A stretch of 45,724 bases of DNA from a bacterium (GTDB lineage Bacteria; Hydrothermota; UBA3073; JACQXS01). The notes beneath the pieces are model-generated. The model was not told the origin of the DNA. It worked only from the letters and a program-made list of their open reading frames with translations, and did not search any database. Position 1 is the first letter of the stretch. The number at the start of each line of letters is the position of its first letter. Position numbers and translations under genes: made by a program. The DNA is taken from assembly GCA_030605695.1 (NCBI GenBank), contig JAUWHX010000089.1, positions 1-45,724 of the forward strand. The letters are read 5' to 3'. Below, piece by piece: positions 1 through 45,724 of this stretch.

Positions 1-638
1 AGTCTATAACAAAAAAGTCCCTTTACTACATTGCTTTCTTTTAACATTTTAAGGTAAGATTTTTGTTGAGGTGGAGGTCTGTGGGTTTCTGATGTGGGGA
101 GGAGAAATAATGCCAGAAAAAAAGCAATAAGATTAAGTCCTCCCATTAAGTAAAAAGCAAAGTCTATTCCAAAGGCATCACTTATAACTCCTCCTATAAT
201 GGGTCCCACGCCAAAGCCTGCGAAAAAGAAAGCATAAAATAGCCCCATATATTTTCCTTCCTGTCCCTCGGGGACTATATCTCCTATATAAGCTGTAGCA
301 ACAGGCAGAATCATTCCAGCTGCAAATCCCTGTGAAAACCTGACTATCAGGAGTCCCAACATACTTTCCGAGAGGACATACCCAATAGACATAATGGCGT
401 ATATAAGAAGCCCTGAGCATATAAAGATTTTCCTTCCGTATCGGTCGGATGCTTTGCCAATCATAGGCATTGAGATGATGCGAGCAACAGAGAAGCTGGC
501 AAATATAACACCTAATTGAATTCCTGTGGCTCCGAGTGTTTTAGCATAAATTGGCAGAAGTGGGGATATAATCCCAACTCCAAGCATAGAGGAGAAAATC
601 GCAAGAGAAATAGCAATAAAAATACTACGCTTTTTCAT
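1..638 (-). CDS. MFS transporter, N-terminal part (cut by window edge)
   Basis: Reading back from the ATG at 638 gives an open frame of about 212 codons that runs off the left edge, so only the first half is present. It has at least five or six hydrophobic segments and, near residue 65, the loop motif DRYGRK that sits between helices 2 and 3 of major facilitator transporters (motif A). Next come the helix 4 and helix 5 patterns (RFSQGFAAGMILP and GFGVGPIIGG) typical of the drug/H+ antiporter branch. It would be an inner-membrane secondary transporter, perhaps for drugs or small metabolites; substrate cannot be told. It is divergent from cca, with promoter-like boxes 7 nt upstream of the ATG and no Shine-Dalgarno sequence. 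Family call is firm, function is not. Confidence 0.88.
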   Translation of the reverse strand, partial: MKKRSIFIAISLAIFSSMLGVGIISPLLPIYAKTLGATGIQLGVIFASFSVARIISMPMIGKASDRYGRKIFICSGLLIYAIMSIGYVLSESMLGLLIVRFSQGFAAGMILPVATAYIGDIVPEGQEGKYMGLFYAFFFAGFGVGPIIGGVISDAFGIDFAFYLMGGLNLIAFFLALFLLPTSETHRPPPQQKSYLKMLKESNVVKGLFCYR

Positions 639-645
639 TTTAAAG

Positions 646-673
646 AAATTACATAGATTTTCTGTAAAGTCAA
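646..673 (-). promoter_or_regulatory. Sigma-70-like promoter of the MFS gene
   Basis: On the minus strand TTGACT (668-673) and TAATTT (646-651) are separated by 16 bp. Only 7 nt lie between the -10 box and the ATG at 638, and there is no Shine-Dalgarno sequence, so the transcript would start at or next to the start codon. Confidence 0.6.
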
Positions 674-684
674 ATATATTATGG

Positions 685-712
685 TTGACTTCTTATGATA
701 CTGTTGTAAAAT
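685..712 (+). promoter_or_regulatory. Sigma-70-like promoter of cca
   Basis: TTGACT (685-690) and TAAAAT (707-712) with a 16-bp spacer. The ATG at 719 lies 6 nt after the -10 box, where transcription is expected to start, so the cca mRNA looks leaderless. The promoter is back to back with that of the MFS gene. Confidence 0.6.
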
Positions 713-718
713 GTGTTT

Positions 719-2050
719 ATGAAAGAAATGAGAGTTAAGCTTGAGCCGTTTATTCCAATGCTTATGAAGGCAAGGGAGCCCTGGTTGGTTGGAGGTGCAA
801 TTCGTGATGCAATTCTTGGACTTCCGGTTAAGGACTTTGACTTCGCAATAAAAGACCCTGCCGTGGAATTTGCTCGCTGGTTTGCGAATAAGATAAAAGG
901 AACTTTCGTTCTGCTTGACGCCAAAAATGATGAAGCAAGAGTGGTATATAAAGGTCAAAGCTCAAAGTTCAAAGTTCAAAAGGAAATGATATTTGACTTT
1001 ACACATATGGAATCAATTAAGAAAGACCTTGCTCGTAGAGATTTCAGGATGAATGCAATTGCGGCAAGACTTCCTGAACTTGGGATTTTTGACCCATTTA
1101 TGGGAAGAAAAGACATAGAACGCAAGTGTATATCTATGATTTCTCTCTCTTCTTTAATTGAAGACCCGCTCAGGATACTTCGGGGGTTCAGATTTCAAGC
1201 AACTCTTGGATTTAAAATTACTCCAAATACTCTTCGTGCATTGGGCGATAAGAAGGACTTACTTTCTAAAGTAGCTGGAGAGCGAATAAGAGAGGAATTT
1301 TTCACTCTTTTGAGCTCTTCGCATTCTTATTGGACTTTGCGGCAGATGGCAAGAGTTGGAGTGCTTCAAGCTATAATTCCAGAGACTATGGCAATGGAAA
1401 AAGTCCCTCAAGGAAAGCCGGGAGGTAATCTACTTTATCACTCACTTTTAACTGTAAAGAAAATAGAGGATTCACGATTTACTTTTCACGACTCACGACT
1501 CACGATTTTGAAGTTTGCTGGATTGTTGCACGATATTGGCAAGCCGTATTGCTACTCAGAAGAAAATGGGAAAGTTCATTTTTATGGACACGAGAAAAAA
1601 GGTGTTGAGTTACTTGAGGGTATTCGTGAGCGACTTAAATTGAGCAACAATGAATTTAAGACAATCCAGACTCTTATTCAATATCATATGAGACCACATC
1701 TTTTGGCAAGAGAGCGAACCCAGACTGAGCATGCTATATTTAGATTAGTAAGAGATGTGGGAGACCTTACTCCTCAAATTTTTGAGCTTGCTTATGCAGA
1801 TGCACTTGCTTCAGGACCTCGGGGAGAAAAAAGATTGCTTGCACTTGCAAAAAAAGGAATTAAGATGTGGGAAGAACTTAAGCGTCCGAAATTTAAGCGA
1901 CTAATTACAGGAGATGATTTAATTAAATTAGGTTTCACGCCCGGACCAAAATTCAAGCTTATTCTTGAGAGAATTGAAGAAGCACAGTTAAGCGGTAAAC
2001 TCCGAACCCGGAAAGAAGCTCTGGAGTTTGCAAAGGAGAATTATGATTAA
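719..2050 (+). CDS. cca: CCA-adding / poly(A) polymerase family tRNA nucleotidyltransferase with HD domain
   Basis: Adds or repairs the 3' CCA end of tRNAs in the cytoplasm. The N-terminus has the class II nucleotidyltransferase signature GGAIRD (about residues 25-30) followed by the metal-binding DFD (about 39-41). RRDFRMNAIA, EDPLRILRGFRFQ and ERIREE follow at the expected spacing. An HD phosphohydrolase-type domain starts near LLHDIGKP (about residue 268). About 443 aa is normal for HD-containing family members. Starts at GTG 713, ATG 719 and ATG 728 are possible; I chose 719 because it sits exactly one promoter distance from the -10 box at 707-712 and none has a Shine-Dalgarno sequence. 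Two heptad-repeat arrays are embedded in frame (953-980, 1471-1505). The end overlaps yggS by 8 bp. Whether the enzyme adds CCA, only A or only CC cannot be decided; the one tRNA gene seen here encodes its own CCA. Confidence 0.93.
   Translation: MKEMRVKLEPFIPMLMKAREPWLVGGAIRDAILGLPVKDFDFAIKDPAVEFARWFANKIKGTFVLLDAKNDEARVVYKGQSSKFKVQKEMIFDFTHMESIKKDLARRDFRMNAIAARLPELGIFDPFMGRKDIERKCISMISLSSLIEDPLRILRGFRFQATLGFKITPNTLRALGDKKDLLSKVAGERIREEFFTLLSSSHSYWTLRQMARVGVLQAIIPETMAMEKVPQGKPGGNLLYHSLLTVKKIEDSRFTFHDSRLTILKFAGLLHDIGKPYCYSEENGKVHFYGHEKKGVELLEGIRERLKLSNNEFKTIQTLIQYHMRPHLLARERTQTEHAIFRLVRDVGDLTPQIFELAYADALASGPRGEKRLLALAKKGIKMWEELKRPKFKRLITGDDLIKLGFTPGPKFKLILERIEEAQLSGKLRTRKEALEFAKENYD
953..980 (+). 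repeat. In-frame heptad array inside cca
   Basis: Four 7-bp units, GGTCAAA, GCTCAAA, GTTCAAA and GTTCAAA, translated as GQSSKFKVQ. It lies in a loop between conserved nucleotidyltransferase motifs. The same NNTCAAA unit fills the gap before the synthase gene at 6053. Confidence 0.85.
1471..1505 (+). repeat. Second in-frame heptad array inside cca
   Basis: Five 7-bp units with consensus TTCACGA (TTCACGA, TTTACTT, TTCACGA, CTCACGA, CTCACGA), translated as FTFHDSRLTI-like residues just before the HD motif. The same unit recurs at 8664-8691, 32505-32525 and 37377-37411. Confidence 0.85.
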
Positions 2051-2702
2051 AGAAAATGTTGAGCAGATATTAGATGAGTTGCCAAAAGGTGTGATTTTGG
2101 TGGCAGCGGCAAAAACAAGAACTGCTGAAGAAATCTTGGAAGCAATAGATGCAGGGGTGAAAATCATCGGAGAAAACTATATCCAGGAAGCTATCCGTAT
2201 GTTTGAAGTAATAGGCAAAAAAGTTAAGTGGCATTTTATTGGGAAATTGCAGAAGAATAAGGTTAAGAAGGCAGTAAAAATATTTGATATGATAGAGACT
2301 ATTGATTCTGTGGAGCTTGCGAGAGAAATAGACAAAAGGTGTTGCGAGATTAACAAGATAATGCCAGTTTTGATAGAAATAAATAGTGGTAGAGAACCAC
2401 AAAAATCCGGTGTATTTCCAGAAGATGCTTTGGAACTTGTAAAAGAGATTTCAAGTTTACCAAATATAAAAGTGATAGGACTTATGACTATGGGACCCTT
2501 TGCAGGCGATCCTGAAGACGCAAGACCTTATTTCGTAGAGACAAAAAAGATATTTGACAAGATAAAGAAGCTTAATTTACCAGATGTTGAGATGCGTTAT
2601 CTATCGATGGGAATGACAAATTCTTATCAGGTTGCCATAGAAGAAGGTGCAAATTTAGTAAGAATAGGCACAAAAATATTCGGAATGAGGAATTATGGGT
2701 AA
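2043..2702 (+). CDS. yggS: YggS/PROSC family pyridoxal-phosphate homeostasis protein
   Basis: Small cytosolic PLP-binding protein (219 aa, usual length about 220-235) that buffers free pyridoxal phosphate; family members have no proven enzymatic activity. Visible motifs: VAAAKTR with the PLP-binding lysine at about residue 24, GENYIQEA, WHFIGKLQKNKVK, GLMTMGP, and the C-terminal MGMTNSYQVAIEEGANLVRIG phosphate-binding region. The start at 2043 is chosen because AAAGGAGAAT precedes it at good spacing, although an in-frame start 15 bp upstream exists. It overlaps the cca stop by 8 bp, so the two are probably co-translated. Confidence 0.93.
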   Translation: MIKENVEQILDELPKGVILVAAAKTRTAEEILEAIDAGVKIIGENYIQEAIRMFEVIGKKVKWHFIGKLQKNKVKKAVKIFDMIETIDSVELAREIDKRCCEINKIMPVLIEINSGREPQKSGVFPEDALELVKEISSLPNIKVIGLMTMGPFAGDPEDARPYFVETKKIFDKIKKLNLPDVEMRYLSMGMTNSYQVAIEEGANLVRIGTKIFGMRNYG

Positions 2703-2739
2703 ATTAAACTTGGCATTAAAGTTTCTCAATAAGATTTAT

Positions 2740-2766
2740 TGACTTTTGTTAGAAGTGCCATAAAAG
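2740..2766 (+). promoter_or_regulatory. Possible promoter of ddl
   Basis: TTGACT (2740-2745) and a weak TAAAAG (2761-2766), 15-bp spacer. The ddl ATG at 2773 is 6 nt further on and has no Shine-Dalgarno sequence, the same geometry as cca. Confidence 0.4.
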
Positions 2767-2772
2767 TAAGCT

Positions 2773-3687
2773 ATGGACCTAAAAAATAAACGAATTGGAG
2801 TTCTTATGGGGGGCTGGAGTCCTGAACGTGAAATATCTTTAAAATCAGGGAGAAAGGTAGCGAAATCTTTAAAAAGGCAGGGGTTTAGAGTAATAGAAAT
2901 TGATGTTGGGCAAGGTCTTGCGAGTATTTTAAGGAAGGAAAAAATAGATATTGCGTTTATAGCTTTGCACGGAGTTCCTGGTGAGGATGGAACAGTGCAA
3001 GGGTTATTAGAAGTTCTTGGAATCCCATATACAGGTTCAGGAGTGTTGGCGAGTGCGATGGCAATGAACAAAGTTATTACAAAGATAGTATTACAAGCAA
3101 ATGGAATAAGGGTGCCAAGATATTTTTATGAGTTAAAAGTTGATTTGAAAAAGGTTACAGCGGAAATTGGAAATCCTCCGTGGATAGTTAAAGCAGTGAG
3201 TGGCGGGTCATCGGTGGGAGTTGAGATTGTGAAAGAACCTAAAGATTTGGAGCCCACTTTTAATAAAATTAAAGAAAAATATCAGGATGCATTTATTGAG
3301 GAATTTATTGAGGGACGAGAAATAACTGTAGGGATTTTAGGGAATGAAGTATTGCCAGTGGCTGAACTTGTGCCAAAAAGTGAATTTTTTGATTATCGGG
3401 CTAAATATACTCCCGGTGTCACAGAGGAGATAATACCTGCGGAGCTCCCTGAAAAAGTTTATAAAGAGGCACAGTCTCTTGCTCTACAGAGCCATCGAGC
3501 AATTGGGTGTAGAGAATTTTCAAGAGTTGATATGATAGTTCAAGATAACAAAGTTTGGGTGCTTGAGGTGAATTCTATTCCGGGGTTAACTGATATGTCG
3601 GTTCTCCCTATGGAGGCTAAACATATTGGAATAACCTATGATGAGGTAATTTATAGAATACTTGAAAGTGCTATAAAAAATCGTTAA
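2773..3687 (+). CDS. ddl: D-alanine--D-alanine ligase
   Basis: ATP-grasp ligase that joins two D-alanines for peptidoglycan synthesis in the cytoplasm. At 304 aa it is the normal short DdlB-type length. Motifs: GGWSPEREISLKSG near the N-terminus, HGVPGEDGTVQGLLE (about residues 65-79), the ATP-binding loop GGSSVGVEIV, the KYTPGVTEEIIPAELP substrate region and the C-terminal EVNSIPGLTDMS holding magnesium ligands. No Shine-Dalgarno sequence precedes the ATG; see the promoter entry. The stop codon lies in the left arm of an 11-bp inverted repeat (3679-3720). Confidence 0.96.
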   Translation: MDLKNKRIGVLMGGWSPEREISLKSGRKVAKSLKRQGFRVIEIDVGQGLASILRKEKIDIAFIALHGVPGEDGTVQGLLEVLGIPYTGSGVLASAMAMNKVITKIVLQANGIRVPRYFYELKVDLKKVTAEIGNPPWIVKAVSGGSSVGVEIVKEPKDLEPTFNKIKEKYQDAFIEEFIEGREITVGILGNEVLPVAELVPKSEFFDYRAKYTPGVTEEIIPAELPEKVYKEAQSLALQSHRAIGCREFSRVDMIVQDNKVWVLEVNSIPGLTDMSVLPMEAKHIGITYDEVIYRILESAIKNR

Positions 3688-3745
3688 TCATGTAATCGTT
3701 ATTTGTTCCGATTAACGATTTCCGTTTAACGAATAACGAATTTAA
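3679..3745. repeat. Heptad array with inverted repeat after ddl
   Basis: Perfect 11-bp arms AATCGTTAATC (3679-3689) and GATTAACGATT (3710-3720), then further units ATTTCCG, TTTAACG, AATAACG. The left arm contains the ddl stop. There is no good T-tract, so it is a weak terminator candidate. The array fills the whole gap up to the next ATG. Confidence 0.7.
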
Positions 3746-3746
3746 T

Positions 3747-4973
3747 ATGTTTTTGGTTTCATTATTTTTAATCTTATTCCCGAGAATTGATGATGAACCT
3801 CCTGCACTTTTTCCATATCGTGGGATATATTTATCTCCTTTTGCAGCAGTAAAGTTCAAAGAATATCTCCCTTATATCAGAAATAGTGAAATAAACTGTG
3901 TTGTTGTTGATTTTAAAAGTGCGGAAGGGTATGTGAGTTATAACACTAATGTTAAATTTGCAAAAGATATAGGAGCAAAGTTAGCAATAATAAATCTTGA
4001 GAATCTACTCCGTGTGTGTAAGAACGAGGGAATAAGACTTGTTGGAAGAATTGTAGTATTTCAGGATTCTATATTCGCGTGGTATGCTAAGGGAGAGTAT
4101 TCTATAAAAGGTTTAAATGGGAGATTTTGGAAGGATGGACATGGAAGATATTGGGTTGACCCCTGCCTTGAAGAAGTTCGTGTTTACAATATAGAAATTG
4201 CAAAAGACCTTGCCAGTCGTGGAGTCCCAGAAATTCAATTTGATTATATAAGATTCCCTTCACCAACAGGAGATTTTAGGCCTTATAGAACGTGGTGTAG
4301 AAATAAAGAGGAAACAATTGCTAAGTTTCTTGAAGAGGCGAGAAAAGAATTGAAAAAATTTAAGGTTCAAATATCGGGTGATGTATTTGGGTGTGTTTTA
4401 TGGATGCCATCATTACCTTATGAAGGGCAAAACCTGAAACTTATGGCTCCGTTTTTAGATGTAATCTGTCCAATGCTCTATCCCTCACATTTTTCCAAGA
4501 AGCACGAATGGTCAGAAAACCCCAGAGAGCGAGAATACAATGTTATCTTTAAAAGCATAGCAAGAGGAAGAAAATCAACCGGAGAATCAAGATTTGTCCC
4601 ATATATTCAGGGATTTGATTTAAGAGCATCTGAATTCGGTCCCGGGTATATAGAAAATCAAATTACAGCGGTTCAAGATGCTCGTGCTTGGGGCTATATA
4701 GTATGGCATTCTGCTGGACGCTATGATGCACTTTGGGAGTTAATGAATGGAAATGGTTCTTCTACAACTAAAACTCTCAGAGGGAGAATTAGAGATGCAA
4801 TAAAGGAAGTGAACGGAGATATTGAACTTTTAGGTGTAAAGGATGGCGTGGTAAGATTAAAACTCCCGGCAGGATGCAAAAGGTCTCCTTGGGATTATCA
4901 AAATACACTTAAAGAAGTGGAGTCAAAAATTAAAGAAAGAGCTCCTGAAATTAAAAGTGTAAAGGGAGTATGA
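3747..4973 (+). CDS. DUF4015-type putative glycoside hydrolase, membrane-anchored or exported
   Basis: 408 aa protein of the putative glycosyl-hydrolase family DUF4015, with a predicted TIM-barrel. The signature RGIYLSPFAA (about residues 25-34) is followed by NCVVVDFKSAEGYVSY, where family members carry D..D/E residues, then GRIVVFQD, QFDYIRFPS and CPMLYPSHF, the beta-strand ends expected of the barrel. A short hydrophobic N-terminus (MFLVSLFLILFP) suggests export or anchoring, without a clear cleavage site. The substrate is unknown; activity against envelope or extracellular polysaccharide is inference. No Shine-Dalgarno sequence is visible at 3747, since the upstream DNA is repeat array. 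The stop overlaps the mnmA start (ATGA), implying translational coupling. Confidence 0.8.
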   Translation: MFLVSLFLILFPRIDDEPPALFPYRGIYLSPFAAVKFKEYLPYIRNSEINCVVVDFKSAEGYVSYNTNVKFAKDIGAKLAIINLENLLRVCKNEGIRLVGRIVVFQDSIFAWYAKGEYSIKGLNGRFWKDGHGRYWVDPCLEEVRVYNIEIAKDLASRGVPEIQFDYIRFPSPTGDFRPYRTWCRNKEETIAKFLEEARKELKKFKVQISGDVFGCVLWMPSLPYEGQNLKLMAPFLDVICPMLYPSHFSKKHEWSENPREREYNVIFKSIARGRKSTGESRFVPYIQGFDLRASEFGPGYIENQITAVQDARAWGYIVWHSAGRYDALWELMNGNGSSTTKTLRGRIRDAIKEVNGDIELLGVKDGVVRLKLPAGCKRSPWDYQNTLKEVESKIKERAPEIKSVKGV

Positions 4974-5977
4974 AAGTAATATGTGGAATGAGTGGGGGAG
5001 TTGATTCAGCAGTCTCGGCGGCTCTTCTGCTTGCACAGGGATACGAAGTAATTGGAATCACAATGAAATTATGGGATGATGCAGTCAAAGAGGCTCAGAG
5101 TATAGCGACACAGCTTGGAATACCGCATTATGTAATAGATTTGAGCTCTGAATTCAAAAAGGAAGTTGTGGATTACTTTGTAAGGGAATATTCAAAAGGA
5201 AGAACTCCAAATCCTTGTGTCCAATGTAACGAGCGTATAAAATTTGAGGCACTGTTTAAAAAGGCATCTGAGCTTGGAGCAGAGTTAATAGCAACAGGGC
5301 ACTATGCTAAAATAGAATCAAATGGCAAAGAGTATGTATTGAAAAGAGGAATAGATAGTGAAAAAGAGCAATCATATTTTCTTGCGAGATTGTCTCAAAG
5401 GGTTCTGAGTAAAACATTGCTACCACTTGGGGATTATACAAAGACGCAGACAAGAGAGATGGCAAAGGAGATGGGACTTATAACGAAGTCGGAATCGCAG
5501 GAAGTTTGTTTTATTCCGAATAATGACTATACAGAGTTTCTTTATGAAAGGATTCCATTGAAAGAAGGCGATATTGTTGATAAAAATGGGAAAGTTTTAG
5601 GTAGACACAGAGGAATTTGGGGTTATACAATTGGTCAACGCAAGAGAATCCCGCCAAGAGGCGGAAGAGATAAGCCATTTTATGTTACTCATATAGATGT
5701 GGATGAAAATAAAGTTGTTGTTGGAGATGAGGAGGATTTGTATTCAGATAGCTTAATTGTAGATGATTTAGACTTGCTGTCAACTGTCAACTGTCAATTG
5801 TCAACTGTCATGGTGAAGATAAGATATCGGCATAAAGCCGCTCAAGCATATATCACGCTTCAGAATAATGGTGAAGCATTAGTGAAGTTTAAGGAGCCTC
5901 AACGAGCTATAACTCCGGGTCAACTTGCAGTGTTTTACCAAGAAGATATTGTGATTGGAAGTGGCTGGATTAAATAA
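4970..5977 (+). CDS. mnmA: tRNA-specific 2-thiouridylase MnmA
   Basis: Thiolates U34 of Lys, Glu and Gln tRNAs using a PP-loop ATP pyrophosphatase fold in the cytoplasm. Residues 8-13 are the PP-loop SGGVDS. NPCVQCNERIKF carries the catalytic cysteine (Cys86), TGHYAKI follows, and SQEVCFI carries the second cysteine (Cys180). IGQRKRI and the C-terminal PGQLAVFY mark the beta-barrel domains. 335 aa is slightly short for the family: the loop after MKLWDD lacks the CCS-containing segment common in many bacterial MnmA proteins. A five-unit heptad array (5777-5811) adds LSTVNCQLSTV between the central and C-terminal domains. Start overlaps the previous gene by 4 bp. Confidence 0.95.
   Translation: MKVICGMSGGVDSAVSAALLLAQGYEVIGITMKLWDDAVKEAQSIATQLGIPHYVIDLSSEFKKEVVDYFVREYSKGRTPNPCVQCNERIKFEALFKKASELGAELIATGHYAKIESNGKEYVLKRGIDSEKEQSYFLARLSQRVLSKTLLPLGDYTKTQTREMAKEMGLITKSESQEVCFIPNNDYTEFLYERIPLKEGDIVDKNGKVLGRHRGIWGYTIGQRKRIPPRGGRDKPFYVTHIDVDENKVVVGDEEDLYSDSLIVDDLDLLSTVNCQLSTVMVKIRYRHKAAQAYITLQNNGEALVKFKEPQRAITPGQLAVFYQEDIVIGSGWIK
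5777..5811 (+). repeat. In-frame heptad array inside mnmA
   Basis: Five 7-bp units of CTGTCAA (CTGTCAA three times, TTGTCAA, CTGTCAT). They encode STVNCQLSTVM at the domain junction before VKIRYRHKA, the conserved start of the C-terminal barrel. Confidence 0.88.
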
Positions 5978-6048
5978 ACTCAAAAGTCAAAACTTAAAGT
6001 TCAAACCTATAAAGAGTTTTGAGCTTTGACTTTTTAGCTTTGAACTTA
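5978..6048. repeat. Head-to-head heptad arrays before the synthase gene
   Basis: Immediately after the mnmA stop come four units reading NNTCAAA (ACTCAAA, AGTCAAA, ACTTAAA, GTTCAAA). After a 8-bp spacer there are five units of the opposite strand sense, NNNTTTT/NNGCTTT (GAGTTTT, GAGCTTT, GACTTTT, TAGCTTT, GAACTTA). The pair can fold into an imperfect hairpin. It fills the whole gap and leaves the next gene without a Shine-Dalgarno sequence. Confidence 0.8.
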
Positions 6049-6052
6049 ATTT

Positions 6053-7021
6053 ATGTGGTATAACAATATTATAGAAGCAGTGGGCAATACCCCACTCGTG
6101 AAATTAAATAAAATAACGGAGGGACTTAAATCTACTATTCTGGCAAAGCTTGAGTTCTTTAATCCAGGCAGTTCCGTGAAAGATAGAATGGCTTTTTATA
6201 TGGTTCAAGAGGCGGAAAAACGAGGAGAATTGAAGCCCGGCGGAACAATCGTTGAGAACACATCAGGCAATACAGGAGTAGGTTTAGCCATATATGCGGC
6301 TGTTAAGGGCTATCGGGTGATTTTCACCATCCCTGACAAGATGAGCGAAAGCAAAATCAATCTCCTCAAGGCATTTGGAGCAGAAGTGATAATTTGCCCT
6401 ACTGATGTGCCTTACGACTCGCCTGAATCTTATTATGAAGTTGCCAAACGGATTGCCAAAGAGACTCCGAATTCTTACAAGCTTAATCAATATCATAATA
6501 ATGGGAACCCGGAAGCCCATTATCATACTACAGGACCGGAGATATGGGAGCAAACTCAAGGAAAGCTTGATTGTGTAGTTATTGGTGCGGGAACAGGAGG
6601 AACGATTTCCGGAGTCGGTAGATTCCTGAAGGAAAAGAATCCCAGTATTAAAGTCATTGGCGTTGACCCGATTGGCTCAATCTATTATGATTATTTTAAG
6701 CACAAGAAACTTATAGAGCCACAGGTTTATCAGGTTGAAGGTATTGGCGAGGATATGCTTTGTAAAAGTATGCACTTTGATGTGATAGATGATATTATTC
6801 AGGTAACTGACAGGGATGCTTTTCTGATGACGAGACGATTACTTAAAGAAGAAGGTATTTTTGCTGGTGGCTCATCAGGAGCAGCGGTATGGGCTACAAT
6901 TGAACTTGCAAAAAAGTTACCCGATAAGAGTATTATTGTAACTATCTTCCCGGACAATGGATACAATTATATCAATAAGATTTACAATGATAAGTGGATG
7001 CGTGAAAAAGGATTTATTTAA
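6053..7021 (+). CDS. Cysteine synthase / cystathionine beta-synthase-type PLP enzyme
   Basis: Fold type II PLP enzyme of sulfur amino acid metabolism, 322 aa, cytosolic. Motifs: EAVGNTPLVKL, GSSVKDR with the PLP lysine at residue 43, the substrate loop NTSGNTGVG, the phosphate-binding loop GAGTGGTISG, and GGSSGAA near the C-terminus. The stretch KLNQYHNNGNPEAHYHTTGPEIW and KEKNPSIKVIGVDPIGS resemble cystathionine beta-synthase catalytic cores more than CysK. No regulatory CBS domains are present, so it is a catalytic core only. Whether it makes cysteine from O-acetylserine or cystathionine from homocysteine cannot be decided here. There is no Shine-Dalgarno sequence in the repeat-derived leader. 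Confidence 0.88.
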   Translation: MWYNNIIEAVGNTPLVKLNKITEGLKSTILAKLEFFNPGSSVKDRMAFYMVQEAEKRGELKPGGTIVENTSGNTGVGLAIYAAVKGYRVIFTIPDKMSESKINLLKAFGAEVIICPTDVPYDSPESYYEVAKRIAKETPNSYKLNQYHNNGNPEAHYHTTGPEIWEQTQGKLDCVVIGAGTGGTISGVGRFLKEKNPSIKVIGVDPIGSIYYDYFKHKKLIEPQVYQVEGIGEDMLCKSMHFDVIDDIIQVTDRDAFLMTRRLLKEEGIFAGGSSGAAVWATIELAKKLPDKSIIVTIFPDNGYNYINKIYNDKWMREKGFI

Positions 7022-7030
7022 ACTTTTTAC

Positions 7031-7058
7031 TTGACAAAAATCTATTAGAGAGTATATA
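7031..7058 (+). promoter_or_regulatory. Sigma-70-like promoter of the secreted protein at 7084
   Basis: TTGACA (7031-7036) and TATATA (7053-7058) with a 16-bp spacer; TATATT at 7055-7060 is an alternative -10. A strong Shine-Dalgarno TAGGAGGT (7072-7079) precedes the ATG. Confidence 0.7.
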
Positions 7059-7083
7059 TTATATAAAACTATAGGAGGTAAAA

Positions 7084-8664
7084 ATGAAAAAGTTTTGTTT
7101 TATAGTAGTTTTATCTTTCTTATCATTCAGGGCTTATGGCATACATAATCTTCAGATAAATGGTTCTACTACACCAACGGTAACGACTGTAGACGCACTC
7201 AGTATAACAGCTTTATTTGACGGAAGCGGTGTTGCAAATGCAACGATGTATTACGACCTGAACGGCAATGGACAATTAGATTCCGGTGACCCCTGGATTA
7301 TGAAATCCAAGCTAATTGACGGTGGATTTGATGATGAAGATGAGGCAGTTAATGGGGAGTATCAGGAAATTGGGGCGGACCCTTTAACATTTCAAGGGAA
7401 ACTTCTTTTTTATGCTGAAGATAACGGAGTTTCAGATACTGTCTTAATAACTGTTGTCAACCTAGCATCTTCTTCGCATTCATTGTCCGGCAAAGTAACT
7501 GACCCAGTCAATAAACCACATATTCTTGTCACCACAATAAGAATAATAAATAGAGATAATGGACAATTTGAGTATGGGTATGGAGACTTCACAGATGCTA
7601 ATGGAGATTATTTAATTTCTATGCCAGATGAATATGCTAACCAATACTGGAATGTTGTAGCTCTTGATATCGCAGAGGTAGTTCCATTCTATTCAAGTAA
7701 TGATGTCCTCAACGATAGTATTTATATTTCAGGAGACAGTACAAAAAATCTTGCAATGTGTTTTGCACCTACTGGTACAATAACTGAACTAACAGGTGAA
7801 TTGAGAGATGACTTAGGCAGTTTAATTACAGAACCAGCCCAAATTATGGGAATTGGTCTTATAGATGGCGTTAATCGGGCAAGACCTGGCAAGACCGACG
7901 GTACAGGAAAATATAGCATTTCTCTTAAAAAAGCCACCTCTGGGACTTTCTATCTCTATTTGGTACAGGCAAGTATTGCAGGACAATTCTATCCCGAGTT
8001 TATGAACCCGCTTTACCAACAAAAAGTTAGCTTGCCTCCTTCTCCCCCTACAATCACTATGACTAATTTTAAAGCTTATCGGACAACAAATATTATTTCC
8101 GGGCATGTTTACTTGGATGGAGCACCTTATGATAAGTGCCATTTGGATTGCAGTGCAAGGGATTACGGAGGAACTTATGCAAAAACTTTTTCTGATGGAC
8201 ACTATATTATGCCTGTCTCTGATAGTTTTTTGCCCGACACTGCTTATACCATAACAATTGCAAAGAAAAGTATCCCTGAAGATTATACAGTCTACGATAA
8301 GTTAGGTTCAATATTGCCAAATGCATCGCAATCTGCTATACTACCAGGTGCAACAGGTATTGATTTTTATCTTAAAGCATCAGCGGTAGAAGAACCAGAG
8401 AAAAAACCACAAACATCTCTTGCAATTTATCCAAATCCTTTCACAGGCAAGATTGTATTTGAACTTTCTTCTTCAGAACTCACTGAAAATTTACTTCTTT
8501 ATGACATTGCAGGAAAGCAAGTAACAACACTTAAATCTAAGACTCATAATGGACTTCATCGTTTTGTATTATCGGGAAAGGAAAAACTTCCAAGTGGCAT
8601 ATACTTCTATTCTCTAAAAGTAGAAGATAGAGTTTTCAAGGGGAAAGTAGTAAAATTACAATAA
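7084..8664 (+). CDS. Secreted protein with C-terminal PNPF sorting domain
   Basis: 526 aa. A signal peptide (MKKFCFIVVLSFLSFRAYG) is followed by acidic beta-rich sequence with an EF-hand-like DLNGNGQLDSGD segment (about residues 56-67). Several beta-sandwich modules resembling carboxypeptidase-regulatory domains follow (SGKVTDPVNKPH, TGELRDDLGS, SGHVYLDGAPYD). The last 80 residues begin SLAIYPNPFTGKIVFEL, contain LLLYDIAGKQV and PSGIYFYSLK, and end in a KVVKL-type strand. That is the type IX-like (Por) C-terminal sorting domain, so the protein is probably exported across the outer membrane and held at or released from the surface. No enzymatic domain is recognised. It has its own promoter and strong Shine-Dalgarno, unlike its neighbours. 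Confidence 0.85.
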   Translation: MKKFCFIVVLSFLSFRAYGIHNLQINGSTTPTVTTVDALSITALFDGSGVANATMYYDLNGNGQLDSGDPWIMKSKLIDGGFDDEDEAVNGEYQEIGADPLTFQGKLLFYAEDNGVSDTVLITVVNLASSSHSLSGKVTDPVNKPHILVTTIRIINRDNGQFEYGYGDFTDANGDYLISMPDEYANQYWNVVALDIAEVVPFYSSNDVLNDSIYISGDSTKNLAMCFAPTGTITELTGELRDDLGSLITEPAQIMGIGLIDGVNRARPGKTDGTGKYSISLKKATSGTFYLYLVQASIAGQFYPEFMNPLYQQKVSLPPSPPTITMTNFKAYRTTNIISGHVYLDGAPYDKCHLDCSARDYGGTYAKTFSDGHYIMPVSDSFLPDTAYTITIAKKSIPEDYTVYDKLGSILPNASQSAILPGATGIDFYLKASAVEEPEKKPQTSLAIYPNPFTGKIVFELSSSELTENLLLYDIAGKQVTTLKSKTHNGLHRFVLSGKEKLPSGIYFYSLKVEDRVFKGKVVKLQ

Positions 8665-8691
8665 ACGATTCACGATTTACGATTCACAATA
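8664..8691. repeat. Heptad array at the convergent 3' ends of 7084 and coaE
   Basis: Units AACGATT, CACGATT, TACGATT and CACAATA start at the stop of the secreted protein gene. On the other strand they encode the last residues of CoaE (VNRKS-stop), so both convergent genes end in this array. Confidence 0.75.
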
Positions 8692-9290
8692 CTATCCCAT
8701 ATCCTTTTTGCGTTTTGCTCTAATGTCCGAAGGTTACTATTATTTTCAATAATCCAGTCCGCAGTTTTTTTCTTTTCTGAGTCAGGTAATTGAGCGTGTA
8801 TTCTATCTTCTGCTTCTTTTTGAGTACATCCAGAATTCATAAGTCTCTGGAGCTTTTTCGGGTAATCCGAAGTAACGAGAATAATTTTGTCAAACCAGTT
8901 ATTTATTCTCCATTCATAAATTAATGCACAATCAACAAATACGGGAGTTGAGAGTTGAGAGTTAAGAGTTGAGAGTTGAGACTTCAGTTCTTTTATAAGG
9001 GGTGGATGAACGATTAAATCAAATATCTTTTTCTTTTCAGGGTTCTCAAAAACAATTTTGCCAAGTTTCTTCCTATCAATTTTCCCATTTCGCAGAATCT
9101 CAAAACGAGTCTGCGACCTGTGAACTTGAAATACTTTATCTCCAAATACTTTTTTTATTTCCTGTTGTTTTTCATCTAACACACGCCACCCAAGTTTATC
9201 AACATCTATGACACCAGCTCCCCATTTCTCAAAGAAACCTGCAACGGTTGACTTCCCACTTCCAATTCCTCCTGTTACTCCAATTATCAT
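8670..9290 (-). CDS. coaE: Dephospho-CoA kinase
   Basis: Last step of coenzyme A synthesis: phosphorylates the ribose 3'-OH of dephospho-CoA in the cytoplasm. The P-loop GGIGSGKST is at residues 7-15, then DVDKLG, KLGKIVFENPEKKK, HPPLIKEL, FVDCALIYE and LVTSDYPKKLQRL, all in the family order. 206 aa is near the usual length of about 200. About 12 residues (SQLSTLNSQLST) between the HPPLI helix and the FVDCALIYE strand are encoded by a heptad array at 8945-8979, and the final codons by another at 8670-8691. The ATG at 9290 has no clear Shine-Dalgarno; the upstream region is entirely repeat. Confidence 0.94.
   Translation of the reverse strand: MIIGVTGGIGSGKSTVAGFFEKWGAGVIDVDKLGWRVLDEKQQEIKKVFGDKVFQVHRSQTRFEILRNGKIDRKKLGKIVFENPEKKKIFDLIVHPPLIKELKSQLSTLNSQLSTPVFVDCALIYEWRINNWFDKIILVTSDYPKKLQRLMNSGCTQKEAEDRIHAQLPDSEKKKTADWIIENNSNLRTLEQNAKRIWDSIVNRKS
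8945..8979 (-). repeat. In-frame heptad array inside coaE
   Basis: Five 7-bp units; on the coding strand TCAACTC four times with one TTAACTC. They encode SQLSTLNSQLST, an insertion at a loop between conserved CoaE elements. Confidence 0.9.
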
Positions 9291-9562
9291 TATGGCACTC
9301 TTAAATGCTAAATCCTAATTTCTAAATTCTAAACAAATCCAAAATTCAAATGCTCAAAATTCAAAACCATTAGCACACAGATACTCACAGATTAAGAGAG
9401 ATTTGTACAGATATAATTTCTTTTCAAATCTGTGTCTATCTTTATTATCTGTGTAAATCTGTGTGCTGTTTTGAACATTTGATATTATTTAGGATTTAGA
9501 GTTTCGTGCTTAGAGTTTCTCATATTCAATTTAGCATTCAGCATTCATAATTTATAATTTTC
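9291..9562. repeat. Composite repeat region between polA and coaE
   Basis: No gene here. Left part (about 9308-9368): 7-bp units such as AAATCCT, AATTTCT, AAATTCT, TTCAAAT, GCTCAAA. Middle (9372-9467): 10-bp units ending in CACAGAT followed by units in ATCTGTGT sense, with perfect 11-bp outer arms AGCACACAGAT and ATCTGTGTGCT. Right part (about 9488-9560): 7-bp units of the opposite sense, such as TTTAGAG, TTTAGCA, TTCAGCA, TTCATAA. The whole gap is a nested inverted arrangement of two repeat families. Confidence 0.8.
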
Positions 9563-12106
9563 TCAATGGGCTTCGTCCCAATTCTTTCCAACTCCTATAT
9601 CTACCACAACTGGAACTTTAAGTTCAATTCCTTGCTCCATTTCCTGCCGCACTAATTCTTGAACTTCATCAATTTCTTCCTCAGGAATTTCTAAAACAAG
9701 TTCATCGTGTACTTGCATTATCATTCTTGATTTAAGTCCTTTAAGTCTTTTGTGAATCTTTATCATTGCGATTTTTATCATATCAGCAGCACTTCCCTGA
9801 ATTGGAGCATTTATGGCAGCTCGTTCTTCAAATTCTCTCACATGAGCATTATCTGAATTTATTCCCGAAAGCCATCTTTTTCTCCCAAGCAAAGTCTCTA
9901 CATATCCATTTTCTCTTGCAAAAGTAAGTAATCTATCTACCCAATTTTTAACTCCGGGGTAGGTTAGGAAATAAGATGCTATAAAAGTAGATGCTTCCTC
10001 CACTCCAATTTTAAGTCTCTGTGACAATCCGTAAGGACCCATTCCATATACGATTCCGAAATTTACTACTTTTGCTTTCTTCCGCTCATCAGAGGTTACC
10101 TGTGATTCAGGGATACCGAAAATCAAAGATGCCGTCTCGGTATGTATATCTTTGTTTTGCTTAAAAGCTTCTATAAGTGCATTATCTTCTGAAATGGATG
10201 CGAGTATGCGAAGTTCTATTTGAGAGTAATCGGCACTGAGAATAAACCAGCCTGGAGGAGCAATAAATCCTTTCCGTATCTCTCGTCGAGGTATATTCTG
10301 AAGGTTCGGATTGGTAGAGGAAAGTCTTCCTGTTGCAGTAACAGTTTGTTGCCAGGTAGTATGCACTCTGTCTGCAGAATCTGCCGAAGTAGGAATAGCA
10401 TCAAGATAAGTTGATTTTAGTTTAAATAATTCACGATATTCAAGGAGTTTTTTGGGAATTTCATAATTCTTTGCAAGTTCAGTAAGAACCTCTTGGTCAG
10501 TAGAATAACCTTTCTTCCTGTGTTTTGATTTTGGATAACCAAGTTTCTCAAATAATATATGACTGATTTGAGAAGGAGACCGAAGGTTAAATTCTTCTCC
10601 AGCATCTTTATAAACTTCTTCCTCAAGTTCTTTTAATCTCACTCCAATCACAGATGATTCTTGACTGAAATAATCTCGCTCTATGAGGACACCCACTTCT
10701 TCCATATCTGCAAGAACTTGTGCAAGAGGCATTTCAACTTCAGAAAAGAGTCTGTAGAGCTTCTCTTTTTCAAGTTCTTCTTTTAGAACTTTGTGAAGTT
10801 TGTGAGAAATGCTTGCTCTTTCACCCAACCAGTTTATCAATTCTTGCTCAGAGAATCCTCCTTTCTTGAAATTTAAAGTTGAAAGTGCTTCTCCAAGCCA
10901 GAGAGTTGCAAGTTGGTCAAGTGAATAATCTTTTATTTCGGGCTTTAATAAATAAGAAGCTAAGCCAATATCAAAAACTCCTTGAACTGAATCAAATTTC
11001 TTGAAAAGAGTCTTGGAATAAGGAGTGATTTTCTTGATTTCTGGAGTTTTCATAATTTTTGCAAGTTCTTTGATATACTCTTTTTCTTTGAACACGAGCG
11101 CCTCTTTTCCATCAGGAGCAATGGAAAAATATGAATCCTGGAGCGTATCCCGATGAATCGGGATACTGCGTGGAAAGAAAATCACGCTTACTTCTTTTTT
11201 TATTGAGTTTAGAAAATCATCCAGATTTTTCCCAATCTTATATTCCTTGGACTCAATAGGTTTAATTTTTTTAATCATTGAGAAGAATTCAAGCTCTCTA
11301 AAAATTGAAATAAGAGCAGATTCATCTTTTTCCCCAATCTGCAGGTCAGTAGTCTTTATTTTAATATCACAATTAGACCGAATAGTTGCAAGTTCCTTTG
11401 ACATTAGAATTTGCTCTTTATGTTCTTCTATTGATTTTCTCAATTTCTCTTGCTCAATTTTTGATAAATTATTAAATATATCAGCAACTCCTCCAAACTT
11501 ATTTATCAATTTGGATGCTGTTTTTGGACCTATACCAGGGACACCGGGAATATTATCTATCGTATCTCCCGTGAGTGCAAGAAAGTCTGAAACCCATTTG
11601 GATGGAATGCCCAACTTTTCTTGAGCATAAGTGAACTCAAAAGTTCTTGGATTAAGAACTTTGATTTCCTGAGACTCAAGTTGAAGAAAATCCTTATCTT
11701 CAGAGAAAATTATTACTTCAAATCCTTCTCGTTTCGCAGTTTCTGCGAGAGTTCCTATAACATCATCTGCTTCCACTCCTTTCATCTCAAGTGTTTGAAT
11801 ACCCATAAGATTAAGAATACGCTTAATTACAGGGATTTGAGGAAAAAGCTCGTGAGGGAGTTTTGGTCTTGTAGCTTTATATTCTTTAAATTGCTGGTGC
11901 CTGAAAGTAGGTCCTTCTGCATCAAAGCTTACAAGCAAATACTCCGGCTTCTTCTCATTTAAAAGTTTAAAGAGTGAATTTACAAAGCCGAATACAGCAG
12001 ATGTGTTCTCTCCTCGTGCATTTCTGAGAGGATTTCGGATAAAAGCAAAAAAACCACGACAGGCAAGTGAACTGCCATCTATAAGCCAAAGTGTCTTTCT
12101 TGTCAT
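9563..12106 (-). CDS. polA: DNA polymerase I with inactive-looking proofreading domain
   Basis: 847 aa replication/repair polymerase. N-terminal 5'-3' exonuclease domain: IDGSSLACRGFFA, VEADDVIGTLA, SEDKDFLQL and the helix-hairpin-helix IPGVPGIGPKTASKLI. C-terminal polymerase domain: motif A LSADYSQIELRILA, the O-helix KAKVVNFGIVYGMGPYGLSQRL and motif C MQVHDELVLEIP. The middle 3'-5' exonuclease-like domain (about residues 290-440) lacks the DxE metal site: VSVIFFPRSIP stands where it should be, so proofreading is probably lost, as in Taq polymerase. A 22-bp hairpin element (11145-11166) is inserted in that degenerate domain. The start overlaps the WbqC-like gene stop by 4 bp (ATGA). Confidence 0.97.
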   Translation of the reverse strand: MTRKTLWLIDGSSLACRGFFAFIRNPLRNARGENTSAVFGFVNSLFKLLNEKKPEYLLVSFDAEGPTFRHQQFKEYKATRPKLPHELFPQIPVIKRILNLMGIQTLEMKGVEADDVIGTLAETAKREGFEVIIFSEDKDFLQLESQEIKVLNPRTFEFTYAQEKLGIPSKWVSDFLALTGDTIDNIPGVPGIGPKTASKLINKFGGVADIFNNLSKIEQEKLRKSIEEHKEQILMSKELATIRSNCDIKIKTTDLQIGEKDESALISIFRELEFFSMIKKIKPIESKEYKIGKNLDDFLNSIKKEVSVIFFPRSIPIHRDTLQDSYFSIAPDGKEALVFKEKEYIKELAKIMKTPEIKKITPYSKTLFKKFDSVQGVFDIGLASYLLKPEIKDYSLDQLATLWLGEALSTLNFKKGGFSEQELINWLGERASISHKLHKVLKEELEKEKLYRLFSEVEMPLAQVLADMEEVGVLIERDYFSQESSVIGVRLKELEEEVYKDAGEEFNLRSPSQISHILFEKLGYPKSKHRKKGYSTDQEVLTELAKNYEIPKKLLEYRELFKLKSTYLDAIPTSADSADRVHTTWQQTVTATGRLSSTNPNLQNIPRREIRKGFIAPPGWFILSADYSQIELRILASISEDNALIEAFKQNKDIHTETASLIFGIPESQVTSDERKKAKVVNFGIVYGMGPYGLSQRLKIGVEEASTFIASYFLTYPGVKNWVDRLLTFARENGYVETLLGRKRWLSGINSDNAHVREFEERAAINAPIQGSAADMIKIAMIKIHKRLKGLKSRMIMQVHDELVLEIPEEEIDEVQELVRQEMEQGIELKVPVVVDIGVGKNWDEAH
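11145..11166. repeat. Hairpin element inside polA
   Basis: Ten-bp perfect arms GTATCCCGAT and ATCGGGATAC around a 2-bp centre. It encodes IPIHRDT in frame within the degenerate proofreading domain. It is a different family from the GTAGGGG palindromes. Confidence 0.75.
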
Positions 12107-12807
12107 TTCCTGAATTTAGCAGATTTAAATTGATTATCAAATCCTTTTTTGCCACAATTAAATAAAAGGTCAGCAATAGAAAGGTTTGAGATAAATTCAC
12201 CCCAAAATTGAGGGTAAGCATAAGGTTCAAAAGAAAAATACTTCACATTAATCCCTTGAACCCTAAATTTTTCATCATCTATGTATTTTCTTCCTCCTGC
12301 ACCAGAAAGATAAGTATCTGCGCCAAGAGATTTACATATTTCAATTAGCAAGGAACAAGCACTCTTATTCCCTACCCTAAGTTCTGAGCTGCAAACTATT
12401 TTCGTATCAATCTCAAACCACTTTTTTATTTCTTTTATCAACATTAGATTCAAATCCGAGAGCTTTGACCATTTCTTTTCATAAATATCAGCAAAAAAAT
12501 CTATATAATCGCTGAAGTATGGAGCTTTCTTGTAAAAATGGGCAAGCGATAAGAGATGTTTCTTTCCCCACCGATGAGTATTATCAATTTCTACATCCTG
12601 AATCTTTTGTAACCCAACCCCTTTTCGCTTAACAGGAACAGTAAGCCAGAGTTGTCCTCGGGGAGTTTTAATCCGATTGCGATTAACCCAGGACCTGCCT
12701 CTTGGGAACTGAACGGAATCAAGAAGCACAAGCACATCAGCGAGTTTTAACTTATGAAAATAACCACTCCAGGGTATATAATTAGGCTGATGACAAGCAA
12801 CTAACAT
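12103..12807 (-). CDS. WbqC-like family protein
   Basis: 234 aa, cytosolic. The N-terminus CHQPNYIPWSGYFHKL, then VLLDSVQFPRGRSWVNRNRIK, WLTVPVKRKG, YLSGAGGRKYID and the final FNCGKKG are the order of conserved motifs in the WbqC-like family (Pfam PF08889). Members are often found in O-antigen or glycan gene clusters and are thought to act in sugar-nucleotide or acyl/amino transfer chemistry; the biochemical role is not established. Here it is tied to polA by a 4-bp ATGA overlap rather than to glycan genes, which tells little about function. No clear promoter or Shine-Dalgarno is seen at 12807; it probably follows the lipoprotein gene 58 bp upstream in the same transcript. Confidence 0.87.
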   Translation of the reverse strand: MLVACHQPNYIPWSGYFHKLKLADVLVLLDSVQFPRGRSWVNRNRIKTPRGQLWLTVPVKRKGVGLQKIQDVEIDNTHRWGKKHLLSLAHFYKKAPYFSDYIDFFADIYEKKWSKLSDLNLMLIKEIKKWFEIDTKIVCSSELRVGNKSACSLLIEICKSLGADTYLSGAGGRKYIDDEKFRVQGINVKYFSFEPYAYPQFWGEFISNLSIADLLFNCGKKGFDNQFKSAKFRK

Positions 12808-12865
12808 CTCTTAAGTTTTGCCCCAAATATTCCTGATTTCTTGAGGAAATACACAAGATTTTTAT

Positions 12866-14164
12866 TTAGGGTGCTGTAAGAATCAAGAGTTTATATATTT
12901 TCTCTGTTTGTGTGTCAGCATTCCACATATATGAACCATCCCATGTGAGTCCGGCTGGTGAATTTCCAGGAGTGGGGAAACTTTGTTCAGAGAGCCCGGA
13001 AGAAGTGCTAACTTTGTAAATCCTTCCTGTTGCGAAGTCGCATATCCAGAGATACTTGCCATCCCATGTGAGGCCGGTTGGACTACTACCTGGTGAAGAG
13101 AATGACCTTATTATACTTCCAACTGTCGGGTTTATCTCGAAAATTCTTGCATCATTTGCTCCGGAATGCCAAAGACTTGTGCTATTCTTCCATGCAAGTC
13201 CCATAGGACAACTATCGGGCGAGGGAAATGAATCAATTACTCCTCCTGAAGATGCGTTAACCTTATATATAGTGTATGTACTGCAACCATTTACCCAAAG
13301 ATGTGTTCCATCCCAGGCGAGACCTGTTGGTGCTCCTCCGGGAGATGGGAAGCAATTTACAACCGAGGCTGAGGAGGTATCAATACTATAGATTTTTTGT
13401 TCTATGCTATCACTAACCCAGAGATGTTCTCCGTCCCACGTAAGCCCGGTTGGTTCTGTTGCTGGAGCAGCCAAAACAGCTACGACAACCATTGTATCCT
13501 CAGTAGTAAATGTCCATATAGGTCCTGTAGATGTATCTCCTTCGGCATCCTTAGCAACAACCTTCCAGTAGTAGCGAGTAGCGAATTCTAATATGCCCGG
13601 AGTATAACTTGTAGAGGAATGATTAGGAACAGAAATTGATGGAGGAGATAATGTATCAAGATAGATATCATAGGTAACTACATCACCTGAGTCTGGGTCA
13701 CCACCACTCCATAAGAGAGTTAGGTTAACAATTTGCTGAGTAGCAGAGTCCGATGGGGAAGGGTCTTTAGGAATATAAGGAGATTGATTTGTGCTCGCAC
13801 GCGTGGTGAACATCCAAACAGGACCTGAAGTAGTATTATCGTGATTGTCCTTTGCAACTACCTTCCAGTAATAAGAAGTCTCGTATGCAAGTGGTCCGGG
13901 AGTATAAGTTGAAGAACATATATTACTGGAGACCAACGAGGGTGTAGATACAGTATCAAAGTAGAGGTTATAGAAAACAGAATCACCTGTATCTGGGTCG
14001 CTACATGCCCAACTCAGAGCCACATTGATGGATACGCCAGTTGCACTATCTGAAGGCAATGGGGCAGAGGGTATGTTTGGAGAATGAGTTTCAGGGCTTG
14101 TAGGCTTCTCTTTGCACCCAAAGAATATACAGAACATCACAACCGGGATTATATGTTTATTCAT
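12866..14164 (-). CDS. Lipoprotein with two Fn3-like modules and a five-bladed-type propeller
   Basis: 432 aa. An N-terminal signal with lipobox CIFFGC (lipidated Cys about residue 17) predicts a periplasmic or outer-membrane lipoprotein. Two fibronectin-III-like modules follow (residues about 30-125 and 130-225), each with the pattern SWACSDPDTGD or LWSGGDPDSGD, YNLYFDT/YDIYLDT, YYWKVVAKD and GP.W.FTT. The C-terminal 200 residues hold five repeats of PTGLTWDG..LWV.D....IYKV..S.G....FPSPG, about 40 residues each, a beta-propeller of the NHL/SMP-30 general type. Probably a surface or periplasmic binding protein. AAGGAAATAGAGA serves as Shine-Dalgarno. It lies 29 bp after the MBL gene and likely shares its transcript. 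Confidence 0.82.
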   Translation of the reverse strand: MNKHIIPVVMFCIFFGCKEKPTSPETHSPNIPSAPLPSDSATGVSINVALSWACSDPDTGDSVFYNLYFDTVSTPSLVSSNICSSTYTPGPLAYETSYYWKVVAKDNHDNTTSGPVWMFTTRASTNQSPYIPKDPSPSDSATQQIVNLTLLWSGGDPDSGDVVTYDIYLDTLSPPSISVPNHSSTSYTPGILEFATRYYWKVVAKDAEGDTSTGPIWTFTTEDTMVVVAVLAAPATEPTGLTWDGEHLWVSDSIEQKIYSIDTSSASVVNCFPSPGGAPTGLAWDGTHLWVNGCSTYTIYKVNASSGGVIDSFPSPDSCPMGLAWKNSTSLWHSGANDARIFEINPTVGSIIRSFSSPGSSPTGLTWDGKYLWICDFATGRIYKVSTSSGLSEQSFPTPGNSPAGLTWDGSYMWNADTQTEKIYKLLILTAP

Positions 14165-14193
14165 TCTCTATTTCCTTAATAAGTAAATTTTAT

Positions 14194-14937
14194 TTATATT
14201 TCAAGTCGCATAAGGTCTTCGGCGATGGTGATTTTGCCACTAAATTTTGCACGAATGGGGGAGAGAATATCCACTTCATCACATACTGGATAAAGATGTG
14301 TAATTATAACCTGCTTTGCTCCTGAATCCCGTGCTATTTCTCCGACAATCTCCGGATAAAGATGTCCAGGAGCTTGTTCTGGAAAAGCACATTCAAGGAC
14401 AAGTAAATCTGCATCTTGTGCAAATTTAGCTAAAGAAGAAAGAGGCTCTGTGTCCCCGGGATAAACAAGTATCTTGCCTTGATTGTCTTTAATCCTGTAA
14501 CCGATAGATTCATGAGTATGCTTGGTTTTTGTTACATTGATTTCCCAATTAAGAGTAGAAAATTTATCAGCTACTTCAATTATATGCAGTTTGTAAGCAA
14601 GGTTCCGGATTTGAATTCCATAAAGGTCAACTGTTTGTTGATAGAATTCTTGCATTCCTTTAGGACCTATAACAGTTAAATCTTTTTTCCGTAAATCTAA
14701 TTCATACTTGCTTGCAAAAAGGATTGGAGCAAAGTCAGCTATATGGTCCAGATGAAAATGGGTGTATAAGAGATAATCAATATCTTTATAAGTGAGACCA
14801 ATATCAAGTAGCTTTCTCAAGGTTCCAGGTCCTGTGTCAATCAATAAAATATCTTTCTTTATTTTTATTAATATACTTGATGGACCTCTTCTTTTGGAAG
14901 GGACTCCAGAACCAGTGCCTATAAAAGTTATTTCCAT
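14194..14937 (-). CDS. MBL-fold metallo-hydrolase, RNase Z-like
   Basis: 247 aa cytosolic metallo-beta-lactamase-fold hydrolase. Motifs: ITFIGTGSGVPSKRRGPSS, LLIDTGPGTLRKL, the zinc site THFHLDHIAD, then KHTHESIGYR, PGDTEP and a late ITHLYP histidine. This order is that of RNase Z/arylsulfatase-like proteins, but the sequence lacks the long exosite arm of true RNase Z, so the substrate is open. I set the start at the ATG 14937, where the family motif begins, rather than 17 codons upstream: promoter boxes at 14947-14973 end only 9 nt before 14937 and overlap the longer version. No Shine-Dalgarno sequence precedes it. Confidence 0.88.
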   Translation of the reverse strand: MEITFIGTGSGVPSKRRGPSSILIKIKKDILLIDTGPGTLRKLLDIGLTYKDIDYLLYTHFHLDHIADFAPILFASKYELDLRKKDLTVIGPKGMQEFYQQTVDLYGIQIRNLAYKLHIIEVADKFSTLNWEINVTKTKHTHESIGYRIKDNQGKILVYPGDTEPLSSLAKFAQDADLLVLECAFPEQAPGHLYPEIVGEIARDSGAKQVIITHLYPVCDEVDILSPIRAKFSGKITIAEDLMRLEI

Positions 14938-14946
14938 TTTATCAAA

Positions 14947-14973
14947 AGTATAACATTCTTGGGAAGCTGTCAA
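14947..14973 (-). promoter_or_regulatory. Sigma-70-like promoter of the MBL-fold gene
   Basis: On the minus strand TTGACA (14968-14973) and TATACT (14947-14952), 15-bp spacer; the ATG is 9 nt past the -10 box, leaving at most a 2-4 nt leader. It faces away from the clpC promoter; the 200 bp between them holds nothing else I can identify. Confidence 0.6.
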
Positions 14974-15172
14974 CAAGAATTTTATCAAAATCAGAGATTG
15001 TTGAAATGTGGGTTATAGGACTACTAATTTTCTATAAAAGAGTCTTTCCCCAGTTTCTTTTGCTTTGTATAAAGAAAAAGATAAAGCCCCAAATCCCCAA
15101 AGTTAAATGTTTTTATGAATCTATTTCAGGAAGTTAGCATCTAAATATTGGATTTAGAGTAAAGCTTTTTGC

Positions 15173-15200
15173 TTGACTTATCTGTAGTTTGAGGTATATT
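15173..15200 (+). promoter_or_regulatory. Sigma-70-like promoter of clpC
   Basis: TTGACT (15173-15178) and TATATT (15195-15200) with a 16-bp spacer. A Shine-Dalgarno AAAAGGAGAT precedes the ATG at 15218. No CIRCE or CtsR-type operator is seen. Confidence 0.6.
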
Positions 15201-15217
15201 TATGAAAAGGAGATAAA

Positions 15218-17626
15218 ATGTTTAATAAACTTTCACAAAAGGCACAAGAAGCAGTCACAATCGCACAAGAGAAGTTATCTGAATTAAATCATACAGAGTT
15301 TAAGATTCCACATTTACTTTTTGGTCTGCTTGACCAACCAGAAGGTGTAGTGCCTCAAATACTTGAAAAACTTGGAATAGACCACAATGTTATTAAAAAC
15401 GAGGTCTCAGATAAACTTAACCAGCTTCCAAAAACTTATGGAACTTCCCTGATGCAAGCTTATATTACTCCAAAGGTGAAAAGAGTTTTTGACATTGCTT
15501 CCGGGGAGGCAAGGAGACTTCATGATGAATATATTGGATGCGAGCACCTTTTTATTGGGATAGTTGAGGTAGGAGACCAAAGCCTGAAGAAAGCTGGAGT
15601 CACAAAAGAGAAAGTCTATCAAGCACTTGAGTCAGTGCGAGGCACTTCAAGGCTGGATGAACCTATGGGAGAGGAAAAATATCGCATATTAGAAAAATAT
15701 TCAAGAGACCTTACTCAACTTGCACAAGAAGGAAAGCTTGACCCTGTGATAGGAAGAGAGGATGAGATAACACGAGTTATGCAGATTCTCTGCCGTCGGA
15801 CAAAAAACAATCCTGTTCTTATAGGTGAAGCTGGGGTTGGCAAAACCGCAGTTGTTGAAGGACTTGCACAAAAAATAGCCGCAAATGATGTCCCTGAAAT
15901 GCTTAAAGATAAGCGTATGATGGAGCTTAATGTTGGGAGTCTTGTTGCTGGCTCAAAGTTCCGTGGAGATTTTGAGCAACGGATGAAAGGCGTGATGGAA
16001 GAGATTCGCAAAGCAAAGGGGAAAATAATCCTCTTTATTGATGAGCTTCATACGATTGTGGGAGCCGGAGCCGCAGAAGGTGCTGTTGATGCAGGAAATA
16101 TGCTTAAACCGTCTCTTGGAAAAGGCGAATTGCAATGTGTAGGAGCTACTACGCTTGACGAGTATAGAAAGTATATAGAAAAAGACCAGGCTCTTGCAAG
16201 AAGATTTCAGCCAGTTTATGTAGAGGAGCCATCTGTGCAGGACACAATTAAGATTCTTGAGGGGCTGAAGCCAAAATATGAAGAACATCATAAGGTAAAA
16301 ATATCTGATGTGGCTCTACTTGCTTGTGCGGTGCTTTCCCATAAATATATTTCAGATAGGTTTCTTCCAGATAAGGCAATAGATTTACTTGATGAAGCGG
16401 CTTCAAAGTTAAGACTTGATATATATCTTGCTCCACCGGAGATAAAAGAGATGGAGCAAAAACTAAAAGAACTCAGCAAAAAAGGACAATCTGCTGTGAA
16501 ATCACAAAATTACGAGGAAGCTGCACGTCTGCGAGACAAATCAGATAAACTGAGCAAGCGATATACTAAAGCTCGGAAAGGATGGCTCCATAAACGCGGG
16601 ATAGATGATGTAGTAGATGCAGAAGATATTGCACAAGTTGTGTCAAAATGGACAGGAATTCCTATTACCCGTATGCTTATGCAGGAGAGCGAAAAACTCT
16701 TAAAAATAGAGGAGAGTATCCACAATCGCATAGTTAATCAGGAAGAGGCAGTAAGTGCGATAGCTAATGCCATTAGAGTATCAAGAGCAGGGCTTAGAGA
16801 CGAACAGAGACCAATAGGGTCATTTATATTCTTAGGCCCAACAGGGGTCGGAAAAACAGAATTAGCCAAGGCACTTGCTGAGTTTTTATTTGACTCTGAA
16901 TCCGCACTGCTCCGAATAGATATGTCAGAATATCAGGAACGACATACGGTTTCAAGGTTGATAGGTGCACCTCCCGGATATGTCGGCTACGAAGAAGGAG
17001 GACAACTCACTGAGCCTGTGAGGCGGAGACCTTTTCGGGTGATATTATTTGATGAAATTGAAAAGGCACATCCTGATGTTTATAATATACTATTGCAGAT
17101 TATGGATGACGGACGGCTCACCGATGCACAGGGCAGAGTAATTAACTTCAAACACACAATAATAATAATGACCTCAAATGTCGGAACACAAGAAGTGCAA
17201 AAGAAATGTATCGGATTCAACACTGAGACTCGCCAATCGGATTACAAAAGGATAAAACAACGATTGATGGAGGAAGTTAAGAGACATTTTAGACCTGAGT
17301 TCTTGAATCGGGTTGATGAGATAGTTATATTTCATTCATTGAGCAAGGAGCATATATTAGAAATAGTAGACATTGAGCTTCAGAAATTAGTTAGAGCTTT
17401 AGCCGACAAGAAAATAGAATTTAAGGTTACAAAAGCCGCAAAGTCTTTACTTGCTACTGAGGGCTACAATGCGGAATACGGAGCAAGACCTTTAAAGCAA
17501 GTAATCCGCCGACTCGTGGAAAATCCTCTTTCCATTAAAATCATAAAAGGAGAGGTCAAAGAAGGCGACCACATTATCCTCGGCGTCAAAGCCAAGCAAA
17601 TTACTTTTGAGAAACGCAATCAGTAG
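15218..17626 (+). CDS. clpC: ClpC-type AAA+ protease ATPase subunit
   Basis: 802 aa unfoldase that feeds substrates to ClpP in the cytoplasm. Two Clp-N repeats lie at about residues 1-145 ([34 protein letters not shown]). NBD1 has Walker A GEAGVGKT (about 204-211) and Walker [11 protein letters not shown] short middle domain contains a UVR-like [11 protein letters not shown] (about 431), which points to ClpC rather than ClpB. NBD2 has GPTGVGKT (about 540), [11 protein letters not shown] and [16 protein letters not shown] near residue 663 fits the IGF loop that docks on ClpP; no clpP is in the window. The last codons and the stop lie inside or beside a 32-bp palindrome (17621-17652), so the native C-terminus may have been altered. 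Confidence 0.95.
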
Positions 17627-17652
17627 GGGTTCAAAATTTTGAACCCCTACTG
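17621..17652. repeat. Perfect 32-bp palindrome at the clpC stop
   Basis: Left half CAGTAGGGGTTCAAAA is followed directly by its exact reverse complement. The TAG within it (17624-17626) is the clpC stop codon. It shares GTAGGGG/CCCCTAC ends with the elements at 21273 and 22665 but has a different core. It might double as a terminator hairpin, though no T-tract follows. Confidence 0.9.
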
Positions 17653-17815
17653 TCTATCCAACCAAATACTCCGCCAATAAATTATTACTTTCCGCCAACA
17701 TCTTACTATCTTCAGTGAACATTTCACTTGACAAAGTCTTTAATCTTCTAATTTTCTAATCTTGTAATCCATTTCTAATTCGTGCAATTCGTGGTTCTTT
17801 TTTCCCTATTTTTCC

Positions 17816-17842
17816 TTGACAATAGACAAAGTATATTATACT
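17816..17842 (+). promoter_or_regulatory. Probable promoter for the structured element and tRNA-Cys
   Basis: TTGACA (17816-17821) and TATACT (17837-17842), 15-bp spacer. It would start transcription near 17849, just before the branched hairpin element and about 135 nt ahead of the tRNA. Confidence 0.55.
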
Positions 17843-17850
17843 GATGTGAG

Positions 17851-17924
17851 AGTAGCGTGGTGGTTTATCCCCCACATATTCTTGCCGAGGTCACAGACTC
17901 TGCGAGATAAATCTCGGCGCTACT
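17851..17924 (+). repeat. Branched (three-way) hairpin element upstream of tRNA-Cys
   Basis: Outer arms AGTAGCG (17851-17857) and CGCTACT (17918-17924) enclose two inner hairpins: GTGGTGG with CCCCCAC (17857-17875, one mismatch, 5-nt loop) and GCCGAG with CTCGGC (17884-17918). The 13-mer CAGACTCTGCGAG at 17894-17906 recurs with one change at 35449-35461. It may be a repeat element or a structured leader RNA. Confidence 0.55.
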
Positions 17925-17984
17925 GTTTGCAAAAACCATTTTGAATTGTTAGTTGCTAATTTTGCATTTTACATTCACCTAAAT

Positions 17985-18059
17985 GGCGGCGTCGCCAAGA
18001 GGTAAGGCAGTGGTCTGCAAAACCATTATTCGCCGGTTCGAGTCCGGCCGCCGCCTCCA
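17985..18059 (+). tRNA. tRNA-Cys (anticodon GCA)
   Basis: 75-nt cloverleaf. Acceptor stem GGCGGCG pairs with CGCCGCC. D arm GCC/GGC, anticodon stem GTGGT/ACCAT around loop CTGCAAA (anticodon GCA), 5-nt variable loop, and T arm GCCGG-TTCGAGT-CCGGC. The discriminator base is T, as expected for cysteine tRNAs, and the 3' CCA is encoded in the DNA. It is convergent with the ACT-domain gene. Confidence 0.97.
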
Positions 18060-18119
18060 TAAAACACAAGACAATTCTGTCCCTCGCTTTTACAATCACC
18101 TAACTTTAATAAAGGGGAA

Positions 18120-18605
18120 TTACACTGCTTTTTTAATCTCTTCTATTATCTCTGGATGTTCATCCAAGTGTTTTCTTTCAAGTAATACATTTATTTCTGC
18201 CTTTTCTTCAATGCTTGTGGCAATGAATGCCCATGCGTTTGCATTGTACTTGGAGAAAATACTTAAAAGCTCCGCCGCAATCCCAGTTCGTTTTTGAAGT
18301 CCAATACCCCGAATAACCAGGGTAACAAGCTCTTCTACATAAAGACCTGGAAAAAGCAATCCTTTTGCCTCAACATCTTTTGCAATCTGTGATAAAAAAT
18401 GAGTTGCTTCCGGTAAATCCTCCTCTGCTACTCCTATAAGTATATCAGCTCGGTCTTTTCCAGGAGCACTAATTGTTATAAACGATTCCATATTTATGTT
18501 TTTTGAAGCAAGAGTCTCACAAATCTTAGCTCCTACACCCGGCTTATTTAGCACAGAAGACAACAAAATAAACGGGGATGCTCTTTCTATTTTTATTTCT
18601 GCCAT
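18120..18605 (-). CDS. Stand-alone protein with two ACT domains
   Basis: 161 aa cytosolic protein made of two ACT domains (about residues 8-78 and 88-160). VLNKPGVGAKICETLASKNINMESF is the ACT pattern of beta-strand, Gly-containing loop and helix; a second copy reads GLQKRTGIAAELLSIFSKYNANAW with FIATSIEEKAEINVLLE. The tandem resembles the regulatory tail of aspartate kinases, without any kinase domain, so it may sense an amino acid and act on a partner; the partner is not known. It follows recG by 1 bp, with the Shine-Dalgarno GGAGG overlapping the recG 3' end, so it is the last gene of that transcript. Confidence 0.8.
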   Translation of the reverse strand: MAEIKIERASPFILLSSVLNKPGVGAKICETLASKNINMESFITISAPGKDRADILIGVAEEDLPEATHFLSQIAKDVEAKGLLFPGLYVEELVTLVIRGIGLQKRTGIAAELLSIFSKYNANAWAFIATSIEEKAEINVLLERKHLDEHPEIIEEIKKAV

Positions 18606-18606
18606 C

Positions 18607-20736
18607 CTATCCTCCTTCTAAAAACTTAAGTTTTTCTTGGTATCGGCGATTTAGTACCTCTCTGATTATTTTATTCTCTGGATTCTCTAATCTCGGGTCA
18701 TCTTCTATAATCTTAAATGCAAGACTCCTCGCCCGCGAGAGAACCCGTGTATCCATAAGATTGGCAAGCTTGAGCTCTGGAAGCCCATGTTGCCGAGTTC
18801 CGAAAAACTCTCCAATTCCTCTTAATTCCAAATCCTTTTCTGCAAGCTTAAACCCATCTTCCTCTTTCTCAATAGCTTTGAGTCTCTCCTTCGCTATTTC
18901 TCCCAGATTTTCAGGAGATACAAAAATACAATAAGATTTAGTTTTCCCTCTCCTGAGTCTACCTCTGAGTTGATGAAGCTGAGCAAGCCCAAATCGTTCT
19001 GCGTGCTCTATTATCATACAGCTTGCATTCGGGATGTCAAGTCCTACTTCTATCACAGTGGTTGCTACGAGGATATTTAACTTTCCGGAGCTAAATTCTT
19101 CCATCACTCTGGCTTTTTCTTTTCTCTTTAATCTTCCGTGCAAAAGTCCAACCTCATAATCTTTAAAAACTCCTTTACGCAATCTTTCATATTCTTCTCG
19201 AGCCGCCTTGAGGTCAAGTTTCTCAGACCCCTCAATAACAGGATAAACGATATAACACTGTCTCCCTTCTTTGAGTTCTGACCTCACAAATTCCCAAACT
19301 TCCTGAATTTTATTTTCATACACCCACCGAGTGTGAATTTCTCCCACATTAGGTGGCATCTCATCAATCACAGATATATCAAGGTCTCCATAAATTGTAA
19401 GTGCCAGAGACCTTGGTATTGGGGTAGCAGTCAAGACAAGAATATCTGGCGACTTTGCTTTCTGGGCAATGCTTATTCTCTGCATAACACCAAACTTATG
19501 TTGCTCGTCAATTACAATAAAACCCAGTTTTTTAAACTTAATCCCAGACTCAATTAAAGCGTGAGTGCCGACAACTATTTGAACCTCTCCATTATTTATC
19601 TCCTCTTTGATTCTTCGCTTATCTTGGGCTGATAAGCTTCCAATTAGAAGCCCTAAATTTACCCCAATTTTGGGTAGGTAATGAGATAATCTTAAATAAT
19701 GCTGTTCTGCAAGAACCTCTGTTGGAACCATAAGAGCCGATTGATATCCTGACTCAACTGCTTTTAGCATTGATAGAATTGCAATAACTGTCTTGCCTGA
19801 CCCCACATCTCCTTGAAGTAACCTGTTCATCTTACACTTACTTTCCATATCTTCATATATTTCCCATATTACTCTTCGTTGAGCTTCTGTAAGCTTAAAT
19901 TCAGGAGTTTCAGTAGTTAATAAATCAAAAAACTGTCTTGCCAACTCACTCCCTTTCTTAAACTTAATCCCCTTTTTTCTAATGCTCTTTTTCCGTAGAG
20001 CAAGCAGAACTTGGAGCCAAAATAGCTCCTCAAACTCTAACCTCTGATGTGCAAGCTCTGCAAGCTCAAGCTTTTGTGGGAAATGAAGATAGTGAATAGC
20101 TTTTTCTCTTGGCAAAAGCTTCTCCTCTTTGAGTATATAAGATGGCAAAGTCTCTGGAATCTCTATATCATTGGCAAATGTTGTCCGCACAACTTTTCTT
20201 ATATATTTATGAGTCAACCATTGCGAAAGAGGGTAAATTGGCAAAAACTTCTCCTTAGATGAGGGAGAAAATGTAACTGATGGATTTACTATTTGAAGAT
20301 TTCTACCCCAAAAGGAAATAACTCCCTCAACTTCAATCAGTTTATTCCACTTAAAATTAGATGTTGCCTTTCTGGAATAATTAAAAAAACTCAAGTCAAG
20401 CGTCCCTGTCCCATCTGATAACTTAACAACAAACACAGGACCTTTGCTTGTTCTTTTTGTTCGTGTTTGAATAATTCTTCCTACAACTCGCATCTCCTCG
20501 TTAAACTCTGGAACCGTTGAACCCTTGAACCCTGGAACCCTTAAACCCTGGAACCCTTGAACTCTTGGACTTATATCCTTTATAAGACTTTTCCTCGCAT
20601 ATCTTCTTGGAGCAAGAGTCAAAAGGTCTTCAACTGTTTCCACCCCAAGCTTTTTAAACACTTCAGCCACCTTAGGTCCCACTCCCTTCAGATATTGAAC
20701 ATTCGTATCAACTGTACACTTCATTTTAGTATTCAT
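18607..20736 (-). CDS. recG: ATP-dependent DNA helicase RecG
   Basis: 709 aa superfamily 2 helicase that remodels stalled replication forks and branched DNA. The N-terminal YLKGVGPKVAEVFKKLGVETVEDLL and PRRYARK lead into the wedge OB-fold domain (VVGRIIQTRTKRTSKG, LSDGTGTLDLSFFN). Helicase motifs: QGDVGSGKTV (Walker A, about residue 314), VVGTHALIE, IDEQHKFGVMQR, TATPIPRSLALTIYGDLD, VATTVIEVGLDIPNA and RGRLRRG. Between ISP and NEEMRVVGR, the start of the wedge, about 24 residues (residues about 55-79) come from nine 8-bp repeat units (20501-20572), an insertion other RecG proteins do not need. It starts 6 bp after the DUF2520 stop. Confidence 0.96.
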   Translation of the reverse strand: MNTKMKCTVDTNVQYLKGVGPKVAEVFKKLGVETVEDLLTLAPRRYARKSLIKDISPRVQGFQGLRVPGFKGSTVPEFNEEMRVVGRIIQTRTKRTSKGPVFVVKLSDGTGTLDLSFFNYSRKATSNFKWNKLIEVEGVISFWGRNLQIVNPSVTFSPSSKEKFLPIYPLSQWLTHKYIRKVVRTTFANDIEIPETLPSYILKEEKLLPREKAIHYLHFPQKLELAELAHQRLEFEELFWLQVLLALRKKSIRKKGIKFKKGSELARQFFDLLTTETPEFKLTEAQRRVIWEIYEDMESKCKMNRLLQGDVGSGKTVIAILSMLKAVESGYQSALMVPTEVLAEQHYLRLSHYLPKIGVNLGLLIGSLSAQDKRRIKEEINNGEVQIVVGTHALIESGIKFKKLGFIVIDEQHKFGVMQRISIAQKAKSPDILVLTATPIPRSLALTIYGDLDISVIDEMPPNVGEIHTRWVYENKIQEVWEFVRSELKEGRQCYIVYPVIEGSEKLDLKAAREEYERLRKGVFKDYEVGLLHGRLKRKEKARVMEEFSSGKLNILVATTVIEVGLDIPNASCMIIEHAERFGLAQLHQLRGRLRRGKTKSYCIFVSPENLGEIAKERLKAIEKEEDGFKLAEKDLELRGIGEFFGTRQHGLPELKLANLMDTRVLSRARSLAFKIIEDDPRLENPENKIIREVLNRRYQEKLKFLEGG
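20501..20572 (-). repeat. In-frame 8-bp repeat array inside recG
   Basis: Nine consecutive 8-bp units with plus-strand consensus TTGAACCC/TGGAACCC (variants TTAAACCC, TTGAACTC, TTGGACTT). 72 bp in all, so exactly 24 codons, giving RVQGFQGLRVPGFKGSTVPEF at the edge of the wedge domain. This is the only 8-bp array; the others have 7- or 10-bp periods. Confidence 0.9.
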
Positions 20737-20742
20737 CCCTGC

Positions 20743-21525
20743 TCATTCGTGGTTGAATTTCTTTTCAGTAAATTTTTGAGTCTCCTGCACGAGCATTTTA
20801 TAAAGCTTCAAATCCTCCGGAGCCATTTTCCCTAATGTTTTAAGCTCTTCCTCCACTATTTTAGTGTCTCCTCGTTCAATTGGTCCTGTTAATGAATTTT
20901 TGATTCCAAATCTTTTGGCATTTCGTAAAGTAGAACTTGCAAGGGAAAGTATTACTTTTTCTGGCTTTTTAATACCACTATCCTCAAGCAATTTACATCC
21001 TTTTTCAAGCAAAGTCAAAATATAAGCGGCTCCAAAGTTCAGTGCCGCATGATAAAGTGCTTTATGCTCAAACGGAATTACAATTGGTATCCCACCTATT
21101 GATTTTACAAGCCTCTTCCCCACTTCAATATCTCCTTCAATCCCAAAATAAGTCACTCGTGGCAATTTGTCTCCTGCACAAGAGGATATCGGATGCATTG
21201 ACAAGCTATGTTTTACTCTTAAAATATCTGATGGAACCACCCCTGATGTATGAACAAGAATGATATTGCTTGGTAGGGGCAATTCATGAATTGCCCTTAC
21301 TACACTTTTAATTTGTGAATCAGGAACCGCAATCAGGATAAAATCTGCTTTACCCAATAAATCTCGTGGATTAGATGACCAATACTTACATCCAGTAATA
21401 CGCATGCAACGACTTGCATGCTCCTGATTTCTTGATACTATGCCTGTAATTTGATAGTCTGCTTGTTTAAATGCTCCCCCAAGTGCAGTTCCTACTCTAC
21501 CAGGCCCAATTATCCCAATCCTCAT
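20743..21525 (-). CDS. Rossmann-like and DUF2520 domain oxidoreductase-type protein
   Basis: 260 aa. The N-terminal NAD(P)-binding fold begins MRIGIIGPGRVGTALGGAF, with FILIAVPDSQI and HTSGVVPSDIL in the order of Rossmann-like domain PF10727. The C-terminal helical domain (MHPISSCAG, HKALYHAALNFGAAYILTLLE, LTGPIERGD) matches DUF2520 (PF10728). Related to 6-phosphogluconate/pyrroline-carboxylate-type dehydrogenases; in some bacteria it sits near pantothenate genes, but the substrate is unproven. A 28-bp palindrome (21273-21300) lies in frame, encoding RAIHELPLP. A possible TTGAAT-16 bp-TATTCT promoter ends 5 nt before the ATG. Confidence 0.87.
   Translation of the reverse strand: MRIGIIGPGRVGTALGGAFKQADYQITGIVSRNQEHASRCMRITGCKYWSSNPRDLLGKADFILIAVPDSQIKSVVRAIHELPLPSNIILVHTSGVVPSDILRVKHSLSMHPISSCAGDKLPRVTYFGIEGDIEVGKRLVKSIGGIPIVIPFEHKALYHAALNFGAAYILTLLEKGCKLLEDSGIKKPEKVILSLASSTLRNAKRFGIKNSLTGPIERGDTKIVEEELKTLGKMAPEDLKLYKMLVQETQKFTEKKFNHE
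21273..21300. repeat. GTAGGGG palindrome inside the DUF2520 gene
   Basis: 28-bp dyad with one mismatched pair: left half GTAGGGGCAATTCA, right half TGAATTGCCCTTAC. It lies in a loop-encoding region between the Rossmann fold strands, without breaking the frame. Confidence 0.85.
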
Positions 21526-21536
21526 TTTAAAGAATA

Positions 21537-21676
21537 ACCACAGATTTCACAAATTCAAAGACATAGGAGAAAAGGGGAATTTGAAGAAATGGGGAAGAAT
21601 ATTCAAATTTCTCCCTTTCCTACTTTCTCTCTTTCTCCTTGTATTTCTGTGATTTTCTGTGTCATTTTGTGGCTGT
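21537..21676. repeat. Imperfect inverted repeat between argS and the DUF2520 gene
   Basis: The left side begins AACCACAGATTTCACAAATT; the right side carries TTTCTGTGATTTTCTGTGTC and TTTTGTGG in the opposite sense, with purine-rich and pyrimidine-rich stretches between (GGAGAAAAGGGG and TTTCTCCCTTTCC). Related in sequence to the CACAGAT decamers at 9372-9467. Confidence 0.6.
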
Positions 21677-21686
21677 TTTTCTCATT

Positions 21687-23297
21687 TTACATCTTTTCAG
21701 GAGCAGAAATTCCCATCAAAGAAAGGGCGATTTTTATTATCTGTCTTACCGCTTTAACAAGCTCAATCCTTGCTTGTGTTAATGGCATATCCTCTGATAT
21801 AACCCGATGCTTTTCATAAAAATTATGAAAAAGAGTAGCAAGCTCAAGTAAATAAAATGGTATATAATGAGGTGAAAACTCCAGACTTGCATGTTCCACA
21901 ATCTCTGGGAAATGAATCAACTTTCTTATAATCAAAAGTTCTTCCTGGGTTTTAAGGAGTGAGAATTCATCGTGTCCATCCTTGCCCATTCGTGGTTGCA
22001 TTTCCTGCTCCCTGGCAAGTCTTAAAATACTTGATATTCGTGCACTCGCATATTGCACATAATAAACTGGATTCTCTTTTGACTCTTGCTTTGCAAGCTC
22101 AATATCAAAGTCAAGATGCGATTCGCATTTCCTCATAAGGAAAAAGAAACGAGACACATCTTTTCCTACTTCATCAATAACTTCGTCAAGAGTTATAAAT
22201 TCACCTTTGCGCTTGGACATCCCAATTTTTTTGCCTTCTTTTATAAGAGTTACCCATTGGACTATAATTACTTTTAACTTATCAACCTGAGCATCACAAG
22301 CCGAGAGCCCAGCTTTAAGTTCATCAATATGAGAAATATGGTCTGGCCCAAAAAGGTTAATTAATAAGTCATAACCTCTACTAAACTTATCTAAATGATA
22401 AGCTATATCCGGAACAAGATAAGCGAATTCTCCATCACTCTTAATAAGCACTTTATCTTTGCCATCAGGCATCCTTAACCAAAGTGCTCCGTCTTTTTTA
22501 TAAGCGAGCCCCTTTTTGCTTATAAAATCAATTACTTTTTGCGGACCTCCAGATTTCCTTATATCGCTTTCATAAACCCAATTATCAAATTTTACTCCGA
22601 ATTTCTCAAGAGAGGCTTTGTGAAGCTTAACAATTGAGTTCACACCATATTCTCTAATATCATCTGTAGGGGCGTTCAATTGAACGCCCCTACATTTTAG
22701 CTCACGAGCAATCTCTTTTATATACTCACCCGGGTATCCACCTTCCGGAATCTCAGCTTTCTCACCATCCAGCTCCTTATACCTTGTTTTTATTGATTCC
22801 TCTAATAGTTTAATTTGCCTCCCACAATTATCTATATAGTATTCTGAATCTGCTTGATAGCCCGTAAAATTCAATATCCGTACAAGAGAATCACCAATTG
22901 CCGCTGCCCTCCCACTTACAACAACCAATGGACCTGTAGGATTTGCACTAACAAATTCAACTAATATTTTTTTACTATTGCCGAGATTTGAACTGCCAAA
23001 TCTCTCTCCTTCTTTTAATATTTTAGCCAAAGATTTATAGATAAAGTTTTTGTTAAGCCAGAAGTTTATAAATCCAGCTCCTCCAACTTCCACTCGGTCA
23101 ATAAATTCAAAAGGAAGTTTAATGCGAGAGACAAGCTCCTGTGCTACCTCTCTTGGTGGAGAAGCAGTCTGTTTGGCAAGCGTGAAAGCAATAGAAGTTG
23201 AATAATCTCCCAATTGAGAAACTTTAGGTTCTGTCAATTCTACTTCTATGCCAAGAGATTCTTCAATTGCTTTATGAAGTTCCTGCTTAATGTTCAT
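21687..23297 (-). CDS. argS: Arginyl-tRNA synthetase
   Basis: Charges tRNA-Arg in the cytoplasm; 536 aa, within the family range of 530-580. N-terminal Arg-N domain (PKVSQLGDYSTSIAFTLAK), catalytic core FVSANPTGPL and GDSLVRIL, KVIDFISKKGLAYKKDGALWL, LFGPDHISHIDELKAGL, signature KIGMSKRKGEFITLDEVI and the C-terminal anticodon-binding helices (QYASARISSILRLA). The usual HVGH of the HIGH motif after PTGPL reads VVVS here, which is unusual. I chose ATG 23297 over a frame extending 26 codons further, because the extension is not family-like and overlaps the promoter (23305-23332). Two repeat elements are embedded in frame (21971-22000 and 22665-22694). Confidence 0.94.
   Translation of the reverse strand: MNIKQELHKAIEESLGIEVELTEPKVSQLGDYSTSIAFTLAKQTASPPREVAQELVSRIKLPFEFIDRVEVGGAGFINFWLNKNFIYKSLAKILKEGERFGSSNLGNSKKILVEFVSANPTGPLVVVSGRAAAIGDSLVRILNFTGYQADSEYYIDNCGRQIKLLEESIKTRYKELDGEKAEIPEGGYPGEYIKEIARELKCRGVQLNAPTDDIREYGVNSIVKLHKASLEKFGVKFDNWVYESDIRKSGGPQKVIDFISKKGLAYKKDGALWLRMPDGKDKVLIKSDGEFAYLVPDIAYHLDKFSRGYDLLINLFGPDHISHIDELKAGLSACDAQVDKLKVIIVQWVTLIKEGKKIGMSKRKGEFITLDEVIDEVGKDVSRFFFLMRKCESHLDFDIELAKQESKENPVYYVQYASARISSILRLAREQEMQPRMGKDGHDEFSLLKTQEELLIIRKLIHFPEIVEHASLEFSPHYIPFYLLELATLFHNFYEKHRVISEDMPLTQARIELVKAVRQIIKIALSLMGISAPEKM
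21971..22000 (-). repeat. In-frame decamer array inside argS
   Basis: Three 10-bp units CGTGTCCATC, CTTGCCCATT and CGTGGTTGCA. On the coding strand they give QPRMGKDGHD, in a loop before LLKTQEELLIIRKL. The CATTCGTGGTT sequence recurs at 20744, 23416 and in variant form at 17775. Confidence 0.7.
22665..22694. repeat. Perfect 30-bp GTAGGGG palindrome inside argS
   Basis: Left half TGTAGGGGCGTTCAA is followed by its exact reverse complement. The 30 bp add ten codons in frame (CRGVQLNAPT) to a loop between the KEIARELK helix and the next conserved region. Confidence 0.92.
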
Positions 23298-23304
23298 TTG
23301 TCTA

Positions 23305-23332
23305 AAAATATTACATAACTTGTAGATGTCAA
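23305..23332 (-). promoter_or_regulatory. Sigma-70-like promoter of argS
   Basis: Minus strand TTGACA (23327-23332), 16-bp spacer, TATTTT (23305-23310), then 7 nt to the ATG at 23297. No Shine-Dalgarno sequence: a leaderless mRNA is likely. Confidence 0.6.
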
Positions 23333-23448
23333 TTTTTTTGTAAGAAGAAACTCTAAAAACATTGCAATTAAACATAACTTAAAATCGTGTAATCTGTTTA
23401 GTTTTATAAGTATCCATTCGTGGTTCAAAAATCTTTATTAAAAAAAAC

Positions 23449-23476
23449 TTGACATCTCAAGAAAGTTTAATAAATT
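23449..23476 (+). promoter_or_regulatory. Sigma-70-like promoter of the exbB operon
   Basis: TTGACA (23449-23454), 16-bp spacer, TAAATT (23471-23476). A leader of about 40 nt with a strong AAGGAGG (23514-23520) precedes the ATG at 23526. Confidence 0.6.
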
Positions 23477-23525
23477 AATTCGTAAGATATATTTCATAAT
23501 TTAGCAATAATATAAGGAGGGAAAT

Positions 23526-24146
23526 ATGGTAGATTATTTCATGAAGGGTGGAAATTATATGTGGCCACTTTTTGCTTGTATGATTGTAGGAGCAGCTTAT
23601 GTAGTTGAGAGGTTCATCAGCTACGCTTTAGCAAGAGTGGACATCAAGAAATTTATGAATGATTTAAAATCTACTCTCAAGAAAGAAGGGGGGATTGATA
23701 AAGGAATTGAATACTGCAAGTCTCATCGTTCTCCTGTAGCAAGAATTATGGAAGCAGCTCTTGGAACCTATAAGAAAGTGGGACCTCAAAGAGATGCTGT
23801 TGAAGAAGCAATCTCAAATGCTGGGACAACAGAACTTGCTTTTCTGGACCGTGGAATGCCCGTTCTTTCTGCTGTCTCAACCATAGCTCCAATCATTGGA
23901 TTTCTTGGAACCGTATCAGGAATGATACACGCATTCGATGCAATAGCAATAGCTGGGGAAGTTGAACCTACACTCGTAGCAACTGGAATATCAGAAGCTC
24001 TTATTACAACAGCTACCGGGCTTTCAATTGCATTTCCAATGGTAGCTTTCCATGTTTATTTCACAACCCGTAGCAATGGATATACAAGAATGATGGAAAC
24101 CGCCGCTACCGACTTTGTTGCATTCTTGGTAGAAGAAAAACCATGA
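23526..24146 (+). CDS. exbB: ExbB/TolQ-type proton channel protein
   Basis: 206 aa inner-membrane subunit of the energiser that uses the proton motive force to drive TonB. Three hydrophobic segments are visible: about residues 12-30 (MWPLFACMIVGAAYVVERF), 115-140 and 158-180. The family core reads LSAVSTIAPIIGFLGTVSGMIHAF and GISEALITTATGLSIAFPMVAFHVYF, with the pore threonines and prolines of MotA/TolQ/ExbB. It is the first gene of an exbB-exbD-exbD-tonB cluster and overlaps exbD by 4 bp (ATGA). Its position next to a tonB gene and TonB receptors favours ExbB over TolQ. Confidence 0.94.
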   Translation: MVDYFMKGGNYMWPLFACMIVGAAYVVERFISYALARVDIKKFMNDLKSTLKKEGGIDKGIEYCKSHRSPVARIMEAALGTYKKVGPQRDAVEEAISNAGTTELAFLDRGMPVLSAVSTIAPIIGFLGTVSGMIHAFDAIAIAGEVEPTLVATGISEALITTATGLSIAFPMVAFHVYFTTRSNGYTRMMETAATDFVAFLVEEKP

Positions 24147-24553
24147 AACTTCACAAAAGGACTAACAAGACAGCAGAAATTCCAACCGCCTCAATGGCGG
24201 ATATTGCCTTCCTTTTAATAATCTTCTTTATGCTTACAACTGTATTTGCCACTGAAAAAGGACTCCAAATAGTCTTGCCAGAAAAAGGAGAAGAGGTCAA
24301 GATTAAGAAGACTAACATTGAAAATGTGTTTGTAAATGCAGATGGGCAGGTAAAAATTGGAGAAGATGAGGTGCCTCTCCCGGATATACGCGAAAAAGCA
24401 GAGCAACTCCTTGCCGCGAATGACTCCCTTGTATTCTCTTTAACTGTGGACCGTAGATGCAAATATGCGAAGATGATAAAGGTATTTGATGAACTCCGCC
24501 TTGCTAATGCAGTGCGTATTGCTTTTGCACCTCCAAAAGGAGAAAAAAAGTGA
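24143..24553 (+). CDS. exbD: ExbD-type biopolymer transport protein, first copy
   Basis: 136 aa with one N-terminal membrane helix and a periplasmic domain. ASMADIAFLLIIFFMLTTVF (about residues 17-36) carries the conserved aspartate that takes part in proton translocation; the periplasmic part has GLQIVLPEKGE, VFVNADGQVKIGE and LTVDRRCKYAKMIKVFDELRLAN, typical of ExbD/TolR. Start ATG overlaps the exbB stop and the end overlaps the next gene by 4 bp. Confidence 0.93.
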   Translation: MKLHKRTNKTAEIPTASMADIAFLLIIFFMLTTVFATEKGLQIVLPEKGEEVKIKKTNIENVFVNADGQVKIGEDEVPLPDIREKAEQLLAANDSLVFSLTVDRRCKYAKMIKVFDELRLANAVRIAFAPPKGEKK

Positions 24554-24960
24554 GAATTGAAAGAGTTGAAAAAAAGGGACCTGAGATACCAATGTGTTCA
24601 ATGGCAGACATTGCATTTCTGCTTATTATTTTCTTTATGGTAACAACCGTCTTTATGGTAGAGCGTGGGATTCATGTAACTTTACCCTCCGCAGTTTCAA
24701 CAAAAAAGTTGCCAAAGAAAAATATTACTCATATCTGGATTTCTTCGGAAGGAGCAATATCAATAGATGATAATATAGTAAAGTCTGATTATCTTAGCTC
24801 AATAATGACAAGGAAAGTTGCTACAAATCCAGATATAATTGTTTCTCTCATTATGGATAAAGAAGGCAAGTATGGAATTCTTTCTGATGTTTTTGACCAG
24901 CTTAAGGAATCCAAATCCTTAAGAGTCTCACTTGCTACCCTAAAAGAAAGAGGAGCATAA
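24550..24960 (+). CDS. exbD: ExbD-type biopolymer transport protein, second copy
   Basis: 136 aa paralogue of the previous gene. CSMADIAFLLIIFFMVTTVF again provides the membrane helix with the proton-path aspartate, followed by GIHVTLPSAVSTKKLPKKN, a strand-rich periplasmic domain and MDKEGKYGILSDVFDQLKES. It starts with GTG inside the previous stop (GTGA overlap). Tandem, diverged ExbD copies suggest a heteromeric energiser, as known from several FCB-group TonB systems. No Shine-Dalgarno is needed because of coupling. Confidence 0.92.
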   Translation: MRIERVEKKGPEIPMCSMADIAFLLIIFFMVTTVFMVERGIHVTLPSAVSTKKLPKKNITHIWISSEGAISIDDNIVKSDYLSSIMTRKVATNPDIIVSLIMDKEGKYGILSDVFDQLKESKSLRVSLATLKERGA

Positions 24961-24983
24961 TAAAAATACAAAATTAAATTGCT

Positions 24984-25850
24984 ATGAGTAATGGAACTAG
25001 CGAGATAAAAGGCGAAGTAATAGATAAGTTTGCAAAAAGACCTTTGCCATTTGCTAAAGTTAATATAAAAGAAACAGATATAGAAGCTACTTGCAATGAA
25101 AATGGAAAATATGTAATCTCCGAAATCCCAATAGGGAGTTATAAAGTTGAGGCAAGTACAGCTGGGCATATTGAGAAAACTGAGGATGTTTCTATATCAG
25201 AGAATACAGAGACCGTTATTGATTTTTCGCTTATTCCTGTTGGATTTTATGATTTAAAAGAAAGGGTGCCCTTTCATACTAAAATCTCTTATGTTACAGT
25301 TCTTATTGCACTTATCATAGCCTGTCTTTTTATTCCTGAGACCAAACTTAAACCTTACGATCGTAAAGTTGATGCAGCCATCCGGACAATAGAACTCCCT
25401 CCTCAGTTAAAACAATTAGATGAAGCACCCCCTCCGCCAAAACCTAAGATGCCTGTTGAGGCAGAAAGTGAAGAAGAGGTAGAATCTGCCACAATTGACC
25501 GTACTGATTTTACGGGCTTTGAGAAGCAACCTCCACAAACAAAGACAGAAGAAATTTATGAATTCTGGAAAGTAGAGATTAAGCCGAAACTCTTAACAGA
25601 ATATTTGGTAGAACCCGAGTATCCTGAATTTGCAAAAAAAGCTGAGATTGAGGGACAGGTCCTTCTAAAATTCCTCGTGAACGAAGAAGGAAGAGTAACG
25701 GATATTAAAGTTGTGAAATCTTTAAATGAGTTATTGGATGCTGCCGCTATTAAAGCTGTTAGCAAATGGAGATACTCTCCTGCAAGACAAAGAGATAAAC
25801 CTGTGAAAGTATGGGTTGTTCAACCTGTAAGATTCCAACTTGATAAATAA
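24984..25850 (+). CDS. TonB-family protein with N-terminal carboxypeptidase-regulatory-like domain
   Basis: 288 aa. Residues 1-88 form a carboxypeptidase-regulatory/CNA-B-like beta-sandwich (GEVIDKFAKRPLPFAKVNIKETD, NGKYVISEIPIGSYKVEAS). A single membrane helix follows at about 101-117 (ISYVTVLIALIIACLFI), then an acidic proline-rich spacer with APPPPKPKMP (148-157). The C-terminal TonB domain is at about 210-288: EPEYPEFAKKAEIEGQVLLK, VNEEGRVTDIKVVKS and AVSKWRYSPARQRDKPVKVW. TonB should transmit ExbB/ExbD energy to outer-membrane receptors. The N-terminal beta-sandwich is odd because in standard TonB topology it would face the cytoplasm. It starts 23 bp after the second exbD; a weak Shine-Dalgarno only. 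Confidence 0.9.
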   Translation: MSNGTSEIKGEVIDKFAKRPLPFAKVNIKETDIEATCNENGKYVISEIPIGSYKVEASTAGHIEKTEDVSISENTETVIDFSLIPVGFYDLKERVPFHTKISYVTVLIALIIACLFIPETKLKPYDRKVDAAIRTIELPPQLKQLDEAPPPPKPKMPVEAESEEEVESATIDRTDFTGFEKQPPQTKTEEIYEFWKVEIKPKLLTEYLVEPEYPEFAKKAEIEGQVLLKFLVNEEGRVTDIKVVKSLNELLDAAAIKAVSKWRYSPARQRDKPVKVWVVQPVRFQLDK

Positions 25851-25887
25851 TCAATGAAATTTATGACCACTAATTTCAGAAAAAAAC

Positions 25888-25915
25888 TTGACAATTCTTT
25901 ATGCTGTAGTATAAT
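25888..25915 (+). promoter_or_regulatory. Consensus sigma-70 promoter before the first TonB receptor
   Basis: Perfect TTGACA (25888-25893) and TATAAT (25910-25915), 16-bp spacer, the strongest promoter match in the window. It lies 45 bp upstream of the receptor ATG, so the receptor and downstream exported proteins can be expressed apart from exbB-tonB. Confidence 0.8.
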
Positions 25916-25923
25916 ATTTTAAG

Positions 25924-25959
25924 ATGACTATGAAAGTCAAAATCCTTAAAAGGAGGTAA
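25924..25959 (+). CDS. Possible 11-codon leader peptide before the TonB receptor
   Basis: ATG at 25924 lies 8 nt after the -10 box, the same spacing as the leaderless genes, and opens a frame MTMKVKILKRR that ends with TAA one base before the receptor ATG (25961). Its last sense codons AGG AGG are the receptor's Shine-Dalgarno. Translation would clear or block that site. Too short to support from sequence alone. Confidence 0.25.
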   Translation: MTMKVKILKRR

Positions 25960-25960
25960 A

Positions 25961-28900
25961 ATGATGAGAAATTATAAATTACAAAATGCAGATTGCAGAT
26001 TATGGGGTCTTATTCTACTATCAACTCTCTACTCTTTACTCTCTACTCCTGTTTTTGGACTGACTACAGGCAAGATAAGGGGAATTGTAACTGATACAAA
26101 GACAGGAGAAGCACTTCCGTATGCTAATGTTGTAATGGAAGGCACTGTTTTCGGAGCAGCAACTGACCTTAAAGGAGAATATGTAATTGTCAATGCCCCC
26201 GTCGGAAGCCACACAATGATAGCAAGTATGCTCGGTTATGCAAATATGAAAGTTCAGGACGTAAGAGTAAGTGTAAATATGACAACCACTGTCAATTTCA
26301 AACTTGAACCGACTGCAATAAGGGGAAAGGAAGTAGTAGTAAAGGCAAAACGACCTATAATTCAACGTGATGTAACTGCATCATCAAAAAGGATGAGTGG
26401 CAAACAGATTACTCAAATGCCTGTCTCGGATTATGAAGACGTAATTGCCTTGCAATCAGGCGCAATAGAAACCGGTGGCTCAAGGTCAGGAGGATTGCAT
26501 ATAAGAGGCGGCAGAAGTGACGAAGTAGTATATATTGTTGATGGAATAAACACCACTGACCCTGTATCTGGGAAATCCGGTGCGATTCTTGACAATAATG
26601 CTATTCAGGAAATGCTTGTGATTTCTGGTGGCTTTGATGCTGAATATGGAAATGCTATGTCAGGTATTGTGAATGTTGTTACTCGCGAAGGTAAATCTAA
26701 ATATGAAGGAAGACTCAAATATACTACTGACCAGGCTTTCCCTAAGAGCGATTCTCTACATAATACCCAGAAATTATTTGAACAGGGATATAATTTCGGT
26801 CTTAATAACCTTGCACTTACACTTGGTGGCCCGCTCCCCTGGATTAAAAAGGCAACCTTCTTCTCGTCAGGCGGATATAAGAGTTATGATGCTTATCTTC
26901 CGGGGAGTGATTCCAGAGAAACCAAAGGGACATTAAAACTTGGTTGGAGACTCAGCAATGACTTCAAAGCCACTCTCTCAAGTAATTATGCTTATAAGGA
27001 TTATCACTCGTATTGGCATAGCTTTTCAAAGGGAGCGTGGGCAGATGATACACCCAGATACGAACGTTGGAACTCTCAGGTTAATTTAAAACTTAATCAT
27101 AATATTAATTCTAAAACTTTCTATACTATAAATATTGGAAGGTTTGAGACTGCTCGTAAAATTAGAGGCCAAAACGGCAGAGACTTCAATAATTTTAGTG
27201 AAATTGGGAAAAGACTCCCATGGGTAAGTATCGCAAGAGATTCCTTGTGGTATAATCCTGAGACAAAGGAATGGAAAGAGGGATGGTCCGAACAACGTGC
27301 ATGGAACTGGTATTACGAGAATGTGAAACAATTTGGAGAATGGCGGCCGGGGATAGGTTGGAAATGGCATTCCGATACAGAACCCAAGGATATTGTGGAT
27401 GCTTTAAATTTTAGAAGATATGAAACTGCTACTTTCTCTCTTGATTCGCTCGCAGGTGATTCTCTTTGGTATAGAATTGATGATACTACTGCTGTTTACT
27501 ATCACACTTTTGACATTGACAAATATATTGATGATGTTGCAATGTTTATTGCAGATTCTCTTGAAGAACAGGATATTCAACCCTCGGGCAATTTGTATGA
27601 GATTAGATATAATAAAGAATCTGAGTTTGGTAGATTTAATTATTATTTCTCACCCAAGTGGCATGACCGAACTACTACTCGTTATTCAATAGACTTGAAG
27701 CTCACCACTCAACTTAACCGCTACAATGAGGTTAAATTTGGCACAAACACTGAATTCCACAAACTCCACCTTACTGATATAGTTTTTACTAATCGTAATC
27801 CTTATATTGACTATTATGATAAAGAACCTCTTACTATCGCTGCTTATGTCTCTGATAAAATTGAGTATGAGGATATGGTCCTTAAACTCGGCCTACGCGC
27901 TGACTACTTTGACCCAAAGTCTGATTTTTATATCCATCTTGATTCGCTTGAAGCTGGTAAAGAGCCCGCTGAACCCAAATTCCAATTCTCTCCAAGAGTC
28001 GGCATCTGTTATGCCGTATCCGATAAATCCGCTATGTTCGCTAATTACGGCCACTTCTTCCAACCTTTGAACTTCGCAGATATTTATCAAAACCTTAATG
28101 CTGACATTACTGTCGCATGGCCAAAAATTGGCAATCCAGACCTTCCTCCTCAAAAAGAAATTATGTATGAAGGTGGTCTTAAATATGCATTCACCCCTGA
28201 TATGTCTGCTGAAATTACCGCATACTTTAAAGATGTTAAGACCCTTTTAACTCAACGTCAGATGACTACTATCTTTCATAGAAAACTTGCTACTTACACT
28301 ATTTATGAATTGCATGATTTTGCTCTCGTTAAAGGTATAGATTTAACTTTTACCAAACGTGCCCGAAGATTCCTCTCAGGCTCCGTTTCTTACTCTTTCC
28401 AGTCTGCTAAAGGGACTGGTTCCAGCGCTTCAGAGGCATTCTATTTCTACTACTACTACGGCGGAACAGGCGAACCCCCTCAACGCGAATTCCCATTAGA
28501 ATACGATATTACTCATACTATTAAAACCAACTTAAATCTTTACTTACCAAAAAAATGGGGTCCCCAACTATCGGGTATGAACCCATTAGCTGACTTAAAT
28601 ACCAATATCCAATTTATGTTTCACACAGGGCCACCTTATACTCCTACTGACCAGAAAGGCACATTTCTTAAAATCGGCTCAAAGAGACTTCCTGCTGTCT
28701 CTAATATTGACATTAGAGTGGATAAAGGGTTTGAATTTGGCAGTTTAGATTTCTCCCTGTTCGGCATTGTTCGCAATCTCTTGAACACCAAAAATGTTGT
28801 AAGTGTTTACTCTGCCACTGGCCTACCTGATAGAGGTGACTCTCCTCCTAAATGGGATGAATCTCGCTATACTGCTCTTTATGAGTTTAAAAAAGACTAC

Positions 28901-29038
28901 TACAAGGAAAGATATGGATGGAATTCTCCTAAGGATATGTACGATGCTAATGTTGAGGATTGGAGCAGATATTATAATACTCCTTTGAACTATGGTAATC
29001 CAAGAATTATTCGGGTCGGAATAGAACTTAAATTTTAA
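25961..29038 (+). CDS. TonB-dependent outer-membrane receptor with carboxypeptidase-regulatory-like domain
   Basis: 1025 aa. Signal peptide (about residues 1-34) encoded almost wholly by heptad repeats. A CarboxypepD-reg-like domain follows, GKIRGIVTDTKTGEALPYANV to VNFKLEP (about 37-118). A TonB-box-like EVVVKAKRP leads into the plug (about 128-235: VIALQSGAIETGGS, LHIRGGRSDEVVYIVDGIN, GGFDAEYGNAMSGIVNVVTREG). The rest is a 22-strand-type barrel with many aromatic alternating strands, ending IIRVGIELKF with the C-terminal phenylalanine of outer-membrane proteins. No SusD-like partner follows; instead come a secreted protein, an NHL lipoprotein and a PorV-like protein. The ligand is unknown. 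AAAAGGAGGT is the Shine-Dalgarno. Confidence 0.94.
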   Translation: MMRNYKLQNADCRLWGLILLSTLYSLLSTPVFGLTTGKIRGIVTDTKTGEALPYANVVMEGTVFGAATDLKGEYVIVNAPVGSHTMIASMLGYANMKVQDVRVSVNMTTTVNFKLEPTAIRGKEVVVKAKRPIIQRDVTASSKRMSGKQITQMPVSDYEDVIALQSGAIETGGSRSGGLHIRGGRSDEVVYIVDGINTTDPVSGKSGAILDNNAIQEMLVISGGFDAEYGNAMSGIVNVVTREGKSKYEGRLKYTTDQAFPKSDSLHNTQKLFEQGYNFGLNNLALTLGGPLPWIKKATFFSSGGYKSYDAYLPGSDSRETKGTLKLGWRLSNDFKATLSSNYAYKDYHSYWHSFSKGAWADDTPRYERWNSQVNLKLNHNINSKTFYTINIGRFETARKIRGQNGRDFNNFSEIGKRLPWVSIARDSLWYNPETKEWKEGWSEQRAWNWYYENVKQFGEWRPGIGWKWHSDTEPKDIVDALNFRRYETATFSLDSLAGDSLWYRIDDTTAVYYHTFDIDKYIDDVAMFIADSLEEQDIQPSGNLYEIRYNKESEFGRFNYYFSPKWHDRTTTRYSIDLKLTTQLNRYNEVKFGTNTEFHKLHLTDIVFTNRNPYIDYYDKEPLTIAAYVSDKIEYEDMVLKLGLRADYFDPKSDFYIHLDSLEAGKEPAEPKFQFSPRVGICYAVSDKSAMFANYGHFFQPLNFADIYQNLNADITVAWPKIGNPDLPPQKEIMYEGGLKYAFTPDMSAEITAYFKDVKTLLTQRQMTTIFHRKLATYTIYELHDFALVKGIDLTFTKRARRFLSGSVSYSFQSAKGTGSSASEAFYFYYYYGGTGEPPQREFPLEYDITHTIKTNLNLYLPKKWGPQLSGMNPLADLNTNIQFMFHTGPPYTPTDQKGTFLKIGSKRLPAVSNIDIRVDKGFEFGSLDFSLFGIVRNLLNTKNVVSVYSATGLPDRGDSPPKWDESRYTALYEFKKDYYKERYGWNSPKDMYDANVEDWSRYYNTPLNYGNPRIIRVGIELKF
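25971..26050 (+). repeat. Heptad arrays encoding the receptor's signal peptide
   Basis: Two arrays: five units at 25971-26005 (ATTATAA, ATTACAA, AATGCAG, ATTGCAG, ATTATGG) and five at 26016-26050 (TACTATC, AACTCTC, TACTCTT, TACTCTC, TACTCCT). The second encodes LLSTLYSLLSTP, the hydrophobic core of the signal peptide. Confidence 0.85.
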
Positions 29039-29076
29039 GGGTTAAATGCTGAAAGATAATCACTTAAATAAGGCTA

Positions 29077-29112
29077 AGGGTAATTCGGAGCTTATGCTCT
29101 TCAGATGCCCTA
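29077..29112 (+). other. Possible intercistronic hairpin
   Basis: Between the receptor stop and the Shine-Dalgarno of the next gene, AGGG and GCCCT flank an inner stem GGAGC-TTAT-GCTCT with internal loops. It could affect mRNA stability or processing between the two genes. There is no T-tract. Confidence 0.3.
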
Positions 29113-29119
29113 AGGAGGT

Positions 29120-29202
29120 AAAATGCAAAATGCAAAATGCAGAATGCAAAAGTTTTTAATTGTCTGTTTACTATCTACTGCCTACTGCCTACTGCCTACT
29201 TA
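29120..29202 (+). repeat. Heptad arrays at the start codon and signal peptide of the 29123 gene
   Basis: Units AAAATGC three times and AGAATGC (29120-29147); the ATG start is inside the first unit. A second array of CTACTGC units (29175-29195, then CTACTTA) encodes LLSTAYCLLPTY, the hydrophobic core of the signal peptide. Confidence 0.88.
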
Positions 29203-32200
29203 CGCTAATGGCTATTATGCCCCAAAGTCTGCTCGTGTAGATAAAACCAAAACTCCAACTATCACTGGTATCAAGAGTCAAGTTAGTGATAAACCTGCTG
29301 ATTTCTGGTGGATATGGTGGACAGGTATCGGCAACTTTGCTAATTATACTGTTTCTAATACCCTACAAGGCGGTTATTTCGGTAATCCTCAGGTCTGTGG
29401 CGACTATTTTGATGCTACTATGGAACAATGGGTATGTGCCTATCAGGGTGGTAGCAGTGGTTTTAGAGGCCTCACAGGTGAATACCCTGCCGGAAGCAGG
29501 CAATTTTATGTCTGGGCTGCTGGAGTATGGATAGGTGCTCTCTACCCTGCAAGAATAGAAGCTGTTGTTGATACTGCTGGCGATACTACCAGTATTGATA
29601 CTACTTGGGAACATAGAGTTTCTAAAGGTGCCTATTATTCTGATATGGGCGGTATGGCTCTTCCTGAACTTGAAGATGCTGGTGAAGTTGGCGATGTCTC
29701 TTACCCGGGACTTGCTTTCTCTACCCAAATAATCCCTTGGAACCATGGATATGAACACGAGGGCGATAATGTCTTTACTCAGCCCGGAATGTCCCCACAG
29801 GGATATGATACTCTATGGCCATTTGCTGATACCCTTATTAATTCCCGTAGAGAAGACTCTACTACACATATACACCCCGACTCAGGTGATATATTATCAG
29901 GCGAAGATACTTACGCTGTTGCCGGTGACTGGATTCCCGAACAAGATGCCTCTGTAATATGGACCAGAGATGCCGGCCCTTACGATGTCCATCCTCTGGG
30001 CATTAGAGTTGAACAACGAACTTATTCTTGGAACTATGATTACAATAATGCTTATATTTATCTCAATTGGAAAATTAGAAATATGAATTCTTTTCCTCTT
30101 GACTCCATCTATCTCGGCTATTTTATGGATAACGATATTGGTGCAGGAACAAGTGACCCAAACCAAGGTTCTGAAGATGATTTAATTTTCTTTGACACTT
30201 CCTCTGTTGAAGTGCTTCCAGGTGTTTTTAGAGACCTTGACCTCGGATATACTTTTGATTCTGACGGCTATGAAGATAACTGGACAACTCCTGCTGGATT
30301 TGTCGGTTGCGTGTTCTGTGAAACCCCAGATGACAAGGGGCTTACCGGCTTCCAATACTGGACCAGAGAAGGTGAATTTGGCTTACTGATTGACGAGGAT
30401 GCCCAAGACTCACTTAAATATGAGGCACTTGCTCACCGTGAACCCAGATTTATCACTGCCGGCACATCGGATGATATGAGACAACTCTCCTGTAGTGGTC
30501 CTTATATTAGATTACTGCCCGGTGAAGAAATAGATTTTACCGTCGCTATTGTAGTTGCTTATACCTTTGATGAACTCAGAGAACGTGCAATAACTGCGTT
30601 AAAACAGTTTGAACTGGGATACCTTGGATATGAACCTCCTCCTCCACCAGAACTCTCAGTTGTTCCGGGAGACGATAAAGTTTATATCTCTTGGGATGGA
30701 ACATTCTCTGAAAGCTATGTTGACAGAATGGCTAAACAATCCACATTTGAAGGTTACAGAGTTTATCGGAGTCAGACCGGTTTATTAGGTGAATGGGATA
30801 CTTTGGCTACTTATGACTTGAAGTCATCCACCTCTCCTGCTGTGCTTGTTAAATATACTAAAGGAACAAGCAAAGCTGAAATATCTCTCGGTGACTTGGA
30901 TGCTAATCATTCTTCGTGGCTCTCTACTAAAACCTACAAAATTACTTTTAATTCCGAACATCATTTCGTGCTTTGGGATAGTACCGACAACAAACAAGTC
31001 TTCTATAATAACTATGCTCACCTCTATGGTGAAGGTTATAGTGTTATGGATAATATGTATGGAACTGCATATCCTACAGACCCGGGCTATGTTTCCGATG
31101 CTTTTATTTATATCCCTGGCTTTTATATTAAAATTAAAAACGGTGAAGTTATCCCTGACCAACCCGCTGTAAATCTTGCTCCTTGCCCCGGTGATGAATT
31201 CGTAATCCATAGTTATGGAAAAGAAGAAATTGGCAGAGAACTTGGTATCGAACGCTATTACATAGATGAAGATGTTACTAATGGTATGAAATATTATTAT
31301 ACTGTTACTGCTTTCTCTCGTCCTCTCCCAGAACTCGGTGTCGGATCCCTTGAATCCGGCAAATCAGGCCTCCAATATTGGGCTATCCCTCTCAAACCTC
31401 CTGCTGATTACGAAGGTACATCTTATCTAATCGAAAAATCAGGTCTCGGAGATGTCCGACTTGATATAGATATTGTAAATCCGAAAGATGTCACCGGCCA
31501 TACTTACATCCTTTCTTTCTTCACCCCTGATACGATTGATACTCTCACTCCTGATTACTGGAGATTAACTGACAAGAATAACAATGAAATAATACACGAC
31601 AGCTGTTCTTACTTTGACCTCCAAACCCTCCCATTGCTCTATGGTCTTGACATTAAGCTCGGCAAGATTCCAAGAGGTCTCGTAGATAGAGAGACTGATA
31701 TAGATTCGCTTGTTACCGGTTGGGATACTACCGGTCGGGGAGAAGAAGAAGTCTCTGACTGGGAATTTGCTATAGAACCTAATTACGGATACTCAGGTAT
31801 TTATTATTATGACTATCTTCTTCAAATTTCTGATACAGGAAGTACTGATTTGCTCGGAAAACATGCTCCATTCACTCTTTGGAATACTAATCTCAATACT
31901 CCCGGCTTATTCATCTATGCCAAAGGTGATTCCGATTCCTTGTGGTATAATGACCAAATATGGATTTACGCCGACTCACTCCCTTCTCCCAAAGAACTCA
32001 AATTAACTGTTAATTTTGATACCACTAACCACATACCCCCTAAAATTGGAGATGTATATAAGATAGAAATCTTGAATCAGGCTACTACTCTTGATACTTT
32101 TGAACTCCTGACCACAAAATTTAACGAACCACTAAAAGGATATAATCTTGACTCTCTTAGGGTAGTGCCTAATCCTTATTATATTCGTGCTGATTGGGAC

Positions 32201-32503
32201 CACAGCGACTTCCGACAAAAAGTTTGGTTCCAAGGTCTGCCGTCTAAATGTACAATCCGAATCTTCAATATCGCAGGTTTATTGATAAAGACAATTGAGC
32301 ACGAAGAACCAGAAATCAGCACTATGAAGGATAGAACTGAAATGTCAGGAGTTGGAGCTCGCGCATGGGACTTATGTTCAGAAGAGGAGAAAGGCAAAAC
32401 AGGACTTAAAGTAGCAAGTGGTCTATACATTTATCAAGTTATCGCTAAGACCCCTGACGGTAAACCTATTCAAAAAGTAGGCAAATTTGCCATAATTAGA
32501 TAA
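29123..32503 (+). CDS. Large secreted protein with Fn3-like and C-terminal sorting domain
   Basis: 1126 aa. The signal peptide ends near TYANG. The N-terminal third is rich in aromatic and acidic residues (FWWIWWTGIGNFANY, DAGPYDVHPLGIRVEQRTYSW) and matches no domain I can name. A fibronectin-III-like module starts about residue 505 with PPPPELSVVPGDDKVYISWDG and FEGYRVYRSQTG. The C-terminus has the FlgD-like/type IX-like sorting domain: SLRVVPNPYYIRADW, CTIRIFNIAGLLIKTIEHE, GLKVASGLYIYQVIA and GKFAII. It is likely carried to the cell surface. It sits between a TonB receptor and an NHL lipoprotein, so it may act with the receptor. Strong AAGGAGGT Shine-Dalgarno; the start codon lies within heptad repeat DNA. 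Confidence 0.83.
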   Translation: MQNAKCRMQKFLIVCLLSTAYCLLPTYANGYYAPKSARVDKTKTPTITGIKSQVSDKPADFWWIWWTGIGNFANYTVSNTLQGGYFGNPQVCGDYFDATMEQWVCAYQGGSSGFRGLTGEYPAGSRQFYVWAAGVWIGALYPARIEAVVDTAGDTTSIDTTWEHRVSKGAYYSDMGGMALPELEDAGEVGDVSYPGLAFSTQIIPWNHGYEHEGDNVFTQPGMSPQGYDTLWPFADTLINSRREDSTTHIHPDSGDILSGEDTYAVAGDWIPEQDASVIWTRDAGPYDVHPLGIRVEQRTYSWNYDYNNAYIYLNWKIRNMNSFPLDSIYLGYFMDNDIGAGTSDPNQGSEDDLIFFDTSSVEVLPGVFRDLDLGYTFDSDGYEDNWTTPAGFVGCVFCETPDDKGLTGFQYWTREGEFGLLIDEDAQDSLKYEALAHREPRFITAGTSDDMRQLSCSGPYIRLLPGEEIDFTVAIVVAYTFDELRERAITALKQFELGYLGYEPPPPPELSVVPGDDKVYISWDGTFSESYVDRMAKQSTFEGYRVYRSQTGLLGEWDTLATYDLKSSTSPAVLVKYTKGTSKAEISLGDLDANHSSWLSTKTYKITFNSEHHFVLWDSTDNKQVFYNNYAHLYGEGYSVMDNMYGTAYPTDPGYVSDAFIYIPGFYIKIKNGEVIPDQPAVNLAPCPGDEFVIHSYGKEEIGRELGIERYYIDEDVTNGMKYYYTVTAFSRPLPELGVGSLESGKSGLQYWAIPLKPPADYEGTSYLIEKSGLGDVRLDIDIVNPKDVTGHTYILSFFTPDTIDTLTPDYWRLTDKNNNEIIHDSCSYFDLQTLPLLYGLDIKLGKIPRGLVDRETDIDSLVTGWDTTGRGEEEVSDWEFAIEPNYGYSGIYYYDYLLQISDTGSTDLLGKHAPFTLWNTNLNTPGLFIYAKGDSDSLWYNDQIWIYADSLPSPKELKLTVNFDTTNHIPPKIGDVYKIEILNQATTLDTFELLTTKFNEPLKGYNLDSLRVVPNPYYIRADWDHSDFRQKVWFQGLPSKCTIRIFNIAGLLIKTIEHEEPEISTMKDRTEMSGVGARAWDLCSEEEKGKTGLKVASGLYIYQVIAKTPDGKPIQKVGKFAIIR

Positions 32504-32504
32504 T

Positions 32505-32525
32505 TACGATTTACGATTAACGAAA
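32505..32525. repeat. Short heptad array before the NHL lipoprotein gene
   Basis: TACGATT, TACGATT and AACGAAA start right after the stop of the preceding gene. Same family as 8664-8691 and 37377-37411. Confidence 0.65.
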
Positions 32526-32539
32526 CTATAGGAGGAAAA

Positions 32540-34351
32540 ATGAGAAAACATAATTTCTTGTTTGTCTTTTTACTTCTTGCTTCTTACTTTTTACTTCTGG
32601 GTGGATGCAAGAAAAACCAAACACCAGAGATACCAAAGGTTCCTGCGGGACTTACAGATACAAATAATGATAACTATGATAACGGATATACCGACACTTC
32701 CTACATTTTCTATACTGATACCCGTGATGCTGAGGATGAGGATGTTTCATTTAAATTTGATTGGGGAGATGGAAATGAGTCAGATTGGAGTGAGTATATA
32801 ACTTCCGGTGAAACTTTTTATATATCTCACAGTTACCCTATGGCAGATACTTACAAGATAAAAACTAAGACAAAGGATATTCATAATAATGAATCGGATT
32901 GGTCTGCTGATTACGAAATTATAGTAATATCAAAGTCTGCATCTCCTTTTAATCCTTCTATTATATCTCTCGCAGACTCTATAGCTTTAGAAGACTCTGT
33001 TTTTTTTAAGGTATGTGCTACAGATACAAGCTCAACAAACGATAGTCTCAAATATCAATGTCAAAGGGGAAATACATTAGATACTACATGGAGACCTAAT
33101 GCCTTCATGCCATCAGGTGACACTGCAACAGTTGGGCATGCTTATTTAGATACTTCTGAACTGGGAATACAGGAGGTTAGAGTTAGGGCTAAAGACCAAC
33201 ATGGAAGTGTTTCGGAATGGTCTGCTCCCTGCACAGTTATAGCAATTCTTCCTCTACCTCCAGAGCCCCCATCAAAACCAAAGTTGAAAGAAACATACTC
33301 AACATATTACCGGCAAACCCCATTTACATTTAGTACAACTGGTGGTATGGAACTTGAATTCCGATTTATATGGGGTGATGGGAAAACATCTCCACCGATG
33401 ATAGGCAGTTCGTTCCATGAAATAGAACATTCTTTTGTGAAGATAGGAATATGCTCAGTAAGAGCAACAGTAGAGGATAAATTTGGGCAATCTGATACAT
33501 CTTTACCGTATGAAATAGATATACAAAGTAATCTTCTTAAGGAATGGGGGTCGGATATACTGGATGCTCCCTTTGGTATAACTATATCAGAGGATACTCT
33601 ATATGTCGTTGACCATAACAATCATGAAATCAAGAGATTTACTCTGGATGGAACACTCGTAGACGAAATTGGAACTAATGTTCTTGAATCTCCAATGTAT
33701 GTTGCTACTGATTCAGGCTTCGTGTATGTTACTGATGCACATAATTTTATATGTAAGTTTAGGAAAACAGGAGAACTTGAGGCAAAATGGGGTCAAGGCA
33801 AGGGCTCTGGTGATGGAGAATTTGATTTGCCAACAGGAATTGCTGTTGATTCTAATTATGTATATGTTGTTGATTCTCGTAACTTGAGAATACAAAAGTT
33901 TGATAAAGTATGGGGTCCGTTATCTTCTAATAAAAATTCCTACAGCCAGTGGAGTATACCCAGTAAATCAAGAGGTATGACTATTACAGGTGATACTTTG
34001 TATGTTTCCTGCAACTTTGACAATTCTATTAAGGTATATGGAACTACAGGCAACTCACTTGGTCCAATTGGTAAAGGAGAAGGTGTTAGAGATGGATATC
34101 TTGTTGATCCCTGTGATATAGCGGTTTATGGAGATTATGTGTTTGTAGCAGATACTGATAATAACCGTATTCAGAAATTTACAAAAAGTAATAATTTTGT
34201 TATTAGATGGGGATGTATGGGCTCATATCCATGCCAATTTAACAAGCCACAAGGTATAGCAATAGATAATGACGGCAACATATACGTAGTTGATACTGTA
34301 AATAATCGTATTCAAAAATTTGAGCCTGGAAGTAAGGGAGGTGCATTGTGA
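32540..34351 (+). CDS. Lipoprotein with PKD-like modules and NHL-type beta-propeller
   Basis: 603 aa. Signal peptide with lipobox LLLGGC (Cys about 23), so a membrane-anchored lipoprotein. Three immunoglobulin/PKD-like modules: KFDWGDGNESDWSEY, KYQCQRGN...GSVSEWSAPC and RFIWGDGKTSPP, each with a Y-K-I-K/VRA core. From about residue 335 a propeller follows with six NHL-like repeats of the form APFGITISEDTLYVVDHNNHEIKRF and QFNKPQGIAIDNDGNIYVVD..NNRIQKF. The spacing and repeat form point to a binding or scaffold role at the cell surface. Hydrophobic signal core is encoded by heptad repeats (32571-32598). It overlaps the PorV-like gene by 4 bp (GTGA). GGAGG precedes the ATG. Confidence 0.86.
   Translation: MRKHNFLFVFLLLASYFLLLGGCKKNQTPEIPKVPAGLTDTNNDNYDNGYTDTSYIFYTDTRDAEDEDVSFKFDWGDGNESDWSEYITSGETFYISHSYPMADTYKIKTKTKDIHNNESDWSADYEIIVISKSASPFNPSIISLADSIALEDSVFFKVCATDTSSTNDSLKYQCQRGNTLDTTWRPNAFMPSGDTATVGHAYLDTSELGIQEVRVRAKDQHGSVSEWSAPCTVIAILPLPPEPPSKPKLKETYSTYYRQTPFTFSTTGGMELEFRFIWGDGKTSPPMIGSSFHEIEHSFVKIGICSVRATVEDKFGQSDTSLPYEIDIQSNLLKEWGSDILDAPFGITISEDTLYVVDHNNHEIKRFTLDGTLVDEIGTNVLESPMYVATDSGFVYVTDAHNFICKFRKTGELEAKWGQGKGSGDGEFDLPTGIAVDSNYVYVVDSRNLRIQKFDKVWGPLSSNKNSYSQWSIPSKSRGMTITGDTLYVSCNFDNSIKVYGTTGNSLGPIGKGEGVRDGYLVDPCDIAVYGDYVFVADTDNNRIQKFTKSNNFVIRWGCMGSYPCQFNKPQGIAIDNDGNIYVVDTVNNRIQKFEPGSKGGAL
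32571..32598 (+). repeat. Heptad array encoding the lipoprotein signal core
   Basis: Four 7-bp units TACTTCT, TGCTTCT, TACTTTT and TACTTCT, translated as LLLASYFLLL, immediately before the lipobox. Confidence 0.85.
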
Positions 34352-35445
34352 AAGTGAAAAGTGTCCAACGGATCCTGCGGACAAAAGTCAAATCTCAAAG
34401 ATTTTTTGTCTTCTGTCTTCTGTCTTTTGTCTTCTGTCTTCTGTCTTCTCCTGCAAGTGCGAGACTCGGAGGATGTACAGGTGCATTCTTGTCAGCAGGA
34501 GGTGGAGCAAGAGCATTGGCATTAGGTGGAGCATATTCAGCATTTGCAGAAGGGATAGATGCAATTTATTGGAATCCCGCTGGAATTACAAAACTTACTC
34601 GTAATACAGTGAATTTTACTCATGCTGAGTACTTTGCTGATATGAGTCAAGAGAACATAGGAGTTGTTATGCCGATTATGGATGGAGCAATTGGGATTTC
34701 TACTATTGCGTTTCTTTCAGGAAAGATTGAGGAAACTACTCTGAGTAACCAAATGGGAACAGGAAGATATTGGTCGGCGAATAATTTTGCAGTTGGACTT
34801 TCTTATGCAAGAAGGATGACAGATAAATTTAGTGCAGGCATCACCGTTAAGGGAATAAGCCAAAATATTGACAAAGTTTCTGCAAATGGGGTAGCTTTTG
34901 ATGTAGGAGGAACTTATAATACTAAACTCAGAAACCTGAGGTTTGGATTTATAATACAAAACTTTGGCCCTGATATTGCATTTTCAGGAGAAGGACTTGA
35001 AACTGAAGTATCCGATACTTCGCTTCCTTGGCAAGATCCAACATCAATGAACAAGAAATCAACGCCCGACCCTTTGCCACTTAATTTCCAGCTCGGAGCC
35101 GCATTTGAATTGCTTGCTACACCAATTTATAAAATTGTGTTAATGGGCGATTTGGTTCATCCATCAGACCAGGAACCTACTTATGCCTTCGGAATAGAAT
35201 TTTCCGCACTAGAGAGATACTTTTTGCGATGTGGATTTACGGAGAGAAACAATCGTGGATTCTCTATTCGTGATGAATTATATGATATAATACCTATGAT
35301 GTCAAATAAAATACCTATGCTATCAGCTGTTGGAATTGGAATAGTAAATAGTTTTGGAACAGGAGAGGTCACTGTTGACTACACCTATGAGGTTCATCAA
35401 TATTTGTCGGGAATTCATAGAGTGGCATTGGGATTTGCTTTTTAA
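34348..35445 (+). CDS. PorV/PorQ-like outer-membrane barrel protein
   Basis: 365 aa. The signal peptide (about residues 1-38, ending SSPASA) has a hydrophobic core encoded by heptad repeats. The mature N-terminus GGARALALGGAYSAFAEGIDAIYWNPAGI is the hallmark of the PorV/PorQ (UPF0164) branch of FadL-like barrels, and the protein ends GIHRVALGFAF with a terminal phenylalanine. PorV works with the type IX secretion system and shuttles cargo to the surface; the sorting domains of neighbouring genes make that role plausible here. The start is GTG at 34348, overlapping the previous stop (GTGA), with AAGGGAGGT as Shine-Dalgarno. None of the other type IX genes (porK, porL, porM, porN, sov) is in the window. 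Confidence 0.88.
   Translation: MKVKSVQRILRTKVKSQRFFVFCLLSFVFCLLSSPASARLGGCTGAFLSAGGGARALALGGAYSAFAEGIDAIYWNPAGITKLTRNTVNFTHAEYFADMSQENIGVVMPIMDGAIGISTIAFLSGKIEETTLSNQMGTGRYWSANNFAVGLSYARRMTDKFSAGITVKGISQNIDKVSANGVAFDVGGTYNTKLRNLRFGFIIQNFGPDIAFSGEGLETEVSDTSLPWQDPTSMNKKSTPDPLPLNFQLGAAFELLATPIYKIVLMGDLVHPSDQEPTYAFGIEFSALERYFLRCGFTERNNRGFSIRDELYDIIPMMSNKIPMLSAVGIGIVNSFGTGEVTVDYTYEVHQYLSGIHRVALGFAF
34404..34445 (+). repeat. Heptad array encoding the PorV-like signal peptide core
   Basis: Six 7-bp units: TTTTGTC, TTCTGTC, TTCTGTC, TTTTGTC, TTCTGTC, TTCTGTC. They are translated as FVFCLLSFVFCLLSS, so the seven-residue period is visible in the protein. Confidence 0.92.
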
Positions 35446-35446
35446 T

Positions 35447-35481
35447 CGCAGACTCTGTGAGGTGCAGATTCTGCAAGTGGG
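35447..35481. repeat. Repeat element before the Asp-box protein gene
   Basis: Contains GCAGACTCTG and GCAGATTCTG as direct repeats. The 13-mer CAGACTCTGTGAG (35449-35461) matches 17894-17906 of the branched hairpin element with one mismatch. It begins 2 bp after the PorV-like stop. Confidence 0.5.
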
Positions 35482-35504
35482 CAAAAGAAAAAAGGAGGTG
35501 TGCG

Positions 35505-37679
35505 ATGCATAAATGCACGTGGGGATTTGTGCTGCTTTTCGCTGTCCCTCTCTTGGCAAAACCTTTTGTGGTAAGAAAGGTATTGCAAACAGCTCCTAAA
35601 CCAGGAGTCGTTAGAGATAGAGAGGTAGAGGAAGTAGCAAAGGTTAAAGGATGGGGGTTGCTTACTGCTTCTCCCGGAGATACTATCGGTTCGTCGCAAT
35701 ACGATTGGCAATGGAATGCGGCACCAATTAGACGCATAGTGTATGACCCAATACTTGGAAATACACATGTTACCTGGATGCACCAAGTCGGTGGAGAGCG
35801 TCATATGTTCTACAACTTCTATGATGGCACTTGGGCATTTGGCACAGGAATAGGCGGCGGAACCGCTGTCCAGACAACTGTTCGTGACGGATACGGTGCT
35901 ATAGACTATACGACAGACGGTTGTGCAGTGGTGTCCTTACACGGAGGAGCTACTGAAGCAGATTATAAATCTCGTGTATGTGTAGATTTGATGGCAGGTG
36001 GTGGTGGCTTTGATTGTGTCGGCTTGCCTAACCCTCCTCCAGGAGAGATTAAGGTTATATGGCCAAGAGTCGCTGTGGATGGCTCCAATAATATGATTGT
36101 TGTTGCCTCAACTGACAGCGTAGTTGGTCAACACGATTCGCTCCCTACTCCACGAAACTGGTCTCGTTCAACAGATGGTGCAGGAGCTACCTGGTCCAAT
36201 TGGGTACCCTTTGACACAGCTACCGGGCTTGCATATAACATCTTTGCGAGCAAATCTTCCAATAAATTCTGCATGGTTTGGGGAAAAGACTCTTTAGAAA
36301 ATGGATCATACAGTGGCCACATTGTATATAAGGAATCTAATAATGCCGGCGCTAACTGGGGAAATCTGGTAGATATTAATACTTTGATCCCTCTTCCCCC
36401 GGCAGGAAGAACCTACACTCCATTACAATTGAGAAACTCTGTCGGCAACTGTTATGGAATATATGATTCACAGGACAATATCCATCTCGTCACTGATGCC
36501 TCTTTGGGAACTGACAAACCGGGACGTTATTATCCTTTTATGGCTTGTGTCCTATGGCATTATTCTTCTGCAACCAGTACGATGAACCCCATTGCTATAC
36601 ATTCTTTCCCTTATAACCAAGCAGTAGAAAAACCTTACCCTTACTACGGACAGTGGATGGCTAAACCTGTTATTGCCGAAGACCCTACTACAAAATACCT
36701 TTATGTTGGATGGATTGAATTCCCACATGACTCTGCAGACACCAACGGGTATGGAATGGGTGAAATTTATTGCTCATATTCACTTGACGGAGGTGCTACC
36801 TGGGCACCAAAGCTTAACTTAACTATGACTCCAGAAAACTGCGAAGTATTCTTGTCTATGGCTCCAATTGTAGATGAAACTCTGCGAATCTTCTATATGT
36901 TCGACAAAAACAACCACTCTAACATTACAGCAGACCCACCCGGATTAGACCCTGATACTTGTCTTTTCCAGTATTTTGAAGCTCCAATTGGGACAGGAAA
37001 TGTAGAAGTTGTTCAACTAATTGATGTCCCTGATACTCTTGAGTCACCATACACTCCTAAAGCAGTTTACAAAAACAAGGGAACTGCCGCAGTATCTTTC
37101 CAGGCAAGATATGAGCTCACTCTCCCAGGCATAGCGACCACACAAGAAGGGTTCGATACTCTTTTTGCTCCTTCTATTTTCTATTACGATATCATAAATG
37201 TGGTAGGGCTTGCCGCAGGAGCTACGGATACAGTTGAATTTAAAACATGGCAACCCGATTCAGGCTTCTCGGAAGGAGGACTCCCATGCTATTGTGCTGC
37301 TTATGCTACTCTTCTTATTGATACTGATTTGTCAGATAATCTAAAGGGCGATTCTTCTTTTGTAGGAATTGAGGAACACGATTCACGATTTGCGATTCAC
37401 GATTTGCGATTAGAGAGTTATCCGAATCCTGTCAGAGGAAATGCTTCTATCAAATATACTGTTCCAACCACTGCTAAGCTCAATATCAAGGTCTATGATA
37501 TTACAGGAAAGCTTGTTACTACACTCGTTGACCGTTCTCATAAACCCGGTACTTATACTATAAACTGGAACGGAATGGACTACAGAGGTAGAGAAGTTCC
37601 CGGAGGTATTTACTTCTATCGTCTGACATCAGATAAATTCAAGGAATCCACTACCAGGAAAATTGTTATCTTGAGATAG
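35505..37679 (+). CDS. Secreted Asp-box (sialidase/BNR-like) protein with C-terminal sorting domain
   Basis: 724 aa. I chose the ATG at 35505 because AAAAGGAGGTG precedes it at good spacing and a signal peptide follows (CTWGFVLLFAVPLLAKP); a frame opens 48 bp further up in repeat DNA. The main body carries Asp-box motifs of the S.DGG.TW type (RSTDGAGATWSNW, KESNNAGANWGNL, YSLDGGATWAPKL), the signature of six-bladed sialidase-like propellers. Catalytic sialidase residues are not evident, so do not read it as a sialidase. The last 85 residues, LRLESYPNPVRGNASIKYT, NIKVYDITGKLV and GGIYFYRLTSDKF, form a type IX-like sorting domain. Linker DSRFAIHDLRLES is encoded by heptads (37377-37411). Followed by a strong terminator. 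Confidence 0.86.
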   Translation: MHKCTWGFVLLFAVPLLAKPFVVRKVLQTAPKPGVVRDREVEEVAKVKGWGLLTASPGDTIGSSQYDWQWNAAPIRRIVYDPILGNTHVTWMHQVGGERHMFYNFYDGTWAFGTGIGGGTAVQTTVRDGYGAIDYTTDGCAVVSLHGGATEADYKSRVCVDLMAGGGGFDCVGLPNPPPGEIKVIWPRVAVDGSNNMIVVASTDSVVGQHDSLPTPRNWSRSTDGAGATWSNWVPFDTATGLAYNIFASKSSNKFCMVWGKDSLENGSYSGHIVYKESNNAGANWGNLVDINTLIPLPPAGRTYTPLQLRNSVGNCYGIYDSQDNIHLVTDASLGTDKPGRYYPFMACVLWHYSSATSTMNPIAIHSFPYNQAVEKPYPYYGQWMAKPVIAEDPTTKYLYVGWIEFPHDSADTNGYGMGEIYCSYSLDGGATWAPKLNLTMTPENCEVFLSMAPIVDETLRIFYMFDKNNHSNITADPPGLDPDTCLFQYFEAPIGTGNVEVVQLIDVPDTLESPYTPKAVYKNKGTAAVSFQARYELTLPGIATTQEGFDTLFAPSIFYYDIINVVGLAAGATDTVEFKTWQPDSGFSEGGLPCYCAAYATLLIDTDLSDNLKGDSSFVGIEEHDSRFAIHDLRLESYPNPVRGNASIKYTVPTTAKLNIKVYDITGKLVTTLVDRSHKPGTYTINWNGMDYRGREVPGGIYFYRLTSDKFKESTTRKIVILR
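37377..37411 (+). repeat. In-frame heptad array at the sorting-domain linker
   Basis: Five units CACGATT, CACGATT, TGCGATT, CACGATT, TGCGATT, translated as HDSRFAIHDLRL, exactly between the propeller body and the PNPV sorting domain. Confidence 0.88.
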
Positions 37680-37694
37680 AACAGATTGAATTGT

Positions 37695-37728
37695 ATCCCG
37701 CACATAAGTTTTATGTGCGGGATTTTTT
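37695..37728 (+). terminator. Rho-independent terminator after the export cluster
   Basis: Perfect 13-bp stem ATCCCGCACATAA (37695-37707) with its complement (37711-37723), a GTT loop and a T-tract. It lies 15 bp after the stop of the Asp-box gene and may also stop dnaN transcripts coming from the other side. Confidence 0.95.
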
Positions 37729-37764
37729 ATCCTTATCTCTATTTACGATTCACGAATATGGTTT

Positions 37765-38880
37765 TTATTCCAATCTTATCGGCATCAGGAGATAAGTAAT
37801 TTCTTCTCCTTTCTGTTGTTCTTTAGCAGAATCTTTAGCAGAATCTTGTGAAGAAGTAATAATTGCAGCGGATGTCGGGTCTTTAAATAGAAACCTCACT
37901 TCATCAGAATCTACTTTCCCTAATATACTAAGAAGATAGCTCCCATTATAAGCTATCTCAAGTTCTTCTCCTTCATACTTACATAAGACCTCTTCTTTTG
38001 CTTCGCCAGTTTCACTTGAGGCTTCTATCAAAAGAGTGTTTGATTTCAATGTGAATTTTATAAGTCTGCTTATCTCCGGTGTAAATACAAGAGCCCTCCG
38101 AAGAGTCAGAGCAAGTTCATCTTTTGAGACAAGAAGTGTTTTGTCATTATCTGTTGGGATAACTGCTTCGTATGGGGGAAATTCCCCTTCCATTAATCTT
38201 GATACTATTATCATATCTTTGGAAGAGAATCCAACTTTGCTTTCTTCAAAAGTTATCTCTACTCCACTTGAGAGCCGTGATATTTCTCGCCATACCTTGC
38301 TCGCCACAAGGAGAGATGCTATTTTGCCATCTTTCATCGGGGTTTTAAATAAAACTAACTTATGCCCATCTGTTGCTACAAGTCTAAATTCATCTTGCCG
38401 CAGGTCAAGCAACCCACCTCCGAGAATACCAGTTGTCTCGCCTGTAGAAGCGGCGAACATAGTCTTGTCAATTGCTCTTTGAAGAACTTCGCAAGGAATA
38501 GTCACCTTTCTTTTTTCATCCACTTCAGACAATTTCGGGAAATCTTCTTTCCCCATTCCAGACATAGTGAATTTCCCCTTTCCGCACTTAATTGTGGCAA
38601 GTAGATTATCTACTTTAAACTCAAGAGTAGCAGACGGTAATTCCCTTATAAGATTATATAAATCTTTTCCATTAAGGGCTATTACTCCTTCTTTCAAGAT
38701 TTCAGCAGTTCCTATCGCAGTCGCAGAGGTCTCAAGGTCTGTAGCACTTGCATAAATTTTGCCACCTTTTGCTTCTAATAGGATATTTGAAAGTGCAGGC
38801 ATTGTGCTTTTAGTAGGCACAATCGGGTATATTTTAGCTAATAAAGCATCCAAAACTCCTTTATCTATTTTTAATTCCAT
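37765..38880 (-). CDS. dnaN: DNA polymerase III beta subunit (sliding clamp)
   Basis: 371 aa, the usual length for this ring-forming processivity factor. Recognisable regions: KSTMPALSNILLEA, the first-domain end LPSATLEFKV, KFTMSGMGKEDFPKL, LVATDGHKLVLFKT of the second domain, MEGEFPPYEAVIP, EELEIAYNGSYLLSIL and the C-terminal YLLMPIRL that forms part of the client-binding pocket. The stretch SQDSAKDSAKEQQK before that end is encoded by a 12-bp direct repeat (about 37822-37849). It stands alone here, without dnaA or recF, so this is not a classical dnaA-dnaN origin locus. GAGAGGTGAT is the Shine-Dalgarno. Confidence 0.96.
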   Translation of the reverse strand: MELKIDKGVLDALLAKIYPIVPTKSTMPALSNILLEAKGGKIYASATDLETSATAIGTAEILKEGVIALNGKDLYNLIRELPSATLEFKVDNLLATIKCGKGKFTMSGMGKEDFPKLSEVDEKRKVTIPCEVLQRAIDKTMFAASTGETTGILGGGLLDLRQDEFRLVATDGHKLVLFKTPMKDGKIASLLVASKVWREISRLSSGVEITFEESKVGFSSKDMIIVSRLMEGEFPPYEAVIPTDNDKTLLVSKDELALTLRRALVFTPEISRLIKFTLKSNTLLIEASSETGEAKEEVLCKYEGEELEIAYNGSYLLSILGKVDSDEVRFLFKDPTSAAIITSSQDSAKDSAKEQQKGEEITYLLMPIRLE

Positions 38881-38909
38881 TTATCACCTCTCATTTTATA
38901 TTCTGTGTG

Positions 38910-38937
38910 ATAATATATCTCACAATGCCCTTGTCAA
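38910..38937 (-). promoter_or_regulatory. Sigma-70-like promoter of dnaN
   Basis: Minus strand TTGACA (38932-38937), 16-bp spacer, TATTAT (38910-38915), with a 29-nt gap to the ATG that carries a Shine-Dalgarno. Back to back with the lapA promoter. Confidence 0.65.
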
Positions 38938-38957
38938 CATTTTTTTTAAATTTCTAT

Positions 38958-38985
38958 TTGACATTCCTTTATTTCATAATATATT
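38958..38985 (+). promoter_or_regulatory. Sigma-70-like promoter of the lapA-uvrC unit
   Basis: TTGACA (38958-38963), 16-bp spacer, TATATT (38980-38985), followed by AAAGGGGG and the ATG at 39004. The genes to 45724 follow with overlaps or short gaps and no terminator, so this may drive all of them. Confidence 0.6.
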
Positions 38986-39003
38986 TTGATTAAAGGGGGA
39001 AAA

Positions 39004-39303
39004 ATGTATCTTTTTGCAATCATACTTATAGCTCTATTTGCAATATTTGGTATAATCTTTGGAGTACAAAACGCTGCACCTGTTGAAGTACACTTTTTTG
39101 CTAATGAATTTACCACACCTCTTGTATTGGTAATGATTATATCCTTTGCAGGAGGAGCAATACTTGCTTTTGTTCTTGCGATTGTGGATGAAATAAAATT
39201 GAGAGGAAAAATAGGAAAACAACAAAGAGAAATTGATACTCTCAAAAAGGAACTCGGCACCATCAAAACTATGCCAGAGCAAGAGGAGAAAAATGAAGAT
39301 TGA
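39004..39303 (+). CDS. LapA-domain (DUF1049) inner-membrane protein
   Basis: 99 aa. Two hydrophobic segments (about residues 2-21 and 40-62) flank VQNAAPVEVHFFANEF, the hallmark of the lipopolysaccharide assembly protein A domain (PF06305). A charged coiled-coil tail follows (GKQQREIDTLKKELG). In E. coli LapA pairs with LapB and tunes LpxC turnover through FtsH. The start at 39004 is preferred over an in-frame ATG at 38986, since GGGGGAAAA lies just before it and 38986 falls next to the -10 box. The 3' end overlaps the lapB-like gene by 11 bp, which supports the pairing. Confidence 0.85.
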   Translation: MYLFAIILIALFAIFGIIFGVQNAAPVEVHFFANEFTTPLVLVMIISFAGGAILAFVLAIVDEIKLRGKIGKQQREIDTLKKELGTIKTMPEQEEKNED

Positions 39304-40309
39304 AGAACTATTGCTTGCAGAGAATAAAGATGAAGAGGAATCTCTATTAAGGAAAATCATCCGAAAAGAGCCCACAAATGTTGTTGCTTGCATCAGATTG
39401 GGTAACATCTTAAGAGAAAAAGGACGCTATACAGAAGCTTTAAAACTTCACAGGGGTTCACTTACAGGAGTCCGAGATACTTCTTTGAAAAAGAAGCTTT
39501 ATGTAAATATAATAAAGGATTACATAGGAGCAGGAAACGAAGAATCTGCAATTAATTTTGCTGATGAACTGCGAAAAATAGTATCTCCTGATATTGATGA
39601 GCTTAAGTTTTTGGGCTCAATTTACGAGGACCTATCTCAATGGAAAGAGGCAATCAATTTAAAACAAAAGTTTCTAAGGTTCACAAGAAGCTCAGATGAC
39701 CGTGGGCTTGCGATTCTATATGCATTTTGGGGAGATTCATTAGCCAAGGAAGGTAATAAAAAAGAGGCATTTAAAAGATTTAAAGAAGCATTAAAGTTTG
39801 ATAAATTTTGTCTTCCCGGACTCCTTTTTATGGGAAATTTTTATTATGAGGATGGAAATGCAGATGAGGGTATTAAACTTTGGAAGAGAATTTTAGATGA
39901 TATTCCTAACTATGCTTTCCTTGCATTTGAGAGATTAGCCGATGCTTATTACACAAGACACGATTTCTCAAAGCTTGAGGCATTTTATACTTCTTTTTTA
40001 AATCAGAATCCAGAGGATGCACGAGTTTTAGTAATGCTTTCAGAGATTCACGAGAAAAAGGGTGAAGACAAAGAAGCAATTGAAATCCTTGAGCGTGCAA
40101 GAGAAATAGAACCCCGAAATATAATAATTAAAAAGAAACTTTTCAAGCTCTATTATGACAACAAACGGTATGATGATATGTTCAAAGAGGGAGAAAAGAT
40201 TGCCTCACTTGGTATCTACAGAGGTTTTAAGTGCTACAAGTGCAACACTCAACTTGAAGAGTTTAAATTCAAGTGTCCTCAATGCAACAACTGGCTCTCA
40301 ATAAGATAA
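39293..40309 (+). CDS. LapB/YciM-like TPR protein with C-terminal zinc ribbon
   Basis: 338 aa composed of tetratricopeptide repeats (for example VVACIRLGNILREKGRYTEAL, ILYAFWGDSLAKEGNKKEAF, FMGNFYYEDGNADEGIKLW). It ends in a rubredoxin-like metal site CYKCNTQLEEFKFKCPQCNNW, the same layout as E. coli LapB, where it is needed for lipopolysaccharide control. Unlike E. coli LapB, no N-terminal membrane helix is seen, so anchoring would rely on the LapA-like partner. GAGGAGA precedes the ATG at 39293; a longer frame from 39233 lies inside lapA and is unlikely. Coding region overlaps lapA by 11 bp. Involvement in LPS regulation is inferred from family and pairing. Confidence 0.84.
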   Translation: MKIEELLLAENKDEEESLLRKIIRKEPTNVVACIRLGNILREKGRYTEALKLHRGSLTGVRDTSLKKKLYVNIIKDYIGAGNEESAINFADELRKIVSPDIDELKFLGSIYEDLSQWKEAINLKQKFLRFTRSSDDRGLAILYAFWGDSLAKEGNKKEAFKRFKEALKFDKFCLPGLLFMGNFYYEDGNADEGIKLWKRILDDIPNYAFLAFERLADAYYTRHDFSKLEAFYTSFLNQNPEDARVLVMLSEIHEKKGEDKEAIEILERAREIEPRNIIIKKKLFKLYYDNKRYDDMFKEGEKIASLGIYRGFKCYKCNTQLEEFKFKCPQCNNWLSIR

Positions 40310-40357
40310 CCGACTAAAAGCTTTGGAATTCAAAGTGCAAAAAAATTAACCAGAATA

Positions 40358-40741
40358 ATGAAAGCTTATTCATGGCTACTCTTTGTATTTGTGATTGGAG
40401 TTTCAGAGGCAAAAGAGCCGTCGCGTATTACACGAGGGTTTAGATATACAGCACTTGGCTCATCCCTCCTTGCTATTGCGTCTGATGGACTTGTTGAATA
40501 TTATTATGGTAAATATAAAGATGCAGACATTCCAGAGGAATGCGAGAAATATCGTGGACGCACCCAATTCTGTGAAAATGTGCGAGAGGTGTGTATATGG
40601 ACTGCTGGGTTGAGTCTTGTGGGGTCTATTGTAGCAGAGAAATTTACAAAACCCCGTGAATCCCACGGCTTTCTTAATAAGTTCCATCTTAAATTATGTA
40701 ATAAAAAAGCCCCAGGGGTCTTAATATACTATGAAATATAA
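40358..40741 (+). CDS. Small exported or membrane protein of unknown function
   Basis: 127 aa, not recognised. A signal-like N-terminus (MKAYSWLLFVFVIGVSEAK) is followed by two moderately hydrophobic segments (YTALGSSLLAIASDGLVEY and REVCIWTAGLSLVGSIVAE) and three cysteines in the middle (ECEKYRGRTQFCENVREVC), which could form disulfides in the periplasm. The last 30 residues are basic. It overlaps the next lipoprotein gene by 11 bp and stands in the lapA-uvrC transcription unit. No Shine-Dalgarno sequence is seen before its ATG. Real coding status is supported by position, overlap and signal peptide, not by homology I can name. Confidence 0.6.
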   Translation: MKAYSWLLFVFVIGVSEAKEPSRITRGFRYTALGSSLLAIASDGLVEYYYGKYKDADIPEECEKYRGRTQFCENVREVCIWTAGLSLVGSIVAEKFTKPRESHGFLNKFHLKLCNKKAPGVLIYYEI

Positions 40742-42017
40742 ATTGCTTCTTGGAGTTCTGTTATTTATTGGATGCAATCGCAAGGATTTCCTGAATCCTA
40801 ATGACCCGATTAACTTTCCTCTAGCACCAATATTAGTTTATCCAACAGGAGATATGCTTGTTTATGATAATCCTCCAAGACTTTATTGGGTCCTATTAGA
40901 TACTTCTTTTAGTGCAGTTTATGAGGTTCAAGGTACTGAGAATAGTAATTTTGACAATCCTATATTCTCTATGATAATCTCCTCTGACGAAGACACAGTT
41001 TGCTCTTATATGCCTAAGGGACTTCTCAAAGAGCATTGTTTTTGGCGAGTAAGAGCAAAAGCAGAAGGTGCCTCTGATAATGCATGGGGGGAGTGGGCTT
41101 CTGGCTCATTCTGGGAAAGGTTTCCTCTTATTACTGAATATGTAGATATTCCCGGAGGGGATGAAATTATTATAAGAGACGACTATGCCTATATAATTGA
41201 TGATAGGACTTTTCATATTCTGGATGTATCTGACCCAGCCGAGCCTGAATTTATTGAATCTTTCACTGATTCAGCTGTTGATTGTTTTTATGATATAGAA
41301 AAAGAAGGAAACTATCTTTACTTGACTTGTCGCCCCATCCATTATCATTATCCTTATATTTATTCTCTCCGAATCTATTCAAATCCTTCTTCTCCTCAAT
41401 TTGTGGGAGCTTGCTCGCTTTATCCTTCTCCTAACTACCTTGCTATCTCATATCCTGCTGTATATATAGAGCAATACTCCAATGTAACTATCGTGGATGT
41501 ATCTGACTCAGCTAATCCTTTCGTGGCTGATTCAATAGAGGTAGATTATAGTATTCGTGGTCTTGCAGTTAAGGAAAATTATCTTATTTTATTCACCTCC
41601 TCACAAATAAAGGTATATGACATAACCGACCCATTTCATCCTTCTATCGCAAACAATTATAGTTATTCCTATATGGATGAATTTTGTATCTCAGGTGATA
41701 CATTGTTTGTCGCAGATGACTACTACCCATACAATGTTACTATCTTTGATATTTCTGCTCTTCCTGCTATTAAGAAAATGAGTTCATTTTCATCCGACTA
41801 TTCTTTCGGCGATATGTGTTTTTCAAGTAATTGTCTTGCGGGTCGGGCTGGTAGTTCTACGATATGTATTTTTGAATTAAGTGGGGCAAGGAAGCCTGAG
41901 GAGGGAAGACTTTATTGTCCCTATACTCATGGTATATCAGCAAATAAAGGTTATTTGTATTTAATTTCAAGATATGGAGGAATACAAGTTGTCAAATTAC
42001 ACGAGGGAAAATATTAA
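40731..42017 (+). CDS. LVIVD-repeat lipoprotein, first copy
   Basis: 428 aa. The signal peptide ends in lipobox LLFIGC (Cys about 15), predicting a lipoprotein. A module of about 100 residues follows with YPTGDMLVYDNPPRLYWVLLDTS and CFWRVRAKAEG, resembling an Fn3-like fold. From about residue 135 to the end are repeats of the LVIVD type (for example YAYIIDDRTFHILDVSDPAEPEFIES, VTIVDVSDSANPFVADSI, IKVYDITDPFHPSIANN), which form a beta-propeller (PF08309). Function unknown; surface or periplasmic binding role likely. The next gene starts inside its 3' end. No Shine-Dalgarno is obvious. Confidence 0.82.
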   Translation: MKYKLLLGVLLFIGCNRKDFLNPNDPINFPLAPILVYPTGDMLVYDNPPRLYWVLLDTSFSAVYEVQGTENSNFDNPIFSMIISSDEDTVCSYMPKGLLKEHCFWRVRAKAEGASDNAWGEWASGSFWERFPLITEYVDIPGGDEIIIRDDYAYIIDDRTFHILDVSDPAEPEFIESFTDSAVDCFYDIEKEGNYLYLTCRPIHYHYPYIYSLRIYSNPSSPQFVGACSLYPSPNYLAISYPAVYIEQYSNVTIVDVSDSANPFVADSIEVDYSIRGLAVKENYLILFTSSQIKVYDITDPFHPSIANNYSYSYMDEFCISGDTLFVADDYYPYNVTIFDISALPAIKKMSSFSSDYSFGDMCFSSNCLAGRAGSSTICIFELSGARKPEEGRLYCPYTHGISANKGYLYLISRYGGIQVVKLHEGKY

Positions 42018-43047
42018 ACCACAGAATATAACAGAAATTCATAGAAATTTATTGTTACCACGAGTCTCTGTTAATTTCTATAAGTCTCTATCCGTTTCTA
42101 TCTTTTTCTTTGGGCTCTTTTTTCTTGCTGGCTGTGACTTTGGGCTTGACGCTCCTTATGAAGATGCTAACGGAATTTATCTTGACTTGCTTTCAAATAC
42201 TCAAGTAAATGGTGATATCCTTCTGGTGCAAGGAGATAAAGCTTATGTGATTTACGGTCAGTCTATTACAATATTTGACATCTCAGATAAGTTAAATCCA
42301 GAGTTGGAAAATTATTATCCTCCTCTTGATGAATATATAAATAACGCAAAGATAAAAGGTTCATATATTTATGCTGTGTCTGAATATGATTCCAAGTTCA
42401 TAGTTATAAATATTAGTTCCTCCTCTCCAAAAATTGTTGGTGAACTGGAACTTGAATATGAGGGTAAGGAAGTTGAGATTGATGGCAATTATGCTTATGT
42501 TAGAGCAGATAACTATTTGCTAACAATAGATATATCCTCTCCAACTAATCCTGTGCTTGTAAATACAATTCATTTTTCATCCGGCTTATATGATTGCATA
42601 GTAGAAAATAAGGTAGGATATTTGTATTATAGGAGCAAATTAACTACTTATGATTTTTCAGACCCTACAAATCCCCTCAAGCGATTTGAAATGGGTTATT
42701 GGAGTGGGCATTTTCTTGTAAAGAACAAAGAATATCTATATGTTAAAAACAAAGGTTTTGGTGAAGAAGTAAGCAGGATAGATGTGACGAAGATAGGCAG
42801 TTCAAAAGAACTTAAATTCATCAGATGGATTGAGTTTCCTGATGACATAATAGATTTTGACTTTGATGGATATGGAGTTGCAAGTAGCAACTCTACATTA
42901 TATCTTTTGAATATTGACGACCCTTCTTATCCGTGTGTTGCTGAAAAAGTTTCAGGAGGAGGCAGTTCTCTTACAATAAAAGGAGATTACATATATTATC
43001 TCAAGGGGTCATATTTCACAATTCTCAAGGTTCAGAAGATAAAATGA
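41989..43047 (+). CDS. LVIVD-repeat lipoprotein, second copy
   Basis: 352 aa from a TTG start at 41989, chosen because GGAGG (41976-41980) lies 8 bp before it; an in-frame ATG at 41974 exists without Shine-Dalgarno. A long leader of about 45 residues precedes lipobox FFLAGC. Most of that leader and the hydrophobic core (NFYKSLSVSIFFF) is encoded by 10-bp repeats (42018-42110), so the true start could be further in and the leader may be recent. The rest is LVIVD-type propeller: QSITIFDISDKLNPELENY, LTIDISSPTNPVLVNTI, LTTYDFSDPTNPLKRF. It overlaps the first copy and, by 4 bp, the receptor gene that follows. Confidence 0.75.
   Translation: MSNYTRENIKPQNITEIHRNLLLPRVSVNFYKSLSVSIFFFGLFFLAGCDFGLDAPYEDANGIYLDLLSNTQVNGDILLVQGDKAYVIYGQSITIFDISDKLNPELENYYPPLDEYINNAKIKGSYIYAVSEYDSKFIVINISSSSPKIVGELELEYEGKEVEIDGNYAYVRADNYLLTIDISSPTNPVLVNTIHFSSGLYDCIVENKVGYLYYRSKLTTYDFSDPTNPLKRFEMGYWSGHFLVKNKEYLYVKNKGFGEEVSRIDVTKIGSSKELKFIRWIEFPDDIIDFDFDGYGVASSNSTLYLLNIDDPSYPCVAEKVSGGGSSLTIKGDYIYYLKGSYFTILKVQKIK
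42018..42110 (+). repeat. Decamer arrays encoding the second LVIVD lipoprotein leader
   Basis: Left units ACCACAGAAT, ATAACAGAAA and TTCATAGAAA (42018-42047). Right units of opposite sense: CGAGTCTCTG, TTAATTTCTA, TAAGTCTCTA, TCCGTTTCTA, TCTTTTTCTT (42061-42110). The right half gives SVNFYKSLSVSIFF, the hydrophobic core before the lipobox. Confidence 0.75.
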
Positions 43048-45164
43048 TTCTTTTCATTTTAACAGCACTTATTTCAGGAAAGGTTTATGATGCTGATACT
43101 CGGGAGCCACTTTCTCTTGTCAACTTATCCGTAATCGGCACTATTTATGGATGTAGCACAGATACTCTTGGAGAATTCTTTCTGAAAATCCCAGAAGGAG
43201 AGTACGAACTTAAAGCTACATATGTAGGATATGAAGAAAAGCTCTTATCTGTAAAAGTCTTTCCCGACAAGCCGACTAAACTAACCATTTTCCTTAAAAA
43301 GGAAGCAATTCCACTTGAAGAAGTAAAAGTATCAGGTGAGCGAATTTCTGAACCATCGTTTAGAGTGCTAAAAGCGAATGAATTAAAGCTCATCCCATTT
43401 GCGGAAATGGACTTTTTCCGAACGCTTCAGAGTTTTCCTGGAGTTACATTTATATCCGACCTCATAGGTTGGCTATATGTGCGAGGAGGAATGCCAGGAG
43501 AGAACCTCTATCTTATGGATGGAGGCGAAGTTCTCTGCCCTAACCATTATTTTGGAGTTATTTCTGCATTTAATGTAGACCTCCTTGAAGATGTGAAATT
43601 TTCCTGTGGTGGTTTCTCATCTCGTTATGGAGACAGGATGTCTTCAGTTATGGATATTACAACAAGAGATGGGCTTTTTGGAGAGGGGAAAACAAAAGTT
43701 GAAGCAGATTTACTGGAAGCAGGAATTGAGTCAGAATTCTCGGTTACTCCAACATGTTCGTATGTTTTTTCTGCAAGAAAGAATTATTTTAAAGCAGTTG
43801 CTCCCCTTATTGGAATAGAAGAAGGAATAATTCTGCCTGACTTCCAAAACTTCCAGAACAGATTGTCCTTTTCGCTTGGTAGAAACCACAAAATATCTCT
43901 GAGCAGTTTACTTGTGCGAGATGAGGCCTCGGCAGACTTCATTACATTAGATGAGGAAGCAGAAATGAGCTGGAAAAATGTGGGCAATACTTATGTATTT
44001 AACTATTGTGCTGATACATCAGACCACTCTATGAGAATAACGGGTTATCATAGTTATCTTGACAGTGATGCGTTAGGTGGCAAAACCGAAGTTAATAGAA
44101 TTAAGCGAGTCAGAAAGACAGGAATAAGACAGACAGGTGAACTAAAATTTGGGAAGAAGCATCGTGTGGGATTTGGGATTTCTGGTTCGTATGTAGATTA
44201 TTATGCAGAAAATGACTATCCTATTGAATTCATAGGGATTGACTTATGGGACCAGCATGGCAGGTATTTGTCTCTTTGTGCAGATACTTCTACATCACAA
44301 TTTGGGGCTTATTTTCTAATGAATGCCGTGCTTACAGAGAAAATCCTTCTCACTCTTGGCTCAAGATGTGACTATATCTCATTAACCCAAGAGAAAACTT
44401 TAAGTCCGAGATTTAGACTTTCATATTCTTGGGACCCCAAGACTTCTTTGTTCTTGGCTTGGGGACATTATTACCAGTTTCAAGATTTTGAATTTCTGGA
44501 ATTTAATCCTAATTTCGTATCGGCTTATGCAAATCATTATATCCTGGGGATGGAAAGAAACTTCGGTGAAGATTGGACAGGAAAACTTGAACTCTATGAA
44601 AAAAGAATTAACAACTTGGCATTTATAAATGTGAAAAATGAGATAGCAGATAACTCTGGTTATGGATTTGCAAGAGGTATAGAGATGTTTTTGAGGAAAT
44701 CATTTGCGAATAACTTTTTTGGATGGATATCTTGTGCTTTTTCAAAATCAAGGAGAACAGGACTTTTTAATAATGCATTAACTGATTTTGATGCAGACCA
44801 ACCAGTAGCGATAAATATAATAGCAGTTTATACTTTTGGAAAAGACTATACATTAAGCACTACTTACAGTCATACATCAGGAACTCCTTATACACCAGTT
44901 GCAGGCTATATCTGGTACTATAACGGGTGGAAACCTGTTCCAGGACCAAGAAACTCTGCTCGCTATCCTTCTTATGACAGATTAGATATAAGATTTGAAA
45001 AAGGATTTAATATATTCAATGTTAGTGGGGATTTTTATTTTTCTGTGCTTAATGTTTTTCAACATCGGAATGTGCAGGTTTATTCATACGAAGAAAATCA
45101 TCGCCAACCTGTTTATATGTTGCCAAGACTTGCCTTTTTTGGTGTCAAATTTAGAATTCTCTGA
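43044..45164 (+). CDS. TonB-dependent receptor, short form, with carboxypeptidase-regulatory-like domain
   Basis: 706 aa outer-membrane receptor. A brief hydrophobic N-terminus (MILFILTALIS) passes at once into the CarboxypepD-reg-like domain GKVYDADTREPLSLVNLSVIG to LTIFLKKEA (about 12-92). LEEVKVSGERI is a TonB-box-like segment. The plug (about 110-215) contains FFRTLQSFPGVTF, LYVRGGMPGENLYLMDGGEVL and GGFSSRYGDRMSSVMDITTRDG. The remaining 490 residues form a barrel, ending GVKFRIL. The signal peptide is very short, so the annotated start may be late or export atypical. It overlaps the LVIVD lipoprotein upstream and uvrC downstream, so receptor and propeller lipoproteins are probably made together. 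Confidence 0.9.
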   Translation: MILFILTALISGKVYDADTREPLSLVNLSVIGTIYGCSTDTLGEFFLKIPEGEYELKATYVGYEEKLLSVKVFPDKPTKLTIFLKKEAIPLEEVKVSGERISEPSFRVLKANELKLIPFAEMDFFRTLQSFPGVTFISDLIGWLYVRGGMPGENLYLMDGGEVLCPNHYFGVISAFNVDLLEDVKFSCGGFSSRYGDRMSSVMDITTRDGLFGEGKTKVEADLLEAGIESEFSVTPTCSYVFSARKNYFKAVAPLIGIEEGIILPDFQNFQNRLSFSLGRNHKISLSSLLVRDEASADFITLDEEAEMSWKNVGNTYVFNYCADTSDHSMRITGYHSYLDSDALGGKTEVNRIKRVRKTGIRQTGELKFGKKHRVGFGISGSYVDYYAENDYPIEFIGIDLWDQHGRYLSLCADTSTSQFGAYFLMNAVLTEKILLTLGSRCDYISLTQEKTLSPRFRLSYSWDPKTSLFLAWGHYYQFQDFEFLEFNPNFVSAYANHYILGMERNFGEDWTGKLELYEKRINNLAFINVKNEIADNSGYGFARGIEMFLRKSFANNFFGWISCAFSKSRRTGLFNNALTDFDADQPVAINIIAVYTFGKDYTLSTTYSHTSGTPYTPVAGYIWYYNGWKPVPGPRNSARYPSYDRLDIRFEKGFNIFNVSGDFYFSVLNVFQHRNVQVYSYEENHRQPVYMLPRLAFFGVKFRIL

Positions 45165-45724
45165 TGCCAGTTCCACCGGCAAACCATATCCCACAAAAAC
45201 CAGGGGTTTATTTGATGAAGGATAAGAATGGAAAAATTATATATGTTGGTAAAGCAAAGTCTCTTAAAGATAGAATCCGTTCATATTTTACAACTCCATA
45301 TTCTCCCAAAGAGCGTATTCTTAAATCAAAAATCGAGAGTGTAGATTATATTGTTACGAACTCAGAGATTGAAGCTCTGGTTTTGGAGGCTAATCTGATA
45401 AAACTTCATCTGCCTCATTATAATATTCGGCTTAAAGATGACAAAAAATATCCATACATAAAAGTAACCACACAAGAAGCGTTTCCTCGTGTTTTCCCAA
45501 CAAGGGATTTAAGAAATAGGAGTGCTATTTATTTTGGTCCATACACGAATGCAAGAACTATGAAACGGGCTCTTAAATCAGCGACTAATATATTTCCGAT
45601 AAGAATTTGCAAGGGCAAATTACCCTCCCGTGTCTGTCTTGCTTATCATATAGGAAAATGCCCTGCTCCTTGTGAAAATAAAATATCTAAAGAAGAGTAT
45701 GGAGACATTATACAGGAACTTATT
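45164..45724 (+). CDS. uvrC: UvrC nucleotide-excision repair endonuclease, N-terminal part
   Basis: 187 codons to the window edge. The GIY-YIG domain lies at residues about 12-90 (PGVYLMKDKNGKIIYVGKAKSLKDRI, then SEIEALVLEANLIKLHLPHYNIRLKDDKKYPYIK). YFGPYTNARTMKRAL and the cysteine cluster RICKGKLPSRVCLAYHIGKCPAPC follow, all specific for UvrC. It makes the 3' incision in damaged DNA together with UvrB. ATG overlaps the receptor stop (TGATG), an unusual operon partner for a DNA repair gene. C-terminal half not in the window. Confidence 0.96.
   Translation, partial: MPVPPANHIPQKPGVYLMKDKNGKIIYVGKAKSLKDRIRSYFTTPYSPKERILKSKIESVDYIVTNSEIEALVLEANLIKLHLPHYNIRLKDDKKYPYIKVTTQEAFPRVFPTRDLRNRSAIYFGPYTNARTMKRALKSATNIFPIRICKGKLPSRVCLAYHIGKCPAPCENKISKEEYGDIIQELI

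Follow-up and report, generated by a model that had tools for sequence, protein, structure and literature searches.

Four envelope genes lie head to tail on the forward strand at 25961-35445 of the window, the whole 45,724-nucleotide stretch of DNA that was analysed. A Shine-Dalgarno sequence precedes each of them (AAAGGAGG, AAGGAGG, AGGAGG and GGGAGG in gene order), and all four encode a start codon followed by the n-, h- and c-regions of a signal peptide. The first gene (25961-29038, + strand) specifies a TonB-dependent-receptor-like protein of 1025 amino acids with the Pfam families CarboxypepD_reg_2 (PF13715) and Plug (PF07715). The second (29123-32503, +) encodes a predicted exported protein of 1126 amino acids to which no Pfam family was matched, and the third (32540-34351, +) a lipoprotein with a PKD domain and NHL repeats (Pfam PF01436 and PF00801) and the lipobox LLGGC. 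The fourth (34348-35445, +) has a GTG start and encodes a PorV/UPF0164-like outer-membrane protein that scores above the Pfam cut-off for UPF0164 and just below that for PorV.

The sequence-only reading of this DNA held that the hydrophobic cores of these four consecutive proteins are built from heptad repeats. Tandem Repeats Finder and a lag-7 scan of the window bore this out: a 7-bp tandem array makes up the hydrophobic core of all four signal peptides, and two of the four also have an n-region built from heptads. In the TonB receptor, the n-region array (25969-26001, +; AAATTAC/TGCAGAT-like units, lag-7 score 11) encodes NYKLQNADCRL and the h-region array (26017-26048, +; TACTCTC-like units, lag-7 score 13) encodes LSTLYSLLST. 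In the 1126-residue protein, four copies of AAAATGC overlap the start codon (29120-29148, +) and encode MQNAKCRM, while the h-region array (29175-29200, +) consists of 3.7 perfect copies of CTACTGC; the doubled CTACTGC-type unit has no second occurrence in the genome outside this array. The imperfect TACTTCT-like array of the lipoprotein (32566-32596, +) ranks among the least regular, and the PorV-like protein has 6.1 copies of TTCTGTC (34407-34449, +) that encode VFCLLSFVFCLLSS. For each of the four genes the lag-7 score of the first 40 codons exceeded that of all 1000 codon-order shuffles (P=0.001, the minimum), and lags 5, 8 and 10 were not significant in these shuffles. The two heptad n-regions go beyond the earlier reading, as do another array at 37377-37411 and the occurrence of heptads all over the genome.

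The translated signal peptides, in gene order MMRNYKLQNADCRLWGLILLSTLYSLLSTPVFG, MQNAKCRMQKFLIVCLLSTAYCLLPTYANG, MRKHNFLFVFLLLASYFLLLGGC and VKVKSVQRILRTKVKSQRFFVFCLLSFVFCLLSSPASA, are conventional in form. By inspection and a simple rule-based script, all four proteins have a positive n-region, an uncharged hydrophobic h-region, and either small residues at -3/-1 or a lipobox. Judged from these features, the export of array-bearing proteins looks like ordinary Sec export with signal peptidase I or II. A separate element, the 20-bp imperfect palindrome GTCCAACGGATCCTGCGGAC, lies within the n-region of the PorV-like protein (34363-34382, +), where it encodes VQRILRT. It is also found in the n-region of a TonB-receptor paralogue on contig C90 (2805-2824), and variants occur at five more sites, on contigs C44, C65, C75 (two) and C19. 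Both n-regions are heptad-built, and the element may be a very small mobile palindrome that has inserted into arrays of heptads.

Heptad repeats across the genome and at gene starts

Since 7 and 3 have no common factor, all three frames of a strand give one cyclic heptapeptide, and the claim that each array yields a period-7 peptide whatever the frame proved exact; in gene order the peptides are YSLLSTL, LLPTAYC, YFLLLTS and FCLLSSV. A stop-free array can thus be read through in any frame, and the three frames being equivalent, the strand alone matters. An uncharged, stop-free and hydrophobic heptapeptide is encoded by 8% of the 2340 possible units, and the share of units competent to form an h-region rises from 0-2% among those with at most three pyrimidines to 36-44% among those with six or seven.

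Our census covered 1.963 Mb of one 1.98-Mb draft genome, which is 84% complete and of which the window is contig C2. Judged by an 802-residue protein of the window (15218-17626; 74% identity), its nearest named relative is a candidate division WOR-3 bacterium. Period 7 dominates the tandem periods, with 249 arrays at a score of at least 12 against none in Markov-simulated genomes, and periods 5, 6 and 11 are near background. Tandem 7-bp units are therefore in excess of chance, and the arrays can be classed as heptameric simple sequence repeats; their units are diverse throughout the genome and none is dominant. The signal-peptide arrays are one face of a genome-wide process. Arrays of period 8, likewise not a multiple of three, are the second commonest (68 versus one simulated), an example being GAACCCTT at 20511-20567 of the window. 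A pattern search for TTCTGTC arrays matched 4 of 120 genomes of the phylum, all four from one order; the reversed-pattern control of this search was uninformative, as the reversed pattern matches the same array.

The earlier reading predicted that heptads rich in pyrimidines on the coding strand would be concentrated at the starts of signal-peptide genes genome-wide, and this is what was found. With 1725 genes from a home-made gene caller, some of whose starts may be wrong, and rule-based signal-peptide calls, 22 of 331 signal-peptide genes have an array that touches their first 120 nt, versus 7 of 880 cytosolic genes (odds ratio 8.9, P 5e-8). About 7% of signal-peptide genes thus bear an array, as do 7 of the 55 lipoproteins at their starts. 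Arrays account for 2.15% of the bases in the first 105 nt of signal-peptide genes, 0.19% in cytosolic gene starts, 0.46% in the coding interior and 0.85% in intergenic DNA. Adjacent pairs of array-bearing signal-peptide genes number seven, against 1.1 expected (P 0.0002). Contig C42 (L053, L115) holds a second cluster like that of the window, with six array-bearing signal-peptide genes within 19.3-36.9 kb.

The signal-peptide label depends in part on the array itself and is not independent of it, which gives weight to a Pfam check and to a test of orientation that uses no labels. A Pfam scan of 30 proteins with an array at the start returned the TonB plug (twice), FlgI, LptC, YceG, DUF5723, DUF1302, PKD and Por_Secre_tail, and these families confirm many of the array genes as export genes. 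The proteins with a start array but no signal peptide include, by Pfam, adenylate kinase, a Mur ligase and a flagellar/T3SS-type ATPase. Without signal-peptide labels, hydrophobic arrays run sense to antisense at 12:2 in the first 120 nt and at 1:24 further in (P 3e-7). Similarly, 12 of 21 h-region arrays are h-region-competent in sense versus none of 219 arrays in the interior of coding sequences (P 5e-15), of which 11% would be competent in antisense. This orientation bias of hydrophobic arrays indicates that selection acts on the peptide.

Sorting domains, enzymes and orthologous genes

Signal peptides are not the densest site of heptads in this genome. Heptad arrays lie in or touch 53 of the 139 T9SS-type C-terminal sorting domains that score above the PF18962 cut-off, and they make up 5.4% of sorting-domain bases versus 0.29% of the remaining coding interior. 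The window offers an example in the next exported protein (35505-37679), where a CACGATT array (37377-37411, +) lies just before the sorting domain (PF18962 match at 37419-37670). In the genome as a whole, 26 arrays of 15 different units occupy the same position, the linker just before the YPNPF motif. Part of these may be copies through domain duplication; the position is again conserved and the unit variable.

Arrays of about 33 nt are also found in intergenic DNA and within enzymes, where they encode segments of about 11 residues. In pantothenate kinase (L065:10651-11460) the array segment QAQGTRHKAQV faces a 10-residue gap in a homologue, and in adenylate kinase (L063:10291-10950) the array forms an N-terminal extension. 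In the prolyl- and valyl-tRNA synthetases ProRS (L037:5766-7481) and ValRS (L069:15924-18587) the array fills a segment of nearly equal length and is not a clean insert. An exclusive use of arrays for export signals does not hold, given the small share of signal-peptide genes that bear them, their greater density in sorting domains and their presence in housekeeping enzymes.

Orthologues were compared in loci of a few kb for three of the four genes, those of the TonB receptor, the secreted protein and the PorV-like protein. For the PorV-like protein, which has TTCTGTC units in its own genome, the signal peptide in a sister genome of the same genus (G002, 75% identical) is shorter and its TTCTTGT-like array has decayed. 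A genome of another family (G008) has TTCTTAC/TTCTCAC units, and G004 and G007 have plain signal peptides with no array. The TonB receptor of G008 has long TTTTCAA and CTTACTA/CTGCCTA arrays; no array was found in this gene in G004 or G007, and G002 and G006 gave weak lag-7 signals only, matched at other lags. For the secreted protein, G002 has a decayed array collinear with that of the window and G008 a CAATTAT array in the n-region, and an array is absent in G004, G006 and G007. Array history is partly common within the genus. Plain vertical inheritance of one signal sequence, which would have told against the earlier reading, was rejected beyond the genus, where orthologues have other units, decayed arrays or none at the same place. 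At these loci the site is conserved and the unit is not, with gain, turnover and decay among orthologues.

Origin of the arrays

We consider it probable that a lineage-wide generator of heptads is combined with recruitment or survival of its products at flexible sites, and that export is by the ordinary Sec pathway. A repeat-generating process would make short (about 30-36 nt) 7-bp tandem arrays across the genome, and these would persist, or be favoured, where the peptide is flexible. The h-region would retain mainly units that are pyrimidine-rich on the coding strand (Leu, Phe, Ser, Tyr, Cys, Thr) and the n-region purine-rich ones (Lys, Arg, Met, Asn, Gln); no array would extend over the lipobox or cleavage site, and the resulting signal peptides would work in the ordinary Sec manner, with processing by signal peptidase I or II. 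The 10-residue gap opposite the array of pantothenate kinase and the N-terminal extension of adenylate kinase are cases of tolerance at non-export sites and fit the flexible-site reading. Tolerance alone is insufficient, as the density of arrays in intergenic DNA is below that of both signal-peptide starts and sorting domains, and the explanation also calls for positive recruitment or for a mutational bias that acts locally. Counting against this explanation, start arrays are scarce, in just 2 of 81, where a signal-peptide gene also has a C-terminal sorting domain.

Leu, Phe, Ser, Cys and Tyr abound in the signal peptides that contain arrays, and the 7-bp pattern might be a by-product of leucine-rich low complexity, with hydrophobic cores drawing on few pyrimidine-rich codons. 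Codon-order shuffling preserves this composition yet abolishes the signal: at lag 7 the share of genes that beat all 100 codon shuffles is 7.6% for signal-peptide genes, 1.1% for cytosolic genes and 2.3% for membrane proteins, which have as many hydrophobic codons; at other lags signal-peptide genes reach 0.3-1.2%. Amino-acid content is therefore not the cause of the lag-7 excess, composition as the sole cause is ruled out by this control, and we give the by-product explanation next to no credence. Phase variation would switch envelope proteins on and off, as in contingency loci, through the frameshift that follows when an array grows or shrinks by one 7-bp unit. Its classical layout is present here: the repeats are close to the 5' ends of genes for surface proteins, and the unit length is no multiple of three. 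Simple repeats are moreover over-represented near the N-termini of prokaryotic proteins according to Lin and Kussell, as cited in PMC4692102. However, the arrays of the signal peptides are short and imperfect, and in place of a long perfect tract prone to slippage, their longest perfect tract has a median of 18 nt (fewer than three units) and a maximum of 32. Arrays are also found in housekeeping enzymes (ValRS, adenylate kinase, pantothenate kinase), and orthologues display unit replacement and decay, not a preserved perfect array; phase variation is thus an improbable account.

A stronger but still doubtful candidate is that arrays of ~33 nt are mobile modules, copied or inserted whole as Rickettsia palindromic elements are, with signal peptides as one tolerant landing site. 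The length of interior arrays peaks at 30-36 nt, the array of pantothenate kinase is a clean 10-residue insert, and 87% of coding-interior units have exact matches in the rest of the genome, far beyond the 15% of shuffled units, a pattern that suggests either a biased generator or a pool from which units are copied. Mobility was also considered for the TAACTGA repeats by MacGregor 2015 (PMC4679880). Against this, such sharing extends to just 6 of 21 h-region units (P 2e-8), the other 15 being absent elsewhere in the genome; the arrays of ProRS and ValRS occupy a stretch of nearly equal length; and conserved flanks or target duplications were not established. The mostly private units of the h-region favour local slippage filtered by function over a pasted generic pool. 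Within the explanation that we prefer, a lineage-wide generator with recruitment at flexible sites, we infer that the signal-peptide arrays arise mainly in situ, through slippage on codon-poor pyrimidine runs. A bolder form seems possible to us, if not likely: the arrays may be a standing, frame-independent supply of export signals, in which slippage on short pyrimidine or purine runs renews both the Sec signal and the sorting-domain region, so that exported proteins would acquire and exchange targeting segments faster than by point mutation; the arrays there would be kept by selection, not mere tolerance.

The sequence-only reading had proposed that this genome may use arrays as a ready source of export signals, a route to secretion. 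Given the enrichment at gene starts and the turnover among orthologues, the idea that arrays supply the raw material of export signals holds as a statement about evolution; a route to secretion is not supported, as the products look like ordinary Sec signals. What is unusual is the material from which these otherwise ordinary signal peptides are built, and it does not amount to a new secretion pathway. To our knowledge, the birth of new signal peptides has gone largely unobserved. Here some signal peptides are visible as recent and datable by repeat decay, with orthologues that have other solutions at the same site, and the birth of targeting segments becomes testable. As a general rule, tandem units whose length three does not divide read as a single peptide in every frame and so can enter genes wherever one strand is stop-free; whether that peptide is hydrophobic or charged depends on the orientation of the array alone.

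Comparison with known repeat systems

Other bacteria are already known to have heptad repeats and the peptides that these encode; what appears to be new is that they are concentrated in export signals. In a literature search of open-licence articles, no report came up in which heptads cluster in signal peptides and sorting domains, and nothing directly connected repeats with WOR-3 or with the emergence of signal peptides. The contingency loci of Haemophilus have simple repeats in or near the 5' ends of surface genes and so resemble the present arrays in having a repeat near the start of genes for surface proteins, whereas the arrays described here are short, imperfect and also found in housekeeping genes. 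Rickettsia palindromic elements are likewise short and lie in frame inside many unrelated proteins, but they are longer palindromes with a defined sequence, whereas this genome has simple arrays, most of them about 33 nt long, built from many different 7-bp units.

Heptamer repeats are over-represented in bacteria (PMC4692102). Those of Xanthomonas (GGGAATC) and Nostoc (GGGGAYT), reported in a 2007 survey cited in PMC4692102, are alike in that 7-bp units are over-represented among simple repeats; they differ in being G-rich, mainly non-coding and of one unit family, and the account of them in PMC4692102 makes no link to export signals. Closer are the TAACTGA heptamer direct repeats of Beggiatoaceae, Cyanobacteria and Bacteroidetes (MacGregor 2015, PMC4679880), which form scattered 7-bp tandem arrays near gene starts and encode one heptapeptide inside ORFs, where the stop-free strand gives LSVISYQ, mostly at protein edges, including those of MurG and an ABC permease. 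That system has one unit, mostly intergenic just upstream of starts, with a proposed regulatory role (PMC4679880), whereas here there are dozens of units, which lie mostly within coding sequence and cluster in signal peptides and sorting domains, and the strand preferred in the h-region is the reverse of that preferred in other coding sequence. The TAACTGA/TCAGTTA unit is absent from every signal-peptide array, which places these arrays outside the TAACTGA family of MacGregor 2015. Like the present arrays, the tandem repeats of archaeal Borgs evolve rapidly, arise independently and create new protein segments, and they favour extracellular proteins and those with signal peptides (PMC9879509). 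In Borg ORFs the unit lengths are divisible by three and the repeats form disordered regions (PMC9879509), whereas the 7-bp units described here, being frame-independent, preserve their peptide and make up the signal peptide itself.
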